Assembly: GCF_001908725.1 (NCBI RefSeq) | Contig: NZ_CP018725.1 | Span: 2,357,501 to 2,421,500, forward strand | DNA length: 64,000 nt | Reading direction: 5' to 3' | Source of the DNA: Xanthomonas vesicatoria ATCC 35937 | Lineage (GTDB): Bacteria; Pseudomonadota; Gammaproteobacteria; Xanthomonadales; Xanthomonadaceae | Part shown: positions 1 to 64,000 of the stretch, in pieces | How positions within the stretch are numbered: the first letter of the stretch is position 1 | How the letters are laid out: the number at the start of each line of letters is the position of its first letter | The notes under the pieces: generated by a model | Seen by the model: only the letters and a program-made list of their open reading frames with translations | Told to the model about the DNA's origin: nothing | The model's database searches: none | Translations under genes and position numbers: made by a program

Positions 1-526
1 CGTAGCCCTGCACCAATGGATAGAGGAACTCATGAATGGCGATCGGCTGCTGACCGGCAAAGCGCTTGGCAAAATCGTCGCGCTCGAGCATGCGCGCCAC
101 GGTGTGCTGGGCGGACAGCTTGATCATGTCGGCGGCGCTCATCTGGCCGAACCACTCGGAGTTGAAGCGCACTTCGGTGCGTTCTCGATCCAGGATCTTG
201 AAGACCTGCTCTTCATAGGTGCGGGCGTTCGCCAGCACATCGTCGCGACTGAGCGGCTTGCGGGTTACGTTCTTGCCGCTCGGGTCGCCGATCATGCCGG
301 TGAAGTCGCCGATCAGGAAGATGACCTGGTGACCCAACTCCTGAAACTGCCGCATCTTGTTGAGCAACACGGTGTGGCCCAGATGCAGGTCCGGCGCGGT
401 GGGATCGAAGCCGGCCTTCACCCGCTGTGGGACGCCCGACTTCAGGCGGGCTTCGAGCTGATCGAGCTTGAGAATCTCGTCGGCGCCACGGCCGATGAGT
501 GCGAGGGATTCTTCAATAGTGGCCAA
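1..526 (-). CDS. tyrS: Tyrosyl-tRNA synthetase, N-terminal part (runs off the window)
   Basis: Cytoplasmic enzyme that charges tRNA-Tyr with tyrosine. Only about the first 175 residues are inside the window; the gene continues beyond base 1. Reading the minus strand gives a start [20 protein letters not shown], followed by the class I signature HLGH within [12 protein letters not shown] and the [13 protein letters not shown] loop typical of the TyrRS catalytic Rossmann fold. The most natural start is a TTG at 526, because the family start ATIEESL follows directly; no ATG lies nearby in frame, and the ribosome site is weak. It is divergent from the M23 peptidase gene. Family assignment is safe; the exact start is uncertain. 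Confidence 0.93.
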
Positions 527-622
527 CCACGGACTCCAGCGGCGTTTGCCGTCAACAACGTGAATGATGTTAAACGCGGGTTAATTCCGCGCCAACTGAA
601 AATAATGAACAGGCTCAATGGT

Positions 623-651
623 TTGACGCGCTGTTACAGGCTGTCTATGGT
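623..651 (+). promoter_or_regulatory. Putative sigma-70 promoter for the M23 peptidase gene
   Basis: TTGACG at 623-628 and TATGGT at 646-651 are separated by 17 bases, a good -35/-10 arrangement (5 of 6 and 4 of 6 consensus matches). The -10 box ends about 45 bases before the ATG at 697. GAGGA just before the start serves as ribosome binding site. Predicted by eye only. Confidence 0.5.
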
Positions 652-696
652 ACCGGCGATTGGGCTCGCACTTCGAGCCAGCGAGGAAATCTAACG

Positions 697-2115
697 ATGC
701 AGAACTCAGAGCAGGGCCGTGCACGCAAGCGGCGCTTTCAAGAACGCCTCCACGTCCTCCACGACACTGCACTGCATCGCAAGCTCAAGCAGCACCTTCC
801 GGCGGCATTCAACGACCGCTGGACGCGCCGCCACTGGATCCACGCCAGCCTGTTCGCCACCATCGGCGCACTGGTTGCGACGATCGTGCCGGGTTTCTCC
901 AATGCCATCGACACGCCGCTTTCCAGCCATTCCACGCTGGCTTTGCCGTTGCCGCCGCTGGTGCCTAGCCGCAAGCAGCTGGCGCCGGGCACCGAGTGGG
1001 AGATCCTGCAGGTCAAGCCGGGACAGACGCTGAGCACGCTGTTCGGGGAGTTGGGAATCCCGACCGCGGTGATGTACCAGGTGCTAGCGCATCCGGGCAC
1101 CAAGGAGGCGCTGACCAAACTGCGTCCGGGTACCGAGATCGCGTTCGACCTGCCGACGCCGGGTGAGTTGCGGGCATTGCGCTTCGATCGCGACGACAGC
1201 CATCGGGTGGAATTGCGCCTGCTCGGCGATAGCGTGCGCGAGAAGGTGACCGAGCGCGCGACGACCACGCGCACCGTGGTGGCCAGCGGCGAAATCAGTA
1301 GTTCGCTGTACGCATCGGCCGGCAAGTCGGGGTTGTCGCCGGCCGCGGTGGCGATCATGACCGACGAGATCTTCAAGTACGACATCGACTTCGACAAGGA
1401 TCTGCAGCCAGGCGACCGCTTCAGTGTGGTGATGGACGAAACCTGGCGCGAAGGCGAGCGGATCAGCACCGGCGACATCCTGGCGGCGACCTTCACCACC
1501 GGCGGCAAGACCTATACCGGATTCCGCTTCGAGCGTGTCGGCAAGCCAGCCGAGTATTACGACATCACCGGCCGGCCGTTGAAGAAGAGCTTCATCCGCA
1601 TGCCGGTGGCCTACAGCCGCATCAGCTCCACCTTCGGTGCGCGCAAGCATCCGGTGCTGGGCACGATGCGCATGCATAAAGGTGTGGATTACGCGGCCGC
1701 GTCGGGCACGCCGATCATGGCCGCAGGCGACGCGCGGGTGGTGTTCGTCGGCACCCAGCGTGGCTATGGCAATGTGGTGATCCTGGATCACGGCAAGAAC
1801 TACAGCACGCTGTACGGGCATATGTCGCGCTTCGGCAAGATCAAGGCCGGCCAGCGCATTAACCAGGGCACGGTGATCGGCTATGTCGGCATGACCGGCC
1901 TGGCCACCGGCCCGCATCTGCACTACGAATTCCGCGTCGCAGGCCAGCAGCGCAACCCGATGTCGGTGACGATGCCGCCGCCGGAGCCGCTGCAGGGCGC
2001 CGAGTTGGCGGCCTTCCGTGCGCAGACCGCGCCGGCCATGGCACGCATCGAAGGCATGGAAAAGATGATCTACGCCGATGCCGGCAAGCCTGCCAAGAGC
2101 AAGCCGCGCGGTTGA
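697..2115 (+). CDS. M23 family metallopeptidase (murein endopeptidase)
   Basis: Predicted envelope zinc endopeptidase that cuts peptidoglycan crosslinks. The 472-residue protein has a basic N-terminus, one membrane anchor around residues 48-70, an OapA/LysM-like region (WEILQVKPGQTLSTLFGELG, about 100-150), a middle Csd3-type region, and a C-terminal LytM domain. The zinc ligands are visible as HKGVDYA and HLHYEF, with YGHMS between them. The start has a GAGGA ribosome site and a promoter upstream. It precedes anmK, which recycles anhydromuramic acid, so the pair fits wall turnover. It resembles MepM/YebA-type enzymes, but I do not assign a symbol. Confidence 0.93.
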   Translation: MQNSEQGRARKRRFQERLHVLHDTALHRKLKQHLPAAFNDRWTRRHWIHASLFATIGALVATIVPGFSNAIDTPLSSHSTLALPLPPLVPSRKQLAPGTEWEILQVKPGQTLSTLFGELGIPTAVMYQVLAHPGTKEALTKLRPGTEIAFDLPTPGELRALRFDRDDSHRVELRLLGDSVREKVTERATTTRTVVASGEISSSLYASAGKSGLSPAAVAIMTDEIFKYDIDFDKDLQPGDRFSVVMDETWREGERISTGDILAATFTTGGKTYTGFRFERVGKPAEYYDITGRPLKKSFIRMPVAYSRISSTFGARKHPVLGTMRMHKGVDYAAASGTPIMAAGDARVVFVGTQRGYGNVVILDHGKNYSTLYGHMSRFGKIKAGQRINQGTVIGYVGMTGLATGPHLHYEFRVAGQQRNPMSVTMPPPEPLQGAELAAFRAQTAPAMARIEGMEKMIYADAGKPAKSKPRG

Positions 2116-2589
2116 AGGCTGCGGCGGGCCTGACCGGTGCGGATCGCACTGGTCAGGGTGCCGCAGCGCCAAGCGGTCGTAAGTTGGGCGAGTTGACGTG
2201 AGACCTGCGCGTCGCCTTGGCAGTGCCCGTGGCCGACAACATGGTCCGCACCAGCCAGCACGTCAGCAAACTTTCGCGATCAGCGCGGAGCAAGACGTAA
2301 GTGATGCATTACAGCCACTAACAACTTGCGATGCAGCCACCAGGCGGGCGGGTCCCTACTCGGTGCGGCAGGTACCTTTCGTACACTCCGGTATCTCCAT
2401 GTCATCCGCACACCGGTCTATTGCTGGCTACGTCTTGTTAACCGCTCTCGGATGGTCACGCGGATTCCCGGCTACTGGCGGCCTTTGTTTGCAAAGGTCG
2501 CTGTCCTTCGGGCCGCATCCATAGACCGCCAGTTGACGGCATCGCCCCGGCTGCACAAGCTGCATGACCGCTGCGCATCTGGCTCTGGC
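2116..2589. other. Intergenic stretch with one copy of a dispersed repeat
   Basis: No convincing gene is seen; open frames here have no homology signal I recognise. Bases 2313-2395 carry a degenerate copy of the dispersed element described at 22664. The last 100 bases probably hold the anmK leader. Confidence 0.5.
2313..2395 (+). repeat. Dispersed intergenic repeat, degenerate copy
   Basis: The shared core CACCAGGCGGGCGGG followed by CTCGGTGCGGCA matches copies at 22664-22749, 35111-35188 and, more weakly, 3978-4032. The left part, agccactaacaacttgcga, corresponds to the gcggctnacaaaacgac part of the other copies. Confidence 0.5.
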
Positions 2590-3723
2590 ATGACCGTTCT
2601 GGAACACGAAAACTCCCCGCTGTATCTGGGCCTGATGTCGGGCACCAGCGCCGATGGCATCGATGCCGCGCTGGTGCGTTTTGCCGATGACAGCCACCGG
2701 CGCTGCGAGCTGGTTGCAGGCATGACGGTGCCGTGGGCACCGCAGCTGCGCGAGACCCTGGTGGCGCTGGGCCAGGGCGCCGAGACCATCGCCATCGATG
2801 CGCTGGGCCGGCTGGATGCGCAGGTGGGCCTGGCCTTTGCAGACGCGGCCAATCAATTGATCGATGCCAGTGGCGTTGCGCGGCAGCGCATCCGCGCGAT
2901 CGGCTCGCATGGGCAGACCATTCGCCATCGGCCGACCGGCGACCCGGCGTTTACCTGGCAGATCGGCGATGCGAGCCGGATTGCCGAGCACACCGGGATC
3001 ACCACGGCAGCCGACTTCCGCCGCCGCGACGTGGCAGCCGGGGGCCAGGGTGCGCCGCTGATGCCGGCGTTTCATCTGGCAATGCTGGGGGCAGGCGATG
3101 AAGATCGCGCGGTGCTCAATCTGGGCGGCATCGGCAATCTGACCTTGATTCCGCGCGACGGCACGGTGCTGGGCTTCGATACCGGCCCGGCCAATGCGTT
3201 GCTGGACAGCTGGTGCCTGCAACAGCGTGGTGCGGCATTCGACGCTGAGGGTGCGTTTGCTGCGAGCGGGAGGGTCGACTCCGCGCTGCTGCAGGCGTTG
3301 CTGGCCGAGCCGTGGTTTGCGTTGGCGCCGCCCAAGAGCACCGGTCGCGAGCAGTTCCATCTGGATTGGGTGCTGCAGGCGATGGGCGGCGCGCCGCTGG
3401 ATGCCGCCGATGTGCAGTCGACCCTGCTCGAACTCACCGCAGCCACCGTGGCCGATGCTCTGCTGCGCCTGCAGCCGCAGACCCGCCGCGTGCTGGTGTG
3501 CGGCGGCGGCGTACGCAATCCGGTGCTGATGGCGCGGCTGGCGGCGCGGCTGCCGGGCGTGGTAGTGGAATCCAGCGCGCGATACGGGCTGGACCCGGAT
3601 TATCTCGAGGCGATGGGGTTTGCGTGGCTGGCGGCCGAACTGCTGGCCGGGCGCCCGGCAAATCTGCCGTCGGTTACCGGCGCTGCGGGGCTACGGCTGT
3701 TAGGGGCGATCTATCCGGCGTGA
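2590..3723 (+). CDS. anmK: Anhydro-N-acetylmuramic acid kinase
   Basis: Cytoplasmic sugar kinase of murein recycling: it opens the 1,6-anhydro ring of anhMurNAc and phosphorylates it to MurNAc-6-phosphate. The 377-residue product has the family's ATP-binding start [16 protein letters not shown], then [33 protein letters not shown] and a late [11 protein letters not shown] phosphate loop, all in the expected order. The reading frame is open further upstream, but the ATG at 2590 puts the motif near the N-terminus, as in the family. It follows the wall peptidase and lies near an AmpG-like permease, so three genes here fit muropeptide recycling. Confidence 0.95.
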
Positions 3724-4119
3724 CGCGTCACCCGGCCTGCGCTGGCGCCATGCGCCATGCGCCAGGTGTGCGGGCCAACGCGGCAAAGTGGTTTGGAAAC
3801 ACACTCAAGCGTGCCGGCCGCCATCGCGCCGTAGCGCTCGGCGAGTGATGCATGGTCGGCAACGCAATGCCGATGAATGCACGGCGACTGCTCTGCCTGG
3901 CCCATTGGATGCCTAGATAGGGCTGAGGCTTTACGACGGACGCCTTGCAAGACGCGCAGGTAGAGGGCGTGGCCGCCAGAGCGGCTAGCAAGACGAGTGC
4001 GCTCACCGCCATGCCGGCGTAGGCAGTGCGGGCGAGCCTCGCTTCCCACTCCCGACTGCGATTCTGAGCGCGCCTTCTACACCCATCCGACGACCGTTCA
4101 CGCCGTGTTATCTGAGACC
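3724..4119. other. Intergenic stretch with repeat remnants
   Basis: No supported gene. It contains a copy of the dispersed GCGCTCACCGCC element (3978-4032), then TTCCCACTCCCGACTGCGATTC at about 4046-4068, which resembles the CCCGACTCCCCATTCCC palindromic motif seen at 6902-6936. Confidence 0.45.
3978..4032 (+). repeat. Dispersed intergenic repeat, partial copy
   Basis: AGAGCGGCTAGCAAGACGAG runs into TGCGCTCACCGCCATGCCGG. It matches the left and middle parts of the copy at 22664, while the right part has decayed. Confidence 0.45.
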
Positions 4120-4347
4120 CTAAGGCATGTTGCCGGCCGGCAGTGCCTTCAGCGCGGCGATCGCTTCGGCCAGGGCATCGACTTCCGGGTGCTGCAGGCC
4201 ACCGGTGACTTCGTACTCGCTGGCGAACAGTCCCTGTTCGAGCAGATGCATGACGGTCTGGTGCTGGGTCCAGCCGCGTGCGACGGAAATGCGGCGGATG
4301 CGGTCCACCAGCAGCGGATCGATGTCACGCAACACCAGATCGGTCAT
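4120..4347 (-). CDS. Small conserved-looking protein, unknown function
   Basis: A 75-residue protein (MTDLVLRDIDPLLVDRIRRI then SVARGWTQHQTVMHLLEQGL). The N-terminal part, a short strand followed by two helices, resembles an Arc/FitA-type ribbon-helix-helix fold, such as antitoxin-like DNA-binding proteins with LVLRDIDP..DRIR. This is resemblance only. No toxin partner lies beside it. It lies downstream of the ampG-like gene on the same strand, with about 60 bases between, and could be co-transcribed. Coding bias and the clean start suggest a real gene. Confidence 0.6.
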   Translation of the reverse strand: MTDLVLRDIDPLLVDRIRRISVARGWTQHQTVMHLLEQGLFASEYEVTGGLQHPEVDALAEAIAALKALPAGNMP

Positions 4348-4405
4348 GCCCTTCCTCGTGCGACGGATTGCCCCGTAGGCATCATCGGCAACCTTGAGGG
4401 ACGTT

Positions 4406-5701
4406 TCAATCCGGCCGCCGGTCGTGCGCCAGCAAGCGCGGCCATAGCCAGGCCAGCAGCGCCAGGGTGGGAATCACGGTGAGCGCGCTAAAGATGAAGA
4501 AGGTGCTGTACGAGGTGGACTCGACCAAGAACCCGGACACGCCGCCGGCGAACTTGCCCGGCAGGTTGGCCAGCGAGACCAGCAACGCGTACTGGGTGGC
4601 GGTGAAGTTGCGGTCTGTCAACGAAGACATGAAGGCCACTAATACGCTGCCAGCAAACCCCTGAAACAGGTTATCGGCGCTGAGTGCGGCGTAGAACGCC
4701 CACAGCTTGCCGGGGTTGTGCGCCATCAGCAGGAAAGCGAGATTGGACAGCGCCACGCCCAGGGCGGCGACCAGCAGCATGCGCCGGAAGCCGAACGCGG
4801 CCACTGCGGCTCCACCGGCGAAAGCACCGGCAATGCCGATCCAGACACCGAACAGCTTGGAGACGGTGGCAATGTCTGCCTTGGTGTAGCCGGAGTCCAG
4901 ATAGAACGGGCCCGCCATCACGCCGATCACCTGGTCCGGGAACTTGTACAGGCCGACGAACAGCAGCAGCACGATCCCCAATGCCAAGCCGTTGCTGGAA
5001 AAGAAGCTGGAAATGGGTTGCCAGAATGCACCCGCCACGTCGACACGGCGCACCACGGTCGCTTCGGGGCGGTCCGGCTCACGGCAGACCAGAGTGGTGA
5101 TGATCGGCAGCACCATCAATGCCGACATCCCCAGGTAGGCCCAGGTCCAGTCGAGGTATTCGGCCATATACAGGGCGCCCGCCCCGCCCAGGATCAAGCC
5201 GACGCGATACCCCAGCGTGTAGGTCGCAGCCAACGCGGCCTGTGCGGTCTCCGGGGCGATTTCGATGCGATAGGCATCCACGACCGAATCCTGGGTGGCG
5301 CCCCAGAACGAGGCGAACAGCACCCAGCTCACCAGCCCGGTCACACTCAGGTCAGGCCGCGAAAACGCCAGTGCGACCAGGCCAACGGTGACACCGATCT
5401 GCGCGACCAGCAGCCAGGACCGGCGACGGCCCAGGAACGCGGTCAGCGGAAACGCATAGCGGTCGATCAGTGGCGCCCACAGGAATTTGAGCAGATAGAA
5501 GAAGCTGGCCAGGCTGATCAGGCCGATGCTGCCCAGATCCAGGCCGACGTCGCGGAGCCGGGTCGACAGGGTCTGTGAGGCGATCAACAGAAATGGCAAC
5601 CCGCTACCAAAGCCCAGCAGGGCCATGGTCGCCGCTGATGGCGTGGCGAAGGCGTGTCGGATGCCGCGCCAGCCTTTATAGGTTCGGGTGGGCTCGGTCA
5701 T
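4406..5701 (-). CDS. ampG: AmpG-like MFS permease (muropeptide transporter family)
   Basis: Inner-membrane major-facilitator protein of 431 residues with about 12 hydrophobic segments. Early motifs LLGFGSGLPFLLIASQTLST and FLWAPLIDRY, then WVLFASFWGATQDSVVDAYRIE, are typical of the AmpG/acetyl-CoA transporter family, which brings GlcNAc-anhydromuropeptides into the cytoplasm for recycling. The nearby anmK and wall peptidase support this role. The start overlaps the stop of a small upstream gene by four bases (ATGA), so translation is probably coupled. Xanthomonads can have more than one AmpG-like paralogue, so the substrate is inferred. Confidence 0.85.
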   Translation of the reverse strand: MTEPTRTYKGWRGIRHAFATPSAATMALLGFGSGLPFLLIASQTLSTRLRDVGLDLGSIGLISLASFFYLLKFLWAPLIDRYAFPLTAFLGRRRSWLLVAQIGVTVGLVALAFSRPDLSVTGLVSWVLFASFWGATQDSVVDAYRIEIAPETAQAALAATYTLGYRVGLILGGAGALYMAEYLDWTWAYLGMSALMVLPIITTLVCREPDRPEATVVRRVDVAGAFWQPISSFFSSNGLALGIVLLLFVGLYKFPDQVIGVMAGPFYLDSGYTKADIATVSKLFGVWIGIAGAFAGGAAVAAFGFRRMLLVAALGVALSNLAFLLMAHNPGKLWAFYAALSADNLFQGFAGSVLVAFMSSLTDRNFTATQYALLVSLANLPGKFAGGVSGFLVESTSYSTFFIFSALTVIPTLALLAWLWPRLLAHDRRPD

Positions 5702-5874
5702 GCGTCAAACCAGTGAGAACGAACGCGCGCGGCGGTGGCGGGCAAGGCGGACTGCGCCGGCGCATGCAGCGCGCGCCCCAAGACAGGCATCGTCTCTGGA
5801 GTTAGGTCCGCAGCGGCGTGCGCGGCCAAGCGACGACGCATGGCGGTCTCGAAGACAGACGCATTGATCGGCAT
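5698..5874 (-). CDS. Small hypothetical protein between xthA and ampG
   Basis: A 58-residue frame starting MPINASVFETAMRRRLAAHA and ending RVRSHWFDA. It lies between xthA and the AmpG-like gene on the same strand, and its stop overlaps the ampG start as ATGA, which argues it is translated. The frame stays open further upstream, but the ATG at 5874 begins the part that looks protein-like. No family was recognised and no ribosome site stands out. Confidence is moderate to low. Confidence 0.45.
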   Translation of the reverse strand: MPINASVFETAMRRRLAAHAAADLTPETMPVLGRALHAPAQSALPATAARVRSHWFDA

Positions 5875-6020
5875 CGGCAGACCGCGCGATGGCAACCGAG
5901 AGCCACCGCGCTTGCTGCTCTGCCCAAGGCGCAACCAGCTGGCGATGTCGCCGGCACGGCCTGCGCCTTGCGCTGCAAGACACTGGCGCAATGTCACGAA
6001 AACCATCGCCCCTGCCTGCC

Positions 6021-6821
6021 TCACTGCACGTAATCCACGATATAAGGCGCGTGATCAGAGAAACGCTGCTCACGATAGATCGTGCAAGCCTGCAGTGCAT
6101 CGCGCAGGCCGGGGGTGACCAGCTGGTAGTCGATGCGCCAACCGACATTGTTGGCGCGCGCGGCGCCGCGGTTGCTCCACCAGGTGTAGTCCTCGCCCTG
6201 CGGATGCAATACACGGTAGCTGTCGACCCAGCCACGGCCATCGGCAGGGCTGGCGTCGCTTGCCGTATCAGCGCACAGGCCATTGAGCCAGTCGCGCTCG
6301 GGCGGCAGGCAGCCGGAGTTCTTCTGGTTGGACTTCCAGTTCTTGATATCCAGCGCGGTACGCACGATGTTCCAGTCGCCGCACAGCACGTACTGGCGGC
6401 CACTGGCCAGCCACTCGTCCAGGATCGGCCGCAGCCATTCCATCACCTGGAACTTGTAGTCCTGGCGCAGCTCACCGGAAGACCCGGACGGGATATAGAA
6501 CGAGACGACACTCAGATTGCCGAAGCGCGCTTCGATATAACGGCCTTCTTCGTCGAACTCCGGCCAACCCAGCGCGGTGCGCACTTCGTCGGGGGCCTGT
6601 TTGGCGTAGATCGCCACGCCGCTATAGCCCTTCTTGGTGCTGGCATCGCGAAACCAGGCCTTGTAGCCGGCAGGCAGGAATTCCGGCCCGGCCAGCTGAT
6701 GTTCCTGCGCCTTGGTCTCCTGGATGCACAGTACGTCCGCGTCCTGGGTGGCGAACCAATCGAAGAAGCCTTTGCTGGCGGCCGAGCGCAGGCCGTTGGC
6801 GTTGAAACTGATGATGCGCAT
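6021..6821 (-). CDS. xthA: Exodeoxyribonuclease III (AP endonuclease)
   Basis: DNA-repair nuclease of the exonuclease III/APE1 fold, 266 residues from the ATG at 6821 (MRIISFNANGLRSAASKGFF). Catalytic positions are all visible: Asn in NANG, Glu in IQETKAQ, Asp and Asn in CGDWNI, Asp in GWRIDYQ and the Asp-His pair in FSDHAPYIVDY. It is divergent from pyrE, the same place where Pseudomonas carries crc, an exonuclease III relative that has lost catalytic residues. Here the nuclease residues are kept, so I call it an enzyme, not a Crc regulator. An inverted repeat fills the shared promoter region. Confidence 0.93.
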   Translation of the reverse strand: MRIISFNANGLRSAASKGFFDWFATQDADVLCIQETKAQEHQLAGPEFLPAGYKAWFRDASTKKGYSGVAIYAKQAPDEVRTALGWPEFDEEGRYIEARFGNLSVVSFYIPSGSSGELRQDYKFQVMEWLRPILDEWLASGRQYVLCGDWNIVRTALDIKNWKSNQKNSGCLPPERDWLNGLCADTASDASPADGRGWVDSYRVLHPQGEDYTWWSNRGAARANNVGWRIDYQLVTPGLRDALQACTIYREQRFSDHAPYIVDYVQ

Positions 6822-6827
6822 AGGCCG

Positions 6828-6936
6828 GGAACGGGGAGTCGGGAATGGGGAATCGTAAAGCCTACCCCAGCGCGGCCGCGAAGGCTGCCGAGGCGCGATG
6901 CGTTTACCATTCCCGACTCCCCATTCCCCATTCCCG
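6828..6936. repeat. Inverted REP-like repeat in the xthA-pyrE divergent region
   Basis: The left arm, about 6830-6862 (CGGGAACGGGGAGTCGGGAA then TGGGGAATCGTAAA), is close to the reverse complement of the right arm, about 6902-6936 (TTTACCATTCCCGACTCCCC then ATTCCCCATTCCCG). About 40 bases separate them. Similar strings occur at 13601-13630 and about 4046-4068. It could form a large cruciform or hairpin and lies just before the pyrE start. Confidence 0.7.
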
Positions 6937-6940
6937 TCCA

Positions 6941-7600
6941 ATGACCGACCACCGCACCCGTTTCCTGCAGCTGGCCCTGGGCGCCGATGCCCTGCGCTTT
7001 GGCGAGTTCACGCTCAAGTCCGGGCGGCTCAGCCCGTACTTCTTCAACGCCGGGCGTTTCGATTCCGGGGTCAAGACCGCGCAGTTGGCGCAATGCTACG
7101 CCGATGCGATCGATGCGGCCGGGGTGGACTTCGACCTGCTGTTCGGGCCGGCCTACAAGGGCATCCCGTTGGCGACCGCGCTGGCCTGTGCCTATGCCGG
7201 GCGCGGGCGCGATCTGCCGCTGGCCTTCAACCGCAAGGAAGCCAAGGACCATGGCGAGGGCGGCACCCTGATCGGCGCACCGCTGGCCGGGCGCAAGGTG
7301 TTGATCGTCGATGACGTGATCACCGCCGGCACCGCGATTCGTGAGGCGCTGGGCATCATCCGCGCCGCTGGCGGCACACCGTCCGGCATCGTGGTGGCGC
7401 TGGACCGGCAGGAGATCGCCTCCGAGCAGGATCGCCGTTCGGCGGCGCAGGCAGTGGCGGCCGAGACCGGCATTCCGGTGATCGCCGTGGCCAACCTCGC
7501 CGACCTGCTTGCATTCGCGGCAGGAAACGCCGACCTTGTGGGCTTCCGGGAACCGCTGCTGGCCTATCGTGGCCGCTACGGAACCGACACCACGGGCTGA
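6941..7600 (+). CDS. pyrE: Orotate phosphoribosyltransferase
   Basis: Fifth step of UMP synthesis: joins orotate to PRPP to give orotidine-5-phosphate; cytoplasmic homodimer. The 219-residue protein starts MTDHRTRFLQLALGADALRF and contains FTLKSGRLSPYFFNAG, GPAYKGIPLA, FNRKEAKDHGEGG (mobile catalytic loop) and the PRPP-binding motif VLIVDDVITAGTAIREA. The length is normal. The start at 6941 is chosen because it begins the family N-terminus; the open frame upstream lies inside the inverted repeat. It is followed 25 bases later by a gene for a periplasmic coiled protein. Confidence 0.97.
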   Translation: MTDHRTRFLQLALGADALRFGEFTLKSGRLSPYFFNAGRFDSGVKTAQLAQCYADAIDAAGVDFDLLFGPAYKGIPLATALACAYAGRGRDLPLAFNRKEAKDHGEGGTLIGAPLAGRKVLIVDDVITAGTAIREALGIIRAAGGTPSGIVVALDRQEIASEQDRRSAAQAVAAETGIPVIAVANLADLLAFAAGNADLVGFREPLLAYRGRYGTDTTG

Positions 7601-7625
7601 TAGCAGGCGACAGGGGGCTGCGCTG

Positions 7626-8288
7626 ATGCCGAAACACACACGTTTGGCGTTACTCGCCGCCGTTGCGGTCGCCGTGGTGGCCGCACCCGGCATTGCGCAG
7701 GACAAGCCGGCCGCAAAGAAACTCTATTGCTGGAACCAGAACGGCGCCCGGGTGTGCAGCGATACGCTGCCGCCAGAGGCGGTGAACCAGGCCCGCGACG
7801 AATTCAACGCCAAGAGCGGGCTGCGCAGTGCCGAGGTGCAGCGGGCGATGAGCGGTGACGAGCGCGCCGCAGCCGCCGCCAGCGAGCAGCAGCGCCAGGC
7901 CGACCTGGCCGCCGAGCAGATGCGCCAGCGCACCGACCAGGCGATGCTGATGTCCTATCAAAGCGAAGACGACCTGCGCCGGGTGTTCAACGAGCGCATC
8001 GCCATCGTGGACAACAACATCCATACCGCGCGATTCAATGTGACCAGCCTGCGCGAGGGCCTGGCCAGCATGTTGCGCACCGCCGGAGACCGCGAACTTG
8101 CCGGCCAGGCAGTGGCCGACAAGCTGGCCGACGACATCCAGCAACGCCATCGCGAACTGATGGCGCAGTTGCGACTGCAGACCAGCTTCGAGCAACAGCG
8201 CACCGCGCTGGACGGCGAAATCGCCGATATCCTGCAGCGCTACCGCGCCATGAAGGAACCGCCCGGCGCCAGCTCGCCTGCCGGCTGA
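7626..8288 (+). CDS. Exported coiled-coil protein of unknown function
   Basis: A 220-residue protein with a signal peptide (MPKHTRLALLAAVAVAVVAA, likely cut after GIAQ). The mature part begins with KKLYCWNQNGARVCSDTLPP, a short DUF4124-like segment with two cysteines able to form a disulfide. The rest is rich in Ala, Gln and Arg and is predicted helical/coiled coil (about residues 70-205). It follows pyrE by 25 bases and may share its transcript. Function unknown; periplasmic location is inferred from the signal peptide. Confidence 0.75.
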   Translation: MPKHTRLALLAAVAVAVVAAPGIAQDKPAAKKLYCWNQNGARVCSDTLPPEAVNQARDEFNAKSGLRSAEVQRAMSGDERAAAAASEQQRQADLAAEQMRQRTDQAMLMSYQSEDDLRRVFNERIAIVDNNIHTARFNVTSLREGLASMLRTAGDRELAGQAVADKLADDIQQRHRELMAQLRLQTSFEQQRTALDGEIADILQRYRAMKEPPGASSPAG

Positions 8289-8403
8289 ACCGCACGGGCG
8301 TCATTCCCGCCTGCCCGATGCGCCGCTGCGTGCGGCATTTCCCGATCCGACGCCCTGCCCGCATAATGGCCGGTCTTACTCTTTGCCCACGAGGCTCTCC
8401 CGC

Positions 8404-9201
8404 ATGGCCCGGATCATCGCCATTGCCAACCAGAAGGGCGGCGTCGGCAAGACCACGACGGCAGTCAATCTGGCGGCCGGCCTGGCGCGCGCGCCCAAGC
8501 GTGTGTTGCTGGTGGATCTGGACTCGCAGGGCAATGCCACGATGGGCAGCGGCATCGACAAGCGCGATGTGGCCGCCTCCACCTGCGATCTGCTGCTGGG
8601 CGAGAACACCGCTGCCGAGATCCGAGTCACCGCGCCGGAAGGCTTCGACCTGCTGCCAGGCAACATCGACCTGACCGCCGCCGAGATCCAGCTGATGGAC
8701 CAGGGCGAGCGCGAGCAGCGGCTCAAACGCGCACTGGCACCGATCCGCGACGAGTACGACTTCATCCTGATCGACTGCCCGCCGGCGCTGTCGCTGCTGA
8801 CGCTCAATGCGTTGACCGCCGCCGACTCGATCATCGTGCCGATGCAGTGCGAGTACTACGCGCTGGAAGGGCTGACCGCGCTGCTGGAAACCATCGAAGC
8901 GCTGCGTGCCAACCTCAACCCGGCGCTGGAAATCGAAGGCGTGCTGCGCACGATGTTCGATATCCGCAACAACCTGGCCAATGCGGTGTCGGCGGAGCTG
9001 ACCGAGCATTTCGGCGACAAGGTGTTCCGCACCATCGTGCCGCGCAACGTGCGCCTGGCCGAGGCGCCCAGCCATGGCCAGAGCATCGTCGGTTACGACC
9101 GCACCTCGCGCGGTGGCGTGGCGTACCTGGGCCTGGCCGGCGAAATCGTGCGCCGGCAGAACGACCGCAACAAGGCCTACCGGCCCGTGGAGACCGCCTG
9201 A
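8404..9201 (+). CDS. parA: Chromosome-partitioning ATPase ParA (Soj)
   Basis: Walker-type ATPase that binds the nucleoid and moves ParB-parS complexes to segregate replicated origins. The 265-residue protein starts MARIIAIANQKGGVGKTTTA, whose KGGVGKTT is the deviant Walker A motif; LLVDLDSQGN is the A-prime motif and FILIDCPPALSLLTLNAL the Walker B region. The start at 8404 matches the family. It is directly coupled to parB: the parA stop and parB start share one base (TGATG). A CATAAT hexamer at 8362-8367 may be its -10 box. Confidence 0.97.
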   Translation: MARIIAIANQKGGVGKTTTAVNLAAGLARAPKRVLLVDLDSQGNATMGSGIDKRDVAASTCDLLLGENTAAEIRVTAPEGFDLLPGNIDLTAAEIQLMDQGEREQRLKRALAPIRDEYDFILIDCPPALSLLTLNALTAADSIIVPMQCEYYALEGLTALLETIEALRANLNPALEIEGVLRTMFDIRNNLANAVSAELTEHFGDKVFRTIVPRNVRLAEAPSHGQSIVGYDRTSRGGVAYLGLAGEIVRRQNDRNKAYRPVETA

Positions 9202-10130
9202 TGAACAAGCCGATCCCCGCAAAAAAGCGCGGTCTGGGCCGTGGCCTGGAAGCGCTGTTGGGACCGAAGGGCGCAGCAGCGGCAGCGGCACCCGGGGCAA
9301 CCAGCGAGGACGCGCTGCAGCCGGGCGATACCCTGCGCCAGTTGCCGGTGGACCAACTGCAGCCGGGCAAGTACCAGCCGCGTCGGGAGATGGACGAGGT
9401 CAAGCTGGCCGAGCTGGCGGAGTCGATCAAGGCGCAGGGCGTGATCCAGCCGATCGTGGCGCGCGCGCTGGCACCGGGGCAGTTCGAGATCGTGGCCGGC
9501 GAACGCCGCTGGCGCGCCTCGCAACTGGCCGGGCTGACCGAAGTGCCAGTGGTGGTGCGCGAGCTGGACGACCGCACCGTCATCGCGATGGCGCTGATCG
9601 AGAACATCCAGCGCGAAGACCTCAACCCGCTGGAAGAAGCGCAGGCACTGCAGCGCTTGATCGACGAATTTTCGCTGACCCATGCCGAGGCCGCCGAAGC
9701 GGTGGGCCGCTCGCGTGCGTCGGTGTCCAACCTGCTGCGGCTGCTGGAACTGCCGGTGGCGATCCGGGTGCTGCTGGAAACCCGCCGCCTGGAAATGGGC
9801 CATGCGCGTGCGCTGCTCACCCTGGCGCCGGAACTGGCCAGCAAGCTGGCGCAGGAAGCGGCCGACCAGGGTTGGTCGGTGCGCGAGGTCGAACACCGCG
9901 CGCAGCAGTTCGCCGCCGGCAAGGTGCCGGGCTCGCTGCGCAAGGGCAAGCCGGTGACCGCGGCGCCGCAGGCAGACATCGCCTCGCTGCAGACCGAACT
10001 GTCCGAATCGCTGGGCACCAAGGTGGTGTTCAATCACGGCCGCGGCGGCAAGGGCAAGCTGGTGATCCATTACACCGATCTGGATACCCTGGAAGGCGTG
10101 CTGGAACGCCTGCGCACCCGTAAGGGGTGA
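9201..10130 (+). CDS. parB: Chromosome-partitioning protein ParB (CTP-dependent clamp)
   Basis: Binds parS sites near the origin, then spreads as a CTP-driven sliding clamp and stimulates ParA. The 309-residue protein has the N-terminal ParA-interaction motif KKRGLGRGLEALLG, Box I/II segments GKYQPRREM and GERRWRASQLAG with ENIQREDLNPLEEA, a helix-turn-helix (LTHAEAAEAVGRSRASVSNL) and a C-terminal dimerisation region ending GVLERLRTRKG. Translation is coupled to parA. No parS palindrome was noticed inside this window. Confidence 0.97.
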   Translation: MNKPIPAKKRGLGRGLEALLGPKGAAAAAAPGATSEDALQPGDTLRQLPVDQLQPGKYQPRREMDEVKLAELAESIKAQGVIQPIVARALAPGQFEIVAGERRWRASQLAGLTEVPVVVRELDDRTVIAMALIENIQREDLNPLEEAQALQRLIDEFSLTHAEAAEAVGRSRASVSNLLRLLELPVAIRVLLETRRLEMGHARALLTLAPELASKLAQEAADQGWSVREVEHRAQQFAAGKVPGSLRKGKPVTAAPQADIASLQTELSESLGTKVVFNHGRGGKGKLVIHYTDLDTLEGVLERLRTRKG

Positions 10131-10155
10131 TGCGGCCAGCGCAGGAGGATCAGCG

Positions 10156-10542
10156 ATGCATCCCGCCAAAGTGGACCGCGCGCATCTGCTGCGCCTGACC
10201 GACCTGCCCAACGTCGGGCCGGCTTGCGAAAAGGATCTGCAACTGATCGGCATCCGCATGCCGGCGCAACTGCACGGCCGCGATGCCTACGACATGCATG
10301 CCCAGCTCTGCCTGCGTACCGGCGTCACCCATGACCCGTGCGTGATCGATGTGTTCCTCTCGCTGGTGCGCTTCATGCAGGGCGAGCCGGCGCGCAATTG
10401 GTGGGAGTTCAGTGCCGAGCGCAAGGCAACCCTGGCCGCCGAGCGCGCCGGGACACCGGCAACCGCTCCGCTGCCAGGGCGCCGTGTCGCCAATAGCGGC
10501 AGTGGCGCCAGCGCCGGTAGGGACGGCAAGCACCGCCCATGA
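10156..10542 (+). CDS. Cdd1/helix-hairpin-helix family protein
   Basis: A 128-residue protein whose first 90 residues match my memory of the Cdd1 (pathogenicity locus) family: LTDLPNVGPACEKDLQLIGI, then LHGRDAYDMHAQLC and HDPCVIDVFLSLV. LPNVGPA is a helix-hairpin-helix-like turn, so nucleic-acid contact is possible. The last 35 residues are low complexity and probably disordered. The ribosome site is strong (AGGAGG seven bases before the ATG). Its stop overlaps the next gene's start (ATGA), so it is co-translated with a SUFU-domain protein. The function of the pair is not known. Confidence 0.8.
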   Translation: MHPAKVDRAHLLRLTDLPNVGPACEKDLQLIGIRMPAQLHGRDAYDMHAQLCLRTGVTHDPCVIDVFLSLVRFMQGEPARNWWEFSAERKATLAAERAGTPATAPLPGRRVANSGSGASAGRDGKHRP

Positions 10543-11267
10543 GCCACGCCGACGAGACGACCAGCCCCTCCGGCAGCCCCATCCTGCATCACGCGCAGGC
10601 CAAAGGCTTTGAGCCGGTACGCGGCGAAGACTGCATCGAGCAGATCAGCGCGCATATCGAGCAGCACCTGGGACCGATTGCCAGCGTGTTTCATGCACTC
10701 GTCTCCGACACCGTGCATCTGGACGTGCACATCGTGCCGCCCAACGCGCACTCGCCGTGCCTGCGTCTGGTGACCTCGGGTATGAGCGATCTGCCGATGA
10801 CGCTGCCCGACAGGGTGGAGGCGCCGCGTTCCATGGAACTGATGCTGAGCCTGCCGGGCGACTGGTCGATGGACCAGCGCGATTTCGACGACGAGCGCCA
10901 CTACTGGCCCATCCGCCTGCTCAAGAACCTGGCGCGGCTGCCGCACAAGTTCGACACCTGGTTGGGGTTTGGCCATACCCTTCCCAATGGCAACCCAGCC
11001 GAGCCGTATGCGCCAGGCGTCGCCTTCGACGGCGCGATCGTGCTGCCGCCGCTGAGCACGCCGCCAGAGTTCGCCCATCTGCGCATCGATGCCGACAAGA
11101 CCATCGCCTTCATGACGGTGGTGCCGTTGTATCCGGAAGAGATGGCGTTGAAGCTGAGCCAGGGCAGCGATGCACTGCTGGACCGCTTCGATGCCTGCAA
11201 CATTCAGGACAGCATCGACCTGCGCCGCCGCAACGTGGCGAAAAAGCGCTTTTTCGGGTTGTTCTGA
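10539..11267 (+). CDS. Suppressor-of-fused (SUFU) domain protein
   Basis: A 242-residue protein matching the SUFU fold as I know it from bacteria: LRLVTSGMSDLPMTLPD, MELMLSLPGDW, YWPIRLLKNLARLPHKFDTW, FGHTLPNG, FDGAIVLPP and MTVVPLYPEEMALKL. It lacks a signal peptide and is cytoplasmic. In bacteria SUFU proteins often act as immunity proteins in toxin systems, but no toxin gene is next to it, so that role is not supported here. It is coupled by a four-base overlap to the Cdd1-like gene upstream. Confidence 0.85.
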   Translation: MSHADETTSPSGSPILHHAQAKGFEPVRGEDCIEQISAHIEQHLGPIASVFHALVSDTVHLDVHIVPPNAHSPCLRLVTSGMSDLPMTLPDRVEAPRSMELMLSLPGDWSMDQRDFDDERHYWPIRLLKNLARLPHKFDTWLGFGHTLPNGNPAEPYAPGVAFDGAIVLPPLSTPPEFAHLRIDADKTIAFMTVVPLYPEEMALKLSQGSDALLDRFDACNIQDSIDLRRRNVAKKRFFGLF

Positions 11268-11310
11268 GCACTGTTCCCTGCCTCCCTTCGACGTTTTCAG
11301 GACCATTGCC

Positions 11311-12276
11311 ATGACCATCCTCGTCACCGGCGCCGCCGGTTTCATCGGCGCCTACACCTGCCGCGCACTGGCTGCGCGTGGCGAGAACGTGGTGGGCCTG
11401 GACAATTACAACAGCTACTACGACCCGCAGCTCAAGCGCGACCGGGTAGCGGCGTTATGCCCGCAGATCGACATCCGCACGCTGGACCTGACCGACCGCG
11501 ATGGCCTGGCGGCGCTGTTCGATGAGATCCAGCCCAGCCGCGTCGTGCACCTGGCCGCGCAGGCCGGGGTGCGTTATTCGCTGGAAAACCCGTCTGCCTA
11601 TGTCGACAGCAACCTGGTCGGCTTCGTCAACATGCTCGAGCTGTGCCGGCACCGCGGCGTGCAGCACCTGGTGTATGCGTCCAGCAGCTCTGTCTACGGC
11701 GATTCGGCCACCCCGCCGTTCTCCGAAGACCAGCGCGTGGACCAGCCACGCTCGTTGTATGCCGCGACCAAGGCTGCCAACGAGCTGATGGGGTACACCT
11801 ATGCGCAGCTGTATGGGTTGCGCGCCACCGGACTGCGCTTTTTCACCGTGTACGGCCCGTGGGGTCGACCGGACATGGCACCGCTGATCTTCAGCCGCGC
11901 GGTGCTGGCCGGGCGCCCGATCGAGGTGTTCAACCACGGCAAGATGCAGCGCGACTTCACCTTCGTGGCCGACATCGTGGCCGGCGTGCTCGGCGCGCTG
12001 GATACCCCCAGCGGCGAGGCGATCCCGCACCGGGTGTTCAACCTGGGCAACCACACGCCCGTGGAATTGGAGTATTTCATCGACGTCATCGCCCAGGCGG
12101 CAGGCCGCCCGGCCGAAAAGCTCTACCGGCCGATGCAACCGGGCGACATGATCCGCACCATGGCCGACACGCGGCGCGCGCAGGCCGCGTTCGGGTTCGA
12201 TCCGGCCACGCCAGTGGAGCGCGGCTTGCCGCAGGTGGTGGACTGGTGCCGCAGCTATTTCGGCGAGCGCGCCTGA
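11311..12276 (+). CDS. NAD-dependent sugar-nucleotide epimerase (UDP-glucuronate 4-epimerase-like)
   Basis: Extended short-chain dehydrogenase of 321 residues. The NAD-binding motif VTGAAGFIGAYTCRAL is at the N-terminus, followed by GLDNYNSYYDPQLKR, HLAAQAGVRYSLENP, the Ser in SSSSVYG and the YAATK catalytic pair. GLDNYNDYY and HLAAQAGVRYS are features of UDP-glucuronate 4-epimerases (WbnF/Cap1J type), so conversion of UDP-GlcA to UDP-GalA is the best guess, although other 4-epimerases share the fold. The start at 11311 has the motif at residue 4. It precedes a glycosyltransferase and a lipid A-related protein, suggesting surface-glycan work. Confidence 0.88.
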   Translation: MTILVTGAAGFIGAYTCRALAARGENVVGLDNYNSYYDPQLKRDRVAALCPQIDIRTLDLTDRDGLAALFDEIQPSRVVHLAAQAGVRYSLENPSAYVDSNLVGFVNMLELCRHRGVQHLVYASSSSVYGDSATPPFSEDQRVDQPRSLYAATKAANELMGYTYAQLYGLRATGLRFFTVYGPWGRPDMAPLIFSRAVLAGRPIEVFNHGKMQRDFTFVADIVAGVLGALDTPSGEAIPHRVFNLGNHTPVELEYFIDVIAQAAGRPAEKLYRPMQPGDMIRTMADTRRAQAAFGFDPATPVERGLPQVVDWCRSYFGERA

Positions 12277-12532
12277 GCCGTGCAGTCGAATGGCCGGCAG
12301 GCCGCGCGCATGCTGCGCGGGTTCGTGCACTGGCATGTCGCCAGGGTTCGGGGCAGCTGAGGCAGGCATGCACCAGTCGGCAATCGCCGCTGATCGGCTG
12401 CGCCATCCGCTACAGGCCGTTTTACGATCGCTCCACTGCACATAACGCGCGCCGGCTTCATGCCTGGCTCAGACGCTCAGGGCACAATGCGCGATCTTTT
12501 TTGCACAGCCATCATCGGGCCACCACGAATCC

Positions 12533-13255
12533 ATGAGCCAACCTCAGCTTTCCGTCGTCGTCCCGGTGTTCAACGAGCGCGATAACGTCGCAACGCTGGT
12601 CGGCGAAATCGTCGCTGCCTTGCGTGGCCTGGTAGCCTTCGAAATCGTGTACGTCGACGACCATTCGCGCGACGACACCCTGGCGGTGCTGCAAGGTCTG
12701 AAGACCACCACCCCGGAACTGCGGGTCCTGCACCACGCCACCCAGAGCGGGCAGAGCACCGCGGTGCGCAGCGGGGTCAAGGCCGCGCGCGCCAGCTGGA
12801 TCGCCACGCTCGATGGCGATGGCCAGAACGATCCGGCCGACATCCCCAAGCTGCTGATCGCGCGCAGCCAGGCGCAACCGCAGGTCAAGTTGTTCGCCGG
12901 CTGGCGGGTCAACCGACAGGATTCCGGGTCCAAGCGCTGGGCCAGCAAATGGGCCAACGCGATCCGCTCGCGCATGCTGCAGGACAACACGCCCGACACC
13001 GGCTGTGGCATCAAGTTGTTCGAGCGCGAGGCGTTCCTGGACCTGCCCTACTTCGACCACATGCACCGTTACCTGCCGGCACTGATGCAGCGCGCCGGTT
13101 GGCGCACGGTGAGCGTGCCGGTCAACCACCGCCATCGTACCGCCGGCGTCTCCAAGTACAACAATCTCAATCGCGCGCTGGTGGGCATCCGCGACCTGCG
13201 CGGGGTGGCGTGGCTGATCACCCGCAGCAAGCGCACCGTGGTGGAGGAACGTTGA
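12533..13255 (+). CDS. GT2 family glycosyltransferase (dolichyl/undecaprenyl-phosphate sugar transferase-like)
   Basis: Cytoplasmic-face glycosyltransferase of 240 residues with the GT-A fold. LSVVVPVFNERDNVATLV opens the nucleotide-binding site, IVYVDDHSRDDT carries the first acidic motif, ATLDGDGQNDPADI the metal-binding DxD, and TGCGIKLFERE a later conserved patch. This is the DPM1/ArnC-like class, which loads a sugar onto a polyprenyl phosphate. There are no C-terminal membrane helices. The next gene starts on its stop codon (TGATG) and encodes a LABN membrane protein, so the two probably act together on an envelope lipid-linked sugar. Substrate unknown. Confidence 0.88.
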   Translation: MSQPQLSVVVPVFNERDNVATLVGEIVAALRGLVAFEIVYVDDHSRDDTLAVLQGLKTTTPELRVLHHATQSGQSTAVRSGVKAARASWIATLDGDGQNDPADIPKLLIARSQAQPQVKLFAGWRVNRQDSGSKRWASKWANAIRSRMLQDNTPDTGCGIKLFEREAFLDLPYFDHMHRYLPALMQRAGWRTVSVPVNHRHRTAGVSKYNNLNRALVGIRDLRGVAWLITRSKRTVVEER

Positions 13256-13596
13256 TGGAAACGAGCCTGCTGGACCAGCAACTGACCTGGCTGTACTGGA
13301 CCGGCATCCATGTCACCGGCTGGAAGTTGATCGGGTATGTGGGCGCGTTGATGTTCGGCGGCCGCTGGCTGGTGCAGTTCGTCGCCTCCAAGCGTGCCGG
13401 CAAGCCGGTGATCCCGCGTCTGTTCTGGTACATGAGCGTGGTGGGCAGCCTGATGACGCTGAGCTACTTCGTGTTTTCGGCCAAGCAGGATTCGGTGGGC
13501 GTGCTGCAGAACCTGTTCCCGGCGTTTACCGCGTTTTACAGCCTGTATCTGGATGTGAAGCACCGCGGCTGGAAGCGGGATCGGGCGGAACATTGA
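13255..13596 (+). CDS. Lipid A biosynthesis N-terminal (LABN) domain membrane protein
   Basis: A 113-residue integral membrane protein with three hydrophobic segments (about residues 20-42, 57-80 and 83-100). GWKLIGYVGALMFGGRWLVQ, FWYMSVVGSLMTLSYF and a C-terminal LYLDVKHRGW match the LABN domain (DUF1193 type), found in small proteins beside DPM-like glycosyltransferases. It is translationally coupled to the GT2 gene upstream. By topology it resembles an EmrE/MarC-like small carrier, so flipping of the lipid-linked sugar is a reasonable but unproved role. Confidence 0.85.
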   Translation: METSLLDQQLTWLYWTGIHVTGWKLIGYVGALMFGGRWLVQFVASKRAGKPVIPRLFWYMSVVGSLMTLSYFVFSAKQDSVGVLQNLFPAFTAFYSLYLDVKHRGWKRDRAEH

Positions 13597-13600
13597 GGGG

Positions 13601-13630
13601 CGGGGATTTGGGATTCGGGGTTCAGGGAGC
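13601..13630 (+). repeat. REP-like GGGATTCGGGG string
   Basis: GGGGATTTGGGATTCGGGG followed by TTCAGGG, just after the LABN gene. It resembles the arms of the inverted repeat at 6828-6936. It lies upstream of the RAYT-like gene, as REP elements often do. Confidence 0.4.
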
Positions 13631-13817
13631 GTCAGGCTTGTGAGGTACTGCCGCTGGTTCGATGGGTGGTGCTGTTGGGTCACCGGGCAGCTGGCGGCGG
13701 CCGCAGCGGCGCCCAAGGTCGATGCATTTGTCCGGACATGGCGCTGCGCGATTGACTGACCTGAGACCGCGCCGACGGCCGATGTCGCTACGCTGAGTCC
13801 GTGGGCACGCTGTGGTC

Positions 13818-14354
13818 ATGTCCAGCGCCCTGCTCCACCGCCCGCTTGCCGTATCTACGCCTGCCACACTGCATTGGCACCTGAGGCTGCACACGCATCA
13901 GCACGTGCCATTGTTCGCGGACTGGCGTTGCGCGCGTGCAGCGGCCGCTATCTTGGCGATGCCACGCACTTGGTTAGGTGCGCAGGTGCTGTGCTGGGTA
14001 TTGCTGCCAGAGATGTGGTGCGCCTTGCTGCAGGCGCCGGATAAAGCCACCGTGCTGCAGACGGCAACTGCTGCGCGGCAGGCCGCCAGCGAGGCGATCA
14101 ATCGGGCGCGTGGGCGCGGCGGCATCGTCTGGCAGCCGGACGTGGAGGCGAGCGCGGTGGCATCGCACATCGATTACCGGCAGTTCGCCCGCAGCCTGAT
14201 CGCCTTGCCGTTACGTGCCGGCCTGGCGGAACGGATCGGCGCCTACCCGTACTGGGACGCGGTGTGGTTGTCGCAAGACATCCACGTTGCGGCACGGGAA
14301 CCTGCGCCGCAGGATGCAACGCGCCTGGCACGCATGGGCGGCAAGCGAGAGTGA
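13818..14354 (+). CDS. RAYT-like (REP-associated transposase family) protein, catalytic residues apparently lost
   Basis: A 178-residue protein (a GTG six bases earlier is an alternative start). It resembles REP-associated tyrosine transposases of the IS200/IS605 class: a beta-strand start LHWHLRLHTHQHVPLFADWR, WVLLPEMW where the family has WVVLPEHMH, RARGRGGIVWQPDVE, and the tail RSLIALPLRAGLAERIGAYP ending in YWDAVWL. In active members the HUH pair sits in LPEHxH and the nucleophilic Tyr in YIxxNPxRxG. Here those positions read PEMWC and SLIALPLRAG, so both His and the Tyr appear replaced. I infer a domesticated or decaying relative, not an active transposase. Confidence 0.65.
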   Translation: MSSALLHRPLAVSTPATLHWHLRLHTHQHVPLFADWRCARAAAAILAMPRTWLGAQVLCWVLLPEMWCALLQAPDKATVLQTATAARQAASEAINRARGRGGIVWQPDVEASAVASHIDYRQFARSLIALPLRAGLAERIGAYPYWDAVWLSQDIHVAAREPAPQDATRLARMGGKRE

Positions 14355-14487
14355 CCTTACCTGCTCGCTCGATACCGCACAGCAGCCGCAGGTTGCAGAC
14401 TGGCGCCTGCACCGCGTATCCGGCAACACCGCTGGCTATGAGCGCGGCCCACGTGGTGGTCACCGCGCTCCCCCTTGCGTGTGCGGC

Positions 14488-16833
14488 TCAGAACGTCAGT
14501 GGGTGGTCGGGCAGCAGCGTCTGCAACTGGCTGCGGAACAGCGTACGGATACGCTCCAGCGCGGCCTCGCTGTCGGCTTCAAACCGCAGCACCAGGATCG
14601 GCGTGGTATTGGATGCACGCACCAGACCCCAGCGGTCGACAAAATCCGCGCGCAGGCCGTCGATCGTCGACAAGCGCGCCGACTCGAACGGCGACTCGTC
14701 CCCGGCCTGTGCGCGCTCGACAAAGCGCGCCACCAGCGCATGCGCATCGCCCTCCACCGGCACCTTGATTTCCGGCGTGGAGACGCTTTCCGGCAAGGCA
14801 TCGAGCACTTCGGACGGGGTTTCCTCGCGCTGGGCCAGGATTTCCAGCAAGCGCGCGGCGGCATAGATGCCGTCGTCGAAGCCGTACCAGCGTTCCTTGA
14901 AGAAGAAATGCCCGCTCATCTCGCCGGCCAGTTCGGCATCGGTTTCGCGCATCTTGGACTTGATCAGCGAATGCCCGGTCTTCCACATCAGCGGGCTGCC
15001 GCCGTTGCGCAGCACGTAGTCCGACAGCTTGCCGGTGCACTTCACGTCGTAGATCACCAGGGCGCCGGGATTGCGCTGCAGCACGTCGGCGGCAAACAGC
15101 ATCAGCAAGCGGTCGGGGAACACCACCGCGCCTTCCTTGGTGACCACGCCCAGGCGGTCGGCATCGCCGTCGAAGGCCACGCCGATATCCGCATCGAAGC
15201 GCTGCACCATCTTCACCAGATCGGCGAGGTTGTGCGGCTCGCTGGGGTCGGGGTGATGGTTGGGGAAGGTGCCGTCGATATCGCAATACAGCGGCACGAC
15301 CTTGGCACCAATGGCCTCCAGCAGGCGCGGCGCAATATCGCCGGCCGCACCGTTGCCGGCATCCACCACCACCTTGATCGGGCGGTCCAGCTGCACGTCG
15401 TCGGCGATGCGCTGGATATAGGCGTCACTGATGTCGCGCTGGTCCAGCTCGCCCGGCGTGGCTGCGGTATGCAGGCGGCCTTCGTTGATGCGTTGATGCA
15501 GCTCGGTGATGGCAGTGCCGGACAGCGTCTCACCGCCGATCACGATCTTGAAACCGTTGTAGTCGGGCGGATTGTGGCTGCCGGTGACCGCCACGCAGCT
15601 GCCGGCGCGCAGTTCATAGGCCCCGAAATACACCACCGGCGTCGGCGCCAGGCCGATGTCGGTGACATTGCAGCCGGCACGCCGCAGGCCTTCGATCAGG
15701 CCATTGGTCAGCTCCGGCCCGGACAGACGCCCGTCGCGGCCCACCACCACATCACGCAGCTCCTGCGCCTGCATCACACTGCCGATGGCCTGGCCGATCA
15801 ACGCGGCAACGCCGGGAGTGAGGTCTTTGCCGACCACGCCGCGGATGTCGTAAGCGCGGAACATCTCGGTAGCGATCTGCACCGCCGGTACCAGCGGCGG
15901 CGGCGCAGGCGCTGCCGCCTCGTCCAGCGCGCGCACTTCGCTGGCAAGGCTGGCGTCGTGCTGCAAGCTTTGGCTGAAGGTCGGCTCGTCGGTCGCTGGC
16001 TCGCCGGCAACGCGGCGGCGCGGCAGCGCCACCCGGCCACGGCTGGCCAGCACCAGCAACACCGCGATGAGGGCGAGCAACGCGGCCACGATGGCGCACC
16101 CAAGCGCGCCCAGACCCAACGGCCCGCTGTCGTTCTGCGGGACCGCAGCGGCGACGCGCAGGCCGCTGGTGCCGAGCGGTTTCGCCAGGGTTTCGGCGGC
16201 ATCGGCCAGCCCGGCATCGCCCTGCTGGGCGACGTTGTAGCTGCCCTGGCGCAATGCCAGATAGGCGCTGCCGGGCACCGCGATCGCATCCAGCGGGCCT
16301 GTCAGGCGCAGCAGCGGCAGTCGTGCATACGCCACCGCAGGCTGTGCACCCAGGCGCACCGCGGCGGCCACGCCCAGACGCACCTGTTTGGCATCGCGCA
16401 CCACGCGCACTTGCGCACGTTCGGCCACCAAGGCCGACTCGAGCAGGCTCAGCCGCGCGTAGCCGAAATCCTTGGGGTTGGCATAGGCGGCGGCCAGATC
16501 ACCGGGCAGCACCTGCACGTCCTCGGCGCCCTTGAAGCGCTCGCGGATTGCCGAAGCGGCCGCCAGTGCGTCGCCAGCGGCCAACGCGCCGACCACCGGT
16601 GGCTGTTTGAGCACGGCGTCGAGCTGGGTGGCCTGCGCAGCCATCGCCTTGCCGACGTCCTGCACGGCGCGGTCGCGTGCCTGTTCGAGGTCCTGGGAGA
16701 TCGCATCCTCACGCCATTGCGCGTAGCTGTTCCAGCCGAACCAGGCGGCCAGCAGCAACAACACGCCCCCCAACACCGGACCACTCGTACGCACGCTCGA
16801 CATCCCCTGCCTGCGCTCGTTCGCCTTGCTCAT
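14488..16833 (-). CDS. algC: Phosphomannomutase/phosphoglucomutase with N-terminal membrane domain (AlgC type)
   Basis: Interconverts hexose-6- and hexose-1-phosphates, feeding GDP-mannose and UDP-glucose synthesis for LPS and exopolysaccharide. The protein is 781 residues, far above the usual 450. Residues 1-320 hold two membrane segments (about 17-35 and 240-265) flanking a periplasmic region. The catalytic half starts FRAYDIRGVVGKDL, with phosphoserine loop TGSHNPPDYNG, metal site DGDADRLG, sugar loop GEMSGHFFF and phosphate site RASNTTPILVLRFEA. The ATG at 16833 has GGGGGAG seven bases upstream. The coaBC-dut-algC order with radC divergent is the Pseudomonas arrangement. The xanthan-associated XanA would be a separate, shorter protein. 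Confidence 0.9.
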   Translation of the reverse strand: MSKANERRQGMSSVRTSGPVLGGVLLLLAAWFGWNSYAQWREDAISQDLEQARDRAVQDVGKAMAAQATQLDAVLKQPPVVGALAAGDALAAASAIRERFKGAEDVQVLPGDLAAAYANPKDFGYARLSLLESALVAERAQVRVVRDAKQVRLGVAAAVRLGAQPAVAYARLPLLRLTGPLDAIAVPGSAYLALRQGSYNVAQQGDAGLADAAETLAKPLGTSGLRVAAAVPQNDSGPLGLGALGCAIVAALLALIAVLLVLASRGRVALPRRRVAGEPATDEPTFSQSLQHDASLASEVRALDEAAAPAPPPLVPAVQIATEMFRAYDIRGVVGKDLTPGVAALIGQAIGSVMQAQELRDVVVGRDGRLSGPELTNGLIEGLRRAGCNVTDIGLAPTPVVYFGAYELRAGSCVAVTGSHNPPDYNGFKIVIGGETLSGTAITELHQRINEGRLHTAATPGELDQRDISDAYIQRIADDVQLDRPIKVVVDAGNGAAGDIAPRLLEAIGAKVVPLYCDIDGTFPNHHPDPSEPHNLADLVKMVQRFDADIGVAFDGDADRLGVVTKEGAVVFPDRLLMLFAADVLQRNPGALVIYDVKCTGKLSDYVLRNGGSPLMWKTGHSLIKSKMRETDAELAGEMSGHFFFKERWYGFDDGIYAAARLLEILAQREETPSEVLDALPESVSTPEIKVPVEGDAHALVARFVERAQAGDESPFESARLSTIDGLRADFVDRWGLVRASNTTPILVLRFEADSEAALERIRTLFRSQLQTLLPDHPLTF

Positions 16834-16848
16834 CGTCAAGCTCCCCCG

Positions 16849-17316
16849 TCAGCGCACGCCGGTGTGGCCGAATCCACCCGCTCCCCGTGCGCTGTCCACG
16901 AAAGTATCCACCACTTGCAAGCCTACGCGCACGATCGGAAGGATCACCAGTTGGGCAATCCGGTCGCCCGGCTCGATGGTGAAGGCCGCTCGACCGCGAT
17001 TCCAGGTACTGATCAGCAGCGGACCCTGGTAATCGGCGTCGATCAGACCGGTGCCATTACCAAGCACGATGCCGTGGCGGTGGCCCAATCCCGAGCGCGG
17101 CAAAATCACGGCGCATACCTGTGGATCTGCCAGGTGGATGGCGATGCCGCTAGGGATCAACGCCGCATCGCCGGGTTCCAGCGTCATCGGCGCTTCCAGT
17201 GCGGCGCGCAGGTCCATGCCGGCGCTGGCCTCGGTGGCGTAGGCCGGTAGCGGCCATACGTCGCCGAAGCGCGGGTCGAGCAACTTCACCTGCAAGGAGT
17301 GGGTCGTGTCACTCAT
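16849..17316 (-). CDS. dut: Deoxyuridine 5'-triphosphate nucleotidohydrolase (dUTPase)
   Basis: Hydrolyses dUTP to dUMP and pyrophosphate, keeping uracil out of DNA and supplying thymidylate synthesis. The trimeric-type enzyme has 155 residues. The five motifs are in order: [47 protein letters not shown] and the C-terminal [11 protein letters not shown] arm that closes over the substrate. The start overlaps the coaBC stop by four bases (ATGA), and algC starts about 15 bases after its stop, so all three are likely one operon. Confidence 0.97.
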
Positions 17317-18575
17317 GCCTGCAATCTCTCCGCGATCAGGGCCAGCAGTTGGTCGGCCAGCTGCGTCTTGCTGCTGCTGGGGAACACACGCTCGCCGCCC
17401 TGCCAGTAGGCGGTGGCGGCGTTGTTGTCGCTTTCGAACCCGCCGCCTTCGATCCCCACCTGGTTGGCGATGATCAGGTCCAGCCGCTTGGCCGCCAGCT
17501 TGCCACGCGCGTAGTGCTCCACGTCGTGCGTTTCGGCCGCAAAACCGACCACCAGCTTGAGCGCGCCGGTCTGCGCGGCGACCTCGGACAGGATGTCCGG
17601 GGTGCGCACCAGTTCCAGGGTGAGCGTTTCACCGGTCTTTTTGATCTTCTGCGACACCACCCGCTTGGGGGTGTAGTCGGCGACAGCGGCCGCGCCGATA
17701 TAGATATCGGCCGGGAACGCGCCCAGCACCGCATCGCGCATCTGTGCCGCCGAGCGCACGTCGATGCGCTGTACGCCGACCGGCGTAGTCTGGTGCACCG
17801 GCCCGCTGACCAGTACCACCTCGGCGCCCTGGCGCGCGGCGGCGGCGGCCAGCGCGTAGCCCATCTTGCCGCTGCTACGGTTGCCGACGTAGCGCACCGG
17901 GTCCAGGTCCTCGAAGGTAGGCCCGGCGCTGATGACGATGCGCAGGCCATCCAGCTCTGCGCTGCTGGGCACAAAGGCCGGCGTAGCAGTGGGCGGGGGC
18001 GCGTCGACAGCGGCGGCGGTGCCGGCCAGTGCGGCAATGATCGCCGCCGGCTCGGCCAGGCGGCCGGGTCCGGACTCGCCTTCGGCCAGCGGGCCGTCGT
18101 CGGGGCCGATCACTGCCACGCCGCGCGCGCGCAGGGTGGCGATATTGGCCTGGGTGGCCGGGTGCAGCCACATGCGGTGGTTCATGGCCGGGGCCACGGT
18201 CAGCGGCGCGGTGGTGGCCAGGCACAGTGTGGTGACCAGGTCGTCGGCCAACCCGTGTGCCAGGCGCGCCAGCAGATCGGCGGTGGCCGGCGCCACGATC
18301 ACCCGGTCGGCCCAGCGGGCCAGTTCGATATGCCCCATCGCCTGCTCGGCGGCGCTGTCCCACAGCGTGGTACGGGTCGGTTGCCCGGACAGTGCCTGAA
18401 AGCTCAGCGGGGTGACGAATTGTTGCGCGCCGCCGGTCATGGCGACCTGCACCTGTGCGCCGGCGTCGCGCAGGCGACGGACCAGTTCGAGCGATTTGTA
18501 AGCGGCAATGCCTCCGCCGACGCACAGCAGCAAACGCTGTCCGTCCAGGGGGCGGGCCTGAGTGGAGCCGATCAC
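17313..18575 (-). CDS. coaBC: Bifunctional phosphopantothenoylcysteine decarboxylase/phosphopantothenate-cysteine ligase
   Basis: Two successive steps of coenzyme A synthesis: the CoaB domain joins cysteine to phosphopantothenate, and the CoaC flavoprotein domain decarboxylates the product. The 420-residue protein has CoaC first ([20 protein letters not shown], catalytic His in [18 protein letters not shown]) and CoaB second ([39 protein letters not shown]). At the flap where E. coli has ACGDIGPGRM with a catalytic Cys, this protein reads [10 protein letters not shown], so the Cys is replaced by Glu. Whether this matters is discussed in the findings. First gene of the coaBC-dut-algC operon, divergent from radC. 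Confidence 0.95.
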
Positions 18576-18671
18576 GTCGGGGTCGTCCTACGGTTACAAG
18601 GACAACTAGATTAGCCGATGCCCCCGCTTGCCCTGATGTGCGTGGGCGATAAGCACCGGCAATCTCGCCAT

Positions 18672-19349
18672 ATGCACATCCACGATTGGCCCACCAACGA
18701 ACGCCCGCGCGAGAAACTTCTGGCACGCGGAGCCGCCGCCCTCTCCGATGCGGAGCTGTTGGCGATCTTTGTCGGCTCCGGGCTGCGCGGCCAGGATGCG
18801 GTGCAGACCGCGCGCGATCTGCTGCATCGCCACGGCCCGCTGCGCCTGTTGCTGGATCGCCCGGCCAAGGCCCTGGCGCATTTGCCCGGGCTGGGCCCCG
18901 CCTCGGCGTGCAAGCTCAGCGCAGCAATGGAACTGGCGCATCGCCACCTGATGAGCGAACTGGAACGCGGCGAGGCGTTGAGCGACCCGCCCAGCGTGGG
19001 CCGCTACTTCTCGCAGCGGCTGCGCGCGCGGGCCTATGAAGTGTTCGCGGTGCTGTTCCTGGATAACCGCCACCGCGCGATCGCCTTCGAGGAGCTGTTC
19101 ACCGGCACCATCGACGGTGCCGACATCCATCCGCGCGAAGTGGTGCGGCGGGCGCTCCTGCACAACGCCGCTGCAGTGATCGTCGGGCACAACCACCCGT
19201 CCGGCAACCCGGAGCCGTCCGAAGCCGACCGCGCGGTCACCCGGCGTTTGCTGCAGGGCCTGGACCTGGTGGACATCCGCCTTCTGGACCATTTCGTGAT
19301 CGGCGATGGACGTCCAGTGTCGTTAGCCGAGCGCGGCTGGCTGGAATGA
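18672..19349 (+). CDS. radC: RadC/YeeS family JAB-domain protein
   Basis: A 225-residue protein with an N-terminal helix-hairpin-helix-like half ([19 protein letters not shown]) and a C-terminal JAB/MPN metallo-isopeptidase fold. The zinc motif is visible as [15 protein letters not shown], followed by [11 protein letters not shown]. Despite the name, a role in DNA repair is unproven. The start at 18672 ([17 protein letters not shown]) is the usual family beginning; the open frame extends 18 codons further up. It is divergent from coaBC and followed by argS about 90 bases later. Confidence 0.93.
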
Positions 19350-19435
19350 GTCCGCCGCGCCGACCTGAACCATCGGCCGGACCGTGTGCCGCGCGGTCGG
19401 GTAAAATCGCTGGTTTGGTTCCAAGCAGATCCCAC

Positions 19436-21124
19436 GTGAAAGCCCTACTCCGCGCATTGATCGGCCAAGGCATCGAAGCCTTGCGCGCCAACGGCACCCT
19501 GCCCGCCGACACCCTGCCGCCGGATTTTGTGGTCGAGCGACCCAAGACACGCGAACACGGCGACTTCGCCACCAATGCCGCGATGCTGCTGGCCAAGGCT
19601 GCGCGCAGCAACCCGCGTGCGCTGGCGCAGGCGCTGGTCGCGGCCTTGCCGGCCAGCGACGACGTGGCCAAGGTGGAGATCGCCGGGCCCGGCTTCATCA
19701 ATTTCCATCTGGCGCCCACCGCGTATCAGCGCGAGGTTGCCCATGTGATCAAGCAGGGCAACGACTACGGTCGCGGCCTGGCTGGTAACGGCCGCTCGGT
19801 CGGCGTGGAATATGTCTCGGCCAACCCCACCGGCCCGCTGCATGTGGGCCACGGCCGCGCTGCGGCGATCGGCGACAGCCTGGCCCGCGTGCTCGAAGCC
19901 AATGGCTGGAACGTCAAGCGCGAGTTCTACTACAACGATGCCGGCGTGCAGATCGAGAACCTGGCGCTGTCGGTGCAGGCGCGCGCGCAGGGGCTCACTC
20001 CCGACAGCGCTGGCTGGCCGGAAAATGGCTACCGCGGCGACTACATCGCCGATGTAGCCAACGCCTACTTGGCCGGCGACACCGTCGATCTGGAAGGCCA
20101 CCTGGTCTCCGGCAGCAAGGACCCGGCCGATCTCGAATCGATCCGTCGCTTTGCGGTGGCCTATCTGCGCAACGAGCAGAACCACGACCTGGCCGCGTTT
20201 CGCGTCGACTTCGATATCTATTTCCTGGAAAGCTCGCTGTACAAGGACGGCAAGGTCGAAGAGGCGGTGCAGAAGCTGATCGCGTCCGGCCATACCTATG
20301 AAGAAGGCGGCGCGTTGTGGCTGAAGTCCACCGACTTCGGCGACGACAAGGACCGTGTCATGCGCAAGTCCGATGGCACCTACACCTACTTCGTGCCGGA
20401 CGTGGCCTATCACCTGACCAAGTGGCAACGCGGCTACGAACGCGCGATCACCGAGCTGGGGGCCGACCACCACGGCTCGCTGACCCGCGTGCGCGCCGGC
20501 CTCCAGGCGATGGAGCTAGGCATCCCGCAAGGATGGCCGGAATACGTGCTGCACCAGATGGTCACGGTGATGCGTGACGGTGAAGAAGTAAAACTCGGCA
20601 AGCGCGCCGGCGGTTACATCACCCTGCGCGACCTCATCGAAGAAACCAGCGCCGATGCGGTGCGCTGGTTCCTGATCGCGCGCAAGCCCGATTCGCAGCT
20701 CACCTTCGACATCGACCTGGCGCGCGCGCAGAGCAACGATAACCCGGTGTTCTACGTGCAATATGCGCACGCACGGGTGTGCAGCGTGCTGCGTCAGGCG
20801 CAGGAAAAGGGCTTCAAGTACGAGCAGGCCAATGGTCTTGCACAGCTGGCCCGGCTGGACGACGAGCATTCGCTCAACGTGATGCTGGAGCTATCGCGCT
20901 ACCCGGAAGTGGTGGACATCGCCGGCCAGGCGCTGGAGCCGTACCAGATCGCACAGTACCTGCGTGAATTGGCGCATGCCTTCCACACGTGGTATCACAA
21001 CACCAAGCTGCTGGTGGACGATGCGGCAGAGCGCGACGCAAAACTCACCCTCGCCGTCGCGACCCAGCAGGTGCTTGCCAACGGCCTGGAATTGCTCGGC
21101 GTCAGCGCCCCAGAAAAAATGTAA
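19436..21124 (+). CDS. argS: Arginyl-tRNA synthetase
   Basis: Class Ia synthetase charging tRNA-Arg; cytoplasmic monomer of 562 residues. The N-terminal Add1 domain ([19 protein letters not shown]) is followed by the HIGH-type signature [20 protein letters not shown] and the ArgRS hallmark [18 protein letters not shown]. The KMSKS position reads VKLGKRAGG, typical for bacterial ArgRS, and the DALR anticodon-binding domain follows. The start is a GTG at 19436, chosen because the family N-terminus begins there. TAAAAT at 19402-19407 may be the -10 box. Confidence 0.96.
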
Positions 21125-21267
21125 GTCACTTAGGAGCTGCCAGGCAGGCGTGGGCTACGCCTGTTTGCGCACTCAGCAGCGGTCGCCGTCGCGCGGCAGC
21201 GGCGGCGGCGATTGCCGCACCAAGCCGGGCGCACCGCCCGCAACGACACGATTCGGAGAAGTGGTAG

Positions 21268-22128
21268 ATGGCAGCACGACGCGGTAAGAGCCAGGCACGA
21301 CGCAACACCAGCCATGGCACGCCCGGTTGGGTGTGGTTGGTAGCGGGCGCCGCGATTGCGGCAGTGATCTTCCTGGCTGCACCCAACCTGTTCAAGAAGG
21401 ACGGCGACGGCTTCCTGCGGGTGGGGCCGCGAGCCAATCCGGACGCGCAGCCCGAACCGGTGGCCGATGCCGACACCGATACGCCGGCCGAGTTGCCCAA
21501 GCCCGGGGCACAACCGCCCAAGCCGCAGCCCAAGCCGGGCGATGCCCAGACCCAATACGACTTCTACACCGTGCTGCCCGGCAAGGAAGTGCAGATGTCC
21601 GACGCCGAGCTGGCTGCCAGTGCACGTGCCGAAGAAGCCGCGCGTGCGCGCGCTGCATTGGAAGGCAAGCCCATCGCGCCGGCGCCGGGAGCAGCGGCCA
21701 GTGTCGCTGCGGCCACGCCAGCGGCCAGCGTGCCGATGCCGTTGAAGGAAACCGCCACCAGCGCGCCCAAGCCGTTGCCGGAAGCCACTCAGACACGTCC
21801 GGCAGCCACGCCAGCACCGGCCACCACAGCGGCCCTCACCACGCCGGCCGCTGCGCCTCCGGCGACGGCGACGGCAGCACCGGCCGCCACCGATAACACC
21901 CGTTACATCCTGCAGGCCGGCTCGTTCGGCGCCTCTGGCGACGCCGAGTCGACCAAGGCCAAGCTAGCGATGATGGGGCTTGCCGCGCGCGTGGAATCGG
22001 CCGACATCAGCGGCAAGAAGGTTTATCGCGTGCGCATGGGGCCGTACGGTACCGCAAGCGAGCTGGCCGAAGCCAAGCAGAAGCTCACCGGCAGCGGCTT
22101 GCCGGCCATCGCGATCAAGGCGCAGTAA
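21268..22128 (+). CDS. SPOR domain-containing membrane protein (FtsN-like)
   Basis: A 286-residue bitopic inner-membrane protein. It has a basic cytoplasmic tail (MAARRGKSQARRN), one membrane helix (WVWLVAGAAIAAVIFLAA), a long Pro/Ala-rich periplasmic linker (about residues 60-210), and a C-terminal SPOR domain (YILQAGSFGASGDAESTKAK to GPYGTASELAEAKQKL), which binds denuded septal glycan strands. The layout is that of FtsN and related division proteins, and gene position next to argS is also common for ftsN. Assignment as true FtsN is likely but not proved, because other SPOR proteins share the layout. Confidence 0.88.
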   Translation: MAARRGKSQARRNTSHGTPGWVWLVAGAAIAAVIFLAAPNLFKKDGDGFLRVGPRANPDAQPEPVADADTDTPAELPKPGAQPPKPQPKPGDAQTQYDFYTVLPGKEVQMSDAELAASARAEEAARARAALEGKPIAPAPGAAASVAAATPAASVPMPLKETATSAPKPLPEATQTRPAATPAPATTAALTTPAAAPPATATAAPAATDNTRYILQAGSFGASGDAESTKAKLAMMGLAARVESADISGKKVYRVRMGPYGTASELAEAKQKLTGSGLPAIAIKAQ

Positions 22129-22136
22129 GCGCCGTG

Positions 22137-22667
22137 ATGCGTCGCCTCGCCATTGCGCTGCTAGGGCTGCTTGCGCTGGCCGGCACGGCGCAGGCCACCG
22201 AGCAGATTCCCGACCAGATCCAGATCGATGGCCGGCAGGCAACGTTGCTGGCCGAGCCGCTGTCCGGGCCGCTGGATGACCCCGCCACCTGGAAGCGCTT
22301 CGTGGCGCAGGCAGGCAGTGCGCTGGGCGGCTGCAGCGCCAACTGGCGCGGCTATCAGGCGTTCTGGCGCGTGGATGCCCAGCAACTGGTGCTCGATCGC
22401 GTGGTGCTGGGCGCCTGCGCCAAGGCGCCGCCGGAGCTGCCGCTGTCAGTGCTGTTCCCCGACCAGCGCGCGCCGGTCGCGGCGGTGTGGGTGGATGGCG
22501 AGGTGATTGCCGCTCTGCCGGCTGCAGACAACGCACCGTCCGATGTGCCCGCCAGCTATGTGCTGCTGCGGTTGCGTCGAGGACATGTATTGGCTCGCGA
22601 ACCGCTCACTGCGGACATGCTGCGCGCACGTCAGGACGCAGCTGCACGCCCGGTTCCTGGTCCCTGA
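22137..22667 (+). CDS. Exported protein of unknown function
   Basis: A 176-residue protein with a clear signal peptide (MRRLAIALLGLLALAGTAQA). The mature part has two cysteines (GGCSANWRG and LGACAKAPP), which could form a disulfide, and ends in a charged helix. It starts eight bases after the SPOR gene stop and is probably on the same transcript. I do not recognise the family. The product is expected in the periplasm. A GTG at 22134 precedes the ATG, but the ATG is the better start. Confidence 0.75.
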   Translation: MRRLAIALLGLLALAGTAQATEQIPDQIQIDGRQATLLAEPLSGPLDDPATWKRFVAQAGSALGGCSANWRGYQAFWRVDAQQLVLDRVVLGACAKAPPELPLSVLFPDQRAPVAAVWVDGEVIAALPAADNAPSDVPASYVLLRLRRGHVLAREPLTADMLRARQDAAARPVPGP

Positions 22668-22749
22668 GAGTGGCTGATACGACCACTGCGCTCACCGCCA
22701 GGCGGGCGGGGCCTTTGCTCGGTGTGGCATGCATCACTCGTACGCTTTA
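22664..22749 (+). repeat. Dispersed intergenic repeat, best-preserved copy
   Basis: Runs from CTGAGAGTGGCTGATACGAC through TGCGCTCACCGCCAGGCGGG and CTCGGTGTGGCATGCATCAC to TCGTACGCTTTA. Related copies lie at 2313-2395, 3978-4032, 35111-35188 and, in short form, 44514-44550 and 43625-43650 (reverse). All are between genes. No coding frame is conserved among them. Confidence 0.6.
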
Positions 22750-22779
22750 ATTCCGGACGCGCCAGCCACCCCCCTCTGA

Positions 22780-23592
<813 letters not shown>

Positions 23593-23593
23593 G

Positions 23594-23766
23594 GAAACGA
23601 CGCCGCATCTGCGGCGACCCGCAGTGAAGATGCGCTGCCCACATCCACGGTGTGGCAGCGGGGTTCCGACCCGCCTCGTGGGTGGTGAGCGCCCCCTCTA
23701 TCGCCCCTTGCTGATCCACTGCAGACACGCACAGCGATTCTCGAAAGCCGCGCACTGCGCGGCTTT
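23594..23766 (+). ncRNA. Candidate structured RNA or 3' UTR after ydfG
   Basis: The 170 bases after the ydfG stop hold several hairpins: GCCGCATCTGCGGC; CGCTGCC with GGCAGCG around an ACA/TGT extension; and ACCCGCCTCGTGGGT. The last hairpin is an intrinsic terminator. No promoter of its own was recognised, so it may be a stable 3' UTR rather than an independent small RNA. No known family identified. Confidence 0.3.
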
Positions 23767-23772
23767 TCTTTT
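23744..23772 (+). terminator. Rho-independent terminator
   Basis: Perfect 10-bp stem AAAGCCGCGC / GCGCGGCTTT with loop ACT, followed by TCTTTTC. Ends transcription after ydfG and its 3' region. The A-rich left side may also serve the convergent acyltransferase gene. Confidence 0.85.
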
Positions 23773-23792
23773 CAGCGATTCCGCAAGCTGCG

Positions 23793-24959
23793 CTACGCCG
23801 ACTCGGCTATGCCGCCCGATTGCGCACGGCTACGCAGCAACACACCGCGCAGCCGCAGGAAAGGACGCTCCACGCTGTAGTGCAGCAATGCGCCCGCCAG
23901 CAGCGCAACCACGCCATACACCGCAAATGCCAGCACGCCACGGCCGTCCAATGCCGCGCCGAACCAGGTCTGGGTCACATGGAACATTGCCTTGTGGGTC
24001 AGATACAGGCTGTAGGAGATCGCCGCCAGCCATGCCGCGCCCGGCACCCGCAGCCGGCCGAACAGCGTGTGGGTGGCAGTGCCTGCCAGCACCAGCAATG
24101 CCAGCCCGAGCGAGAGCACCGGCCAACCCAACGCATTGCCGATCAACCCGGTGCGCTCGCGAAACAGCCACATTGCCAGCGCCATGACCGCAACGCCGGC
24201 AAGCAACCAGGTGCCGCCGCGCTGCTGCAGCCGTTGCCAGAGCTGCGGACGGAACACCTTGAGCACCGCCAGCACCACGCCGGCCAGCAGGCCGTCGAGA
24301 CGGTTCCAGGTGGGGAAATAGAGATCTTCGACAAACCAGTTGCGCTGCTGCCCGCCGCCCACCTGATCCAGCGCCGTGTTGTGCAGCCACACGCTGGTGC
24401 GCAATGCGATGCCGGCCAGCACCACCGCCACGCACAACGCAATGAAGCGCCCGGCCGACGGCCGCCGTAACAACAGCATGGCCAGCAAGGGAAAGACCAG
24501 ATAGAAATGCTCTTCCACGCACAGCGACCAGGCATGCGAAAACGCGGCCTGCTGGCCGTAATCGACCAACAGATTCAAGGTGAAGGTGGCGAACATCCAC
24601 CACGGCGCCAGGCCGGGCGCTTCGCGCACGCCCGGCCACGCGATGTACACCAGCAACACCACTGCAAACGCCGGCAGGATGCGCAACGCGCGCCGCAGAT
24701 AAAAATCCTTGAAGTCCAGGCGCTGCCCGCGCGCCAACGGCGTCAGCACCTGGCTGCCGATCAAAAACCCGCTGAGCACGAAGAACAGGTCCACCCCCAT
24801 CCAGCCATAGCGCGACAGCCATGCCCAGTCCGGCCCCAGGCCACCGACCACGAATGCGTGGAACAGCATCACCCAGACGATCGCGATACCACGCAGCAGG
24901 TCCAGGGCGGGATAGCGCATATCAGCGATCGGCAATGAGGAAGCCCGATTGTGCCGCAT
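23793..24959 (-). CDS. Acyltransferase 3 family membrane protein
   Basis: Integral membrane O-acyltransferase (OafA/YrhL type) that usually acetylates LPS, exopolysaccharide or other envelope sugars. Motifs MRYPALDLLRGIAIVWVMLF, FHAF, GWMGVDLFFVLSGFLIG, DFYLRRALRILPAF and HAWSLCVEEHFYLVFPLL are all hallmarks, and about ten hydrophobic segments follow. I give the ATG at 24959 (388 residues), which has GGAGG very close in front; the ATG at 24920 (MRYPALDLL) is an equally plausible start. It converges with ydfG. The acceptor sugar cannot be told from the sequence. Confidence 0.88.
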   Translation of the reverse strand: MRHNRASSLPIADMRYPALDLLRGIAIVWVMLFHAFVVGGLGPDWAWLSRYGWMGVDLFFVLSGFLIGSQVLTPLARGQRLDFKDFYLRRALRILPAFAVVLLVYIAWPGVREAPGLAPWWMFATFTLNLLVDYGQQAAFSHAWSLCVEEHFYLVFPLLAMLLLRRPSAGRFIALCVAVVLAGIALRTSVWLHNTALDQVGGGQQRNWFVEDLYFPTWNRLDGLLAGVVLAVLKVFRPQLWQRLQQRGGTWLLAGVAVMALAMWLFRERTGLIGNALGWPVLSLGLALLVLAGTATHTLFGRLRVPGAAWLAAISYSLYLTHKAMFHVTQTWFGAALDGRGVLAFAVYGVVALLAGALLHYSVERPFLRLRGVLLRSRAQSGGIAESA

Positions 24960-25552
24960 GACCTCCGCCCGTGCGTAAGTCGCTGTCTGCGTAACCAGCG
25001 GTGCAGTACGGTAGACGAGACCGAAAGTGACCCGCAGTCGGGGCGGCCTCGCACCCTGGGCAAGCATCGGCATGCAAGACGCCACCCGCCAAGGCGACAG
25101 ACAGGCATTCAGCGGCAGACGATCACTGCGACGGACGTGCCTTGAAATACCACCATGGCAGCGCGCAATGGGTGCGGTTGGCAGCATTGCGACATGCCAC
25201 TGCACTTGCGCCGCATGGCGAGGAGTGCATCGTCGATCAGCAGCGATGTGGTCGGCGGCGGCGACCGACACGCATCGACAGCCCAACGCTTAACCCTTGC
25301 CGCTACCGCCCCACCGCATGACACCGCCGACGTGAACGGCTAACACTACCGGGCGAGCAATCGTCAGACGATGCGCACGGCGCGCTCAAACCAACGTGTA
25401 CGAGTCGCACATGGCGCAACCAACAACGGCCGTGTCCACCTGACGGTGGGCGCAGGCGTCTTGTTAGACGCCCCTGTCCTGCTAGCCCATGCTGGCACGC
25501 ATCTGTCGGCCAGCACGACGCGCGGCCTGAGAGTGACACGGCACGATCATCC
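24960..25552. other. Intergenic stretch, nothing clear
   Basis: About 590 bases without a supported gene. A GGCGTCT/AGACGCC hairpin (25455-25472) lies about 80 bases beyond the stop of the minus-strand glycosyltransferase, but no T-tract follows in that direction, so it is only a weak terminator candidate. Confidence 0.4.
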
Positions 25553-26884
25553 TCAAGCCACCGCGGCCTGCTCGATCCGTGTCACCCGCGCGACTGGATG
25601 CAACAGGCCCCAGGCTTCCAACTGATCGACCGCGTTGCGCACGCCGTCTTCGTCGCGAATGCGCTGGCCCAGCGCGCGTGCCGCCGCGCGCATGGTGGGT
25701 GTACTTGCCTGGCGCAGCGCCTCGGCCAGCGTCTCCGGCTGCAGGCCGACACGTGCAAGCGCAGGTGGCGCCACCCCCCGTTGGGCCAGGCAATGCGCCC
25801 AGAACGGTTGGTCGTAGCCGAACGGCAGCACTACCGACGGAATCCCTGCCGCAAGCGCCGCACCGGTGGTACCGGCGCCGCCGTGATGCACGGCCGCAGT
25901 CACCCGTGGAAACAACCAATCGTGCGGCGCCTGTTCCAGATGGAAGAAGCGCCCGGCGTCCTCTGCGCCTGCGGTGTCGGCGGTTGCCAAACCGCCCCAG
26001 CCACTGGCAAGCAATGCGCGTTGCCCGGTCAGGCGCACGGCGGCCTTGACCGTGGCGGTGAGCTGCACCGCATCGCTGCTGGTCATGCTGCCGAAGCCGA
26101 GATACAGCGGGGGCGGCCCGGCCTGCAGAAACGCCTGCAGTGCAGCCGGCGGTTGCCACTGCGGCTGCGGCAGTTGCCAGAATCCGCAGATCTGCGCGCT
26201 TTGCGGCCAGTCCGGCGGGCGTGGGCACAGCTGCGCGCTGTAGCCATAGATCACACGCAACGCAGCACGGTCCGGGCCGCGCCATGGATACGCCGGCAAC
26301 CCCAGCGCCGGCCGCACGATGTCATTGAGCGCAGGGCGCATCAGCTGCCAGCCGGCAAACCGCACCACGTGGTGCAGGGCCACATTCACCTGCCCGGGCA
26401 GACGTACGTTGGGCATCACCATCAACGGCAGATGGCGCGAGGCAGTGAGCGGCTGCAGTTGTGCAAAGCACACCGGCAACCCGTAGGCCTGACCCAGGCT
26501 GTGCGCCAGGAAACTTGCACTGCCCACCCCGAGGATCAAACCGGCATCGGCGCAGGCCGCCCTGCCCTGCTCTGCCCAATCGCGCGCCCAGCTCAGCAAC
26601 TGCGCACGCAAGGTGCCCCAGATGCCACGCCAGCCGCCGCGCATTTCTGCGACGTCCGGATTGCCCTGCAGCAGCTTCTGGTGGTCGCCGCTGAGCGGAA
26701 AAAACTCCAGCCCGTTGGCGCGGATCAGCACTTCAAAGTTGGGGCTGGTCAGTACCCGCACCGTGTAACCGCGCTGCTGCAGACCACGCCCAAGCGCGAT
26801 GATCGGGCGCACATCGCCATGCGTCCCTAAGGTGGCGATGACGATCGGGCGGTTTGCTGTGGCCGATGCAAGAAACTCAGGCAT
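25553..26884 (-). CDS. GT1 family glycosyltransferase (antibiotic/lipid glycosyltransferase type)
   Basis: A 443-residue GT-B enzyme. It starts MPEFLASATANRPIVIATLG with THGDVRPIIALGRGLQQRG, the acceptor-side opening of the GtfA/UGT family, and later has LYLGFGSMTSSDA and the donor-binding stretch HHGGAGTTGAALAAGIPSVV with PFGYDQPFWA. Such enzymes put a sugar on small hydrophobic acceptors such as peptides, polyketides, sterols or carotenoids. The start overlaps the end of the NRPS thioesterase frame by eight bases, so it is translationally coupled and probably decorates the NRPS product. The donor sugar is unknown. Confidence 0.9.
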   Translation of the reverse strand: MPEFLASATANRPIVIATLGTHGDVRPIIALGRGLQQRGYTVRVLTSPNFEVLIRANGLEFFPLSGDHQKLLQGNPDVAEMRGGWRGIWGTLRAQLLSWARDWAEQGRAACADAGLILGVGSASFLAHSLGQAYGLPVCFAQLQPLTASRHLPLMVMPNVRLPGQVNVALHHVVRFAGWQLMRPALNDIVRPALGLPAYPWRGPDRAALRVIYGYSAQLCPRPPDWPQSAQICGFWQLPQPQWQPPAALQAFLQAGPPPLYLGFGSMTSSDAVQLTATVKAAVRLTGQRALLASGWGGLATADTAGAEDAGRFFHLEQAPHDWLFPRVTAAVHHGGAGTTGAALAAGIPSVVLPFGYDQPFWAHCLAQRGVAPPALARVGLQPETLAEALRQASTPTMRAAARALGQRIRDEDGVRNAVDQLEAWGLLHPVARVTRIEQAAVA

Positions 26885-28148
26885 ATTCGGCCACCCCGTC
26901 GTTGGCGCTGGCAATGCTGGCGTCGCGCAGCGCTACCTGTGCACTGGCTTGATGCAGCAGCGCACACAGCGTTGCCGAGTGGGCGGCCGACAACATCGAA
27001 TGATGGTCGCTGTCCAGGGTGTGCAGATGCAGCGTGCGCACATACGGACGCCATGCCTGCGGCCGGTAGTCCACCCATTGCGCCTCGTCGCCACCGGAAC
27101 TCATGCGCACACTGGCTTCGACGAACAGCACATCCTGATTCAATGCACGCGGCCGGTGACGTCGCGCCAAGTGCAGGTGATGCTGGGTCACTGCGCCCAG
27201 GTCGTCCAGCAGCGTGGGGCGGTGCTCCAGCAACTGCCGCACTGCCGGCAAGGTGGTCAGCCCGTAGTGATCGCACAACAAGCTGGCCAGCTGCGCCACC
27301 GTGGTCGGCATCGGTTGGTCGTGCGCCAGCGTCAGCCCCAGCGCATGCACCGATGCACGCACGTTTTCCGCTTCGGGCAGCGCGGCGGCCTGTTCGAGAT
27401 GCGGGTAGCTGTCGAGCATCGCCAGCAATTCCACCTGTTCGCCCAGGTCATGCAGTTCCGCGGCCATGGCGTGCGCGATCAGACCGCCCAACGACCAGCC
27501 CATCAAGCGATACGGACCATGCGGCTGCACGCTGCGCAGACGCGCCAGATAATCGCGGGCGATCGCCTCGATGCTTTCCGGGCGATGCTGCGGGTCGCTC
27601 AATGCCGGCGACTGCAACGCATACAGCGGCCACTGCGGATCGAGCTGGCCCAGCAAGGTGAGATACGACCAGCCCAGGCCAATGACCGGATGGATGCAGA
27701 ACAACGGCGTGGCGCCGGCGCTGCCTGCACGCATCGGCAGCAGCACGCCGAGCGGGTCGTTCGGTGCCTGCGCGCTGCGTTTGATCACCTCCGACAAGCC
27801 GGTAATCGTCGGCGCATGGAACAGCGTGCCCAGCGGTAGCTCGACGCCGAACAGTTGCGGGAAGCGCGCCGCCATTTCTGCCGCGCGCAGCGAGTCGCCA
27901 CCGAGTTCAAAGAAATTATCGTCCACCCCCACCACCTCGATACCCAGCACCTCCTGCAGGAGGGTTGCCAATTGATGTTCGAGCGCGTCGCGCGGCGCCA
28001 CATGCGCGCGCTTGGCCAATGCGCCCGGTGCAGGCAAGGCGCGGCGATCCAGCTTGCCATTGGCCGTCAGCGGCAACGCCGGCAAGGGCATCCACAGGCT
28101 TGGAATCATCGCGGCCGGCAAGCGCTGTTGCAGATGGGCGCGTAGCAA
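26877..28148 (-). CDS. NRPS downstream part: end of adenylation domain, carrier protein and thioesterase
   Basis: In the same reading frame as the NRPS gene upstream but separated from it by one TAG codon. It begins inside the A-domain C-terminal subdomain and supplies the A10 motif NGKLDRRALP, whose Lys is catalytic. Then come a carrier domain (DDNFFELGGDSLRAAEM, Ser for phosphopantetheine) and a type I thioesterase (CIHPVIGLGWSY, nucleophile in GWSLGG, late His in LDSDHHSM). Any separate start would be a TTG at 28148 with no ribosome site. So it is either the lost tail of a broken gene or made by stop read-through. It overlaps the GT1 gene by eight bases. Confidence 0.8.
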   Translation of the reverse strand: MLRAHLQQRLPAAMIPSLWMPLPALPLTANGKLDRRALPAPGALAKRAHVAPRDALEHQLATLLQEVLGIEVVGVDDNFFELGGDSLRAAEMAARFPQLFGVELPLGTLFHAPTITGLSEVIKRSAQAPNDPLGVLLPMRAGSAGATPLFCIHPVIGLGWSYLTLLGQLDPQWPLYALQSPALSDPQHRPESIEAIARDYLARLRSVQPHGPYRLMGWSLGGLIAHAMAAELHDLGEQVELLAMLDSYPHLEQAAALPEAENVRASVHALGLTLAHDQPMPTTVAQLASLLCDHYGLTTLPAVRQLLEHRPTLLDDLGAVTQHHLHLARRHRPRALNQDVLFVEASVRMSSGGDEAQWVDYRPQAWRPYVRTLHLHTLDSDHHSMLSAAHSATLCALLHQASAQVALRDASIASANDGVAEYA

Positions 28149-28154
28149 CTCGCC

Positions 28155-30857
28155 CTACGGCGTGTTGCCATGCTTGCCTACCACGTAGGCGAGGAGTTGC
28201 ACGGCGCCGTCGCCATCGCGGTGCGCAACCACTGCCACCTGCGCCACCTGCGCATGCAGCAGCAATGCATTTTCGATTTCCTCCGGCTCCACGCGGTGAC
28301 CGCGGATCTTCAATTGCGCATCGGCGCGGCCGATGAATTCCAGCAAGCCGTCGCGACGCTGACGCACGCGGTCGCCGGTGCGGTACATGGTGCTGCCGTC
28401 GTCGGCAAACGGATCGCGCACGAAACGCTCGCTGGTGAGCTGGCGCTTGCCGCGATAGCCCTTGGCCACGCCGGCACCGCCGATATACAGCTCGCCGATC
28501 GCACCGGTCGGCAGCGGTTGCCGCTGCGCATCCAGCACATAGACGCGTGTGTTGAGCAGCGGCCTGCCGATCGGCGGTGCGGCCGCATCGGTCAACTGCA
28601 GCGGCATGATGGTCGACCAGATGGTGGTTTCGGTTGGCCCGTACAACTGGGTCAGGCGCCCGACGCGGCTCAACAATTGCGTCGCCAACTCGGGCACCAG
28701 GGCCTCGCCACCGACCAGCGCGTGGATGCGATCCAGCGCCAGATCCCGATTGGCCAGCAGGATGCGCCACAGCGACGGCGTGGCCTGCACCAGGCTGATC
28801 TGCTCGTGGACGATCAAGCGCGACAGACTGCGCGGGTCGTGGCTGATGCCCGCCGGTGCGATGACCACGCACGCGCCCACCAGCAACGGCAGATACAGCT
28901 CTAGCCCGGCGATATCGAAGGTGATGGTGGTGACTGCCAGGACGCGGTCGCGCGGACGCAACGCCAGCTCGTGTTCCATCGCATGCAGGAAATTAAACAG
29001 GTTGCGATGGCTGATCTCCACGCCTTTGGGCGCGCCGGTGGAGCCGGAGGTGTACAGCACATAGGCCGTCCCGTCCGGGGTCGCCAGTGGAGCGATGGCC
29101 GCTGGCAGGTGCGCCGGTCGTGGGTCCAGCCAGACCATGCCACCAAGCAGATAGCGGTCGCACAACGCCGGCTCGCAGACCAGCGCAATGGCGCCGGAAT
29201 CGTTGAGCATCTGCCGGTTGCGCGCCGCGGGGCTTTCCGGGTCCAGCGGCAGATAGGCCGCGCCGCTCCACATGATGGCCAGCAAGGCCACCAATAGGTG
29301 CTCGCTGCGCGGCAAGGCGACTGCGACCACATCGCCGGGGCGTACCCCGTCGGCTACCCATTGCGCTGCGATCCGCGAGGCGAGCTCGCATAGCGTGGCG
29401 TAATCCAGGGTGCGGTTGTCGTAGTGCACGACAACGGCCGCAGGCATCGTCTCGGCACGCTGCAACATGCCGTGCAACAACGTGGCCGGTTCCGGCAGCG
29501 CTGCCGCAGTGTGATTCCAGGTGTGCAGCAACTGGCGGCGCTCTGCATCTCCCAGCACGTCTACTTCGCCCAGCGCGCATTCCGGGTTTGCCAGCACCGC
29601 ATCGGCAAGATGAGTCAGGCGGCGGCAGTGTTCGGCCAGCTCGTCGCTGTCGTACAACGCCGGATTGGCGTCCAGATCGAAGCGCAGGGCCGCGCCATTG
29701 CCACGCTCGTAACAGAAGATGGTCAGATCGTCGGCCGGGCCGTTGCACAGGTTATGCGGTGTCGCATACGCCTCGCCAAAGCGCAGCGCGTAATCGAAGG
29801 CTTCGATATTGACGGCCAGGCGGGCGAACTTCTGGTCGATGCCGAACATGCCGATGTCGCGACGTACGTCCTCGAAGCGGTATTGCTGATGCCGCAAGGC
29901 ATGCCTGACCACCGAGGCGACCTGCGCGAACAACGCGTGGATCGGCTGCTGCGGGTCCATCTTCAGGCGCAGCGAAATCACGTTGGCCACCAGCCCGGCG
30001 GTCTGCCGGTAGCGCGCATTGATGCGGCCGGTCACCGGCATCGCCAGCACCAGATCTTCGGCACCGGTGCAGCGGTAGTAATAGGCGGCGATCAGCGAGA
30101 TCAGCATCTGCGGCAGGCTAGCGCCGTAGTCCTTGCCCATCGCGCGCAGACGCACCACCTGCTGCGGCGAAAACTGCCCGGTGCCGCGCAACAACCCGGT
30201 GGAGAGATGGTTGCCCGGGCGCGCCAGGGTTGCCGGTGGCGGCAGATCGGCCAGCTGCTGCATCCAGTATTCGCGATCGCGCTGGAAGCGGTCGGAGGCG
30301 CGGTACTGCTGCTCCATCTCCACCAGCGACAACGCACTGCCATAGTGCGCAGGTTCCGGCTCCACGTCTGCGGCGTAGGCGTTATAAAGCACCGACATGC
30401 GCTGCATCATGATCGATGCGCAATAGCCGTCCATCACCAGATGGCTGACGCATTGCACCCACATATGATGGTCTTCGCCGAGCCGGAACACCGCACAATG
30501 CCATAACGGCCCATTGCGCAGGTCCTCCGGCTTGCGGACTTCCTCGGCCACCCAGTGCTCGGCGGCATTGCGCGGCGAAGGATCTTCGCTGACGTTGAAA
30601 TAGGGGACCGGCGCGGTGTACTCGGGCAGGACGACCTGGTGCGGCACGCCCTCGTGCTCGTGAATGCACAGGCGCAGCGTGTCAAACTCGCGCGCCAGCT
30701 GCAGCGTGGCGCGGATCAGCAGCGCAGGATCCAGTGGGCCGAACATCTCCAACGCTTCGGACAACATCAAAGTGTTGTCGGTATGCAACTTGCTGGCCAC
30801 CCACAGGCCGCGTTGCGCTCGGGTCAAGGGAACCAGGGGGGCGGCATCGGCGTGCAT
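28155..30857 (-). CDS. NRPS upstream part: EntF-like condensation and adenylation domains, ending at an in-frame TAG
   Basis: About 900 residues. The condensation domain (1-440) opens LTRAQRGLWVASKL; its active site reads SHLVMDGY, keeping the second His of HHxxxDG. Segments such as QRDREYWMQQLADLPPPATL closely recall E. coli EntF. The adenylation domain (about 460-900) has YTSGSTGAPKG, FDIAGLELYLP, YGPTETTIW and YRTGDRVRQRRDG. Pocket positions read by hand as DILQVGLIW plus Lys resemble the code listed for glycine. The frame stops at TAG (28157-28155) before the A10 Lys, so this piece alone should not form a complete enzyme. Start at 30857 because AAAAGG lies nine bases upstream. Product unknown. 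Confidence 0.85.
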   Translation of the reverse strand: MHADAAPLVPLTRAQRGLWVASKLHTDNTLMLSEALEMFGPLDPALLIRATLQLAREFDTLRLCIHEHEGVPHQVVLPEYTAPVPYFNVSEDPSPRNAAEHWVAEEVRKPEDLRNGPLWHCAVFRLGEDHHMWVQCVSHLVMDGYCASIMMQRMSVLYNAYAADVEPEPAHYGSALSLVEMEQQYRASDRFQRDREYWMQQLADLPPPATLARPGNHLSTGLLRGTGQFSPQQVVRLRAMGKDYGASLPQMLISLIAAYYYRCTGAEDLVLAMPVTGRINARYRQTAGLVANVISLRLKMDPQQPIHALFAQVASVVRHALRHQQYRFEDVRRDIGMFGIDQKFARLAVNIEAFDYALRFGEAYATPHNLCNGPADDLTIFCYERGNGAALRFDLDANPALYDSDELAEHCRRLTHLADAVLANPECALGEVDVLGDAERRQLLHTWNHTAAALPEPATLLHGMLQRAETMPAAVVVHYDNRTLDYATLCELASRIAAQWVADGVRPGDVVAVALPRSEHLLVALLAIMWSGAAYLPLDPESPAARNRQMLNDSGAIALVCEPALCDRYLLGGMVWLDPRPAHLPAAIAPLATPDGTAYVLYTSGSTGAPKGVEISHRNLFNFLHAMEHELALRPRDRVLAVTTITFDIAGLELYLPLLVGACVVIAPAGISHDPRSLSRLIVHEQISLVQATPSLWRILLANRDLALDRIHALVGGEALVPELATQLLSRVGRLTQLYGPTETTIWSTIMPLQLTDAAAPPIGRPLLNTRVYVLDAQRQPLPTGAIGELYIGGAGVAKGYRGKRQLTSERFVRDPFADDGSTMYRTGDRVRQRRDGLLEFIGRADAQLKIRGHRVEPEEIENALLLHAQVAQVAVVAHRDGDGAVQLLAYVVGKHGNTP

Positions 30858-30866
30858 TGCAAGCAT

Positions 30867-31942
30867 CCTTTTGTATGGCGCGCGGTCGCCCGGAGCGACT
30901 TGACCGCATTGCGGTCAAAGTGACGCCGGATCAGCACTTGGTAATGAAACGCAAGATAGAAAACACCATCGACTGCCGGCAGAAGCCGGCAATACGCAGT
31001 GGAAACGCACAATGGACACGCACTACGACGCGACAGGCACCATCGAAACCCCGATGTGCAGATGTCTGATTGGAGCAACTTGTATCCCGACAAGTTAAAC
31101 AAACACTAACAATTCGTCCGAGCGCAGAACCGTGCAAAAATCACGAAATGCGCGTGACATGCAAAATTTTTTAGCTGAAGCGTGATTTCAACTAGTGTTC
31201 TGGGTGCATAGCCACAGGCAGATGCGATGCGACACCGATGCGCATTGCAAGAAAACACCGCAAATACAGCACCCAATGCGCAACCGCGCCGCGCCCGGTA
31301 GCGAACAGACGCGACGTTGATTGCGGTACGTGCAGCGAGCGCCACGCATAAGACCAGTGCGCGCGCCAGCGTTGATACGCCTGCGCTTTGTGCGAATCAC
31401 TGCTTAAAACAGCGGGTTTTTTGCGGCGCCCGCTATCTGCAACGACAGTGCATGAGATACAGATTTTCCCGAGCGCAATGATGCATGGGATAGCGTTCGC
31501 ACCGTTTCAACGATTGCGACGCATAAGACCAGTGCGCACGCCAGCGTTGATGCGCCTGCTTATGGCGCAAATCACCGCATGAAACAAGTGTTTTCTGCAG
31601 CAATGCGGTCGGTGATCGCGCAATCACGCAAACGTCGTCTGCCTGTCATCTGGATGAAGCGTCGCTGCGTTTTGCTGGTGTGATGCTGTGCAGACCGCAG
31701 CGCCTAATGTGGCTGAGCTTGCTAGACGCGGGTCCGACTGCGGCATCGAGACGCGGCCGATGGCGTGCCTGGCGGCCGCCTGTGTATCGGGGATCGCGTG
31801 CGACGCGGCGGATGCCGGTCGCAGCATTGCGCCGTTGGGCAGTGCGCGAGCGAGTGCCCTGCGCGGGCTTCAACGCCTGCACCGCATTGTTTGAAGACAG
31901 AATCAGCGCGCTGCAGGACTGGCCCGCAGCGCGCGACGTGCC
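30867..31942. other. AT-richer non-coding stretch with an imperfect direct repeat
   Basis: Nearly 1.1 kb between the NRPS start and speA with no credible gene. Base composition is visibly less GC-rich than the neighbours, especially 30900-31640, with runs such as CAAAATTTTTTAGC. Two copies of an 80-base element lie inside. The NRPS promoter must be in the left part. Short frames near 31680-31970 show nothing recognisable. Confidence 0.6.
31344..31600 (+). repeat. Imperfect direct repeat, two 80-base units 175 bases apart
   Basis: Unit 1 (31344-31425) and unit 2 (31519-31600) both begin ACGCATAAGACCAGTGCGC, continue CGCCAGCGTTGAT(A/G)CGCCTG and (T/G)GCG(A/C)AATCAC, and end in AAAAC or GAAAC followed by a T-rich stretch. 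About 80 percent identical by eye. Function unknown. Confidence 0.7.
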
Positions 31943-33829
31943 TCAGCCCAACGGTTCGTCGGACAGATAGGTGTAGCCGGTCAGGCCGGCCTCCAGCGCG
32001 TCGTGCAATTCCTGCGCGCGCTCGGGCGGCAGTTGCGCTGCGGCGATGCGCTCGGCGTAGGTCGCGCGCAGCGTGTCCAGCTGATAGCCCACGTAGTCGA
32101 GCATCACATCGGTGGTGTCGCCGCGACGCTGCTGCACGATGCGATATCCGTCACCATCCACGGCCACTTCCACCGCGTCGGTATCGCCGAATAGGTTATG
32201 GATATCGCCCAGGATTTCCTGGTAGGCACCGACCAGGAAGAAGCCGATGCGATAACTCTCACCCGCGTTCAAGGTGTGCAGCGGCATCGAGCTGTCCAGG
32301 CTCTCGTTCTCGACGTAGGTCTTGACCATGCCGTCCGAATCGCAGGTCATGTCGGCGATGATGCCGCGCCGCTGCGGCGCTTCGTTCAGGCGTTCGATCG
32401 GCACGATCGGGAACACCTGATCGATCGCCCACACATCCGGGATCGACTCGAACACACTGAAGTTGACGAAGTACTTGTCCACCAGCCGTTCATTGAGTTC
32501 GTCCAGCACCGGGCGGTGGCTCTTCTCGTCGAAGCTCAGCCGCGCACGCACGCCGTGGGCGATGGCATAGAACAGATCGTCGATGCGCGCGCGGTGGGTC
32601 AGGTCGATCTGGCCCAGCGCATAGGCGCTCAGCCCTTCGGCATGAAAGTGCTGCGCCTCCTGGAACAGTTCCACTGCCGGGCGCACGTCGAGCTCGTCGT
32701 GGATCTCGCGCAGGTGGCGGATCGCCGCCGGTTCGTCGTCGTGCGCGTCCGGCACGCGGCCTTCCGGCGCCTGCTCCACTTCGGACACGTTGGCGATCAG
32801 TACGGCATGGTGGGCGGTCATCGCACGGCCGCATTCGGTGACGATGCGCGGCGGGGTCAGGCCGTGCTCTTCGCAGGCGCTGGCCAGCGGCTGCACGATG
32901 TTGCTGGCGTACGAATGCAGGCCGTAGTTGATCGAGCAATAGCTGCGCGATCGGGTGCCTTCGTAATCGATACCCAGGCCGCCACCGACGTCGACATGGC
33001 TGATCTTGGCACCCAGGCGCGAAAGCTCCACGAAATAGCGGGTGGCCTCGCGCATGCCGTTGGCGATGTCGCGCACGTTGGAGATCTGCGAGCCCATGTG
33101 GAAATGCAGCAGATTCAGGCTGTCGGCGTACTCGGTGTCGCGCAGCGTCTTCCACAGGTCCAGCACCTGCCGCGGCGACAGCCCGAACTTGGCCTTGTCG
33201 CCACCGCTGTTCTGCCACTTGCCCGCGCCCAGCGAGGCCAGGCGCATGCGCACGCCCAAGCCCGGCTTGACGTCCAGCGCGCGCGCCTCCTCCAGCACCA
33301 GCTTCAGCTCGGAAGGCTTTTCGATGACGATGAAGGTCTGCAGGCCCAACTTGCGCCCGATCAGCGCCAGGCGGATGTATTCGCGGTCCTTGTAACCATT
33401 GCAGACGATCAGCCCACCCGGACGCGACAGCGCCAGCACCGCCATCAACTCCGGCTTGCTGCCCGCTTCCAGCCCGAAGCCGTCGCCGTGATGGCTGGCC
33501 AGGGTGCCGGCCACGCCACGGTGCTGATTGACCTTGATTGGGTACACCGCGGTGTAGCCGCCGGCGTAGTCCCACTCCGATTGCGCCTGCGCAAACGCTG
33601 CCTGCAGCTTGCCCAGCCGTTGGCCCAGGATGTCCGGGAAGCGCACCAGCAGCGGCAGCTTGGCGCCGGCCGCGCGCGCGGCATCCACCACCTCGGGCAG
33701 CGACACCGACGGGCCGTCAACGGTGGGGGTGACCACCACGTGACCGGCGGCGTTCACATCGAAATACCCATCGGCCCAATGCGGGATCGAGTAGGTCTTG
33801 CGGGCTTGGTCGAGGGACCAATCGCTCAT
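31943..33829 (-). CDS. speA: Biosynthetic arginine decarboxylase
   Basis: PLP-dependent enzyme converting arginine to agmatine, the first step of putrescine/spermidine synthesis. The 628-residue protein starts MSDWSLDQARKTYSIPHWAD. It has the PLP Lys in YPIKVNQHRGV, GFGLEAGSKPEL, LNLLHFHMGSQISNV, HVDVGGGLGIDYEG and the late CDSDG motif, all in family order. Length is normal for SpeA. The start at 33829 is chosen because the upstream open frame is only leader. It is divergent from the spermidine synthase gene speE, so the pair makes a polyamine locus, probably completed by agmatine-handling genes elsewhere. Confidence 0.97.
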   Translation of the reverse strand: MSDWSLDQARKTYSIPHWADGYFDVNAAGHVVVTPTVDGPSVSLPEVVDAARAAGAKLPLLVRFPDILGQRLGKLQAAFAQAQSEWDYAGGYTAVYPIKVNQHRGVAGTLASHHGDGFGLEAGSKPELMAVLALSRPGGLIVCNGYKDREYIRLALIGRKLGLQTFIVIEKPSELKLVLEEARALDVKPGLGVRMRLASLGAGKWQNSGGDKAKFGLSPRQVLDLWKTLRDTEYADSLNLLHFHMGSQISNVRDIANGMREATRYFVELSRLGAKISHVDVGGGLGIDYEGTRSRSYCSINYGLHSYASNIVQPLASACEEHGLTPPRIVTECGRAMTAHHAVLIANVSEVEQAPEGRVPDAHDDEPAAIRHLREIHDELDVRPAVELFQEAQHFHAEGLSAYALGQIDLTHRARIDDLFYAIAHGVRARLSFDEKSHRPVLDELNERLVDKYFVNFSVFESIPDVWAIDQVFPIVPIERLNEAPQRRGIIADMTCDSDGMVKTYVENESLDSSMPLHTLNAGESYRIGFFLVGAYQEILGDIHNLFGDTDAVEVAVDGDGYRIVQQRRGDTTDVMLDYVGYQLDTLRATYAERIAAAQLPPERAQELHDALEAGLTGYTYLSDEPLG

Positions 33830-33984
33830 TTCGTTGTCTCGGCTGGGGCAAAAAGGGCGTGAAGTGTAACGCCTGGCACGCGCAGGGTCCGTTACAATCC
33901 GCGCCGACTTCACGCCCCGCTCCTGATCGGAACGGGGCCGAGCAAGGGTCAGCCGCTGCGCAGTTCGCGCTGCACGAGGCGACG

Positions 33985-34040
33985 CCCGACCCTCATCCGG
34001 CGCTACGCGCCACCTTCTCCCGCCGGGGGAAGGAACAGCC
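33985..34040 (+). repeat. Short palindromic intergenic element
   Basis: CCCTCATCCGGCGCTACGCG runs into CCACCTTCTCCCGCCGGGGG AAGG; CCTTCTCCC and GGGGGAAGG can pair. This type of string is common between Xanthomonas genes (from memory). It lies in the speE leader and could form a hairpin there. Confidence 0.5.
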
Positions 34041-34066
34041 CGCTTCTTCTAGCTTAGGACGTCCGC

Positions 34067-34924
34067 ATGAGCGCCAACGACAACTGGTACATCGAACACT
34101 TCCAGCCGACCGGCTCGGCCATCGGCTTCCGCATCAGCGGCAAGCTGGACGAGGTGCAGTCCCCGTTCCAGAAGATCGAGATCTACCAGACCACCGATTG
34201 GGGCAAGTTGATGCTCATCGATGGCGCGGTGATGCTGACCAGCCGCGACAATTTCTTCTATCACGAGATGATCAGCCATCCGGCGCTGTTCACCCATCCC
34301 GCGCCCAAGCGGGTGGTGATCATCGGCGGCGGCGACTGCGGCACACTGCGCGAGGTGCTCAAGCACCCGGGCGTGGACAGCGCAACCCAGTGCGACATCG
34401 ACGAGCAGGTCACCCGCATGTCGGAGAAGTACTTCCCCGAGCTGTGCGATTCCAACCACGATGCGCGCGCCGAACTGCTGTTCGACGACGGCGTGGCCTA
34501 CATGGCCAACTGCCCGGCCGGCAGCGTGGACATCGTGATCGTCGACTCCACCGACCCGGTCGGCCCGGCCGAGGGCCTGTTCAACAAGGCCTTCTACGAG
34601 AGCTGCTTCAAGGCATTGAAGGACGACGGCATCCTGGTGCAGCAGTCCGAATCGCCGCTGGCGCTGCTGGACCTGATCAACGAAATGCGCACCGAGATGG
34701 GCAAGGCCGGCTTCCAGTCGTTCAAGACCCTGCCGTTCCCGCAGCCGTGCTACCCCACCGGCTGGTGGAGCGTGACCATGGCCAGCAAGCAGCCCAAGGC
34801 CGACTTCGCGTTCCGCCTGGCCGATGCGCAGGCCAAGGGCTTCGACACGCTGTATTACACCGCCCACCTGCATACCGGCGTGCTGGTTGCGCCGCCGTTC
34901 GTGGCCAAGGCGCTGGGCGAGTAA
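34067..34924 (+). CDS. speE: Spermidine synthase
   Basis: Aminopropyltransferase: transfers the aminopropyl group of decarboxylated S-adenosylmethionine to putrescine. 285 residues. The N-terminal beta domain has SPFQKIEIYQTTDWGKLMLI and DGAVMLTSRDNFFYHEMISH; the Rossmann core has VVIIGGGDCGTLREVLKH, then IVIVDSTDPVGPAEGLF with the catalytic Asp. The start at 34067 begins MSANDNWYIEHFQP, as in the family. Divergent from speA with about 240 bases between them. Confidence 0.96.
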   Translation: MSANDNWYIEHFQPTGSAIGFRISGKLDEVQSPFQKIEIYQTTDWGKLMLIDGAVMLTSRDNFFYHEMISHPALFTHPAPKRVVIIGGGDCGTLREVLKHPGVDSATQCDIDEQVTRMSEKYFPELCDSNHDARAELLFDDGVAYMANCPAGSVDIVIVDSTDPVGPAEGLFNKAFYESCFKALKDDGILVQQSESPLALLDLINEMRTEMGKAGFQSFKTLPFPQPCYPTGWWSVTMASKQPKADFAFRLADAQAKGFDTLYYTAHLHTGVLVAPPFVAKALGE

Positions 34925-35311
34925 ACCCCTCGACCACCACGAGCGCTGCATTGCGCTCGCGGTGGTTATTGGCCATCGGATGCGCAGCCATCGCTTCGAT
35001 GACTGCGCTGCCAAGTGTGGCCGATCGGGTTGGAAGATCGTTGCGATGACGCAACCGCTGCAACGAAGGTTGAGTGCACTGCCGTGCGTACCCGGGCGGC
35101 CGGGCCACGAGGAGCAGCCAACAGAACGACGGCACTTACCGCCAGGCGGGCGCGGACTGCCCGGAATCGGTGTCTACCATGCGTCCACGCCGGCTTCGTG
35201 CGTGTCGCTCCCGCCCGCACGACGACTGCTCGCTCCGTTCTGTCGGCCTCTTCCAGGCCTACCGCAGGTAGCCTCACCCATCCGGTTAGGGCTGCGCGCA
35301 GAGCACGCAGC
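34925..35311. other. Intergenic stretch with a dispersed repeat
   Basis: No supported gene between speE and the SHOCT gene. Bases 35111-35188 hold a copy of the dispersed element. Nothing else is recognised. Confidence 0.45.
35111..35188 (+). repeat. Dispersed intergenic repeat, degenerate copy
   Basis: GGAGCAGCCAACAGAACGAC then ACCGCCAGGCGGGCG aligns with the left and middle parts of the copy at 22664; the right part CGGAATCGGTG then CATGCGTC is weaker. Confidence 0.45.
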
Positions 35312-35917
35312 TCACAGCCGCGCCAATATCTCGGCCTTCTTCGCATCGAATTCCTGCTGGGTGACCAGCCCGGCGTCCAGCAATTGCTTCAACTTGCCCA
35401 GCACCTGCACCGGGTCATCCATCGCCGGCGTTTGCGGTGCCGTGGATGCTTGCAAGTGCGCCGGCGGCGCGTGCACCACCACACCGCCGGCCGACGCGCG
35501 CAACTTATCGAACTCCAGCTGCTGGCGTTTTTCGTAGGCGGATTCTTCCACCTGCTGCGCGTAGGCATATACGCGCCGCGCTTGCTTTTTCGGCAGGCTA
35601 TCGATGGATGCGTACGCGCCCTGCGTGGTGCGACACATGATAGTGGCTCCCAGCATCTGCTCGCTCATGTGCACATCGAGCACCTCGCGCCAGGGGAAAT
35701 CGCGAAACGTCATGCCGAACAGTTTTGGGTAGACCACGATAAATCTGCGGTTGGTCAGCACCACCGCGTCCGGCGACAGGTTCATCACCATCTTCTTCTG
35801 CACGGCGATGTAATCGACCTGCTCGTCGCGAGTCAGCAACTCGGTGACCTTGGGCAGAATCTTGCCCACTGCCGCCGGGTCCTGCTCGTCTGTCAAAAAC
35901 TGCGCTAGTGCGTCCAT
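35312..35917 (-). CDS. PH-like and SHOCT domain protein
   Basis: A 201-residue cytoplasmic protein. Residues about 35-110 (VDYIAVQKKMVMNLSPDAVV, LTNRRFIVVYPKLFGMTFRD, FPWREVLDVH) look like a bacterial pleckstrin-homology (YokE/bPH) domain. A helical, charged linker follows. The C-terminus DDPVQVLGKLKQLLDAGLVT then QQEFDAKKAEILARL is a textbook SHOCT motif, a short helical pair found at the ends of many bacterial proteins and thought to mediate oligomerisation. No neighbouring gene suggests a pathway. Confidence 0.85.
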   Translation of the reverse strand: MDALAQFLTDEQDPAAVGKILPKVTELLTRDEQVDYIAVQKKMVMNLSPDAVVLTNRRFIVVYPKLFGMTFRDFPWREVLDVHMSEQMLGATIMCRTTQGAYASIDSLPKKQARRVYAYAQQVEESAYEKRQQLEFDKLRASAGGVVVHAPPAHLQASTAPQTPAMDDPVQVLGKLKQLLDAGLVTQQEFDAKKAEILARL

Positions 35918-36124
35918 CTGTCCTCGCCAACGGCTAAGTCAATGCGTTGGCCGTGACACTACAACAAGCCGCATGGATGCCTCTGCAACGCCAATGACCG
36001 TATGCGATGCGGCTTCAAGGTGCGGTTTTCAAACAGCACTGCCGTCTGCCGCGTCGCTGTTGCAATACATCTGACGAATAAGGGAAGGCGTTGCCGCCCG
36101 CCCTGACTGGATCGTTTGCGCAGA

Positions 36125-36952
36125 TTAGAAGCGCACCTCGAGTGCCGCGTTCAGTACATCGGCACGATTGATGGTGGTGTCTTCGGCGTAGTCGTAGTAA
36201 TCGTTGGCGTAAACGTAATTGGTGTACATCACGCTCACACTCGCGTGCTTGCCGATATCTACGCCCAGGCCGAGGCTCGCATAGCCACCGTAGATTTCAT
36301 CGCTCATTTCTGCGACATCCGCATACCATGAGCCAACACGCACCACGGCAAACAGCGGAGTGTCACCAAAATTGAATCGGGCCGTGCCGCCGATGCCGAA
36401 AAACTTCACGGCGGGGATAAAAACATCGTCGGTGGAGTCTCCTCGATCCAGGCGCCCAACCGCCCCCTCAAGCCCGATCAACGTCACCGAGCCGGCACGC
36501 CAGCGATAGCCAGCACTGAGGCCAAGCATGTCTTGCTTGTAGCCACTGAACACCTCGCCCTTACCACGCTGCACGCTAATAAATGCGCCGCTGTCGATAC
36601 GCGATTGCTCAGTCCGCGCAGTGCCCGTTGTTGGTACTGGAGCTGCTGCGTAAGCCGGTGCAGGCGGCGCGTCCACCGCAGGCGTCTGCGCGGTGACGGT
36701 GGTAAATCCACCGGTTTCGTCGGCCACGCCCGCGCTTCCGCTTCCACCGATGGCGGTGGGCGCGCCGCCGTTGACTGCTTGCGACGGGCGCGACGGCGGC
36801 GCTGCTGGCGCAGGGGCGCCCTGCGTGCCGGTCTGCGGTTGCTTTTGCTGTTGCCGGTAGCTGTCCCAGCCGCGCGACAACGATTGCGCCGAGGCCTGTG
36901 CCGTGACGCCAAGCGCCGTGCAGGCCAACAGCAGTGTTGCAGTCCTTTTCAT
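36125..36952 (-). CDS. Outer-membrane beta-barrel protein, unknown function
   Basis: A 275-residue exported protein. It has a signal peptide (MKRTATLLLACTALGVTAQA, cut near ASA), a Pro/Ala/Gly-rich low-complexity segment (about 25-105), then a C-terminal domain of alternating strands (LGLSAGYRWRAGSVTLIGLE, FGIGGTARFNFGDTPLFAVV, YGGYASLGLGVDIG) ending in Phe (LEVRF), the outer-membrane insertion signature. A small OmpA-like 8-strand barrel is likely. The ATG at 36952 is preferred because GGGGA lies six bases upstream. Divergent from a kinase-like gene across 585 non-coding bases. Confidence 0.75.
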   Translation of the reverse strand: MKRTATLLLACTALGVTAQASAQSLSRGWDSYRQQQKQPQTGTQGAPAPAAPPSRPSQAVNGGAPTAIGGSGSAGVADETGGFTTVTAQTPAVDAPPAPAYAAAPVPTTGTARTEQSRIDSGAFISVQRGKGEVFSGYKQDMLGLSAGYRWRAGSVTLIGLEGAVGRLDRGDSTDDVFIPAVKFFGIGGTARFNFGDTPLFAVVRVGSWYADVAEMSDEIYGGYASLGLGVDIGKHASVSVMYTNYVYANDYYDYAEDTTINRADVLNAALEVRF

Positions 36953-36964
36953 CGCATTCCCCAT

Positions 36965-37549
36965 GAGTGGTCTTCCTTCGTTCCCGCATCCGTGCGCGCG
37001 CAGGCGGACCCGGCGGCGTCTGGAAGTGGCGCAGTGCCGTCATCTCTCCGGGAGCTTCCCCGCATCACTACAGTGCCAAAGCACCGGCGTGGCACACCGG
37101 CATGGAGTGCGCGGCACGCGCGTGATGCAGCCCCCTGACCGCAGCGCGCACAGTGTCTGGAGTCTCATTGGCTGTCAAGATGCGCCGAGATGCGCATCGA
37201 ATGACGCCGCGCCGGTGCTGCTTCCCGCATCCGCACCGATAGACCGCGAGCCGATCGTAAGTTCCCCTTTCGATTTTGCGCAGATCGCAACGCGACCGTT
37301 GGGTCATAGGTGGCTGCAAATTGCACGGGGCGCGCTTGCGCATCGTGTCGGAGCTGATGTTCCGCAAGACCCGGGCGCCTCAACCCTCTGAATTGCAAGG
37401 CTGTTCCATGTCCGGAACATTTCATTTGTTAAACAAATGTAATTTCAATACTCGCAAGTTCTAAAATTGCGTGATTCCGATCCCTTGGGATCCCCTTGGA
37501 CCTGCGTCACGCGTGACATCTCCGCGCCGCCAGGGTCTGGAGAACAGTC
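36965..37549. other. Long divergent intergenic region with two dyads
   Basis: No credible gene. The right end turns AT-rich and holds two perfect inverted repeats (37402-37439), then a further AT-rich stretch that probably contains the promoter of the kinase-like gene. Confidence 0.5.
37402..37439. promoter_or_regulatory. Two adjacent palindromes, possible operator
   Basis: TGTTCC (37402-37407) pairs with GGAACA (37414-37419) across six bases. Directly after, CATTTGTT (37423-37430) pairs with AACAAATG (37432-37439) around a single A. The block lies about 110 bases before the kinase-like gene start at the edge of an AT-rich region, as expected for a regulator site. The regulator is unknown. 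Confidence 0.5.
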
Positions 37550-38206
37550 ATGCATTACCAACCGCTGGATGTGTCCAGCTTGCGCCTCGTTACTCCCGTG
37601 CTGCTCAAGCAAGGCACACGGCTGCTCGAACCCGACGTCTACCGCACCCACCTGGACGGGCAGCTGGCGGTGGTCAAGGACTACGGCCGTTATCGCCGCT
37701 CGCTGCTGGCACCCATCGCACGGCTGATGGTCCGCCATGAGGCGCGCATGCTGCGCAGCCTCCACGGCTGGCGGCATGCCCCGGCGCTGCTCGGCACCTT
37801 GGGTGGTCTGGCGCTGGGCATGGAGTTCATCCCCGGCGACACGCTCAGCGCCAGCGCGGTGGTGGGCCAGGACGTCTTCCAGCAATTGCAGCAGGCGCTG
37901 CGTCGGCTGCATGCGTTCGGCATCACCCACAACGATCTGCACGGCACCAACGTGGTGGTCAGTGCCGGGGTGCCGGTGTTGATCGATTTCACCTCGGCGT
38001 GGCGATTCCCGCGCTGGTTGCGGCGCGGCACGCTGGCACGTCAGCTGCAGCGCAGCGATGTGGCCAACTTGCAGAAGATGCGCCAGCGTCTGGCGGGTAT
38101 CGCACCCACCGCCGATGAGGCCGCACGCAGCGCCGAGCCGCGCTGGGTGCATGCGCTTCGCAGTGGTTGGAAGCGGCTGTATCGGCGGTTGAAAGGCAAT
38201 GCGTAA
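37550..38206 (+). CDS. Small kinase-like protein (RIO/InaA/Kdo-kinase fold)
   Basis: A 218-residue protein with a compact protein-kinase-like fold. The catalytic loop reads HNDLHGTNVVV and the metal loop VLIDFTSAW, equivalent to HxDxxxxN and DFG of the InaA/WaaP/RIO group. The Lys in LAVVKDYGRYRRS could be the ATP-binding Lys. The basic C-terminus (RSGWKRLYRRLKGNA) suggests membrane contact. Relatives phosphorylate LPS core sugars or serine residues; which applies here is unknown. It stands alone, with an AT-rich, dyad-containing promoter region. Confidence 0.8.
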   Translation: MHYQPLDVSSLRLVTPVLLKQGTRLLEPDVYRTHLDGQLAVVKDYGRYRRSLLAPIARLMVRHEARMLRSLHGWRHAPALLGTLGGLALGMEFIPGDTLSASAVVGQDVFQQLQQALRRLHAFGITHNDLHGTNVVVSAGVPVLIDFTSAWRFPRWLRRGTLARQLQRSDVANLQKMRQRLAGIAPTADEAARSAEPRWVHALRSGWKRLYRRLKGNA

Positions 38207-38429
38207 CTGACGCTGCTGACTGAGAGCGGCTGACCACTTGTGTTACGCCAACCGCTGCGCTGATCGGTCAGTTCCATCCGCAGAGCGCAACGTCGCCCGA
38301 GCGCTGTATGCCGTGTTGTGTGCTGCGATGCAGATGGTGCGATGCAGATGGCAATGGCGCTCCCGCGTTTGCAGGCACAGCGACGCGAACAGTCACCCAT
38401 GCGCGCAGCTGTGCCTGTCTACTAGACCA

Positions 38430-40400
38430 TCAGTGCACTGCCGCCGGCTCGGCAACGGCCGGCACGCGATAGGCGATCAAGCGCGGCGCCTCGGTGATGA
38501 AGCGGTCTAGCACGCCATCGGCAATCTTGACCGGACCACCGAAGCGCGTGGCGCCGGGAATCGAGGGGACGGCCGCGGCCATGGCGGCCACTGCAGCGGC
38601 ATCGGCAAACAACGCCGGTGCCTGCGTGTCGCCGCGATTGGCCGCATCCAGGCCCGCGGCGGTCTGCTGCAGCGCACGGCCCCAGCCCTCCATTGCCTCC
38701 AACCACGGGCGTGATTGTTCGGCAAAGCCCTTGTCGGCCACGCCGTCGCGAATGATCTGCGGCGCGGCAGCGATGTCGTCGGCGGTGCGCGCCAACATTG
38801 CAATCGCCTGGCTGCGTGCCGTGGCATCGCCCAGCGCGATGGCCTCGCGCACCTGGTCGAGCACGCCCTTCAGGCGCGGCGCCTGTTCCTGCCACGGCTG
38901 GCTACCGAAGGTGGGCGCCAGATGCTGGGTATCGAAAAAGGTCAGCAATGCGGCAGTGACACGCGCGTCGTCGCCGGCCAGTTCGCGCGCCGCCACGTGC
39001 CAGGTGCGCTGCGCGTCATAGCCTTTGTCATTCCAGGCAAACGCGGTCAGCCCCATCACCGCCACGCGGCTGGGCACTTCCTGGTTCATCGGGTTGGACA
39101 CGATGCCGGACAACTCGGCCGACAGGCCCGCTTCGCGGCGCGCATACGGCGCCATCAGCAAGCGGCCGGCCGAGGTTTCGAAATCGTTGACCGGGTAGTT
39201 GTCCCACAGCAGCGTCTTGCGCCCGAACGCCTTGGTGGCCGCGCGCGCATCCGGGATGGAGATGGCCGGCGGCACCACGTCGGTACCGGTCCACTGCACC
39301 ACGATCTTCGGGTCCAGGTGCTTGCGCAGCGCTTCCTTGTACGGGCTTTCCTTGGCGTCGTAATACTCGGTCGGCACCATGATCAGCTCCGACGCGGCAT
39401 CGTGGCGGGCAACCAGATCGGCCTGCACCAGATTGAGCAGATGCGACTGCGCGATGCCTGCCGCCTGCGCGCCGGACTCGCCGAAGGTGGTCTTGTCGCG
39501 CTCGCAGTTCCACTTGGTGTATTCGATATCGTCCAACGCCACATAGAAGCTGCGTACGCCCAGCGCGCGGAACGCATCGAACTTGCGCAACAGCGCCTTG
39601 GCATCGGCCGGGTCGGAAAAACACACGCTTGGCCCCGGCGAGATCGCATAGACGAAATCGACATGGTTACGTTTGGCGGTGGCCGCCAACGTGCCCAGCG
39701 CCTCCAAGGTCGCTTTCGGGTACGGATCGCGCCAACGGTCGCGCGCGTACGGGTCGTCCTTGGGACTGTAGATGTAGGTGTTGGCCTTGGTGCGCGCCAG
39801 AAAATCGATGTGTTTGCTGCGATCGGCCATCGACCACGGCGCACCGTAAAAACCTTCGATCGTGCCGCGGATCGGCATGGCCGGGTAATCCTGGATCGTT
39901 AGCGTCGGCATGGCCGGCCGCTGAAGCAATTGACGCAGCGTCTGCACGGCATGGAACAGGCCATCGCTGTCATGCCCCGCCAGCGTGATCAAGCCACTTC
40001 CCAGCGCGACGCTGGTGAGCGTATAGCCTTCGGCATGGGTATCCTGGGTGGCCTTGCTGCGCGTCAATGCATCGCGCACCACGGCCGTCTCACCGGTGCC
40101 GATGACGATGTGCGGGCGGTCCAACGTGGCCGGCAACCGCGAGGCAGTCGCGATCTTGCTGACGCCGGCAGCGTTGAGCAGGCTGCGCACCAAGGCGACC
40201 GAGGCCGAGTCCGAGCCCGGCGCGACGACCAGCACCACCGACCGGCCCAAGGCGATCGTCTGTCCATCCAGCGCAATCGACACCGGGGTCGGGAACAGCG
40301 CCGGCTGGGTCACTGGCTCGGCCAGCGCGGGCGCGGCCAGTCCCACTGCCACCAAAACCGAGAGCAGGCGCAAGCCCGGCTTCCTGTCACGTCGCTTCAT
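38430..40400 (-). CDS. Beta-N-acetylglucosaminidase, GH84 family
   Basis: Exported glycoside hydrolase of 656 residues. It has a signal peptide (LLSVLVAVGLAAPALA), an N-terminal alpha/beta domain (about 35-150), and the GH84 barrel starting RGTIEGFYGAPWSMADR with NTYIYSPKDDPYARDRWRDP. The catalytic Asp pair is in FYVALDDIEY; TPTEYYD, QWTGTDVVPP and LWDNYPVND follow. GH84 enzymes use substrate-assisted catalysis to remove GlcNAc from glycoproteins or oligosaccharides. In Xanthomonas such enzymes can belong to N-glycan or GlcNAc scavenging. Spaced GGTATT repeats lie just before the start and again 155 bases upstream, possibly operator sites. Confidence 0.92.
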   Translation of the reverse strand: MKRRDRKPGLRLLSVLVAVGLAAPALAEPVTQPALFPTPVSIALDGQTIALGRSVVLVVAPGSDSASVALVRSLLNAAGVSKIATASRLPATLDRPHIVIGTGETAVVRDALTRSKATQDTHAEGYTLTSVALGSGLITLAGHDSDGLFHAVQTLRQLLQRPAMPTLTIQDYPAMPIRGTIEGFYGAPWSMADRSKHIDFLARTKANTYIYSPKDDPYARDRWRDPYPKATLEALGTLAATAKRNHVDFVYAISPGPSVCFSDPADAKALLRKFDAFRALGVRSFYVALDDIEYTKWNCERDKTTFGESGAQAAGIAQSHLLNLVQADLVARHDAASELIMVPTEYYDAKESPYKEALRKHLDPKIVVQWTGTDVVPPAISIPDARAATKAFGRKTLLWDNYPVNDFETSAGRLLMAPYARREAGLSAELSGIVSNPMNQEVPSRVAVMGLTAFAWNDKGYDAQRTWHVAARELAGDDARVTAALLTFFDTQHLAPTFGSQPWQEQAPRLKGVLDQVREAIALGDATARSQAIAMLARTADDIAAAPQIIRDGVADKGFAEQSRPWLEAMEGWGRALQQTAAGLDAANRGDTQAPALFADAAAVAAMAAAVPSIPGATRFGGPVKIADGVLDRFITEAPRLIAYRVPAVAEPAAVH

Positions 40401-40411
40401 GTCCGAACTCC

Positions 40412-40428
40412 GGTATTGGAATGGTATT
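40412..40428. promoter_or_regulatory. GGTATT direct repeat, possible operator of the GH84 gene
   Basis: GGTATT at 40412-40417 and again at 40423-40428, exactly 11 bases apart with GGAAT between. It lies 12 bases upstream of the GH84 start. A close relative occurs at 40568-40583 with the same spacing. GlcNAc-responsive regulators in Xanthomonas are reported to use GGTATT-like boxes (memory), so a link is plausible. Confidence 0.5.
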
Positions 40429-40567
40429 ACGGCCTAGAGTAGGCAAGTCGCTGCATGGCGACAAGCGCAGCTTGGTCTTAGAAGGTCGAGCCCGCTCTCA
40501 GCCTTGTCACCTGCGCGCTGACGGTCTATCTGGACCGAAGAAACCAGTCGACCAGGCCATGGGCTGC

Positions 40568-40583
40568 GGTATGGAAATGGTAT
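40568..40583. promoter_or_regulatory. Second GGTAT direct repeat
   Basis: GGTAT at 40568-40572 and 40579-40583, again 11 bases apart, with GGAAAT-like spacer. Same design as the site at 40412, about 155 bases away, which would allow looping between two operators. Confidence 0.45.
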
Positions 40584-41136
40584 GAAAAGCACTGCGCTTG
40601 GCGCCGTCGGGACCACGATCGCGACAGCAGCCCCCGAAAGCGGGGGGCAAGACGGCCGTATCGTCGGATGAGGCGAGTCTCCTCGACGCCCGACCAGAGC
40701 GGCTGCCATCACGTGATCTGCCAAGGCCTCACGCTGGCGCACTAACCGATCTGAGTCATGGCCGCCTGAGGCAGCAGTCGCGTCAGATTCGTAGGCGTCC
40801 ACCATTGCCGGCCTGAGTAGCTGTCCCACGGTGCCGTTTTGTCGTAAACGCGGTGTCGCCGCCTGCATCACTCGATCGGCATGCGCGGCGGCGGCGGCGC
40901 AGAAGTCATCAGCGTTGTAGAACTGATGCGCGTTAATGAAGAAACGCCTTGCATCGCAAGGCCGACACCGCCCCTACGCCCGTAGCAAGCGCAGGGCGGC
41001 CATCGCGCCGTTGCGCTTTGCCCGAAACACCGCATGACCCAGCGCATCCGTCAATCGGCGCATGCGCTGCCAGCACGGAAAAATCCTGTTGCGCGTGTCA
41101 ATGATGCCAGCGGCTTTCAGCACCCAGCACAACCAC

Positions 41137-41156
41137 CGCCACGCCGCAGCGTGGCG
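41137..41156 (-). terminator. Hairpin after glnB, weak terminator candidate
   Basis: Perfect 8-bp stem CGCCACGC / GCGTGGCG with loop CGCA, about 10 bases beyond the glnB stop. A poor T-tract follows on the minus strand (GGTTGTG), so termination may need Rho or the hairpin may only protect the mRNA end. Confidence 0.4.
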
Positions 41157-41166
41157 CACGACAGGC

Positions 41167-41607
<441 letters not shown>

Positions 41608-41693
41608 CTATCCTTACCGCCTGCCGACTGCCTTGCCGATGTCCCGCGCGTCCCGGCCTGCACTAGGCTTCCTACGGACCTGCGGAGAACACC

Positions 41694-41978
41694 ATGATCG
41701 ATTTCAATCAGCTCGACGACCTCGCCCGCCGCCTCAGCGACCTGGTGCCGCCGGGCCTGCGCCAATCACGCGAAGAACTGCAGAGCACCTTCAAGGGCGC
41801 ACTGCAGGCCGGCCTGGGCAAGCTCGACCTGGTCACCCGCGAAGAATTCGATGTGCAACGCGCGGTGCTGCTGCGCACGCGCGAAAAGCTCGACGCGCTG
41901 GAGCAGGCTGTCGCCGCGCTGGAAGCGCGCGCACCGGGCGCGTCGCCCAGTGCGGCGCCCGGCTCCGACACTCCTTGA
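41694..41978 (+). CDS. ubiK: UbiK family accessory factor (BMFP)
   Basis: A 94-residue helical protein that in E. coli supports the Ubi complex for aerobic ubiquinone synthesis by binding UbiJ and lipids. DLARRLSDLVPPGLRQSREE, FKGALQAGLGKLDLVTREEF and the coiled-coil LLRTREKLDALEQAVAALEA match the family's amphipathic N-helix plus coiled coil. The C-terminus is disordered. It lies 15 bases before comM on the same strand, an arrangement seen in several gammaproteobacteria, and may share its transcript. Confidence 0.9.
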   Translation: MIDFNQLDDLARRLSDLVPPGLRQSREELQSTFKGALQAGLGKLDLVTREEFDVQRAVLLRTREKLDALEQAVAALEARAPGASPSAAPGSDTP

Positions 41979-41993
41979 CCCGGGTCCTCCACC

Positions 41994-43514
41994 ATGAGTC
42001 TGGCGCTGGTGCACAGCCGTGCCCGCGTGGGGGTGCACGCGCCCGAAGTTCGGGTGGAAGTGCATCTGTCCGGCGGCCTTCCCTCCACCCAGATCGTGGG
42101 CCTGCCCGAGGCAGCGGTGCGCGAATCACGCGAACGCGTGCGTGCCGCCTTGCTGTGCGCCCAGTTTGAATTCCCGGCCCGGCGGATCACCATCAATCTG
42201 GCGCCAGCGGATCTGCCCAAGGACGGCGGCCGCTTCGATCTGCCGATCGCGCTCGGCATTCTGGCTGCCAGCGGGCAAATCGACCGGCAGGCGCTGGCCG
42301 AGTATGAATTCATTGGCGAGCTTGCACTGACCGGCGAGCTGCGCGGCGTCGATGGCGTGCTGCCGGCCGCCCTGGCTGCCGCGCAGGCCGGGCGGCGGCT
42401 GATCGTGCCGCTGGCCAACGGTGCCGAGGCCGCCATCGCCGGGCACGTCCAGGCCTTCACCGCTCGCACCCTGCTGGAAGTCTGCGCGGCCCTCAACGGC
42501 ACCCAGCAGGCGCCGGCTGCCGAACTGGCGGTTGCAGCCATGGGCGCACGCGCCCTGCCCGACATGGCCGATGTGCGTGGCCAGCCGCACGCACGCCGCG
42601 CACTGGAGATCGCCGCAGCCGGTGGCCATCATCTGCTACTGGTCGGCAGCCCCGGATGCGGCAAGACCCTGCTCGCCTCGCGCCTGCCCGGCCTGCTACC
42701 GGACGCCAGCGAAGCCGAAGCACTGGAAACCGCCGCGATTACCTCCATCAGCGGCCGCAGGCTGGATCTTGCCCGCTGGCGGCAGCGCCCCTACCGTGCC
42801 CCGCACCACACCGCCAGCGCCGTCGCCCTGGTCGGCGGCGGCGCGCACCCGCGCCCCGGCGAGATCTCGCTGGCCCATAACGGCGTGCTGTTTCTGGATG
42901 AACTGCCCGAGTGGCAACGCCAGACGCTGGAAGTACTGCGCGAGCCATTGGAATCGGGTCTGGTCACGATCTCGCGGGCAGCGCGCAGCGTGGATTTCCC
43001 GGCACGGTTTCAACTGGTTGCGGCGATGAACCCGTGTCCGTGCGGGTGGGCCGGCGACGGCAGCGGGCGGTGTCGCTGCAGTAGTGACAGCATCCGCCGC
43101 TATCGCAGCCGCATTTCCGGGCCGTTGCTGGACCGCATCGACCTGCATGTGGAAGTCCCGCGTCTGCCGCCGCAAGCATTGCGTAGCGGCAACCTGGGCG
43201 AGGACAGCGCGAGCGTACGTTTGCGGGTGGTCGCCGCGCGGCAGCGCCAGCTCGCCCGCGGGCCCCTACCCAATGCGCAGCTCGACCAGCCCGACACCGA
43301 TCGCCATTGCCGACTGCACAACGACGACCAACTGCTGCTGGAGCGTGCGATCGAGCATCTGCAGCTGTCCGCACGCTCGATGCACCGCATCCTGCGCGTG
43401 GCGCGCACCATTGCCGATCTGGACGACAGCACCACGATTGCAACACGCCACCTGACCGAAGCGATCGGCTATCGCAAACTGGATCGCGCGCTGACCGCCG
43501 CCAGCGCGGCATAG
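41994..43514 (+). CDS. comM: ComM/YifB Mg-chelatase-like AAA+ ATPase
   Basis: Hexameric helicase that in Vibrio promotes branch migration during natural transformation. The 506-residue protein has an N-terminal LonC-like domain (ALVHSRARVGVHAPEVRVEV, GLPSTQIVGLPEAAVRESRE), a AAA+ core with Walker A LVGSPGCGKTLLASRLPGLL, Walker B NGVLFLDELPEWQ, a zinc-type cluster NPCPCGWAGDGSGRCRCS, and a C-terminal helical lid with SARSMHRILRVARTIADL. The start at 41994 follows ubiK closely. Conserved widely in gammaproteobacteria, including those not known to be competent. Confidence 0.94.
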   Translation: MSLALVHSRARVGVHAPEVRVEVHLSGGLPSTQIVGLPEAAVRESRERVRAALLCAQFEFPARRITINLAPADLPKDGGRFDLPIALGILAASGQIDRQALAEYEFIGELALTGELRGVDGVLPAALAAAQAGRRLIVPLANGAEAAIAGHVQAFTARTLLEVCAALNGTQQAPAAELAVAAMGARALPDMADVRGQPHARRALEIAAAGGHHLLLVGSPGCGKTLLASRLPGLLPDASEAEALETAAITSISGRRLDLARWRQRPYRAPHHTASAVALVGGGAHPRPGEISLAHNGVLFLDELPEWQRQTLEVLREPLESGLVTISRAARSVDFPARFQLVAAMNPCPCGWAGDGSGRCRCSSDSIRRYRSRISGPLLDRIDLHVEVPRLPPQALRSGNLGEDSASVRLRVVAARQRQLARGPLPNAQLDQPDTDRHCRLHNDDQLLLERAIEHLQLSARSMHRILRVARTIADLDDSTTIATRHLTEAIGYRKLDRALTAASAA

Positions 43515-43971
43515 CGCGGGTTACAAAACGTTGCGAGCAGTCGCCAGGTGGATGTAGGCGGCGAACTTGAAACCGGCGCGCAAGAGCGGCCCTGCCGCCG
43601 CGAGCGCCAGCGGTGCCCACCTGGTGGCGTGCGGTCATTTTTGCGAGCCGCTCTTGGCTGGCTGCGCAGAACAGAGTAGACCTCACCCGGTGCGGTGCAG
43701 CCAATGATTGCACTGCAGACAAGCCACGCCGTCGCTACCAGCAAGCAATAGCCTGCGCATGGTCGACGACAAACAGGCGTCGACAGTGATGGCGCAAGCG
43801 ATGACAAGCAACTGATACCCGGTCGGCGAGCCAGCAACAAACAGGGACCGGCAACCGGCAGTGACGGCGCAAAAGAGTGCACGCACCTGGCTGCTGCGCA
43901 CAGCGCTTGCCAACATCCACTTCATGGCGTTGCACGTACAACGTCTGCCATCCCTTTGCGCAGAGGCCGTC
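43515..43971. other. Intergenic stretch with a reverse short repeat
   Basis: No gene supported. Bases 43625-43650 contain GCGAGCCGCTCTTGGCTG, which in reverse gives the AGAGCGGCTCGC start of the dispersed element. The open frame leading into the lipocalin gene is more likely leader than protein, since its first 37 residues do not form a signal peptide. Confidence 0.4.
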
Positions 43972-44481
43972 ATGAGCCGACTTCCCGAGTTGATCACCGT
44001 TGCATCGCTGGATCTGAACCGCTATCTCGGCACCTGGTACGAAATCGCCAGGTTGCCGATCCGCTTCGAAGACGCGGACTGCACCGATGTGTCGGCGCAT
44101 TATTCGCTGGAGGACGATGGCACCGTGCGCGTGCAGAACCGCTGCCTGACCGCGGCCGGTGAGCTGGAGGAAGCGGTTGGCCAGGCACGCGCCATCGATG
44201 CGACAAACGCCCGGCTCGAAGTGACCTTCCTGCCAGAAGGCCTGCGTTGGATTCCCTTCACCAAGGGCGACTATTGGGTCATGCAGATCGACGCGGACTA
44301 TACCGCCGCATTGGTCGGCGGCCCCGATCGCAAATACCTCTGGCTGCTGGCCCGTCTGCCGCAGCTGGACGAAAACATCGCCCAGGCCTATCTGGCGCAT
44401 GCACGCGAGCAGGGGTTTGATCTGGCGCCGCTGATCCATACCCCGCACACCGGGCGGCTGACCGAGCAACCGCTTCCCTGA
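43972..44481 (+). CDS. blc: Bacterial lipocalin (Blc-like)
   Basis: A 169-residue lipocalin. The first motif LDLNRYLGTWYEIARLPIRF carries the GxW signature, with CTDVSAHYSLEDDGTVRVQN next, VTFLPEGLRWIPFTKGDYWV in the middle and LWLLARLPQL with GFDLAPLIHT at the end, as in E. coli Blc, which binds lysophospholipids and fatty acids. Unlike Blc, no lipoprotein signal is seen from the ATG at 43972, so the protein is probably cytoplasmic or has a differently placed start. The frame stays open upstream but without a lipobox. Confidence 0.88.
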   Translation: MSRLPELITVASLDLNRYLGTWYEIARLPIRFEDADCTDVSAHYSLEDDGTVRVQNRCLTAAGELEEAVGQARAIDATNARLEVTFLPEGLRWIPFTKGDYWVMQIDADYTAALVGGPDRKYLWLLARLPQLDENIAQAYLAHAREQGFDLAPLIHTPHTGRLTEQPLP

Positions 44482-45071
44482 GCGTGGCGGCGGGCATCGC
44501 CAAGACGCACGCGAAGAGCGGCTGGCAAAACACAGCGAGCGCTCTTCGGCTGAGCGTAGACGGCGCTCAAGCGTCGAAGTGTATGCGTGGTGGCATAGGC
44601 CGCACACAGCATCGGCCGCGTCTACTTTGCAGTGATGCAGTGGTCTTGTGAGCTGCTCTGGCCCGACGGTGCCCGGGCACGTGCGCCGCAACGTCCGTCT
44701 CAGGGTCGGATCCACTCGCAGCCCTGCGCTGTGCGTCGCGTGCATAACGTAGCCCGACGCGCGCAGGCACGAGTAAGAGCAGCCGTGCATTGCTGAGCCG
44801 GCGTGTCGCGGACCGAGGCCAGATACCCGATTGCTCAACCGTGGCGGCGCCATCGACGTGCCCGTGCCCTGGAACAAGCGCTGCAAGGCGATCCTGGTTC
44901 GAGGCAACAACAGCCGGAGCATGCGAGCAGCAGCTCGCACGCTGCACCTTCGCTGCTCCGGCCATCTCGGCCCCGCCACTGCGGCACGCCCCGGTCGCCT
45001 GTTGCTGCAAACGTCGCAATCAGCCTCGGCACTAAGCCGTCAGTTGCAATCAACGCGTGACACGTTGCGCC
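44482..45071. other. Intergenic stretch with a short repeat copy
   Basis: About 590 bases without a supported gene. AAGAGCGGCTGGCAAAACAC (from 44514) is a short copy of the dispersed element's left end, with GAGCGCTCTTCGGCTGAGC beside it, which can fold back on it. Nothing else recognised. Confidence 0.4.
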
Positions 45072-45248
45072 TCAGCCGTTGAGTGTGCCCAGATCCTTGG
45101 CAGCGGCCTGTGCACCTTCCAGGCTGTCGAAGGCCACGCCGGTGTCGCCGACCACGTACTTGACCAGTTCGCCGTCGCGGGTGGTTTCGTGCATCTTGAA
45201 GATCGGTACCGCATCGGTACCGCCGACGCGTTCTTTTTGCGTTGTCAT
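45072..45248 (-). CDS. Small hypothetical protein
   Basis: A 58-residue soluble protein (MTTQKERVGGTDAVPIFKMH then ETTRDGELVKYVVGDTGVAF). The ATG at 45248 has a strong ribosome site, GGAGG seven bases upstream, and coding bias is good, so I believe it is expressed. It has no signal peptide or membrane segment. No family recognised. It stands alone between two long non-coding stretches. Confidence 0.6.
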   Translation of the reverse strand: MTTQKERVGGTDAVPIFKMHETTRDGELVKYVVGDTGVAFDSLEGAQAAAKDLGTLNG

Positions 45249-45627
45249 GGGTGAATCCTCCAGTAAAGCGCCTTGCAAGGGACCGGATGGTCCCGCAGCC
45301 CGCGGTGGCTAGCGCCGACGGACTGACCCTAGCGCGCGACTGCGTGCAAGCGCGTGAATCCATCGGCTACGTCAATTGCTGCAGCGCAGAGACAGCTGCC
45401 GCCAGAAAATCACATGTACTTCGCTCGACAGACGCGCGCAATGCACGCGTGTGTCGTACATTCGCGACGTGCAGCCTCATCAGTCCATATCTGTGGTCCC
45501 CATCACGCCGGTACGGCGTGCTACTGCGTGCCGCAACCCCGCCCGGGCGCAGGCGCAGACAGCGGCAAGCAGCGCGCACACCGGGGCGCGCGCATGAGCT
45601 GGCCCCCAAGCCGATGCAGGTGGTGAC
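45249..45627. other. Intergenic stretch, nothing recognised
   Basis: Roughly 380 bases between the small protein and the EAL gene, which are divergent. It should contain both promoters, but I could not single out a convincing -35/-10 pair or repeat. Confidence 0.4.
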
Positions 45628-47208
45628 GTGAAGCGTCAACGCATCATCAGCGTCACCGTACTGCTGGTGCTGCTGTGCGCAACGCTCCCCATCGGCCTGT
45701 CCTACTACCTGGCAGGGCGGCTGGCGCTGTCGCGTGAGGAAAGCAGGCTCAGCCAACTGGCGGCGCTGTCTATCCGGCGCACCGAAACCGCCTTCGACGA
45801 GGCGCATGGGGCCTTGCTGAGCATGGCCGCTTCGCACGCGCCGCCCTGCTCGCCCACGCATCTGGCGCAGATGCGCGCGCTGGTACTGACCAGTCACTAC
45901 ATCGTCGAGCTGGGGCGCTTCGAGCAACGCCGCTTGCTGTGTACCTCGTGGGGCAAGCTGCCCACCAGCATTCCGCAGACCAGGCCGGACTTCGTGGTCA
46001 AGCGCGGCATCGCGGTGACCACCCGGCTGCTGCCGTTGGCCAATCCGCAGCACCCATTGATGGCGTTGCAGCTTGGCAACTACAACGTCCTGATCAACCC
46101 CACTACGCTGGCCGACATCAATATTCCGCCGGGCCTGCAGCTGGCGATCGGTACGCCCGACGGACAAATTCTCAGCAGTACCGGCACCGCGGCCGAGCAG
46201 TTGCTGGTCGCGCCGGTCGACGACGCCGCTACTGGGACCCCCGCCGATGCACAGCCGCAGGTGTTGTCCGGCCGCGACCGGCGCGGCGACTGGGTCGCAG
46301 TGGTCACTGAGCCAATAGCGTATCTCCGCGGGCCGCTGGCGGCTGCTCGACTGCAGGTGGTGCCAGGCGGCATCGTGCTGGCAGCCTTGCTGGTCGGCGT
46401 GGTGTTGTGGGTCTCACGGCGCCGCCTGTCGCCGCTGGCACGGCTGGAGGTTGCCGTGCAGCGCGGCGAATTCATCGTGCACTACCAGCCGATCATTGCG
46501 CTCGACGATGGCCGCTGCGTCGGCGCCGAGGCATTGGTGCGCTGGCAACAGCCCGACGGCGTGCTGGTGCCGCCGGATGCCTTCATTCCGCTGGCAGAAG
46601 AAAGCGGCCTGATCCTGCCGATCACCGATCTGGTGGTGGCCGAAGTCATCCGCGACCTCGGCCCCACCTTGGCTGCCGATCCGGCGCTGCACGTGGCCAT
46701 CAACGTGTCGGCCGACGATATCAAGAGCGGCCGTGTGCAGTCGGTGCTAGCCCAGGCCCTGCATGGCACCGGGGTAGACAGCGGGCAGCTGTGGGTCGAG
46801 GCCACCGAGCGCAGTCTGATGGACATCGATGCGGCGCGTACCACCATCACCCATTTGCGCGGTGCCGGCCACACCGTATCGATCGACGACTTCGGCACCG
46901 GCTATTCGAGCCTGCAGTATCTGCAAGGCCTGCCACTGGATGCGCTGAAGATCGACAAGTCGTTCGTGGACACCATCGGCACCCACTCGGCCACCAGCTC
47001 GGTGACCGCGCACATCATCGAAATGGCCAAGACCCTGCAGCTGCGCACCATCGCCGAAGGCGTGGAGCGCCAAGAGCAACTGGATTACCTGCGCGCGCAT
47101 GGCGTGGACCTGGCGCAGGGCTGGCTGTTCTCGCGCGCGCTACCGGCAACCGGCTTCATCGCGTATCACGCGCAGGCCCGCAGTGTGGCCGCGCACGGCT
47201 TCAAGTAG
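45628..47208 (+). CDS. CSS-motif sensor with EAL domain (cyclic-di-GMP phosphodiesterase)
   Basis: Inner-membrane protein of 526 residues that should degrade cyclic-di-GMP. A first membrane helix (about 7-29) and a second (about 246-268) enclose a periplasmic CSS-motif sensor with redox-active-looking cysteines (HAPPCSPTH and RLLCTSWG). The cytoplasmic EAL domain keeps the catalytic set: GAEALVRW, INVSADDI, EATERS, IDDFGTGYSSLQYL, LKIDKSFV and AEGVER. There is no GGDEF domain. E. coli PdeC-type proteins share this layout and respond to periplasmic thiol state. Ends at a strong bidirectional terminator. Confidence 0.92.
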   Translation: MKRQRIISVTVLLVLLCATLPIGLSYYLAGRLALSREESRLSQLAALSIRRTETAFDEAHGALLSMAASHAPPCSPTHLAQMRALVLTSHYIVELGRFEQRRLLCTSWGKLPTSIPQTRPDFVVKRGIAVTTRLLPLANPQHPLMALQLGNYNVLINPTTLADINIPPGLQLAIGTPDGQILSSTGTAAEQLLVAPVDDAATGTPADAQPQVLSGRDRRGDWVAVVTEPIAYLRGPLAAARLQVVPGGIVLAALLVGVVLWVSRRRLSPLARLEVAVQRGEFIVHYQPIIALDDGRCVGAEALVRWQQPDGVLVPPDAFIPLAEESGLILPITDLVVAEVIRDLGPTLAADPALHVAINVSADDIKSGRVQSVLAQALHGTGVDSGQLWVEATERSLMDIDAARTTITHLRGAGHTVSIDDFGTGYSSLQYLQGLPLDALKIDKSFVDTIGTHSATSSVTAHIIEMAKTLQLRTIAEGVERQEQLDYLRAHGVDLAQGWLFSRALPATGFIAYHAQARSVAAHGFK

Positions 47209-47353
47209 GCAACCGCTGCCTTCGAGGCATCCGGCATGCGGCTTCGATACCTTGAAGATCACGCGCGGGGTTTATTCTGCGCGGCAATGATCTTGGCCTC
47301 GCCCGGCACTATCGGGGCGCCCGGCCCACAGCCGTCGTTAAACCCAAGCCCAT

Positions 47354-47383
47354 AAAAAAAGGCCGCCAATGGCGGCCTTTTTT
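47354..47383. terminator. Bidirectional Rho-independent terminator
   Basis: Seven A, stem GGCCGCC / GGCGGCC with loop AAT, then six T. It lies between the convergent EAL and desaturase genes and can stop transcription from both sides. Confidence 0.92.
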
Positions 47384-47390
47384 GCATCAC

Positions 47391-48512
47391 TCAAGCGCTC
47401 TGCAGCGCAGCGCTGCGTTGCCGCACCGGCTTGGGCCGGCTCGGGAACGCATGCCGCACGATCCGCCACATCACCTGCCCGAACTGGCGCGGCAGCGAGC
47501 CGGTGTTGTAATGCTGGCCATAGCGCGCACAGACCTGCTTCACCTCGACCGCAATCTGCGCATAACGATTGGCCGGCAGATCCGGATAAAAATGGTGTTC
47601 GATCTGGTGGCTCAGATTGCCCGACAACACGTTCATCAGCTTGCCGCCGGTCAGATTCGACGAGCCGCGCAGCTGACGCAGATACCAATGGCCACGTGAC
47701 TCGTTGCGGATCGATTCCTTCGGAAATACCTCTGCATCGGCGGTGAAGTGCCCGCAGAAGATGATCACGAAGGTCCAGATGCTGCGCAGCACGTTGGCGG
47801 CCAGGTTGCCCAGCAGCACGGTCAGGAAGAACGGGCCGGCCAGCAGCGGGAACACGATGTAGTCCTTGAGCATCTGGCGGCCGATCTTGCGGCCGACCGG
47901 CAGGAACGAGGCGCGCAATTCGGCGGCCTTCATCTTGCCGGCGAACCAGCGGCCCAGGCGCAGGTCCTGGATGGCCACGCCCCATTCGAACAGCAGCGCA
48001 AACACCACCGCGATGAAGGGCTGCAGCAGGTAGAACGGGCGCCAGCGTTGCTCGGGAAAGATGCGCAGCAGGCCGTAGCCGATGTCGTCGTCCATGCCGC
48101 GCACATTGGTATAGGTGTGGTGCTTGAAGTTGTGCGTCTTGCGCCAGTTGTCGCCGGTGGCGACGATGTCCCACTCATAGGTGTTGCCGTTGAGCTGCGG
48201 GTCGCCCATCCAGTCGTACTGGCCATGCATGACGTTGTGACCCAGCTCCATGTTCTCCAGGATCTTGGACAGCGTCAGCAGCACCACACCGGCGATCCAG
48301 GCCGGAATCAGCACGCTGTGCACGAACGCACCCAGGAACAGCAGCGTGCGACCGGCCACGCCGGTCCAGCGCACGGCCGCCACGATGCGGCGGATATAGC
48401 GCGCATCGGCGGCGCCGACCTGACGCTGCACGCGGGCGCGGATGGCATCGAGCTCGTCGCCGAACGACTGCAGTTCGGCGGCGGACAGGGCACGGTTATG
48501 AACTCGGCTCAT
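47391..48512 (-). CDS. Membrane fatty-acid desaturase
   Basis: Diiron acyl desaturase of 373 residues in the inner membrane. The three histidine boxes are GHNVMHGQ, HNFKHHTYTN and HQIEHHFYPD; the last type (HxxxHH) is common to acyl-lipid front-end and DesB-like desaturases. There are about four membrane segments. It follows a ferredoxin-reductase gene by only nine bases and faces a TetR regulator, the same design as the Pseudomonas desT-desCB locus. There the reductase delivers electrons to the desaturase that makes unsaturated fatty acids from saturated acyl chains. Regioselectivity cannot be read from sequence. Confidence 0.92.
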   Translation of the reverse strand: MSRVHNRALSAAELQSFGDELDAIRARVQRQVGAADARYIRRIVAAVRWTGVAGRTLLFLGAFVHSVLIPAWIAGVVLLTLSKILENMELGHNVMHGQYDWMGDPQLNGNTYEWDIVATGDNWRKTHNFKHHTYTNVRGMDDDIGYGLLRIFPEQRWRPFYLLQPFIAVVFALLFEWGVAIQDLRLGRWFAGKMKAAELRASFLPVGRKIGRQMLKDYIVFPLLAGPFFLTVLLGNLAANVLRSIWTFVIIFCGHFTADAEVFPKESIRNESRGHWYLRQLRGSSNLTGGKLMNVLSGNLSHQIEHHFYPDLPANRYAQIAVEVKQVCARYGQHYNTGSLPRQFGQVMWRIVRHAFPSRPKPVRQRSAALQSA

Positions 48513-48521
48513 GAAGATTCC

Positions 48522-49598
48522 TTACAGATCCAGGATCAGGTCAGTGCTCGGAGCACTGATGCACAGGCGTACCTGTGCGGAGGGTTCGTTGCTGCGCTCA
48601 CCGGTCAGCAGGTGGCGCGTGGTGCCGGACTGGCGCGCACAGGCGCAGCTGTTGCAGATGCCCATGCGGCAGCCGTGTTTCGGGCGCAGGCCTTGCGCCT
48701 CCAGCCCTTCCAGCAGCGACTGGCCGCGCGGCAGGGTGAGCGTACGGCCGCTGCGTGACAGCTGGACCTGCACCAGCCCAGCCTCGTTCTCTTCCAGGGT
48801 CGGCACGCTGAAGGCTTCGGCCTGAAACGCCGCCACCTGACCTTCCAGCCGCGCACGCGCTGCCTGCACGAATCCGCCCGGGCCGCAGGCCATGACGTGG
48901 CGCGCGGACAGATCGGCGATCTGCTCCAGCGGATAGCGGTCCACGCGCGCGGCCGGCGCTGCACCTTCGCGGGTGGTCAGCAGCTGCACGCGCAGACGTG
49001 GGTGCGCGGCGGCCATCGTCTCGAATTCGTCCAGGAAGCAGGCTTCATCGCGCTGACGCACCCAGTACAGCAGGTCCACATCCACCGGCATGCCGGCGTG
49101 CGTGGCCGCACGCAGCAGCGCGCGCATCGGGGTGATGCCCGAACCTGCGGCCAGCAACAGCAGCGGGGTGGGCGCGGCCGGCAGCAGCATGTCGCCAAAC
49201 GCCGGGTCCAGCGATACAACCGTGCCCAACGCCGCATCGTGCGCCAGATAACGGCTTACCTGCCCGCCCTCGATCGCCTTGACGGTGATCGCCAGACGGC
49301 CATCGGCCAGCACGGTCGGGCTGTAGCTGCGCAGCAGGCGGCGGCCATCGATCTCCACGCCCAGGCTGACGTGCTGGCCGGCCTGCAGGCCCTGCCAGTG
49401 GCCATTGGCCTGAAATACCAGAGTGACCGCGTCGCGGCTGGCGGCGCTGCGTTCGACCAGACGGGCCATGGGCCGATCCAGCGTCCACAGCGGATTGATC
49501 CGGGTTGCCCAGAAATCGAACAGCTGCGGCGACACCAGCCTGCGCGCCAGCCGTGCGGGCAGCGGAGATTTGGTCTTGGGAGTGGGTGCCAGGCTCAT
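48522..49598 (-). CDS. Flavin/2Fe-2S ferredoxin reductase feeding the desaturase
   Basis: A 358-residue electron-transfer protein. It has an FAD domain (RSYSPTVLADGRLAITVKAI), a NAD(P) domain (LLAAGSGITPMRALLRAATH, ARHVMACGPGGFVQAARARL) and a C-terminal plant-type ferredoxin domain with the cluster cysteines CRMGICNSCACARQ and a fourth in VRLCIS. The order FAD-NAD-2Fe2S matches DesC of Pseudomonas. The ATG at 49598 (MSLAPTPKTK) is preferred over one six codons up. First gene of the desaturase operon, reading away from a TetR gene across a short operator region. Confidence 0.92.
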   Translation of the reverse strand: MSLAPTPKTKSPLPARLARRLVSPQLFDFWATRINPLWTLDRPMARLVERSAASRDAVTLVFQANGHWQGLQAGQHVSLGVEIDGRRLLRSYSPTVLADGRLAITVKAIEGGQVSRYLAHDAALGTVVSLDPAFGDMLLPAAPTPLLLLAAGSGITPMRALLRAATHAGMPVDVDLLYWVRQRDEACFLDEFETMAAAHPRLRVQLLTTREGAAPAARVDRYPLEQIADLSARHVMACGPGGFVQAARARLEGQVAAFQAEAFSVPTLEENEAGLVQVQLSRSGRTLTLPRGQSLLEGLEAQGLRPKHGCRMGICNSCACARQSGTTRHLLTGERSNEPSAQVRLCISAPSTDLILDL

Positions 49599-49631
49599 AG
49601 GTTGCACTATACGCATGCATGCACAGGCGTG

Positions 49632-49645
49632 TATACAGTTGTATA
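49632..49645. promoter_or_regulatory. Inverted repeat, probable operator of the DesT-like regulator
   Basis: TATACA GT TGTATA, perfect 6-bp arms, in the 93 bases between the divergent reductase and TetR genes. TATACGC a little upstream and GTGTATA may extend the dyad. Position and symmetry fit a TetR dimer site controlling both directions. The assignment is by location, not by matched consensus. Confidence 0.6.
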
Positions 49646-49691
49646 TCGACCAGAGGGGCTATGATTCATCCCCACGTCCGGCTGCCGCCCC

Positions 49692-50339
49692 ATGACCTCC
49701 ATCGCCCTGCCTTCCCACGACGCGCCGCCGTCACGCAAGCCGGCGATCTCACGCGAGGACCTGATTGCCGCAGCGCTGTCGCTGATCGGCCCGCACCGCA
49801 GCCTGTCCACGCTGAGCCTGCGGGAAGTGGCACGCGAGGCCGGCATTGCGCCCAACAGCTTCTACCGCCAGTTCCGCGATATGGATGAGCTTGCGGTGGC
49901 GCTGATCGATCTAGCCGGCCGCTCGCTGCGCACCATCATCGGACAGGCCCGGCAGCGCGCTACTTCCACCGACCGTAGCGTAATCCGCGTGTCGGTGGAG
50001 GCGTTCATGGAGCAGCTGCGCGCCGACGACAAGCTGTTGCACGTGTTGCTGCGCGAAGGCGCAGTAGGTTCGGACGCCTTCAAGCAGGCGGTGGAGCGCG
50101 AGCTCACCTACTTCGAGGACGAATTGCGCGTGGACCTGATCCGCCTGGCCGCCGCCGACAACGCCAAGCTGCACGCACCGGCGCTGGTGTCCAAGGCGAT
50201 CACCCGCTTGGTCTTTGCGATGGGTGCGGTGGCGATGGACTCGCCGCCGGAAAAAGACCCCGAACTGATCGAACAGATCTCGCAGATGCTGCGCATGATC
50301 CTGACCGGCGCGCGCACGCTGGGCACGCACGGCGGCTGA
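49692..50339 (+). CDS. TetR family regulator (DesT/FabR-like)
   Basis: A 215-residue repressor. The helix-turn-helix is in [20 protein letters not shown] with [20 protein letters not shown]; the rest is the helical ligand and dimer domain ([40 protein letters not shown]). [24 protein letters not shown] is typical of FabR and DesT, which sense the saturated/unsaturated acyl-CoA balance. Divergent from the reductase-desaturase operon with an inverted repeat between, so it most likely controls membrane fluidity through that operon. Confidence 0.9.
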   Translation: [215 protein letters not shown]

Positions 50340-50879
50340 GCGCGGCTCACAGCGCGTTACGCGCAGTGCTCAGTCTGTGTGTGGGCGGCGTGCTTGTCAC
50401 GGCAGTGGACGCGCGGCGCATGCCACATCGCGCACCCATCGCGCTCGCCTAACGCTGAGCGCCATGGTTTCCTTTGCCGCTCTGAGTCTTCGTGCGGCAG
50501 CCCACTGCTGACGCACGGGTTGCGCCTTTCGCAATGAATGACCGGTCACGCCGTTGTGCGCGGCAGGCGCGCGATTGGCACGAGGTCCAACGGCAACCGC
50601 CGCACATCCACGTTGCGGCCACGCATTCCCAAGCGCCCTACACGCGCAAGATCGGTCTCGCGTACCACTGCACGCCCGGTCGCATCCGCGTACCGGGAAG
50701 ATCGCTCGCCTGTACAGCCGCGCATCGACAGTTCCTGCACAACGTGTGTCGGTGATTATCCAACCGACCCGTTCCTTCTCCATCCGGACCTGCACTTTCA
50801 AGCGCCACATTCCCATTCGCCGAAAAAAACATAATCGCTATTTTCATAAAGTGCTTGCACAAATAAAAACCAGCAGGTA
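50340..50879. other. Intergenic stretch before the candidate small RNA
   Basis: No gene supported. The last 80 bases are AT-rich (AAAAAAACATAATCGC, CTATTTTCATAAAG, TTGCACAAATAAAAACC) and could hold the promoter of the structured RNA that follows. TTGCAC at 50855-50860 with TAATGT 17 bases later is a weak sigma-70 match. Confidence 0.4.
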
Positions 50880-51114
50880 ATGTTCGCGCCCTACGCAGCC
50901 CTGCCTGCAACCGGACCTGACGCACGCTCATGCACACCAGCCATTTCATCCAACGCAATCGACTGCCCGGCGCGCTTGGCGCGGCATCGTTTGCGTGCAC
51001 GGCCAAACAGGCCGTGCGCACCATCATCGGCTGATGTCCTGATTCAAGGAGATCGGTCACCCGATCTCCGAGGCACGCGAACGCCCTCGGATGCTGCATC
51101 CGGGGGCGTTTTCG
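50880..51114 (+). ncRNA. Candidate structured small RNA with its own terminator
   Basis: Three strong hairpins follow each other: GCACGGCC/GGCCGTGC with loop AAACA (50997-51017), GGAGATCGG/CCGATCTCC with loop TCAC (51048-51069), and AACGCCC-CGGATG/CATCCG-GGGCGTT (51080-51110) followed by TTTTC. The last is an intrinsic terminator with no gene upstream on this strand that needs it within 500 bases. An AT-rich promoter-like stretch precedes. The overlapping open frame shows no protein character. The 5' end is a guess. It lies in front of the tRNA-like/RtcB locus. No known RNA family identified. Confidence 0.5.
51080..51114 (+). terminator. Rho-independent terminator of the candidate small RNA
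   Basis: Thirteen paired bases with single-base bulges on each side, loop CTG, then TTTTCG. Confidence 0.75.
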
Positions 51115-51163
51115 TTGTGCGTTCGTCGCGAACCTGTGGATGACCGCAGTTGAAACCCGGGCA

Positions 51164-51317
51164 TGGACTGCCCGACGACAGGGATGTTGTATTACCACGA
51201 GGCGCGACAGCGCTGTGCCCAGGTTTCGGGCACGGGTGGATGGACTGCCCGACGATAGGGATGTTGCATTGCCACGAGGCGCGACAGCGCTGTGCCCAGG
51301 TTTCGGGCACGGGTGGT
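51164..51317 (+). repeat. 77-base tandem duplication with internal hairpins
   Basis: Unit 1 starts TGGACTGCCCGACGACAGGG at 51164 and unit 2 TGGACTGCCCGACGATAGGG at 51241; the period is exactly 77. Units differ at only a few positions. Each holds CAGCGCTG, a perfect 8-base palindrome, and the hairpin GTGCCC AGGTTTC GGGCAC. CGGGCA before each unit can also pair with its TGCCCG. No coding role seen. Confidence 0.85.
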
Positions 51318-51467
51318 ATGTGGCCATGCACTTACTGAATTGCCGTTTGAATAAAACGGTAATCGGAAACATTGCGAAAGATCATCAGCGGACTGGAGTT
51401 TATTCCAGCCGGTGCGCGCGGCTGTGCCGTGGCGTATACCGATCATCTTTCTCGTGTTTCTTGTTTT

Positions 51468-51534
51468 GGGTATCGGCTCGTGGTCGAGCAGCGGCAATCT
51501 CCGCAGGCGCGGTTCAATTCCGCATTACCCACCA
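51468..51534 (+). ncRNA. tRNA-like sequence 1 (degenerate, ends in CCA)
   Basis: 67 bases. The acceptor is only partly paired (GGGTA with TACCC), then a D-arm GCTC GTGGTC GAGC keeping GG of the D-loop, an anticodon-like arm GCGG CAATCT CCGC with a six-base loop, a T-arm GCGG TTCAATT CCGC with a canonical TTCRANY loop, and ACCCACCA at the 3' end, so the CCA is encoded. The D- and T-loops needed for the tRNA elbow are present, but loop size and acceptor pairing are not those of a working tRNA. It abuts a second such element and precedes the slipin-rtcB genes. Confidence 0.6.
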
Positions 51535-51603
51535 CTGGATAGCTCAGAGGTAGAGCAGCAGATCTTGATCTGTTAGTCGCGGGTTCGACTCCCGCTCCAA
51601 GCA
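51535..51603 (+). ncRNA. tRNA-like sequence 2 (normal D and T arms, six-base anticodon loop)
   Basis: It starts right after the CCA of the first element. TAGCTCAGAGGTAGAGCA is a perfect tRNA D-region with T8, A14, GG18-19 and A21. The anticodon arm is GCAGA TCTTGA TCTGT, fully paired but with six instead of seven loop bases. The variable region TAGTC and the T-arm GCGGG TTCGACT CCCGC are canonical. The acceptor pairs only as TGGA/TCCA before AAGCA; its 5' side runs into the previous CCA. With one inserted base the loop could read CTT (Lys), but as written no anticodon is presented. More likely a tRNA mimic or damaged tRNA gene than a working tRNA. Confidence 0.65.
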
Positions 51604-51953
51604 ATGACCTTCCCGGTCATCTCGGGGACGCAAGTCCCTTTACGGAAACGCCCATGCCGGGCGCAATTACGCAATGCATCGCGTGATTGCACGCGGCAGC
51701 GGCGAGGTCGCCGGGCGCTTGCCCTGGACGCGTCGCCCTACGCTCCGCCGTGCCTTCGCAAACCATCGCGCGGCTGCGGCAACGCATCGGCAGGCGCAAA
51801 CAGCGCAGGCGCCCCGCACCGCCGCCGTCACCGGCGTTTCCACCTTCCAACGCCGCGTTGCATCGGCACGCGTTTGGCCATCAGTCCGATCCGGGCGGCA
51901 AAACGGCATTACCTACGGATCGGACCACCAGAGCCAACCCAAGGAGATGTGTC
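51604..51953. other. Leader between the tRNA-like pair and the slipin gene
   Basis: Directly after the second tRNA-like element are two small hairpins, TGACC TTCCC GGTCA and GGGAC GCAA GTCCC followed by TTTA; the second, with a GNRA loop, could end a tRNA-like transcript. The rest is GC-rich with no gene recognised. AAGGAG precedes the slipin ATG. I could not find a strong sigma-54 promoter here. Confidence 0.45.
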
Positions 51954-53072
51954 ATGTTCTGGACCAAGAGGGTCGTGATCGGCGACGGCGAGCGCGGCCT
52001 GGTGTATCGAAATCGTCGGTTCGAGCGCGTGCTCGTGCCCGGTGTCTACCGCCTGTTCGACCCGCTGAGCCGTACCGAGGTCAGCGTGCACACCATCCAC
52101 CGCGACGATGAGGTCGGCCACGATGCCGACATGCTGATCGACACGCTGGGCGCCGCATTGCCGCAGCACTTCGTGCTGGCCGACATCGGCACCGCGCAGG
52201 TGGGCCTGCTGATCCGCAACGGCAAGCTGGACCAGGTGCTGCCACCGGGCACCCGCGCGCTGTACTGGCGCGACGCCGCCATCGAGGTACAGACCCTGCC
52301 GTTGGGCGATGGGTTGCAGGTGCCGGGCGATGTGCAGCGGCGTTTGCGTCAGCTCGGCACCTTGTCGCGCGTGGCCGCGTGCATGGACGTGCCCGCCGAG
52401 TCGCAAGGGCTGGTGTTGGTCGACGGCAGGCTGATGGCACCGTTCGGCCCCGGCGCATACGCCTTCTGGAATTTCCAGAAGAACGTATCCACCGAGGTGA
52501 TCGACCTGCGCGTGCAGTCAGTCGAGGTATCGGGACAGGAGCTGTTGACGCGCGACAAGGTGTCGTTGCGGGTCAATCTGGCAGCGAGCATGCGCGTGAC
52601 CGATGCCGTGGCGATGCGTACGCGTGTGGCCAAGGCGGGCGACTACCTGTACCGCGAACTGCAGTACGGGTTGCGCCGCGCGGTTGCGTCCAAGACGCTG
52701 GACGAGTTGCTGGCCGACAAGGCATCGCTGGATGCGGACATCTTCGGCTACGTGCGTGGCAGCGTCGGGGGTTTCGGTATCGACGTGCTCGGCGTGGGCG
52801 TCAAGGACGTGATCCTGCCCGGTGAGATGCGAGCGATCCTCAATGCGGTCGTGCAGGCGGAGAAGCAGGCGCAAGCCAATGTGATCCGCAGGCGCGAGGA
52901 GGCCAACGCCACCCGCTCGTTGCTCAACACCGCCAAGCTGATCGAAGACAGCCCGGTGCTGATGCGACTGAAGGAGCTGGAGGCGCTGGAAAAGGTCACC
53001 GAAAAGATCGACAGGCTCACCGTGTTCGGCGGCCTGGATGGCGTGCTGAAGCAGTTGGTGACGCTCAGATAG
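51954..53072 (+). CDS. Slipin/stomatin-like SPFH (band-7) protein
   Basis: A 372-residue member of the SPFH/band-7 group linked to RtcB loci. The N-terminal half is a separate domain (VVIGDGERGLVYRNRRFERV, LVPGVYRLFDP). The SPFH core runs from about 150 (ESQGLVLVDGRLMAPFGPGA, STEVIDLRVQSVEVSGQELL, TRDKVSLRVNLAASMRV) to GIDVLGVGVKDVILPGEMRA, followed by a charged helical tail (EKQAQANVIRRREEANATRS). No typical membrane hairpin is visible. The start at 51954 has AAGGAG nine bases upstream. Slipins next to rtcB are a recurring, unexplained partnership; oligomeric scaffolding is the usual guess. Confidence 0.9.
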   Translation: MFWTKRVVIGDGERGLVYRNRRFERVLVPGVYRLFDPLSRTEVSVHTIHRDDEVGHDADMLIDTLGAALPQHFVLADIGTAQVGLLIRNGKLDQVLPPGTRALYWRDAAIEVQTLPLGDGLQVPGDVQRRLRQLGTLSRVAACMDVPAESQGLVLVDGRLMAPFGPGAYAFWNFQKNVSTEVIDLRVQSVEVSGQELLTRDKVSLRVNLAASMRVTDAVAMRTRVAKAGDYLYRELQYGLRRAVASKTLDELLADKASLDADIFGYVRGSVGGFGIDVLGVGVKDVILPGEMRAILNAVVQAEKQAQANVIRRREEANATRSLLNTAKLIEDSPVLMRLKELEALEKVTEKIDRLTVFGGLDGVLKQLVTLR

Positions 53073-53128
53073 TCATGCCGGTGTGCGGCGAAGGACTGGC
53101 CGCACACCGGCGCAAAGGAATGAACACC

Positions 53129-54352
53129 ATGAGTACTTCACAACATTTCGAATGGCTGCATGCCGAAGGCAGCACCACCCCGATCAAGGGCTGGGTGCGC
53201 GGCGTGCCGCTGGAAGAACAAGCCCATGCGCAGTTGCGCAATATCGCCGCCGTCCCGTTCGTCGGGCCTTGGGTGGCAGTGATGCCCGACGTGCACCTGG
53301 GCAAGGGCGCAACCGTGGGCTCGGTGATCCCGACCCGTGGCGCCATCATCCCGGCGGCCGTCGGTGTGGATATCGGCTGCGGCATGGCCGCGGTGCGCAC
53401 CACGCTGCGTGCCAACGACCTGCCCGACAATCTGGCGCAACTGCGCTCCAGCATCGAGCGTAGCGTGCCGGTGGGCAACGGTCGCGGCGGCGAGCATCGC
53501 AAGCTGCCCGACAGCATCCAAACCCGCATTACGCAGTCGGGGCTCGTGCAGCGCCTGGATGCGATCAAGCAGCAACACCGGCGCATCCGCACCGACAAGC
53601 TGGAATGCCAGATCGGCACGCTCGGCGGCGGCAACCATTTCATCGAACTGTGTCTGGACGAGACAGACGCCGTGTGGGTGATGTTGCACAGCGGCTCGCG
53701 CGGTACCGGCAACCTGATCGGCACCTACTTCATCGAGCGGGCGCGTGAGCAGCTGGCACACCGCGTGCTGGGCTTTCATCTGCCCGACAAGGACCTGGCC
53801 TTCTTCATGCAGGACGAGCCGTTGTTCGATGAGTACGTGGAAGCGGTGTCCTGGGCACAGGACTACGCCCGCGAAAATCGCGAAGCGATGATGGCGCGGG
53901 TGTTGGCGGAGATGCGTCACCGCCTGCCCAAGTTCCAGCTGGAGAAGCTGGCAGTCAACTGCCACCACAACTACGTGCAGACCGAGACCCACCATGGCGA
54001 GGAACTGCTGATCACCCGTAAGGGCGCGGTGAGCGCACGTCGCGGCGAGTTGGGGATCATTCCCGGCAGCATGGGCACGCGCAGCTATATCGTGCGCGGG
54101 CTGGGCAACGCGGAGAGCTTCCACAGCTGCAGCCACGGTGCGGGACGGGTGATGAGCCGAACCGCAGCGCGTGCTCAGATCACGCTGGCTCAGCATCGCG
54201 AGGCCACCGCACATGTGGAGTGCCGTAAGGATGCTGCAGTGATCGATGAATCGCCTGCAGCGTACAAGTCGATCGATGCGGTGATGGCCGCGCAGCAGGA
54301 TCTGGTCGAGGTCATGCACACGCTGCGCCAGGTGGTGTGCATCAAGGGATAA
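53129..54352 (+). CDS. rtcB: RNA-splicing ligase RtcB
   Basis: GTP- and Mn-dependent ligase that joins RNA 2',3'-cyclic-phosphate or 3'-phosphate ends to 5'-OH ends, repairing broken tRNA or rRNA. The 407-residue protein has MPDVHLGKGATVGSVIPT, VGVDIGCGM (metal Cys), LGGGNHFIEL (metal His), HSGSRGTGN, and the nucleophilic His in FHSCSHGAGRVMSR; all key residues are present. The start at 53129 is preferred because AAAGGA lies nine bases upstream of it but touches the earlier ATG. It follows slipin by 56 bases, probably the same operon, and ends at a strong terminator. No rtcA cyclase or rtcR regulator is in the window. Confidence 0.95.
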   Translation: MSTSQHFEWLHAEGSTTPIKGWVRGVPLEEQAHAQLRNIAAVPFVGPWVAVMPDVHLGKGATVGSVIPTRGAIIPAAVGVDIGCGMAAVRTTLRANDLPDNLAQLRSSIERSVPVGNGRGGEHRKLPDSIQTRITQSGLVQRLDAIKQQHRRIRTDKLECQIGTLGGGNHFIELCLDETDAVWVMLHSGSRGTGNLIGTYFIERAREQLAHRVLGFHLPDKDLAFFMQDEPLFDEYVEAVSWAQDYARENREAMMARVLAEMRHRLPKFQLEKLAVNCHHNYVQTETHHGEELLITRKGAVSARRGELGIIPGSMGTRSYIVRGLGNAESFHSCSHGAGRVMSRTAARAQITLAQHREATAHVECRKDAAVIDESPAAYKSIDAVMAAQQDLVEVMHTLRQVVCIKG

Positions 54353-54367
54353 CCAAGAGAAGGTAAC

Positions 54368-54392
54368 GAGGGCCGCAGTCGCGGCCCTCTTT
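54368..54392 (+). terminator. Rho-independent terminator after rtcB
   Basis: Perfect 9-bp stem GAGGGCCGC / GCGGCCCTC with loop AGTC, then TTTC. Ends the slipin-rtcB transcript 15 bases after the stop. Confidence 0.88.
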
Positions 54393-54579
54393 CGTAGTTG
54401 TCAGCGATATTGCGTGTGGGCGGCCGGCGACCTCATCCGCATGGGCGCATGCACAGTTCAGTCATGTCGCGACGGCACTCACATCAAAGCACAAGCGTTT
54501 CACTCTTGCGCCGCCATGGTTGCCCCACATTCGCGGCCTGTGTTCGCAGGCTGCATCCAACAAGTGAACCGGAGGCGGC

Positions 54580-55380
54580 ATGAGCAATCTCGACAAGCAG
54601 GAACGCAAAGCAGAGGCACAGGACTTGAACCGCGACCCGATCTCCGGTGCGCCGGGCTCGCATCCGGTTGGTGTGGGCGTGGGCGGCATTGCTGGCGGTG
54701 CGGCGGCAGGCGCCCTGGCAGGGACCGTATTTGGGCCGCTTGGCACCTTGATCGGTGCGGCTGCCGGCGTTGTGGCAGGCGCAGCTGCAGGCAAGGGTGT
54801 GGCCGAGCGACTCGACCCGACGGTGGAAACCGAATACTGGCGCCAGGAGCATCAGAACCGTCCGTACTACAAGGAAGGCACCGACTACGACCGCGATTAC
54901 GCCACTGTCTACGGCTTTGGCCTGCAAGCGCGCGAAACGCGCCCGGCCAGCACCTGGGAAGAGACCGAAGCGACGCTCGCCGGCGAGTGGCCACGTAATC
55001 GTGGCGAATCGCGCCTGGAATGGGATGAAGCACGCCTGGCCGCACGCGATGCGTGGGAGCGCGCCGATCGCACCCACACCGTGTACCGCGATGGCGACAC
55101 CCACTATGCCGGCCGTTTCGACAGCGCCAGCTACCGTGACAACGAATACTCCTACGATGACTATCGCCCCGCTTACCGCTATGGCATGCAGGCGCGCCAG
55201 CAGCATGCCGGCCGCCAGTGGGACGACCATCTGGAACGCGACCTGGGCGATGGCTGGGACCGCTTCAAGGCGGACTCACGTTTGACCTGGGAAAAGGCCA
55301 AGTACGCGGTGCGTGAGGCATTCGATTCGGATCATCATGGCGATGCGGCACGTCGCAACCCCACTGACCCGCGCGTGTAG
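54580..55380 (+). CDS. Glycine-zipper protein with a duplicated aromatic/helical domain
   Basis: A 266-residue protein without a signal peptide. Residues about 28-75 form a glycine-zipper region (VGVGVGGIAGGAAAGALAGT, GAAAGVVAGAAAGKG), which may enter a membrane. The rest contains two related blocks of about 55 residues: one around VYGFGLQARETRPASTWEET ... SRLEWDEARLAARDAWERAD, the other around YRYGMQARQQHAGRQWDDHL ... SRLTWEKAKYAVREAFDSD. Shared positions are YG-x-x-AR, W-x-x-x-E, W at the middle and SRL-x-W-x-x-A. The pattern recalls stress-related proteins of proteobacteria, but I cannot name the family. GGAGG lies just before the ATG. Confidence 0.75.
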   Translation: MSNLDKQERKAEAQDLNRDPISGAPGSHPVGVGVGGIAGGAAAGALAGTVFGPLGTLIGAAAGVVAGAAAGKGVAERLDPTVETEYWRQEHQNRPYYKEGTDYDRDYATVYGFGLQARETRPASTWEETEATLAGEWPRNRGESRLEWDEARLAARDAWERADRTHTVYRDGDTHYAGRFDSASYRDNEYSYDDYRPAYRYGMQARQQHAGRQWDDHLERDLGDGWDRFKADSRLTWEKAKYAVREAFDSDHHGDAARRNPTDPRV

Positions 55381-55440
55381 TCCGGGGCGCGTCTAACCAC
55401 GGTGCGTTGAGCGCGGTAGACGCAGGTGATCAGCACGAAA

Positions 55441-55466
55441 CAGACGGGTCCGCAAGGACCCGTCTG
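55441..55466. terminator. Strong hairpin after the glycine-zipper gene
   Basis: Perfect 11-bp stem CAGACGGGTCC / GGACCCGTCTG with a GCAA tetraloop. No T-tract follows, so it may stabilise mRNA or act with Rho rather than as a classic terminator. Confidence 0.5.
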
Positions 55467-55612
55467 CGCGTGTGGGCTGCCGTGAGCCGATGACCTACGG
55501 CTTTCGTACTGCCTTGCATATCACTGCGTGTTGCCAGTCCCGCATGGCCAGGATCGTCGCATCACGTGCTGTGCCACGTCCGACTGCACACCGACGCAAA
55601 CGCCATGCAAGT

Positions 55613-56476
55613 TCAACCCGAAGTGTTTTCCACTGCGCGGATATCGCCGCGAAACGCCAGCGCGTCCTGCCCCACCGGTGCCGCATCGCCCTGCTGTTTG
55701 AGCATCTGCTTGCGTGCGGCCACCACTTCCTTGGCCAGGGCAATCCGGCGGCCCACCACCATTTCGGTCAACCAGTCGATCAGCGCGCGGGTGTACTCCT
55801 GCTGATGCTCCTTGACGCTCAATGCATGGTCCGCACCTGCAATCACGCGCGAGGTCAGCGAGCGCGCATTGACGAAAGCATCGGCATAGTTGCGCAGCAC
55901 CGGATGCGGCACGATGACATCGTTTTCGGCTTCGACCAGCAATACATCGCCGGTGTATGCAGCGCAGGCCGCCAGTGCGATGTTGTCATCGGGCGTCAGT
56001 GTAAGTTGGCGGTACGCGCTCAGGTCCGGATCGGCATTGAGGCTGACCTTGGGTTGGTCCCAATGCGCGTCCTTGTACAGCGCGGGGGAACGCAACGCCA
56101 GCCATTCCACCGGGCGCTCGCGCGTCAGCAGCGCCGACAGGTAGCCGCCATAACTCAAGCCGACCACGGCGATCGACTGTTGATCTACATACGGAAGCGC
56201 CGCCAGCTGATCGTAGGCGGCGATGATGTCTTGCAGGTTCTGCGCGCGGGTGACGGTCTGCCGCATCGAAGCATGGCCTTCGTGGCCGCGCAGATCGAAG
56301 GTCATACAGATGCAGCCCAAGCCCACCGCCTCGCGCGCTCGCACCAGGCTGTGATGCTGGCTGCCGCCCCAGCCGTGGACGAACAGCACCGCCGGAATGC
56401 CGGTGGGCGTGAGCAAGGTGCCGCTGAGCGCGTCGTGATCGACCGGAATGTCGATGCTGGAAAGTTTGGCTTCCAT
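55613..56476 (-). CDS. Alpha/beta hydrolase
   Basis: Cytoplasmic hydrolase of 287 residues with the alpha/beta fold. The oxyanion region is [33 protein letters not shown] follows; the nucleophile elbow is [12 protein letters not shown] (Ser); the late acid is in [14 protein letters not shown] and the His in [13 protein letters not shown]. It has the look of esterase/dipeptidyl-peptidase relatives that act on small acyl substrates. The ATG shares a base with the stop of the DUF3182 gene upstream (TGATG), so the two are co-translated and likely functionally tied. Confidence 0.88.
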
Positions 56477-57582
56477 CAGTCGGTTGAGACCCTTCGGTAT
56501 TTGTAGCGCGGACCGGCGCCAGGCTGGGTTGCACGGTAATACACCTGTGCATCGGCCGGTGGTTCGCCTGCATAGATTTCGTGTGTGGAGGCGCGCACCC
56601 AGTGCCGGCCGGCGTGCTGCTGAAAACAAGCGATCGCCGCGAGCTCGGCCGGTGTCGCGCCGCCAATCCGCCAGGATTGCTCCAGCACACCGCAGACAGA
56701 CCCGGCATGCGCGTCTTCGCCGCTGACCACATCGTAATTGCGCCTCGAAATATGCAAGCCGGCCGTGGCAGCGACGATGCAGCGATCGTAGCGGCATGCC
56801 TGTTCCACAACGCGCCGCTGCAAAGGCGGCAACGTCGTGGCCAGCAGCGCTTCCAGGGAGCCGCGATGCACATGCAGCGATGATCCTCCGTAGACCTCAT
56901 CGCCCTGCACATTGCGCACGCTGCATTGCGTGCCGTAATACGCGATCTGGATACCGGCCACACTTAGCTCCCCCACGCTATGCGTTACCGGCTGCAGGAT
57001 ATTGCGCTCCAGCACAGCGCCGTGGGTGCGCAAGTACTCCTCCGGCAACGTGTCCAACGCCTGCAACAGCGCGGCAGCGCCGGTAATACGCCATTGTCCG
57101 TTGCCACCGACGCCGGTGGGTAGCTTCAAACGCACGCCACCTTCGGCCAACAACAGATCCAAAGCGTGCAGGGCATCTTCCCGCGAAAACACGGTGTAGC
57201 CTGGCAAGGTCGCTGGCACCAGCGCGGTGGCCAGTGCCTGATTCCAGCCATCGATGTGCGCGGCCGTCTCGCCAATCAACGGGTGACCGATGACCTTGGT
57301 CGCGACAAACGCATGCGGCACAATGCCGCCAAGCAAGCCGCGCGCATCGTCGATTCCTAATGCCTGCGCTTGTTCGATGGTCAAGGTGTCGTCGGGGACA
57401 TGCAAGGTGCGGTACTCGGCGTCTTCGTCGGGTATCGCGCTATCCCCTAGCCCGCCATCGCGCGCACCAAGCAGCCGTGCAATCTCGCTACACACCCACG
57501 CATGCGTGGCACGCTCATGACCCTGCGCAGGCACGGCGCGTGTGGTGTGTCCACGCACCAGTCCATATGGCGGATCCGCCAT
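56476..57582 (-). CDS. DUF3182 family protein (ATP-grasp-like)
   Basis: A 368-residue protein I place in DUF3182. [20 protein letters not shown], then [20 protein letters not shown] and [20 protein letters not shown] resemble the ATP-binding lid and core of ATP-grasp ligases, so ligation of a carboxylate to an amine or thiol is possible. [20 protein letters not shown] with [15 protein letters not shown] is another conserved-looking block. The ATG at 57582 has AAGGGG six bases upstream; the frame is open further. It is coupled to the following alpha/beta hydrolase gene, a partnership I believe recurs elsewhere. Substrate unknown. Confidence 0.8.
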
Positions 57583-57670
57583 CACATCCCCTTGCGGCGA
57601 GGCCGCATCCACGCGCCTGCCTCGCGACAACCGAGGGACGCAATACCATGTTACGGGTACGCGTCTGCGC

Positions 57671-57835
57671 TCATTTCAAGGCTAGATAGAGGCCGATTAC
57701 GATCAGCACCACGACGATCAAACTGATGGCCATCCGCCCACCACGCAGCTCCAGCAAGGCATGCCACCACACGCGTGCTTCCGGTGTGCCGCTGGCATGG
57801 TGCGGCTTGCGACGACTGCTTTCACTCTCTTGCAT
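57671..57835 (-). CDS. Small single-pass membrane protein
   Basis: A 54-residue protein (MQESESSRRKPHHASGTPEA) with a charged N-terminus and one C-terminal membrane helix (MAISLIVVVLIVIGLYLALK). It is tail-anchored in appearance. An ATG six codons up (57853) is an alternative start; GGAGAG suits the ATG at 57835. An 18-base inverted repeat (57870-57887) lies just upstream. It is upstream of the DUF3182 gene on the same strand, with about 90 bases between. Function unknown. Confidence 0.55.
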   Translation of the reverse strand: MQESESSRRKPHHASGTPEARVWWHALLELRGGRMAISLIVVVLIVIGLYLALK

Positions 57836-57869
57836 CCTGTCTGCTCTCTCCATTACGTCATCGCATACA

Positions 57870-57887
57870 GTAACGATCAGACGTTAC
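57870..57887. promoter_or_regulatory. Inverted repeat upstream of the small membrane protein gene
   Basis: GTAACG ATCAGA CGTTAC: perfect 6-base arms with a 6-base spacer, 17 bases before the farther start codon. Size and place suit a dimeric regulator. The regulator is unknown. Confidence 0.4.
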
Positions 57888-58217
57888 ACAGGTGTGGAGC
57901 GGTTCAGAATCTTCCGTAAAATGCGGCGTTGCACGCCGTTTTTTCTAGTCAGGTCGTCAGCACGGTGGCGACTGACACAGCGCACTGGTGTGCGGCAGCC
58001 CATCCACCGCATGCGATTGCCGGCACATGACGTTGCGTGGCGGCACAGCTAACACCGACGTAAGTGCATGCAAGGCGTGTAGAGACACAGAGCAAGCTGA
58101 CTAATTAAGCGTTGCATGCTGCAGACGCGCGCAATGGTCGCGTTCGATGATCATTCGTTGACATACCCGCAGTTACCCTGCACGTCAAGTTTGTTTAACC
58201 CCGGAACGCCCCAAGTC
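57888..58217. other. Intergenic stretch
   Basis: Around 330 bases with no supported gene. It must hold the promoter of the 58218 gene; the part near 58180 (CAAGTTTGTTTAAC) is AT-rich. Nothing else recognised. Confidence 0.35.
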
Positions 58218-58499
58218 ATGAGCAGAGACCCATCCGTCATCGATGTACAAGCCGAAATCGCGCATTGGCAGGCGCGCCACGCCCAAGGAAATCTGGGCGC
58301 AGGCAAGTTCAGCGAATTGTCCCCGGTGGTGAAAATGGCCTGCGATATCTATCTGCAGGCGCCGCGTTCGAGCGATCAGGAACGTCTGCGCCTGTTTCGC
58401 GACCGCCTTGAGCATCACTTCATTTCGTCCAGCACGCAGTCCAACTACGAACAGCTGGCGACCGACTGCTGGCAGCGCCTGGGTGCGCGCAACAGTTGA
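58218..58499 (+). CDS. Small hypothetical protein
   Basis: A 93-residue soluble, mainly helical protein (MSRDPSVIDVQAEIAHWQAR then HAQGNLGAGKFSELSPVVKM). It has no signal or membrane segment. The spacing of aromatic and charged residues in the second half (RLRLFRDRLEHHFISSSTQS) looks like a compact helical bundle. It is followed after 44 bases by another small gene on the same strand and the two may be co-transcribed. No family recognised. Confidence 0.65.
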   Translation: MSRDPSVIDVQAEIAHWQARHAQGNLGAGKFSELSPVVKMACDIYLQAPRSSDQERLRLFRDRLEHHFISSSTQSNYEQLATDCWQRLGARNS

Positions 58500-58543
58500 G
58501 CACCTCCGTCGTACGCAAGACCCGTTATTCATTGGAGATCGTC

Positions 58544-58810
58544 ATGAAAACCCCGTATCAAGTGCAGCAGGAGCTGGAACGATTGGAGCGGTTGGTACCG
58601 CACATCATCAGCGACCAGGGCGACCGCGCGGAGGAAATCCTTGGCTTCCATGTGGCCAGCCTGCTGGGCAGTGCCCCCGCCAGCGAACACGCCATGATTC
58701 GCGATCGCACAGCGCGTATGGCACGCCAGTGCCGCACCGCGCAGGACGCGATCCGCACTCCGATCAGACCCTTGGGCATCACATCGGTCGCCCAGCCGCA
58801 GTGGGCCTGA
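58544..58810 (+). CDS. Small hypothetical protein
   Basis: An 88-residue helical protein (MKTPYQVQQELERLERLVPH then IISDQGDRAEEILGFHVASL). GGAG seven bases before the ATG is a good ribosome site. It contains a likely amphipathic helix at the N-terminus and a basic middle (RDRTARMARQCRTAQDAIR). It ends just before a strong terminator, closing a two-gene unit with the preceding small gene. I do not recognise the family. Confidence 0.65.
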   Translation: MKTPYQVQQELERLERLVPHIISDQGDRAEEILGFHVASLLGSAPASEHAMIRDRTARMARQCRTAQDAIRTPIRPLGITSVAQPQWA

Positions 58811-58823
58811 TCAACGCATCAAC

Positions 58824-58845
58824 GGAGCCGCGCAGCGGCTCCTTT
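58824..58845 (+). terminator. Rho-independent terminator
   Basis: Perfect 8-bp stem GGAGCCGC / GCGGCTCC, loop GCA, then TTTGC. Ends the two-gene unit of small proteins. Confidence 0.8.
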
Positions 58846-58886
58846 GCATTTCACCATCGGCAGTGCCGACCCACCCCGAGACATTC

Positions 58887-59480
58887 ATGAAATCCACTTT
58901 TGTTGCTGCATCGTTGCTTGCCATGTTGACCCTTACCGCCTGCGACCGCCCCGGTGGCGACGCTTCGCGCACTGCACCTGCCGTATCGCCCGAGCCGACC
59001 GCCGCACCTGTGAGCGGAAGCGGCGCCACAGAACTGGCGAAGGGAGATGGCGGCGCGCTGGGCGTACTGGCGGCGATCGACGAGAACGAGATCGCGCTGG
59101 CCAAGCAGGCCATCGAACAGGACCTGGGTGGCGCGACTAGCGAGTTCGCGCAGCAGATGTTGCATGACCACGAGGCCAATCTCGAGAAGACCAAGGCGCT
59201 GGGCGCGAAAGACAGCCCGCGGGCGGATGCGATGCGCGCCAAGGGCAAGGCTGCGGTGGAAGCATTGTCCAAGACGCTCACCCTGCCTGACGGCAAGGAT
59301 GCGTACCGCAATGCCTTCATGCGCAACATGGTCATGGACCACGGCGACACCATCAAGATCATCGACGCCGAACTGCTGCCCGCCGCGGAGAGCGCGCCGG
59401 TCAAGCAGCATCTGGAAGAGACCCGCCGCGTGGTATCGGCGCACTTCGAACGCGCCCACGCAGTGTCGTCGTCGAAGTAA
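58887..59480 (+). CDS. DUF4142-family lipoprotein
   Basis: Exported protein of 197 residues. The N-terminus (MKSTFVAASLLAMLTLTACD) is a lipoprotein signal with lipobox LTAC, so the mature protein should be lipid-anchored. The helical domain (LGVLAAIDENEIALAKQAIE, FAQQMLHDHEANLEKTKALG, NAFMRNMVMDHGDTIKIIDA) has the paired HDHE and MDHGD motifs that suggest a four-helix bundle of the DUF4142/ferritin-like type, possibly metal-binding. Function unproved. It is followed by a very strong terminator. Confidence 0.85.
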   Translation: MKSTFVAASLLAMLTLTACDRPGGDASRTAPAVSPEPTAAPVSGSGATELAKGDGGALGVLAAIDENEIALAKQAIEQDLGGATSEFAQQMLHDHEANLEKTKALGAKDSPRADAMRAKGKAAVEALSKTLTLPDGKDAYRNAFMRNMVMDHGDTIKIIDAELLPAAESAPVKQHLEETRRVVSAHFERAHAVSSSK

Positions 59481-59498
59481 ACGCATCACCCTGCATCA

Positions 59499-59534
59499 CG
59501 CAAACGCGCCGGCCTGTCCGGCGCGTTTGCGTTT
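59499..59534 (+). terminator. Rho-independent terminator after the DUF4142 gene
   Basis: Perfect 14-bp stem CGCAAACGCGCCGG / CCGGCGCGTTTGCG, loop CCTGT, then TTTGG. One of the longest stems in the window. Confidence 0.88.
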
Positions 59535-59756
59535 GGCGCGATGCAGCGCATCGAGTGCGCTGCATCGCTGCTACATTTTTGTGCTCCCATCCACAGGCGG
59601 GACTGCAGGCGACAGGTCGGCCGCCCGCTTCCTGATCCGGCTGCATGAGGACACTGCCGACAGCGACAGCGCATTTACCGGCCACGCACCAGCTTCACTC
59701 CGCTTCGGTCTGCCCTGGCCTATGGTGCCGCATCGACTTGGCCCAGGAGCCCCCCC

Positions 59757-60644
59757 ATGCGTTTGCTCATCACCGGCGGCACCGGCTTCATCGGCCAGGC
59801 CTTGTGCCCGGCGCTGCTGCATGCCGGCCATCAGGTCAGCGTGCTGACGCGCGACACCCGCCGCGCCAGCCGTACCCTGCCCGGCGTGAACGCTGTCGAC
59901 ACGCTGGCCGGGGTGCAGGCCGATGCCGTCATCAATCTGGCCGGCGAACCGTTGGCCGCCGGCCGCTGGACCGATGCCCGCAAACAACGCTTTCGCGATT
60001 CGCGACTGGGCATCACCCGCCAACTGCATGACTGGATTGCGCAACAGCCAGCCGAGCAGCGCCCGTCGGTGCTGATCTCCGGCTCGGCGGTGGGCTATTA
60101 CGGCGAGCGCGGCGACACCGCCCTGACCGAAGCAGATGCTGCGGGCGATGACTTTTCGGCCGTGCTGTGCTGCGACTGGGAAGCCGAAGCCGCCCGCATC
60201 GGTACACTTGGCCCTCGCGTGAGCTGGGTGCGCACCGGCATCGTGCTGGACCGCGATGGCGGCGCGCTGGCGCGCATGCTGCCGGCGTTTCAGCTGGGCG
60301 GTGGCGGGCCGTTCGGCAACGGCCGGCACTGGATGAGCTGGATCCATCGCGCCGACATGGTGGCGTTGCTGATCTGGCTGCTGCAGCACGGCCAGCCCGG
60401 CGCCTACAACGCCACTGCGCCCAACCCGGTCAACAATGCCGAGTTCGCACGCACGCTGGCCAAGGTGCTGCACCGCCCGGCGCTGCTGGCGCTGCCGGCT
60501 GGGCTGCTGCGGCTGGGCTTCGGTGAAATGGCCGACCTGCTGCTGATCAGTCAGCGCGTGTTGCCGCAACGCGCGCTCGATGCCGGGTTCCGCTTCCAGT
60601 ACCCGCAGCTGGAGCCGGCATTACGCGCGATCCTGCAGCGCTAA
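59757..60644 (+). CDS. TIGR01777 family NAD(P)-binding protein (YfcH-like)
   Basis: A 295-residue atypical short-chain dehydrogenase/epimerase-like protein. It starts MRLLITGGTGFIGQALCPAL with the Rossmann motif, then VINLAGEPLAAGRWTDARKQ, SGSAVGYYGERGDTALTEAD (the YYG signature of this family), WVRTGIVLDRDGGALARMLP and GNGRHWMSWIHRADMVAL. The usual YxxxK pair is not obvious, as is normal for the family. Its cellular role is unknown; E. coli YfcH and plant homologues are linked to chloroplast or division phenotypes. It stands between two independently terminated units. Confidence 0.9.
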   Translation: MRLLITGGTGFIGQALCPALLHAGHQVSVLTRDTRRASRTLPGVNAVDTLAGVQADAVINLAGEPLAAGRWTDARKQRFRDSRLGITRQLHDWIAQQPAEQRPSVLISGSAVGYYGERGDTALTEADAAGDDFSAVLCCDWEAEAARIGTLGPRVSWVRTGIVLDRDGGALARMLPAFQLGGGGPFGNGRHWMSWIHRADMVALLIWLLQHGQPGAYNATAPNPVNNAEFARTLAKVLHRPALLALPAGLLRLGFGEMADLLLISQRVLPQRALDAGFRFQYPQLEPALRAILQR

Positions 60645-60791
60645 GTGGCCAGGCGGGCCAGGCGGGCCGAGCGCAGGGGCCGCCCATCGGGGACGCAACC
60701 GCGGCGGACGAGGCATGCACTAATATTTCCCTAACGCGCATCTTCGACAGTGCTGCGGATCTCGGATTGCCCGATGCCCGGCGGACCCCTT

Positions 60792-61457
60792 ATGCACCTG
60801 CTCCTTGTCGAAGACGACACCATGCTGGCCAATGCCATCTGCGACGGCGTACGCCAGCAGAGCTGGACCATCGACCATGTCGGCAGCGCCAACGCGGCCA
60901 AGACCGCACTGGTGGATCACCGCTACACCGCGGTGTTGCTGGATATCGGCCTGCCCGGCGAATCCGGGCTGACGGTGATCCGCTTCCTGCGCAGTCACTA
61001 TGACGCCACCCCGGTGATCGCGCTGACCGCGCGCGGCCAGCTCACCGACCGCATTCGCGGGCTGGATGCCGGCGCCGACGATTACCTGGTCAAGCCCTTC
61101 CAGTTCGATGAACTGATGGCGCGGCTACGCGCGATCACCCGGCGCAGCCAGGGCCGCGTGGTGCCGGTGCTCAGCCAGGGCGATGTCTGCGTGGACCCGA
61201 GCAGCCGCAAGGTCACCCGCGCCGGCACCTGGGTGGCATTGAGCGCGCACGAATATCGATTGCTGCTGGCATTGATGGAGCGTGCCGGGCGCGTGGTCAC
61301 CAAGGATCAGCTGGAGGAAAGCGTGTATGGCGGCCCGTCCGAAGGCGGCAGCAACATGATTGCGGTGTATGTGCATCAGTTGCGGCGCAAGCTGGGCGAC
61401 GAGCTGATTTCCACCGTCTACGGCCAGGGCTACATGATCGGCAAGGCACCGGAATGA
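60792..61457 (+). CDS. OmpR/QseB-type response regulator
   Basis: A 221-residue DNA-binding regulator. The receiver has acidic pair VEDD (residues 6-9), phospho-Asp in LLDIGLPGESG, Thr in IALTARGQ and Lys in YLVKPFQ. The C-terminal winged helix has LSAHEYRLLLALMERAGRVV, EESVYGG, NMIAVYVHQLRRKLG and TVYGQGYMIG. The start at 60792 places VEDD at the usual spot. The stop overlaps the kinase start by four bases (ATGA). It resembles QseB/PmrA/TctD; the target genes are unknown, though the lipoprotein downstream is a candidate. Confidence 0.93.
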   Translation: MHLLLVEDDTMLANAICDGVRQQSWTIDHVGSANAAKTALVDHRYTAVLLDIGLPGESGLTVIRFLRSHYDATPVIALTARGQLTDRIRGLDAGADDYLVKPFQFDELMARLRAITRRSQGRVVPVLSQGDVCVDPSSRKVTRAGTWVALSAHEYRLLLALMERAGRVVTKDQLEESVYGGPSEGGSNMIAVYVHQLRRKLGDELISTVYGQGYMIGKAPE

Positions 61458-62647
61458 CCTCCTTGCAGGCGCGCATGCTGGCGGCGTTGGCGGCCATCGT
61501 TGTGCTGAGCTGGTCGACGTCGCTGTGGATCCTGATCGCGCTGGTCACCCAGGGCCACCACAGCGTGGTTGAGCAGGACCTCAACCTGCTTGGCGACCGC
61601 CTGGTCAGCGCATTGCCCGATGCGCTGGAACGGCGCTTCGACACGGCCAACGATGCCATCGGCGCCCCGAATGGCGCCACCGCGACGACGGGCACAACGT
61701 CCTCGCGCATGAGCCTCAACCAGACGCTGACCGCCGTTGTCCTGAACACCTTGCAGCTGGCGGTCCTGGGCATGCTGGTGTGGTGGGCGGTACGCACCTC
61801 GCTCAGGCCATTGCGTGCGGTCTCGCTCGCCATTGCGCAGCGCACCGGCCTGGATACCGAACCGGTGCCGTTAGAGCGGGTGCCGGATGAAATCCGTCCG
61901 CTGATCGCCTCGTTCAACACCTTGCTGGCGCGCGTCGAAAAAGCCGTGCAGGTCGAGCGCGATTTCGTTGCCGATGCCGCACACGAACTGCGCACACCCT
62001 TGTCGGCATTGCATGCGTATGCAGAGGTCGCCCTGCGCGCGCCCACGCTGGAGGCCAAGGACGCGGCGCTGCATCAGTTGCTGGAGACCGCACGCCGCAG
62101 CAACCGCCTAGCCGAGCAACTGCTGGATCTGGCGCGACTGGACGCCGGCATCAGTACTGCCGCCTATCATCAGGTCGAGATGGGCAAATTGATCTCGCAT
62201 GTACTGGACGAGTTCAGCGTGCAGGCGGATGCGCGTCAGATCAATCTGCAGGTAGAAGCATCGCCGTGCCTGTTGCGCTGCGATGTGGATGCGGTGGGCA
62301 TCCTGATCCGCAATCTGGTCGACAACGCCATCCGCTACGGGCGCATCCGCGGCACGGTGGAAGTAAGTTGCGGCTACTGCCTGCGTGCCGATGTGCTGCA
62401 CCCCTTCGTCCAGGTGAGCGATGACGGCCCCGGTGTGCCCGAAGCTGCGCACGCGTCCATTTTTGAGCGCTTTTATCGTGTTCCCGGCGGCCAAGTGCAG
62501 GGCAGCGGCATCGGGCTGTCGTTGGTCGCCGGCATTGCGCGCCTGCATGGCGCGACGATCGAAACCAGCGATGGCAGCGAAGGACGCGGCCTGTGCGTAC
62601 GCGTGGTGTTTGCCGGCAACAGCGCGCCAACTGCCGAGGGCAGCTGA
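61454..62647 (+). CDS. Membrane sensor histidine kinase
   Basis: Partner of the upstream response regulator; 397 residues. Two membrane helices (about 9-30 and 93-113) flank a short periplasmic loop of about 60 residues, so the signal may be sensed in or near the membrane. The H-box is VADAAHELRTPLSALHAYAE, the N-box LIRNLVDNAIRYG, and the ATPase core shows DDGPGVPEAAHASIFERFYR and GSGIGLSLVAGIARLH. The periplasmic loop contains a run of Ala and Thr, poorly conserved looking. Translationally coupled to the regulator. The signal is unknown; the QseC/TctE-like architecture suggests small molecules or cations. Confidence 0.93.
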   Translation: MTSLQARMLAALAAIVVLSWSTSLWILIALVTQGHHSVVEQDLNLLGDRLVSALPDALERRFDTANDAIGAPNGATATTGTTSSRMSLNQTLTAVVLNTLQLAVLGMLVWWAVRTSLRPLRAVSLAIAQRTGLDTEPVPLERVPDEIRPLIASFNTLLARVEKAVQVERDFVADAAHELRTPLSALHAYAEVALRAPTLEAKDAALHQLLETARRSNRLAEQLLDLARLDAGISTAAYHQVEMGKLISHVLDEFSVQADARQINLQVEASPCLLRCDVDAVGILIRNLVDNAIRYGRIRGTVEVSCGYCLRADVLHPFVQVSDDGPGVPEAAHASIFERFYRVPGGQVQGSGIGLSLVAGIARLHGATIETSDGSEGRGLCVRVVFAGNSAPTAEGS

Positions 62648-62948
62648 GGAAACCTAGCGAACGGCCGCCGCGCGGCTGTAGAGGGCGCGTCGAAACCGCG
62701 ATCGAGCTCGTCACTCGCCGATTCGCGCGCGAGGTAATCGGGTCGAACCAGCCAGGCAGCACTGTCGGACCCAGCGCCAACGATGCTGCCGCTGTGAGAC
62801 AAGAGCGTCCGTCCGGTGGGCGCACATGGGTTTTGTGGGCCGCGCTTGAGGTCAGATGCAATCAGGGCGGCGTGCTGTTTGCTTCCAATAACTTTCTAAA
62901 CCTGCCTGCCTAGAGTGCACTCACCGCACGCATCCAGGATGCATGGTG

Positions 62949-63239
62949 ATGATTATCTCGACCCGCTCCACCCCACACGCTCCAACCGTGCTGCCGCACT
63001 GGGCCATGCAGGCCGCCGCCAACGACAGCGAGGTCGCGCCTGGCACTCCATGGGTACCGGCAGCGGAATTTCGCTGCGGCCGCACTGGTATCCGTAACCG
63101 CGACATCTGGTGCGCATTGCCGGATATCCGCAGCGCGCGCCAGACACATCGCCTGCAACGTTGGGCCACGCGCAGCGTGCTGTTCACCGCTGCGGGCGCG
63201 CTGTTTGCGCTGGCGCTGGTCCGTCTTCTGCTGCACTGA
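62949..63239 (+). CDS. Small hypothetical protein with C-terminal membrane helix
   Basis: A 96-residue protein (MIISTRSTPHAPTVLPHWAM) with a C-terminal hydrophobic segment (WATRSVLFTAAGALFALALV followed by RLLLH) that should anchor it in the membrane. The ATG at 62949 is preferred because AGGA lies nine bases upstream; another ATG is at 62943. It follows the histidine kinase by about 300 bases and precedes the DUF3313 lipoprotein by 55. No family recognised. Confidence 0.55.
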   Translation: MIISTRSTPHAPTVLPHWAMQAAANDSEVAPGTPWVPAAEFRCGRTGIRNRDIWCALPDIRSARQTHRLQRWATRSVLFTAAGALFALALVRLLLH

Positions 63240-63294
63240 GTATTGATGCCGGCCCCGCTTTCCCCAAACGTTTCGTCTCTTACAGGACCCTGTC

Positions 63295-63957
63295 ATGCCC
63301 GTCTGTTTCATCGCGCGTTGTTGCACGCTCGCTGTTGTCGGCATCCTCCTGACTGGCTGCGCCAGCACCGGCCCCATGCCGTATCGCCAGTTGCCATCGT
63401 CCAATTACCTGCGCCCGCATGACGGCAGCCGCGGCGACCGCATGCCGTACACGTATCACAGCGACGTGGACTGGACGCACTACCGCGCAGCCATCATCGA
63501 GCCGGTCGCCATTTATCGCGGGCCGGATGCGCAGTTCGAAAACGTGCCGGAGCAGGACAAGCGCATGCTGGCCGAGGTCATGCAGCAGGACTTCGGCAAC
63601 GCCATTGCGCGGCGCTGGCGCCCGACGACATCGGCCGATCGCGACACCTTGCGCGTTCGCGTCACCCTGACCGGCGCCAAGCCGGGCAAGCGCGTGTTGG
63701 GCACCATCATGAAGGTGGATCTGGGCGGCGGTTCGTACAATGCCGTACAGGCCGCGCGCGGCAAAGAGGGCGCATTTTCCGGCTCGGTCAGCTATGCGGT
63801 GGAAATCTTCGATGCGCAAAGCGATCGCTTACTCGCCGCATATGTCGAGAAGCAATACCCCAGCGCAATGAACATCAAGGCCAGCCTGGGCGCATATGAC
63901 GCGGCGAAAGCGGGAATCCGCAAGGGCGCAGAGCAGCTGGTCGAAGGGATCGAGTAG
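63295..63957 (+). CDS. DUF3313-like lipoprotein
   Basis: A 220-residue exported lipoprotein. The N-terminus (CFIARCCTLAVVGILLTGCA) has the lipobox LTGC, so the mature protein starts at Cys. The domain includes SSNYLRPHDGSRGDRMPYTY, WTHYRAAIIEPVAIYRGPDA and LTGAKPGKRVLGTIMKVDLG, which I match to DUF3313. It should sit in the outer or inner membrane facing the periplasm. Role unknown. It ends 40 bases before the window edge, where ACTCTCCCAACGGGAGAG is a short hairpin that may be its terminator or another intergenic palindrome. Confidence 0.8.
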   Translation: MPVCFIARCCTLAVVGILLTGCASTGPMPYRQLPSSNYLRPHDGSRGDRMPYTYHSDVDWTHYRAAIIEPVAIYRGPDAQFENVPEQDKRMLAEVMQQDFGNAIARRWRPTTSADRDTLRVRVTLTGAKPGKRVLGTIMKVDLGGGSYNAVQAARGKEGAFSGSVSYAVEIFDAQSDRLLAAYVEKQYPSAMNIKASLGAYDAAKAGIRKGAEQLVEGIE

Positions 63958-64000
63958 GTCAGAGGGGGCTTGCGCACATCACTCTCCCAACGGGAGAGGT

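Follow-up and report, generated by a model that had tools for sequence, protein, structure and literature searches.

Tandem tRNA-like domains in the large leader RNA of slipin operons follow slipin rather than RtcB

The slipin operon of Xanthomonas vesicatoria ATCC 35937 is preceded by a tandem of two tRNA-like domains, whose T- and D-arms are intact and whose anticodon arms are non-decoding (positions 51468-51534 and 51536-51603 of the 64,000-nt stretch of DNA analysed, which we call the window). These mimics sit within a structured leader RNA of ~585 nt (51339-51923), as delineated by phylogeny-aware covariation. Compared across loci, the pair has a defined architecture with covarying stems, lies in the orientation of slipin, occurs also without RtcB, and combines a conserved elbow with a fast-evolving anticodon loop. 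With moderate confidence, we propose that the mimics are the tRNA-shaped domains of a slipin-associated leader RNA that acts as a slipin-bound bait or sensor, RtcB being optional. A conserved tRNA-shaped RNA with a fixed elbow and a loop changing faster than silent sites would be a concrete RNA component of slipin systems and moves attention from the ligase to slipin; furthermore, a mimic RNA that follows slipin may link RNA repair to the conflict with tRNA-cutting toxins. The features of the locus are the following.

51339-51923, + strand: structured RNA leader of the slipin operon, ~585 nt (RNAalifold, covariation; bounds taken from the conserved helices)
51339-51363, + strand: hairpin PA
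51366-51462, + strand: upstream domain with helices PB, PC, PD and PE
51468-51534, + strand: tRNA mimic 1, with encoded CCA (51532-51534) and a collapsed anticodon arm (parse, conservation, covariation)
51536-51603, + strand: tRNA mimic 2, with a 4-bp acceptor (51536-51539/51596-51599) and a 6-nt anticodon loop (Rfam tRNA, parse, covariation)
51605-51619, + strand: hairpin H3
51625-51638, + strand: hairpin H4 with a GCAA tetraloop
51644-51841, + strand: domain closed by PF (51644-51654 with 51831-51841) and holding PG, PH, PI and PJ
51886-51923, + strand: hairpin PK, just 5' of the slipin ribosome-binding site
51954-53072, + strand: slipin (SPFH/Band_7) gene (Pfam PF01145, 1.1e-29; no obvious transmembrane segment by hydropathy; AlphaFold model)
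53129-54352, + strand: rtcB RNA ligase gene (Pfam PF01139, 2.4e-123; the sole RtcB match in its genome)

An open frame of 266 aa without Pfam match is located 3' of rtcB (54580-55377), and the Xanthomonas sRNA sX9 (Rfam RF02228, 56.2 bits) is encoded elsewhere in the window (25338-25412, minus strand).

The acceptor stem of mimic 1 (GGGTAT/TTACCC) consists of five Watson-Crick pairs and a T.T, and is accompanied by the D-stem GCTC/GAGC, GG in the D-loop, the T-loop TTCAATT and the discriminator A. Its anticodon arm can be parsed either as 4 bp with a 6-nt loop or as four pairs plus a mismatch with a 4-nt loop. After a single base (51535), mimic 2 follows with the acceptor TGGA/TCCA (4 bp), the D-stem GCTC/GAGC, GG in the D-loop, the T-loop TTCGACT and the 6-nt anticodon loop TCTTGA, and without CCA. 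The canonical T-loops, the GG of both D-loops and the CCA encoded at the end of the first domain had been noticed in the initial annotation and are borne out by sequence and parse. The initial annotation had also assigned each domain a six-base anticodon loop and a weak acceptor stem. Such a loop is indeed present in mimic 2, although it is unusual (71 of 78 loci have 7 nt), and is one of two possible parses in mimic 1 (6 or 4 nt); a weak acceptor describes the 4-bp stem of mimic 2 but not the five Watson-Crick pairs and T.T of mimic 1. Furthermore, the pair is not immediately upstream of slipin as had been stated, as it ends ~350 nt short of the slipin start. In neither mimic did the parse reveal the 7-bp acceptor ending in CCA or the 7-nt anticodon loop with U33 that are expected of a tRNA, and ARAGORN called no tRNA in the window. 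Scoring with a tRNA covariance model, the check suggested at the outset, came out positive for mimic 2 (Rfam tRNA match at 51536-51599, 43.6 bits with a cut-off of 29) and negative for mimic 1, which stayed below the cut-off in the window scan. The window scored 112.1 bits with R1, a model of the pair based on 30 loci that do not include the window. Compared to tRNA (RF00005), the cloverleaf and the canonical T- and D-arms are thus retained, whereas the short or collapsed anticodon arm of mimic 1, the 4-bp acceptor and missing CCA of mimic 2, and the non-conserved anticodon are different.

A slipin protein scan gave 170 loci, the best 80 of which, mostly from Lysobacterales, were named and used for comparison. 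Mimic 2 was found in 77 of these 80 loci and in the window; in the remaining three the contig ends 121-360 nt upstream. Mimic 1 was parsed in 77 of the resulting 78 loci (the exception being L011; L013, L028 and L038 gave poor parses). RNAalifold applied to the 78 leaders gave ~20 helices, mapping to 51339-51923, and conserved blocks are present outside the mimics in 12 aligned Xanthomonas leaders and along the leader in the 78-leader consensus. That the mimics belong to a larger structured RNA had escaped the initial annotation. Covariation was evaluated with a custom phylogeny-aware null, patterned on R-scape (77 sequences, 686 columns, 40 simulated alignments). Twelve column pairs had E<0.05, all of them at least 80% canonical; three are in the mimics and nine outside (two each in PA and H4, besides those in PD, PH and PJ). 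At the level of whole helices, PC, PD, PG, PH, PJ, the mimic 1 acceptor and the mimic 2 anticodon stem exceeded every one of 300 simulations, and PA (P 0.003), PI (P 0.003), H3 (P 0.010), PB (P 0.017), H4 (P 0.043) and the mimic 1 anticodon stem were within P 0.003-0.043; note that these per-helix P values are optimistic, since the same alignment had served to select the helices. Covariation was not above the null for the mimic 1 T-stem (P 0.10), PK (P 0.16; 95.8% paired) and the long-range helix PF (P 0.87; 93.5% paired), nor for the conserved PE, both D-stems, the mimic 2 acceptor and the mimic 2 T-stem (P 0.97-1.0); all of these are 93-100% paired, and an inverted repeat at PF is also evident from the sequence of the window. 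Among Rfam models, tRNA was the only one at gathering score in 51150-51960, and raising E up to 1 added three sub-threshold matches, of which two lie on the opposite strand. In 50 distant leaders, a motif scan found a GTGCGCGCGGC-like block in one (L121), and two (L103, L133) have the PF motif with each of its halves located 3' of the pair. As the motifs of the large RNA are nearly absent there, this RNA is established only for the 78-leader set. Upstream of the leader, a tandem 77-nt unit is present in two copies that are 96% alike (51163-51316), at one place only in the genome, and most of the 12 aligned Xanthomonas leaders have a similar sequence at this position.

A leader with this location could be a purely cis-acting regulatory element, i.e. 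a part of the 5' UTR whose tRNA-like domains are bound by a tRNA-handling factor or cut upon damage, which alters slipin translation and never exists as a separate RNA. This possible but rather improbable explanation would agree with the location upstream of slipin and on its strand in nearly all sampled pairs, and with the conserved hairpin PK beside the ribosome-binding site, though PK does not covary above the null. It would also agree with the scan of 51000-52100, where no terminator-like sites were detected (and no sigma-70 promoter either). However, the size of the RNA and the number of its helices go beyond a typical attenuator, and a simple binding switch would not need diversification of an anticodon loop. 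The search for the sigma-54 site of RtcR control with a loose pattern was uninformative (108 matches in the window vs 116 expected).

The anticodon loops differ between the two mimics. In mimic 2 (n=78), the loop has 7 nt in 71 loci, 6 nt in four (including the window) and 5 nt in three. In mimic 1 (n=77), a loop of 4 nt prevails (41 loci), the others having 3 nt (7), 5 nt (8), 6 nt (4), 7 nt (14), 8 nt (2) and 11 nt (1); the poor parses are the 11-nt case, one 8-nt and one 5-nt case. The 71 mimic 2 loops of 7 nt possess U33 in 53 cases (missing in 18) and A37 in 62, and their positions 34-36 comprise 29 different triplets, two of which would read stop codons. A CCA is present after mimic 1 in 61 of 77 loci; a few loci (e.g., L015, L038, L044, L059, L064, L076) have a mimic 2 acceptor of 6-7 bp and a mimic 1 without CCA. 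The elbow is nearly invariant, with GG in the D-loop of 76/77 first and 78/78 second mimics. Loop identity is therefore not conserved among the compared sequences, while loop form is mostly kept.

Rates of change were compared in 24 non-overlapping close pairs, which share no sequence but whose independence on a tree is not proven; only 7-nt mimic 2 loops were used, and the window, L011, L013, L028 and L038 were excluded. Mean divergence was 0.363 for the mimic 2 loop, 0.472 for its anticodon and 0.030 for T-arm plus D-stem, compared to 0.162 for the four-fold sites of slipin, which in GC-rich genomes are not a strictly neutral standard. The loop diverged more than the four-fold sites in 19 of the 24 pairs and less in five (sign test p 0.003, Wilcoxon p 0.0009). 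For the ten closest pairs the ratio was 8 to 2, which falls short of significance at 0.05 (sign p 0.055, Wilcoxon p 0.053). A first estimate from 31 pairs, including L013, L028 and L038, had given 0.343 for the mimic 2 loop and 0.412 for the mimic 1 loop vs 0.165 for four-fold sites. These rates suggest, though they do not prove, that the mimic 2 loop is under diversifying selection; its fast change could partly come from relaxed constraint, and recombination between leader and slipin may affect the comparison. Alternatively, the RNA could be just the scaffold of a ribonucleoprotein, with the tRNA elbow merely docking the slipin ring or cage and the anticodon loops drifting because nothing reads them. 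The near-invariance of the elbow and the way the pair tracks slipin would fit such a scaffold, as would the SPFH fold of the slipin model, a fold of proteins that form rings. We nevertheless regard it as unlikely, since the mimic 2 loop keeps 7 nt in 71/78 loci and A37 in 62/71 of them and its divergence exceeds that of four-fold sites.

The association of the pair with slipin was followed in three overlapping samples of 151 (order), 369 (class) and 398 (phylum) genomes. The order sample contained 37 genomes with slipin relatives (E<=1e-40), the class sample 21 and the phylum sample 23 (both E<=1e-50), corresponding to 71 different slipin genomes. R1 is not suitable as a genome-wide detector: it matched every one of the 151 order-sample genomes, with up to ~101 bits away from slipin, presumably at ordinary tandem tRNAs. 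Because of this lack of specificity, the pair was traced by its location beside slipin. In 34 of the 37 order-sample genomes, slipin is preceded by an R1 match, in some cases a weak one, at a distance of at most 1.4 kb (16 by coordinates and 18 of 19 fetched slipin loci). The other three are L083, whose ~560 nt of upstream sequence gave no tRNA-like match, and G069 and G103, where the slipin match is at the contig start and was not fetched. Independently of R1, a pair of T-arms at most 900 nt upstream on the slipin strand was present in 26 of the 33 loci tested outside the order and in 15 of the 17 distant ones within it (all but L134, with 292 nt upstream, of 34 outside loci, and all but L083, L093 and L097 of 20 in-order regions), although this test cannot separate mimics from ordinary tRNAs (e.g., L111, counted as a pair, lies amid 13 ARAGORN tRNAs). 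On the opposite strand, such a pair was found in 1/33 and 1/17 loci, and in the slipin coding sequence in none; a single T-arm occurred by chance in 7/33 and 4/17 loci on the other strand and in 1/33 and 2/17 slipin coding sequences. L097 (contig C135 of G025) carries a strong intact pair (2241-2392, minus strand, 133 bits); the genome search found no slipin match in G025, and an open frame at this locus resembles a broken slipin gene. Upstream of slipin in L118 (2069-2283) and L120 (4369-4590), ARAGORN detects three tandem tRNA-like domains.

RtcB behaves differently. It is encoded downstream of slipin in 77 of the 80 named loci, in none of the 17 distant in-order loci and in 11 of the 33 loci outside the order (downstream side only, some contigs being short). 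Of the 71 slipin genomes, 35 have RtcB at most ~4 kb from slipin, on the same strand and to either side; in 21 it is located elsewhere or on a different contig, and in 15, among them all eight from outside the class, RtcB was undetected at E<=1e-40. Conversely, 20 RtcB loci without adjacent slipin were inspected (17 of the 18 slipin-less RtcB genomes, i.e. all but G055, and three with slipin elsewhere); 19 of them have no T-arm pair, and the one that does has it in two ordinary-looking tRNAs. Two of the 17 scanned with Rfam match YrlA (L137, L144), and in L136 and L141 T-arm-like sequences are repeated with wider spacing. A Ro60 vWA domain is present in both upstream proteins tested (L136, L137), one of which also has TROVE; this TROVE protein accompanies one of the two YrlA-matching loci. 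Arrays of several YrlA-like RNAs are located upstream of rtcB in L136, L137 and L144, two of these loci being from the window's own family. Ro60 and YrlA thus seem to occur in some repair loci, and slipin and the tandem pair in others, many of the RtcB loci considered here having neither. Across the compared loci, the pair follows slipin, RtcB being a frequent but optional partner. The initial annotation had centred its interpretation on RtcB, with the mimics as possible decoys, substrates or sensors for the ligase. In spite of the 77/80 named loci with RtcB downstream, a substrate or decoy dedicated to RtcB is very improbable in view of the slipin genomes without adjacent (only 35 of 71 have one) or even detectable RtcB and of the RtcB loci devoid of the pair, and RtcB as sole partner is ruled out as a general rule.

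In the MAFFT alignment of the pair from 30 loci (A1 took in 30 of 74 usable references), 98.3% of the cells are paired, changes occur on both sides in 23 of 38 pairs vs 9.5 expected from shuffles, and the covariation score is 0.306 vs 0.115 in shuffled and at most 0.071 in slid alignments. Together with the parse and the presence of mimic 2 in 77/80 loci, this supports the initial proposal of non-decoding tRNA mimics whose elbow is kept across species. Decaying or recently captured ordinary tRNA genes, compatible with the blank ARAGORN result, the abnormal loops and the persisting Rfam tRNA match of mimic 2, are hardly credible given the sharing of mimic 2 among the named loci and the compensatory changes; conservation and covariation rule out random decay with loss of the elbow, which the initial annotation had named as the finding that would speak against it. 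Within the genus Xanthomonas, the pair is patchy, with a match in 17 of 35 species genomes.

For the slipin-bound bait or sensor, the following course of events can be envisaged. The leader RNA would be transcribed together with the slipin operon and held by the slipin oligomer. As it imitates tRNAs, tRNA-cutting nucleases or the handling of broken tRNAs would act on it. Mimic 2, with its usually tRNA-like 7-nt loop and varied anticodons, would serve as cuttable bait, and mimic 1, usually closed by a short loop, as anchor. A cut would then titrate the nuclease, signal damage or do both. RtcB could reseal the cut RNA in genomes that have it; in genomes without RtcB such resealing is impossible. 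The comparisons suggest that the RNA is not a decoding tRNA but serves as bait, sensor or scaffold, and the RNA-repair context of slipin elsewhere (with RlaP in E. coli and rtcR in Citrobacter) counts in favour of the bait or sensor. Against it speak the lack of U33 in 18 of 71 loops and the 6-nt loop of the window instead of the usual 7 nt. By analogy, the comparable tRNA-like YrlA argues against it as well: Hughes (2020) found no YrlA fragments and judged YrlA not to be a substrate of the Salmonella nuclease, raising the possibility of a competitive inhibitor of the nuclease (PMC7790460).

Several known systems are close to the slipin pair. YrlA (RF02553), encoded with Rsr/Ro60 in rsr-yrl-rtcBA operons, is likewise a non-coding RNA of tRNA-like form, with RtcB and a ring protein as neighbours. 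However, the T-arm precedes the D-arm in the YrlA-matching loci, unlike the slipin pair with its normal tRNA order. Moreover, YrlA had no match in the window at gathering score, nor in 51150-51960 with E raised to 1, and Ro60 none among the four window proteins scanned. Burroughs and Aravind reportedly proposed in 2016 that modules of the Ro/TROVE and SPFH/Band-7 type come with cognate Y RNAs and with a novel tRNA-like molecule. The slipin loci resemble these modules in the SPFH protein, in RtcB in many loci and in the tRNA-like non-coding RNA in the operon: a tRNA-like RNA is encoded beside the SPFH/Band-7 gene in the window and its relatives, and RtcB, as RNA-repair gene, is in the same neighbourhood in the window, though not universally among relatives. 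They appear to differ from these modules by the tandem pair in a ~585-nt leader, the fast anticodon loops and the many loci without RtcB. The little-described RNA of slipin-type RtcB systems that the initial annotation suspected therefore has a precedent, in that tRNA-like RNAs with SPFH modules had reportedly been proposed in 2016. In our limited literature search, no paper was recognised as describing the slipin tandem-mimic RNA. We thus treat the kind of RNA as known, and the tandem design, the large leader RNA, the fast loop and the independence from RtcB as additions not found in print. The 2016 work on SPFH repair modules and tRNA-like RNA is cited in a 2026 preprint (PMC13404743). In Pseudomonas aeruginosa PA14, an SPFH gene is located among rtcA, rtcB and rtcR (PMC13086221); in contrast to our loci, no tRNA is mentioned for it in that paper (0 occurrences).

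The eukaryotic vault (major vault protein and vault RNA) belongs to the closest known systems as well. Three MVP entries align to the slipin model from model residue 3-5 on; the N-terminal part of slipin alone gave no matches at E<=0.001 and by itself lends no support to MVP-type N-terminal repeats. Tentatively, and as a possibility rather than an expectation, the Rfam-absent large RNA with its two diversifying-loop mimics and the membrane-free slipin might form a vault-like ribonucleoprotein that baits or senses tRNA-cutting toxins. RtcB, RlaP and other repair enzymes would then be exchangeable clients, and the anticodon set of a species would record past attacks. PADLOC contains no model for slipin or RtcB. 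A phage or virus origin was considered and rejected, slipin having no matches in phages at E<=1e-10 and being unconfirmed in viral contigs, which were searched with close relatives only.

E. coli and Citrobacter possess a slipin of 42-45% identity followed by a gene with a nucleotidyltransferase domain; the one tested, from E. coli, is RlaP (RNA repair pathway family). In Citrobacter, rtcR lies beside slipin as well, on the side opposite to the nucleotidyltransferase-domain gene. Their leader contains a T-arm-like sequence, which R1 scores with only 8.9 bits and in which ARAGORN finds no tRNA. At least 80% of the E. coli slipin stretch is present in 1621 of 5426 E. coli genomes, which makes laboratory work possible.
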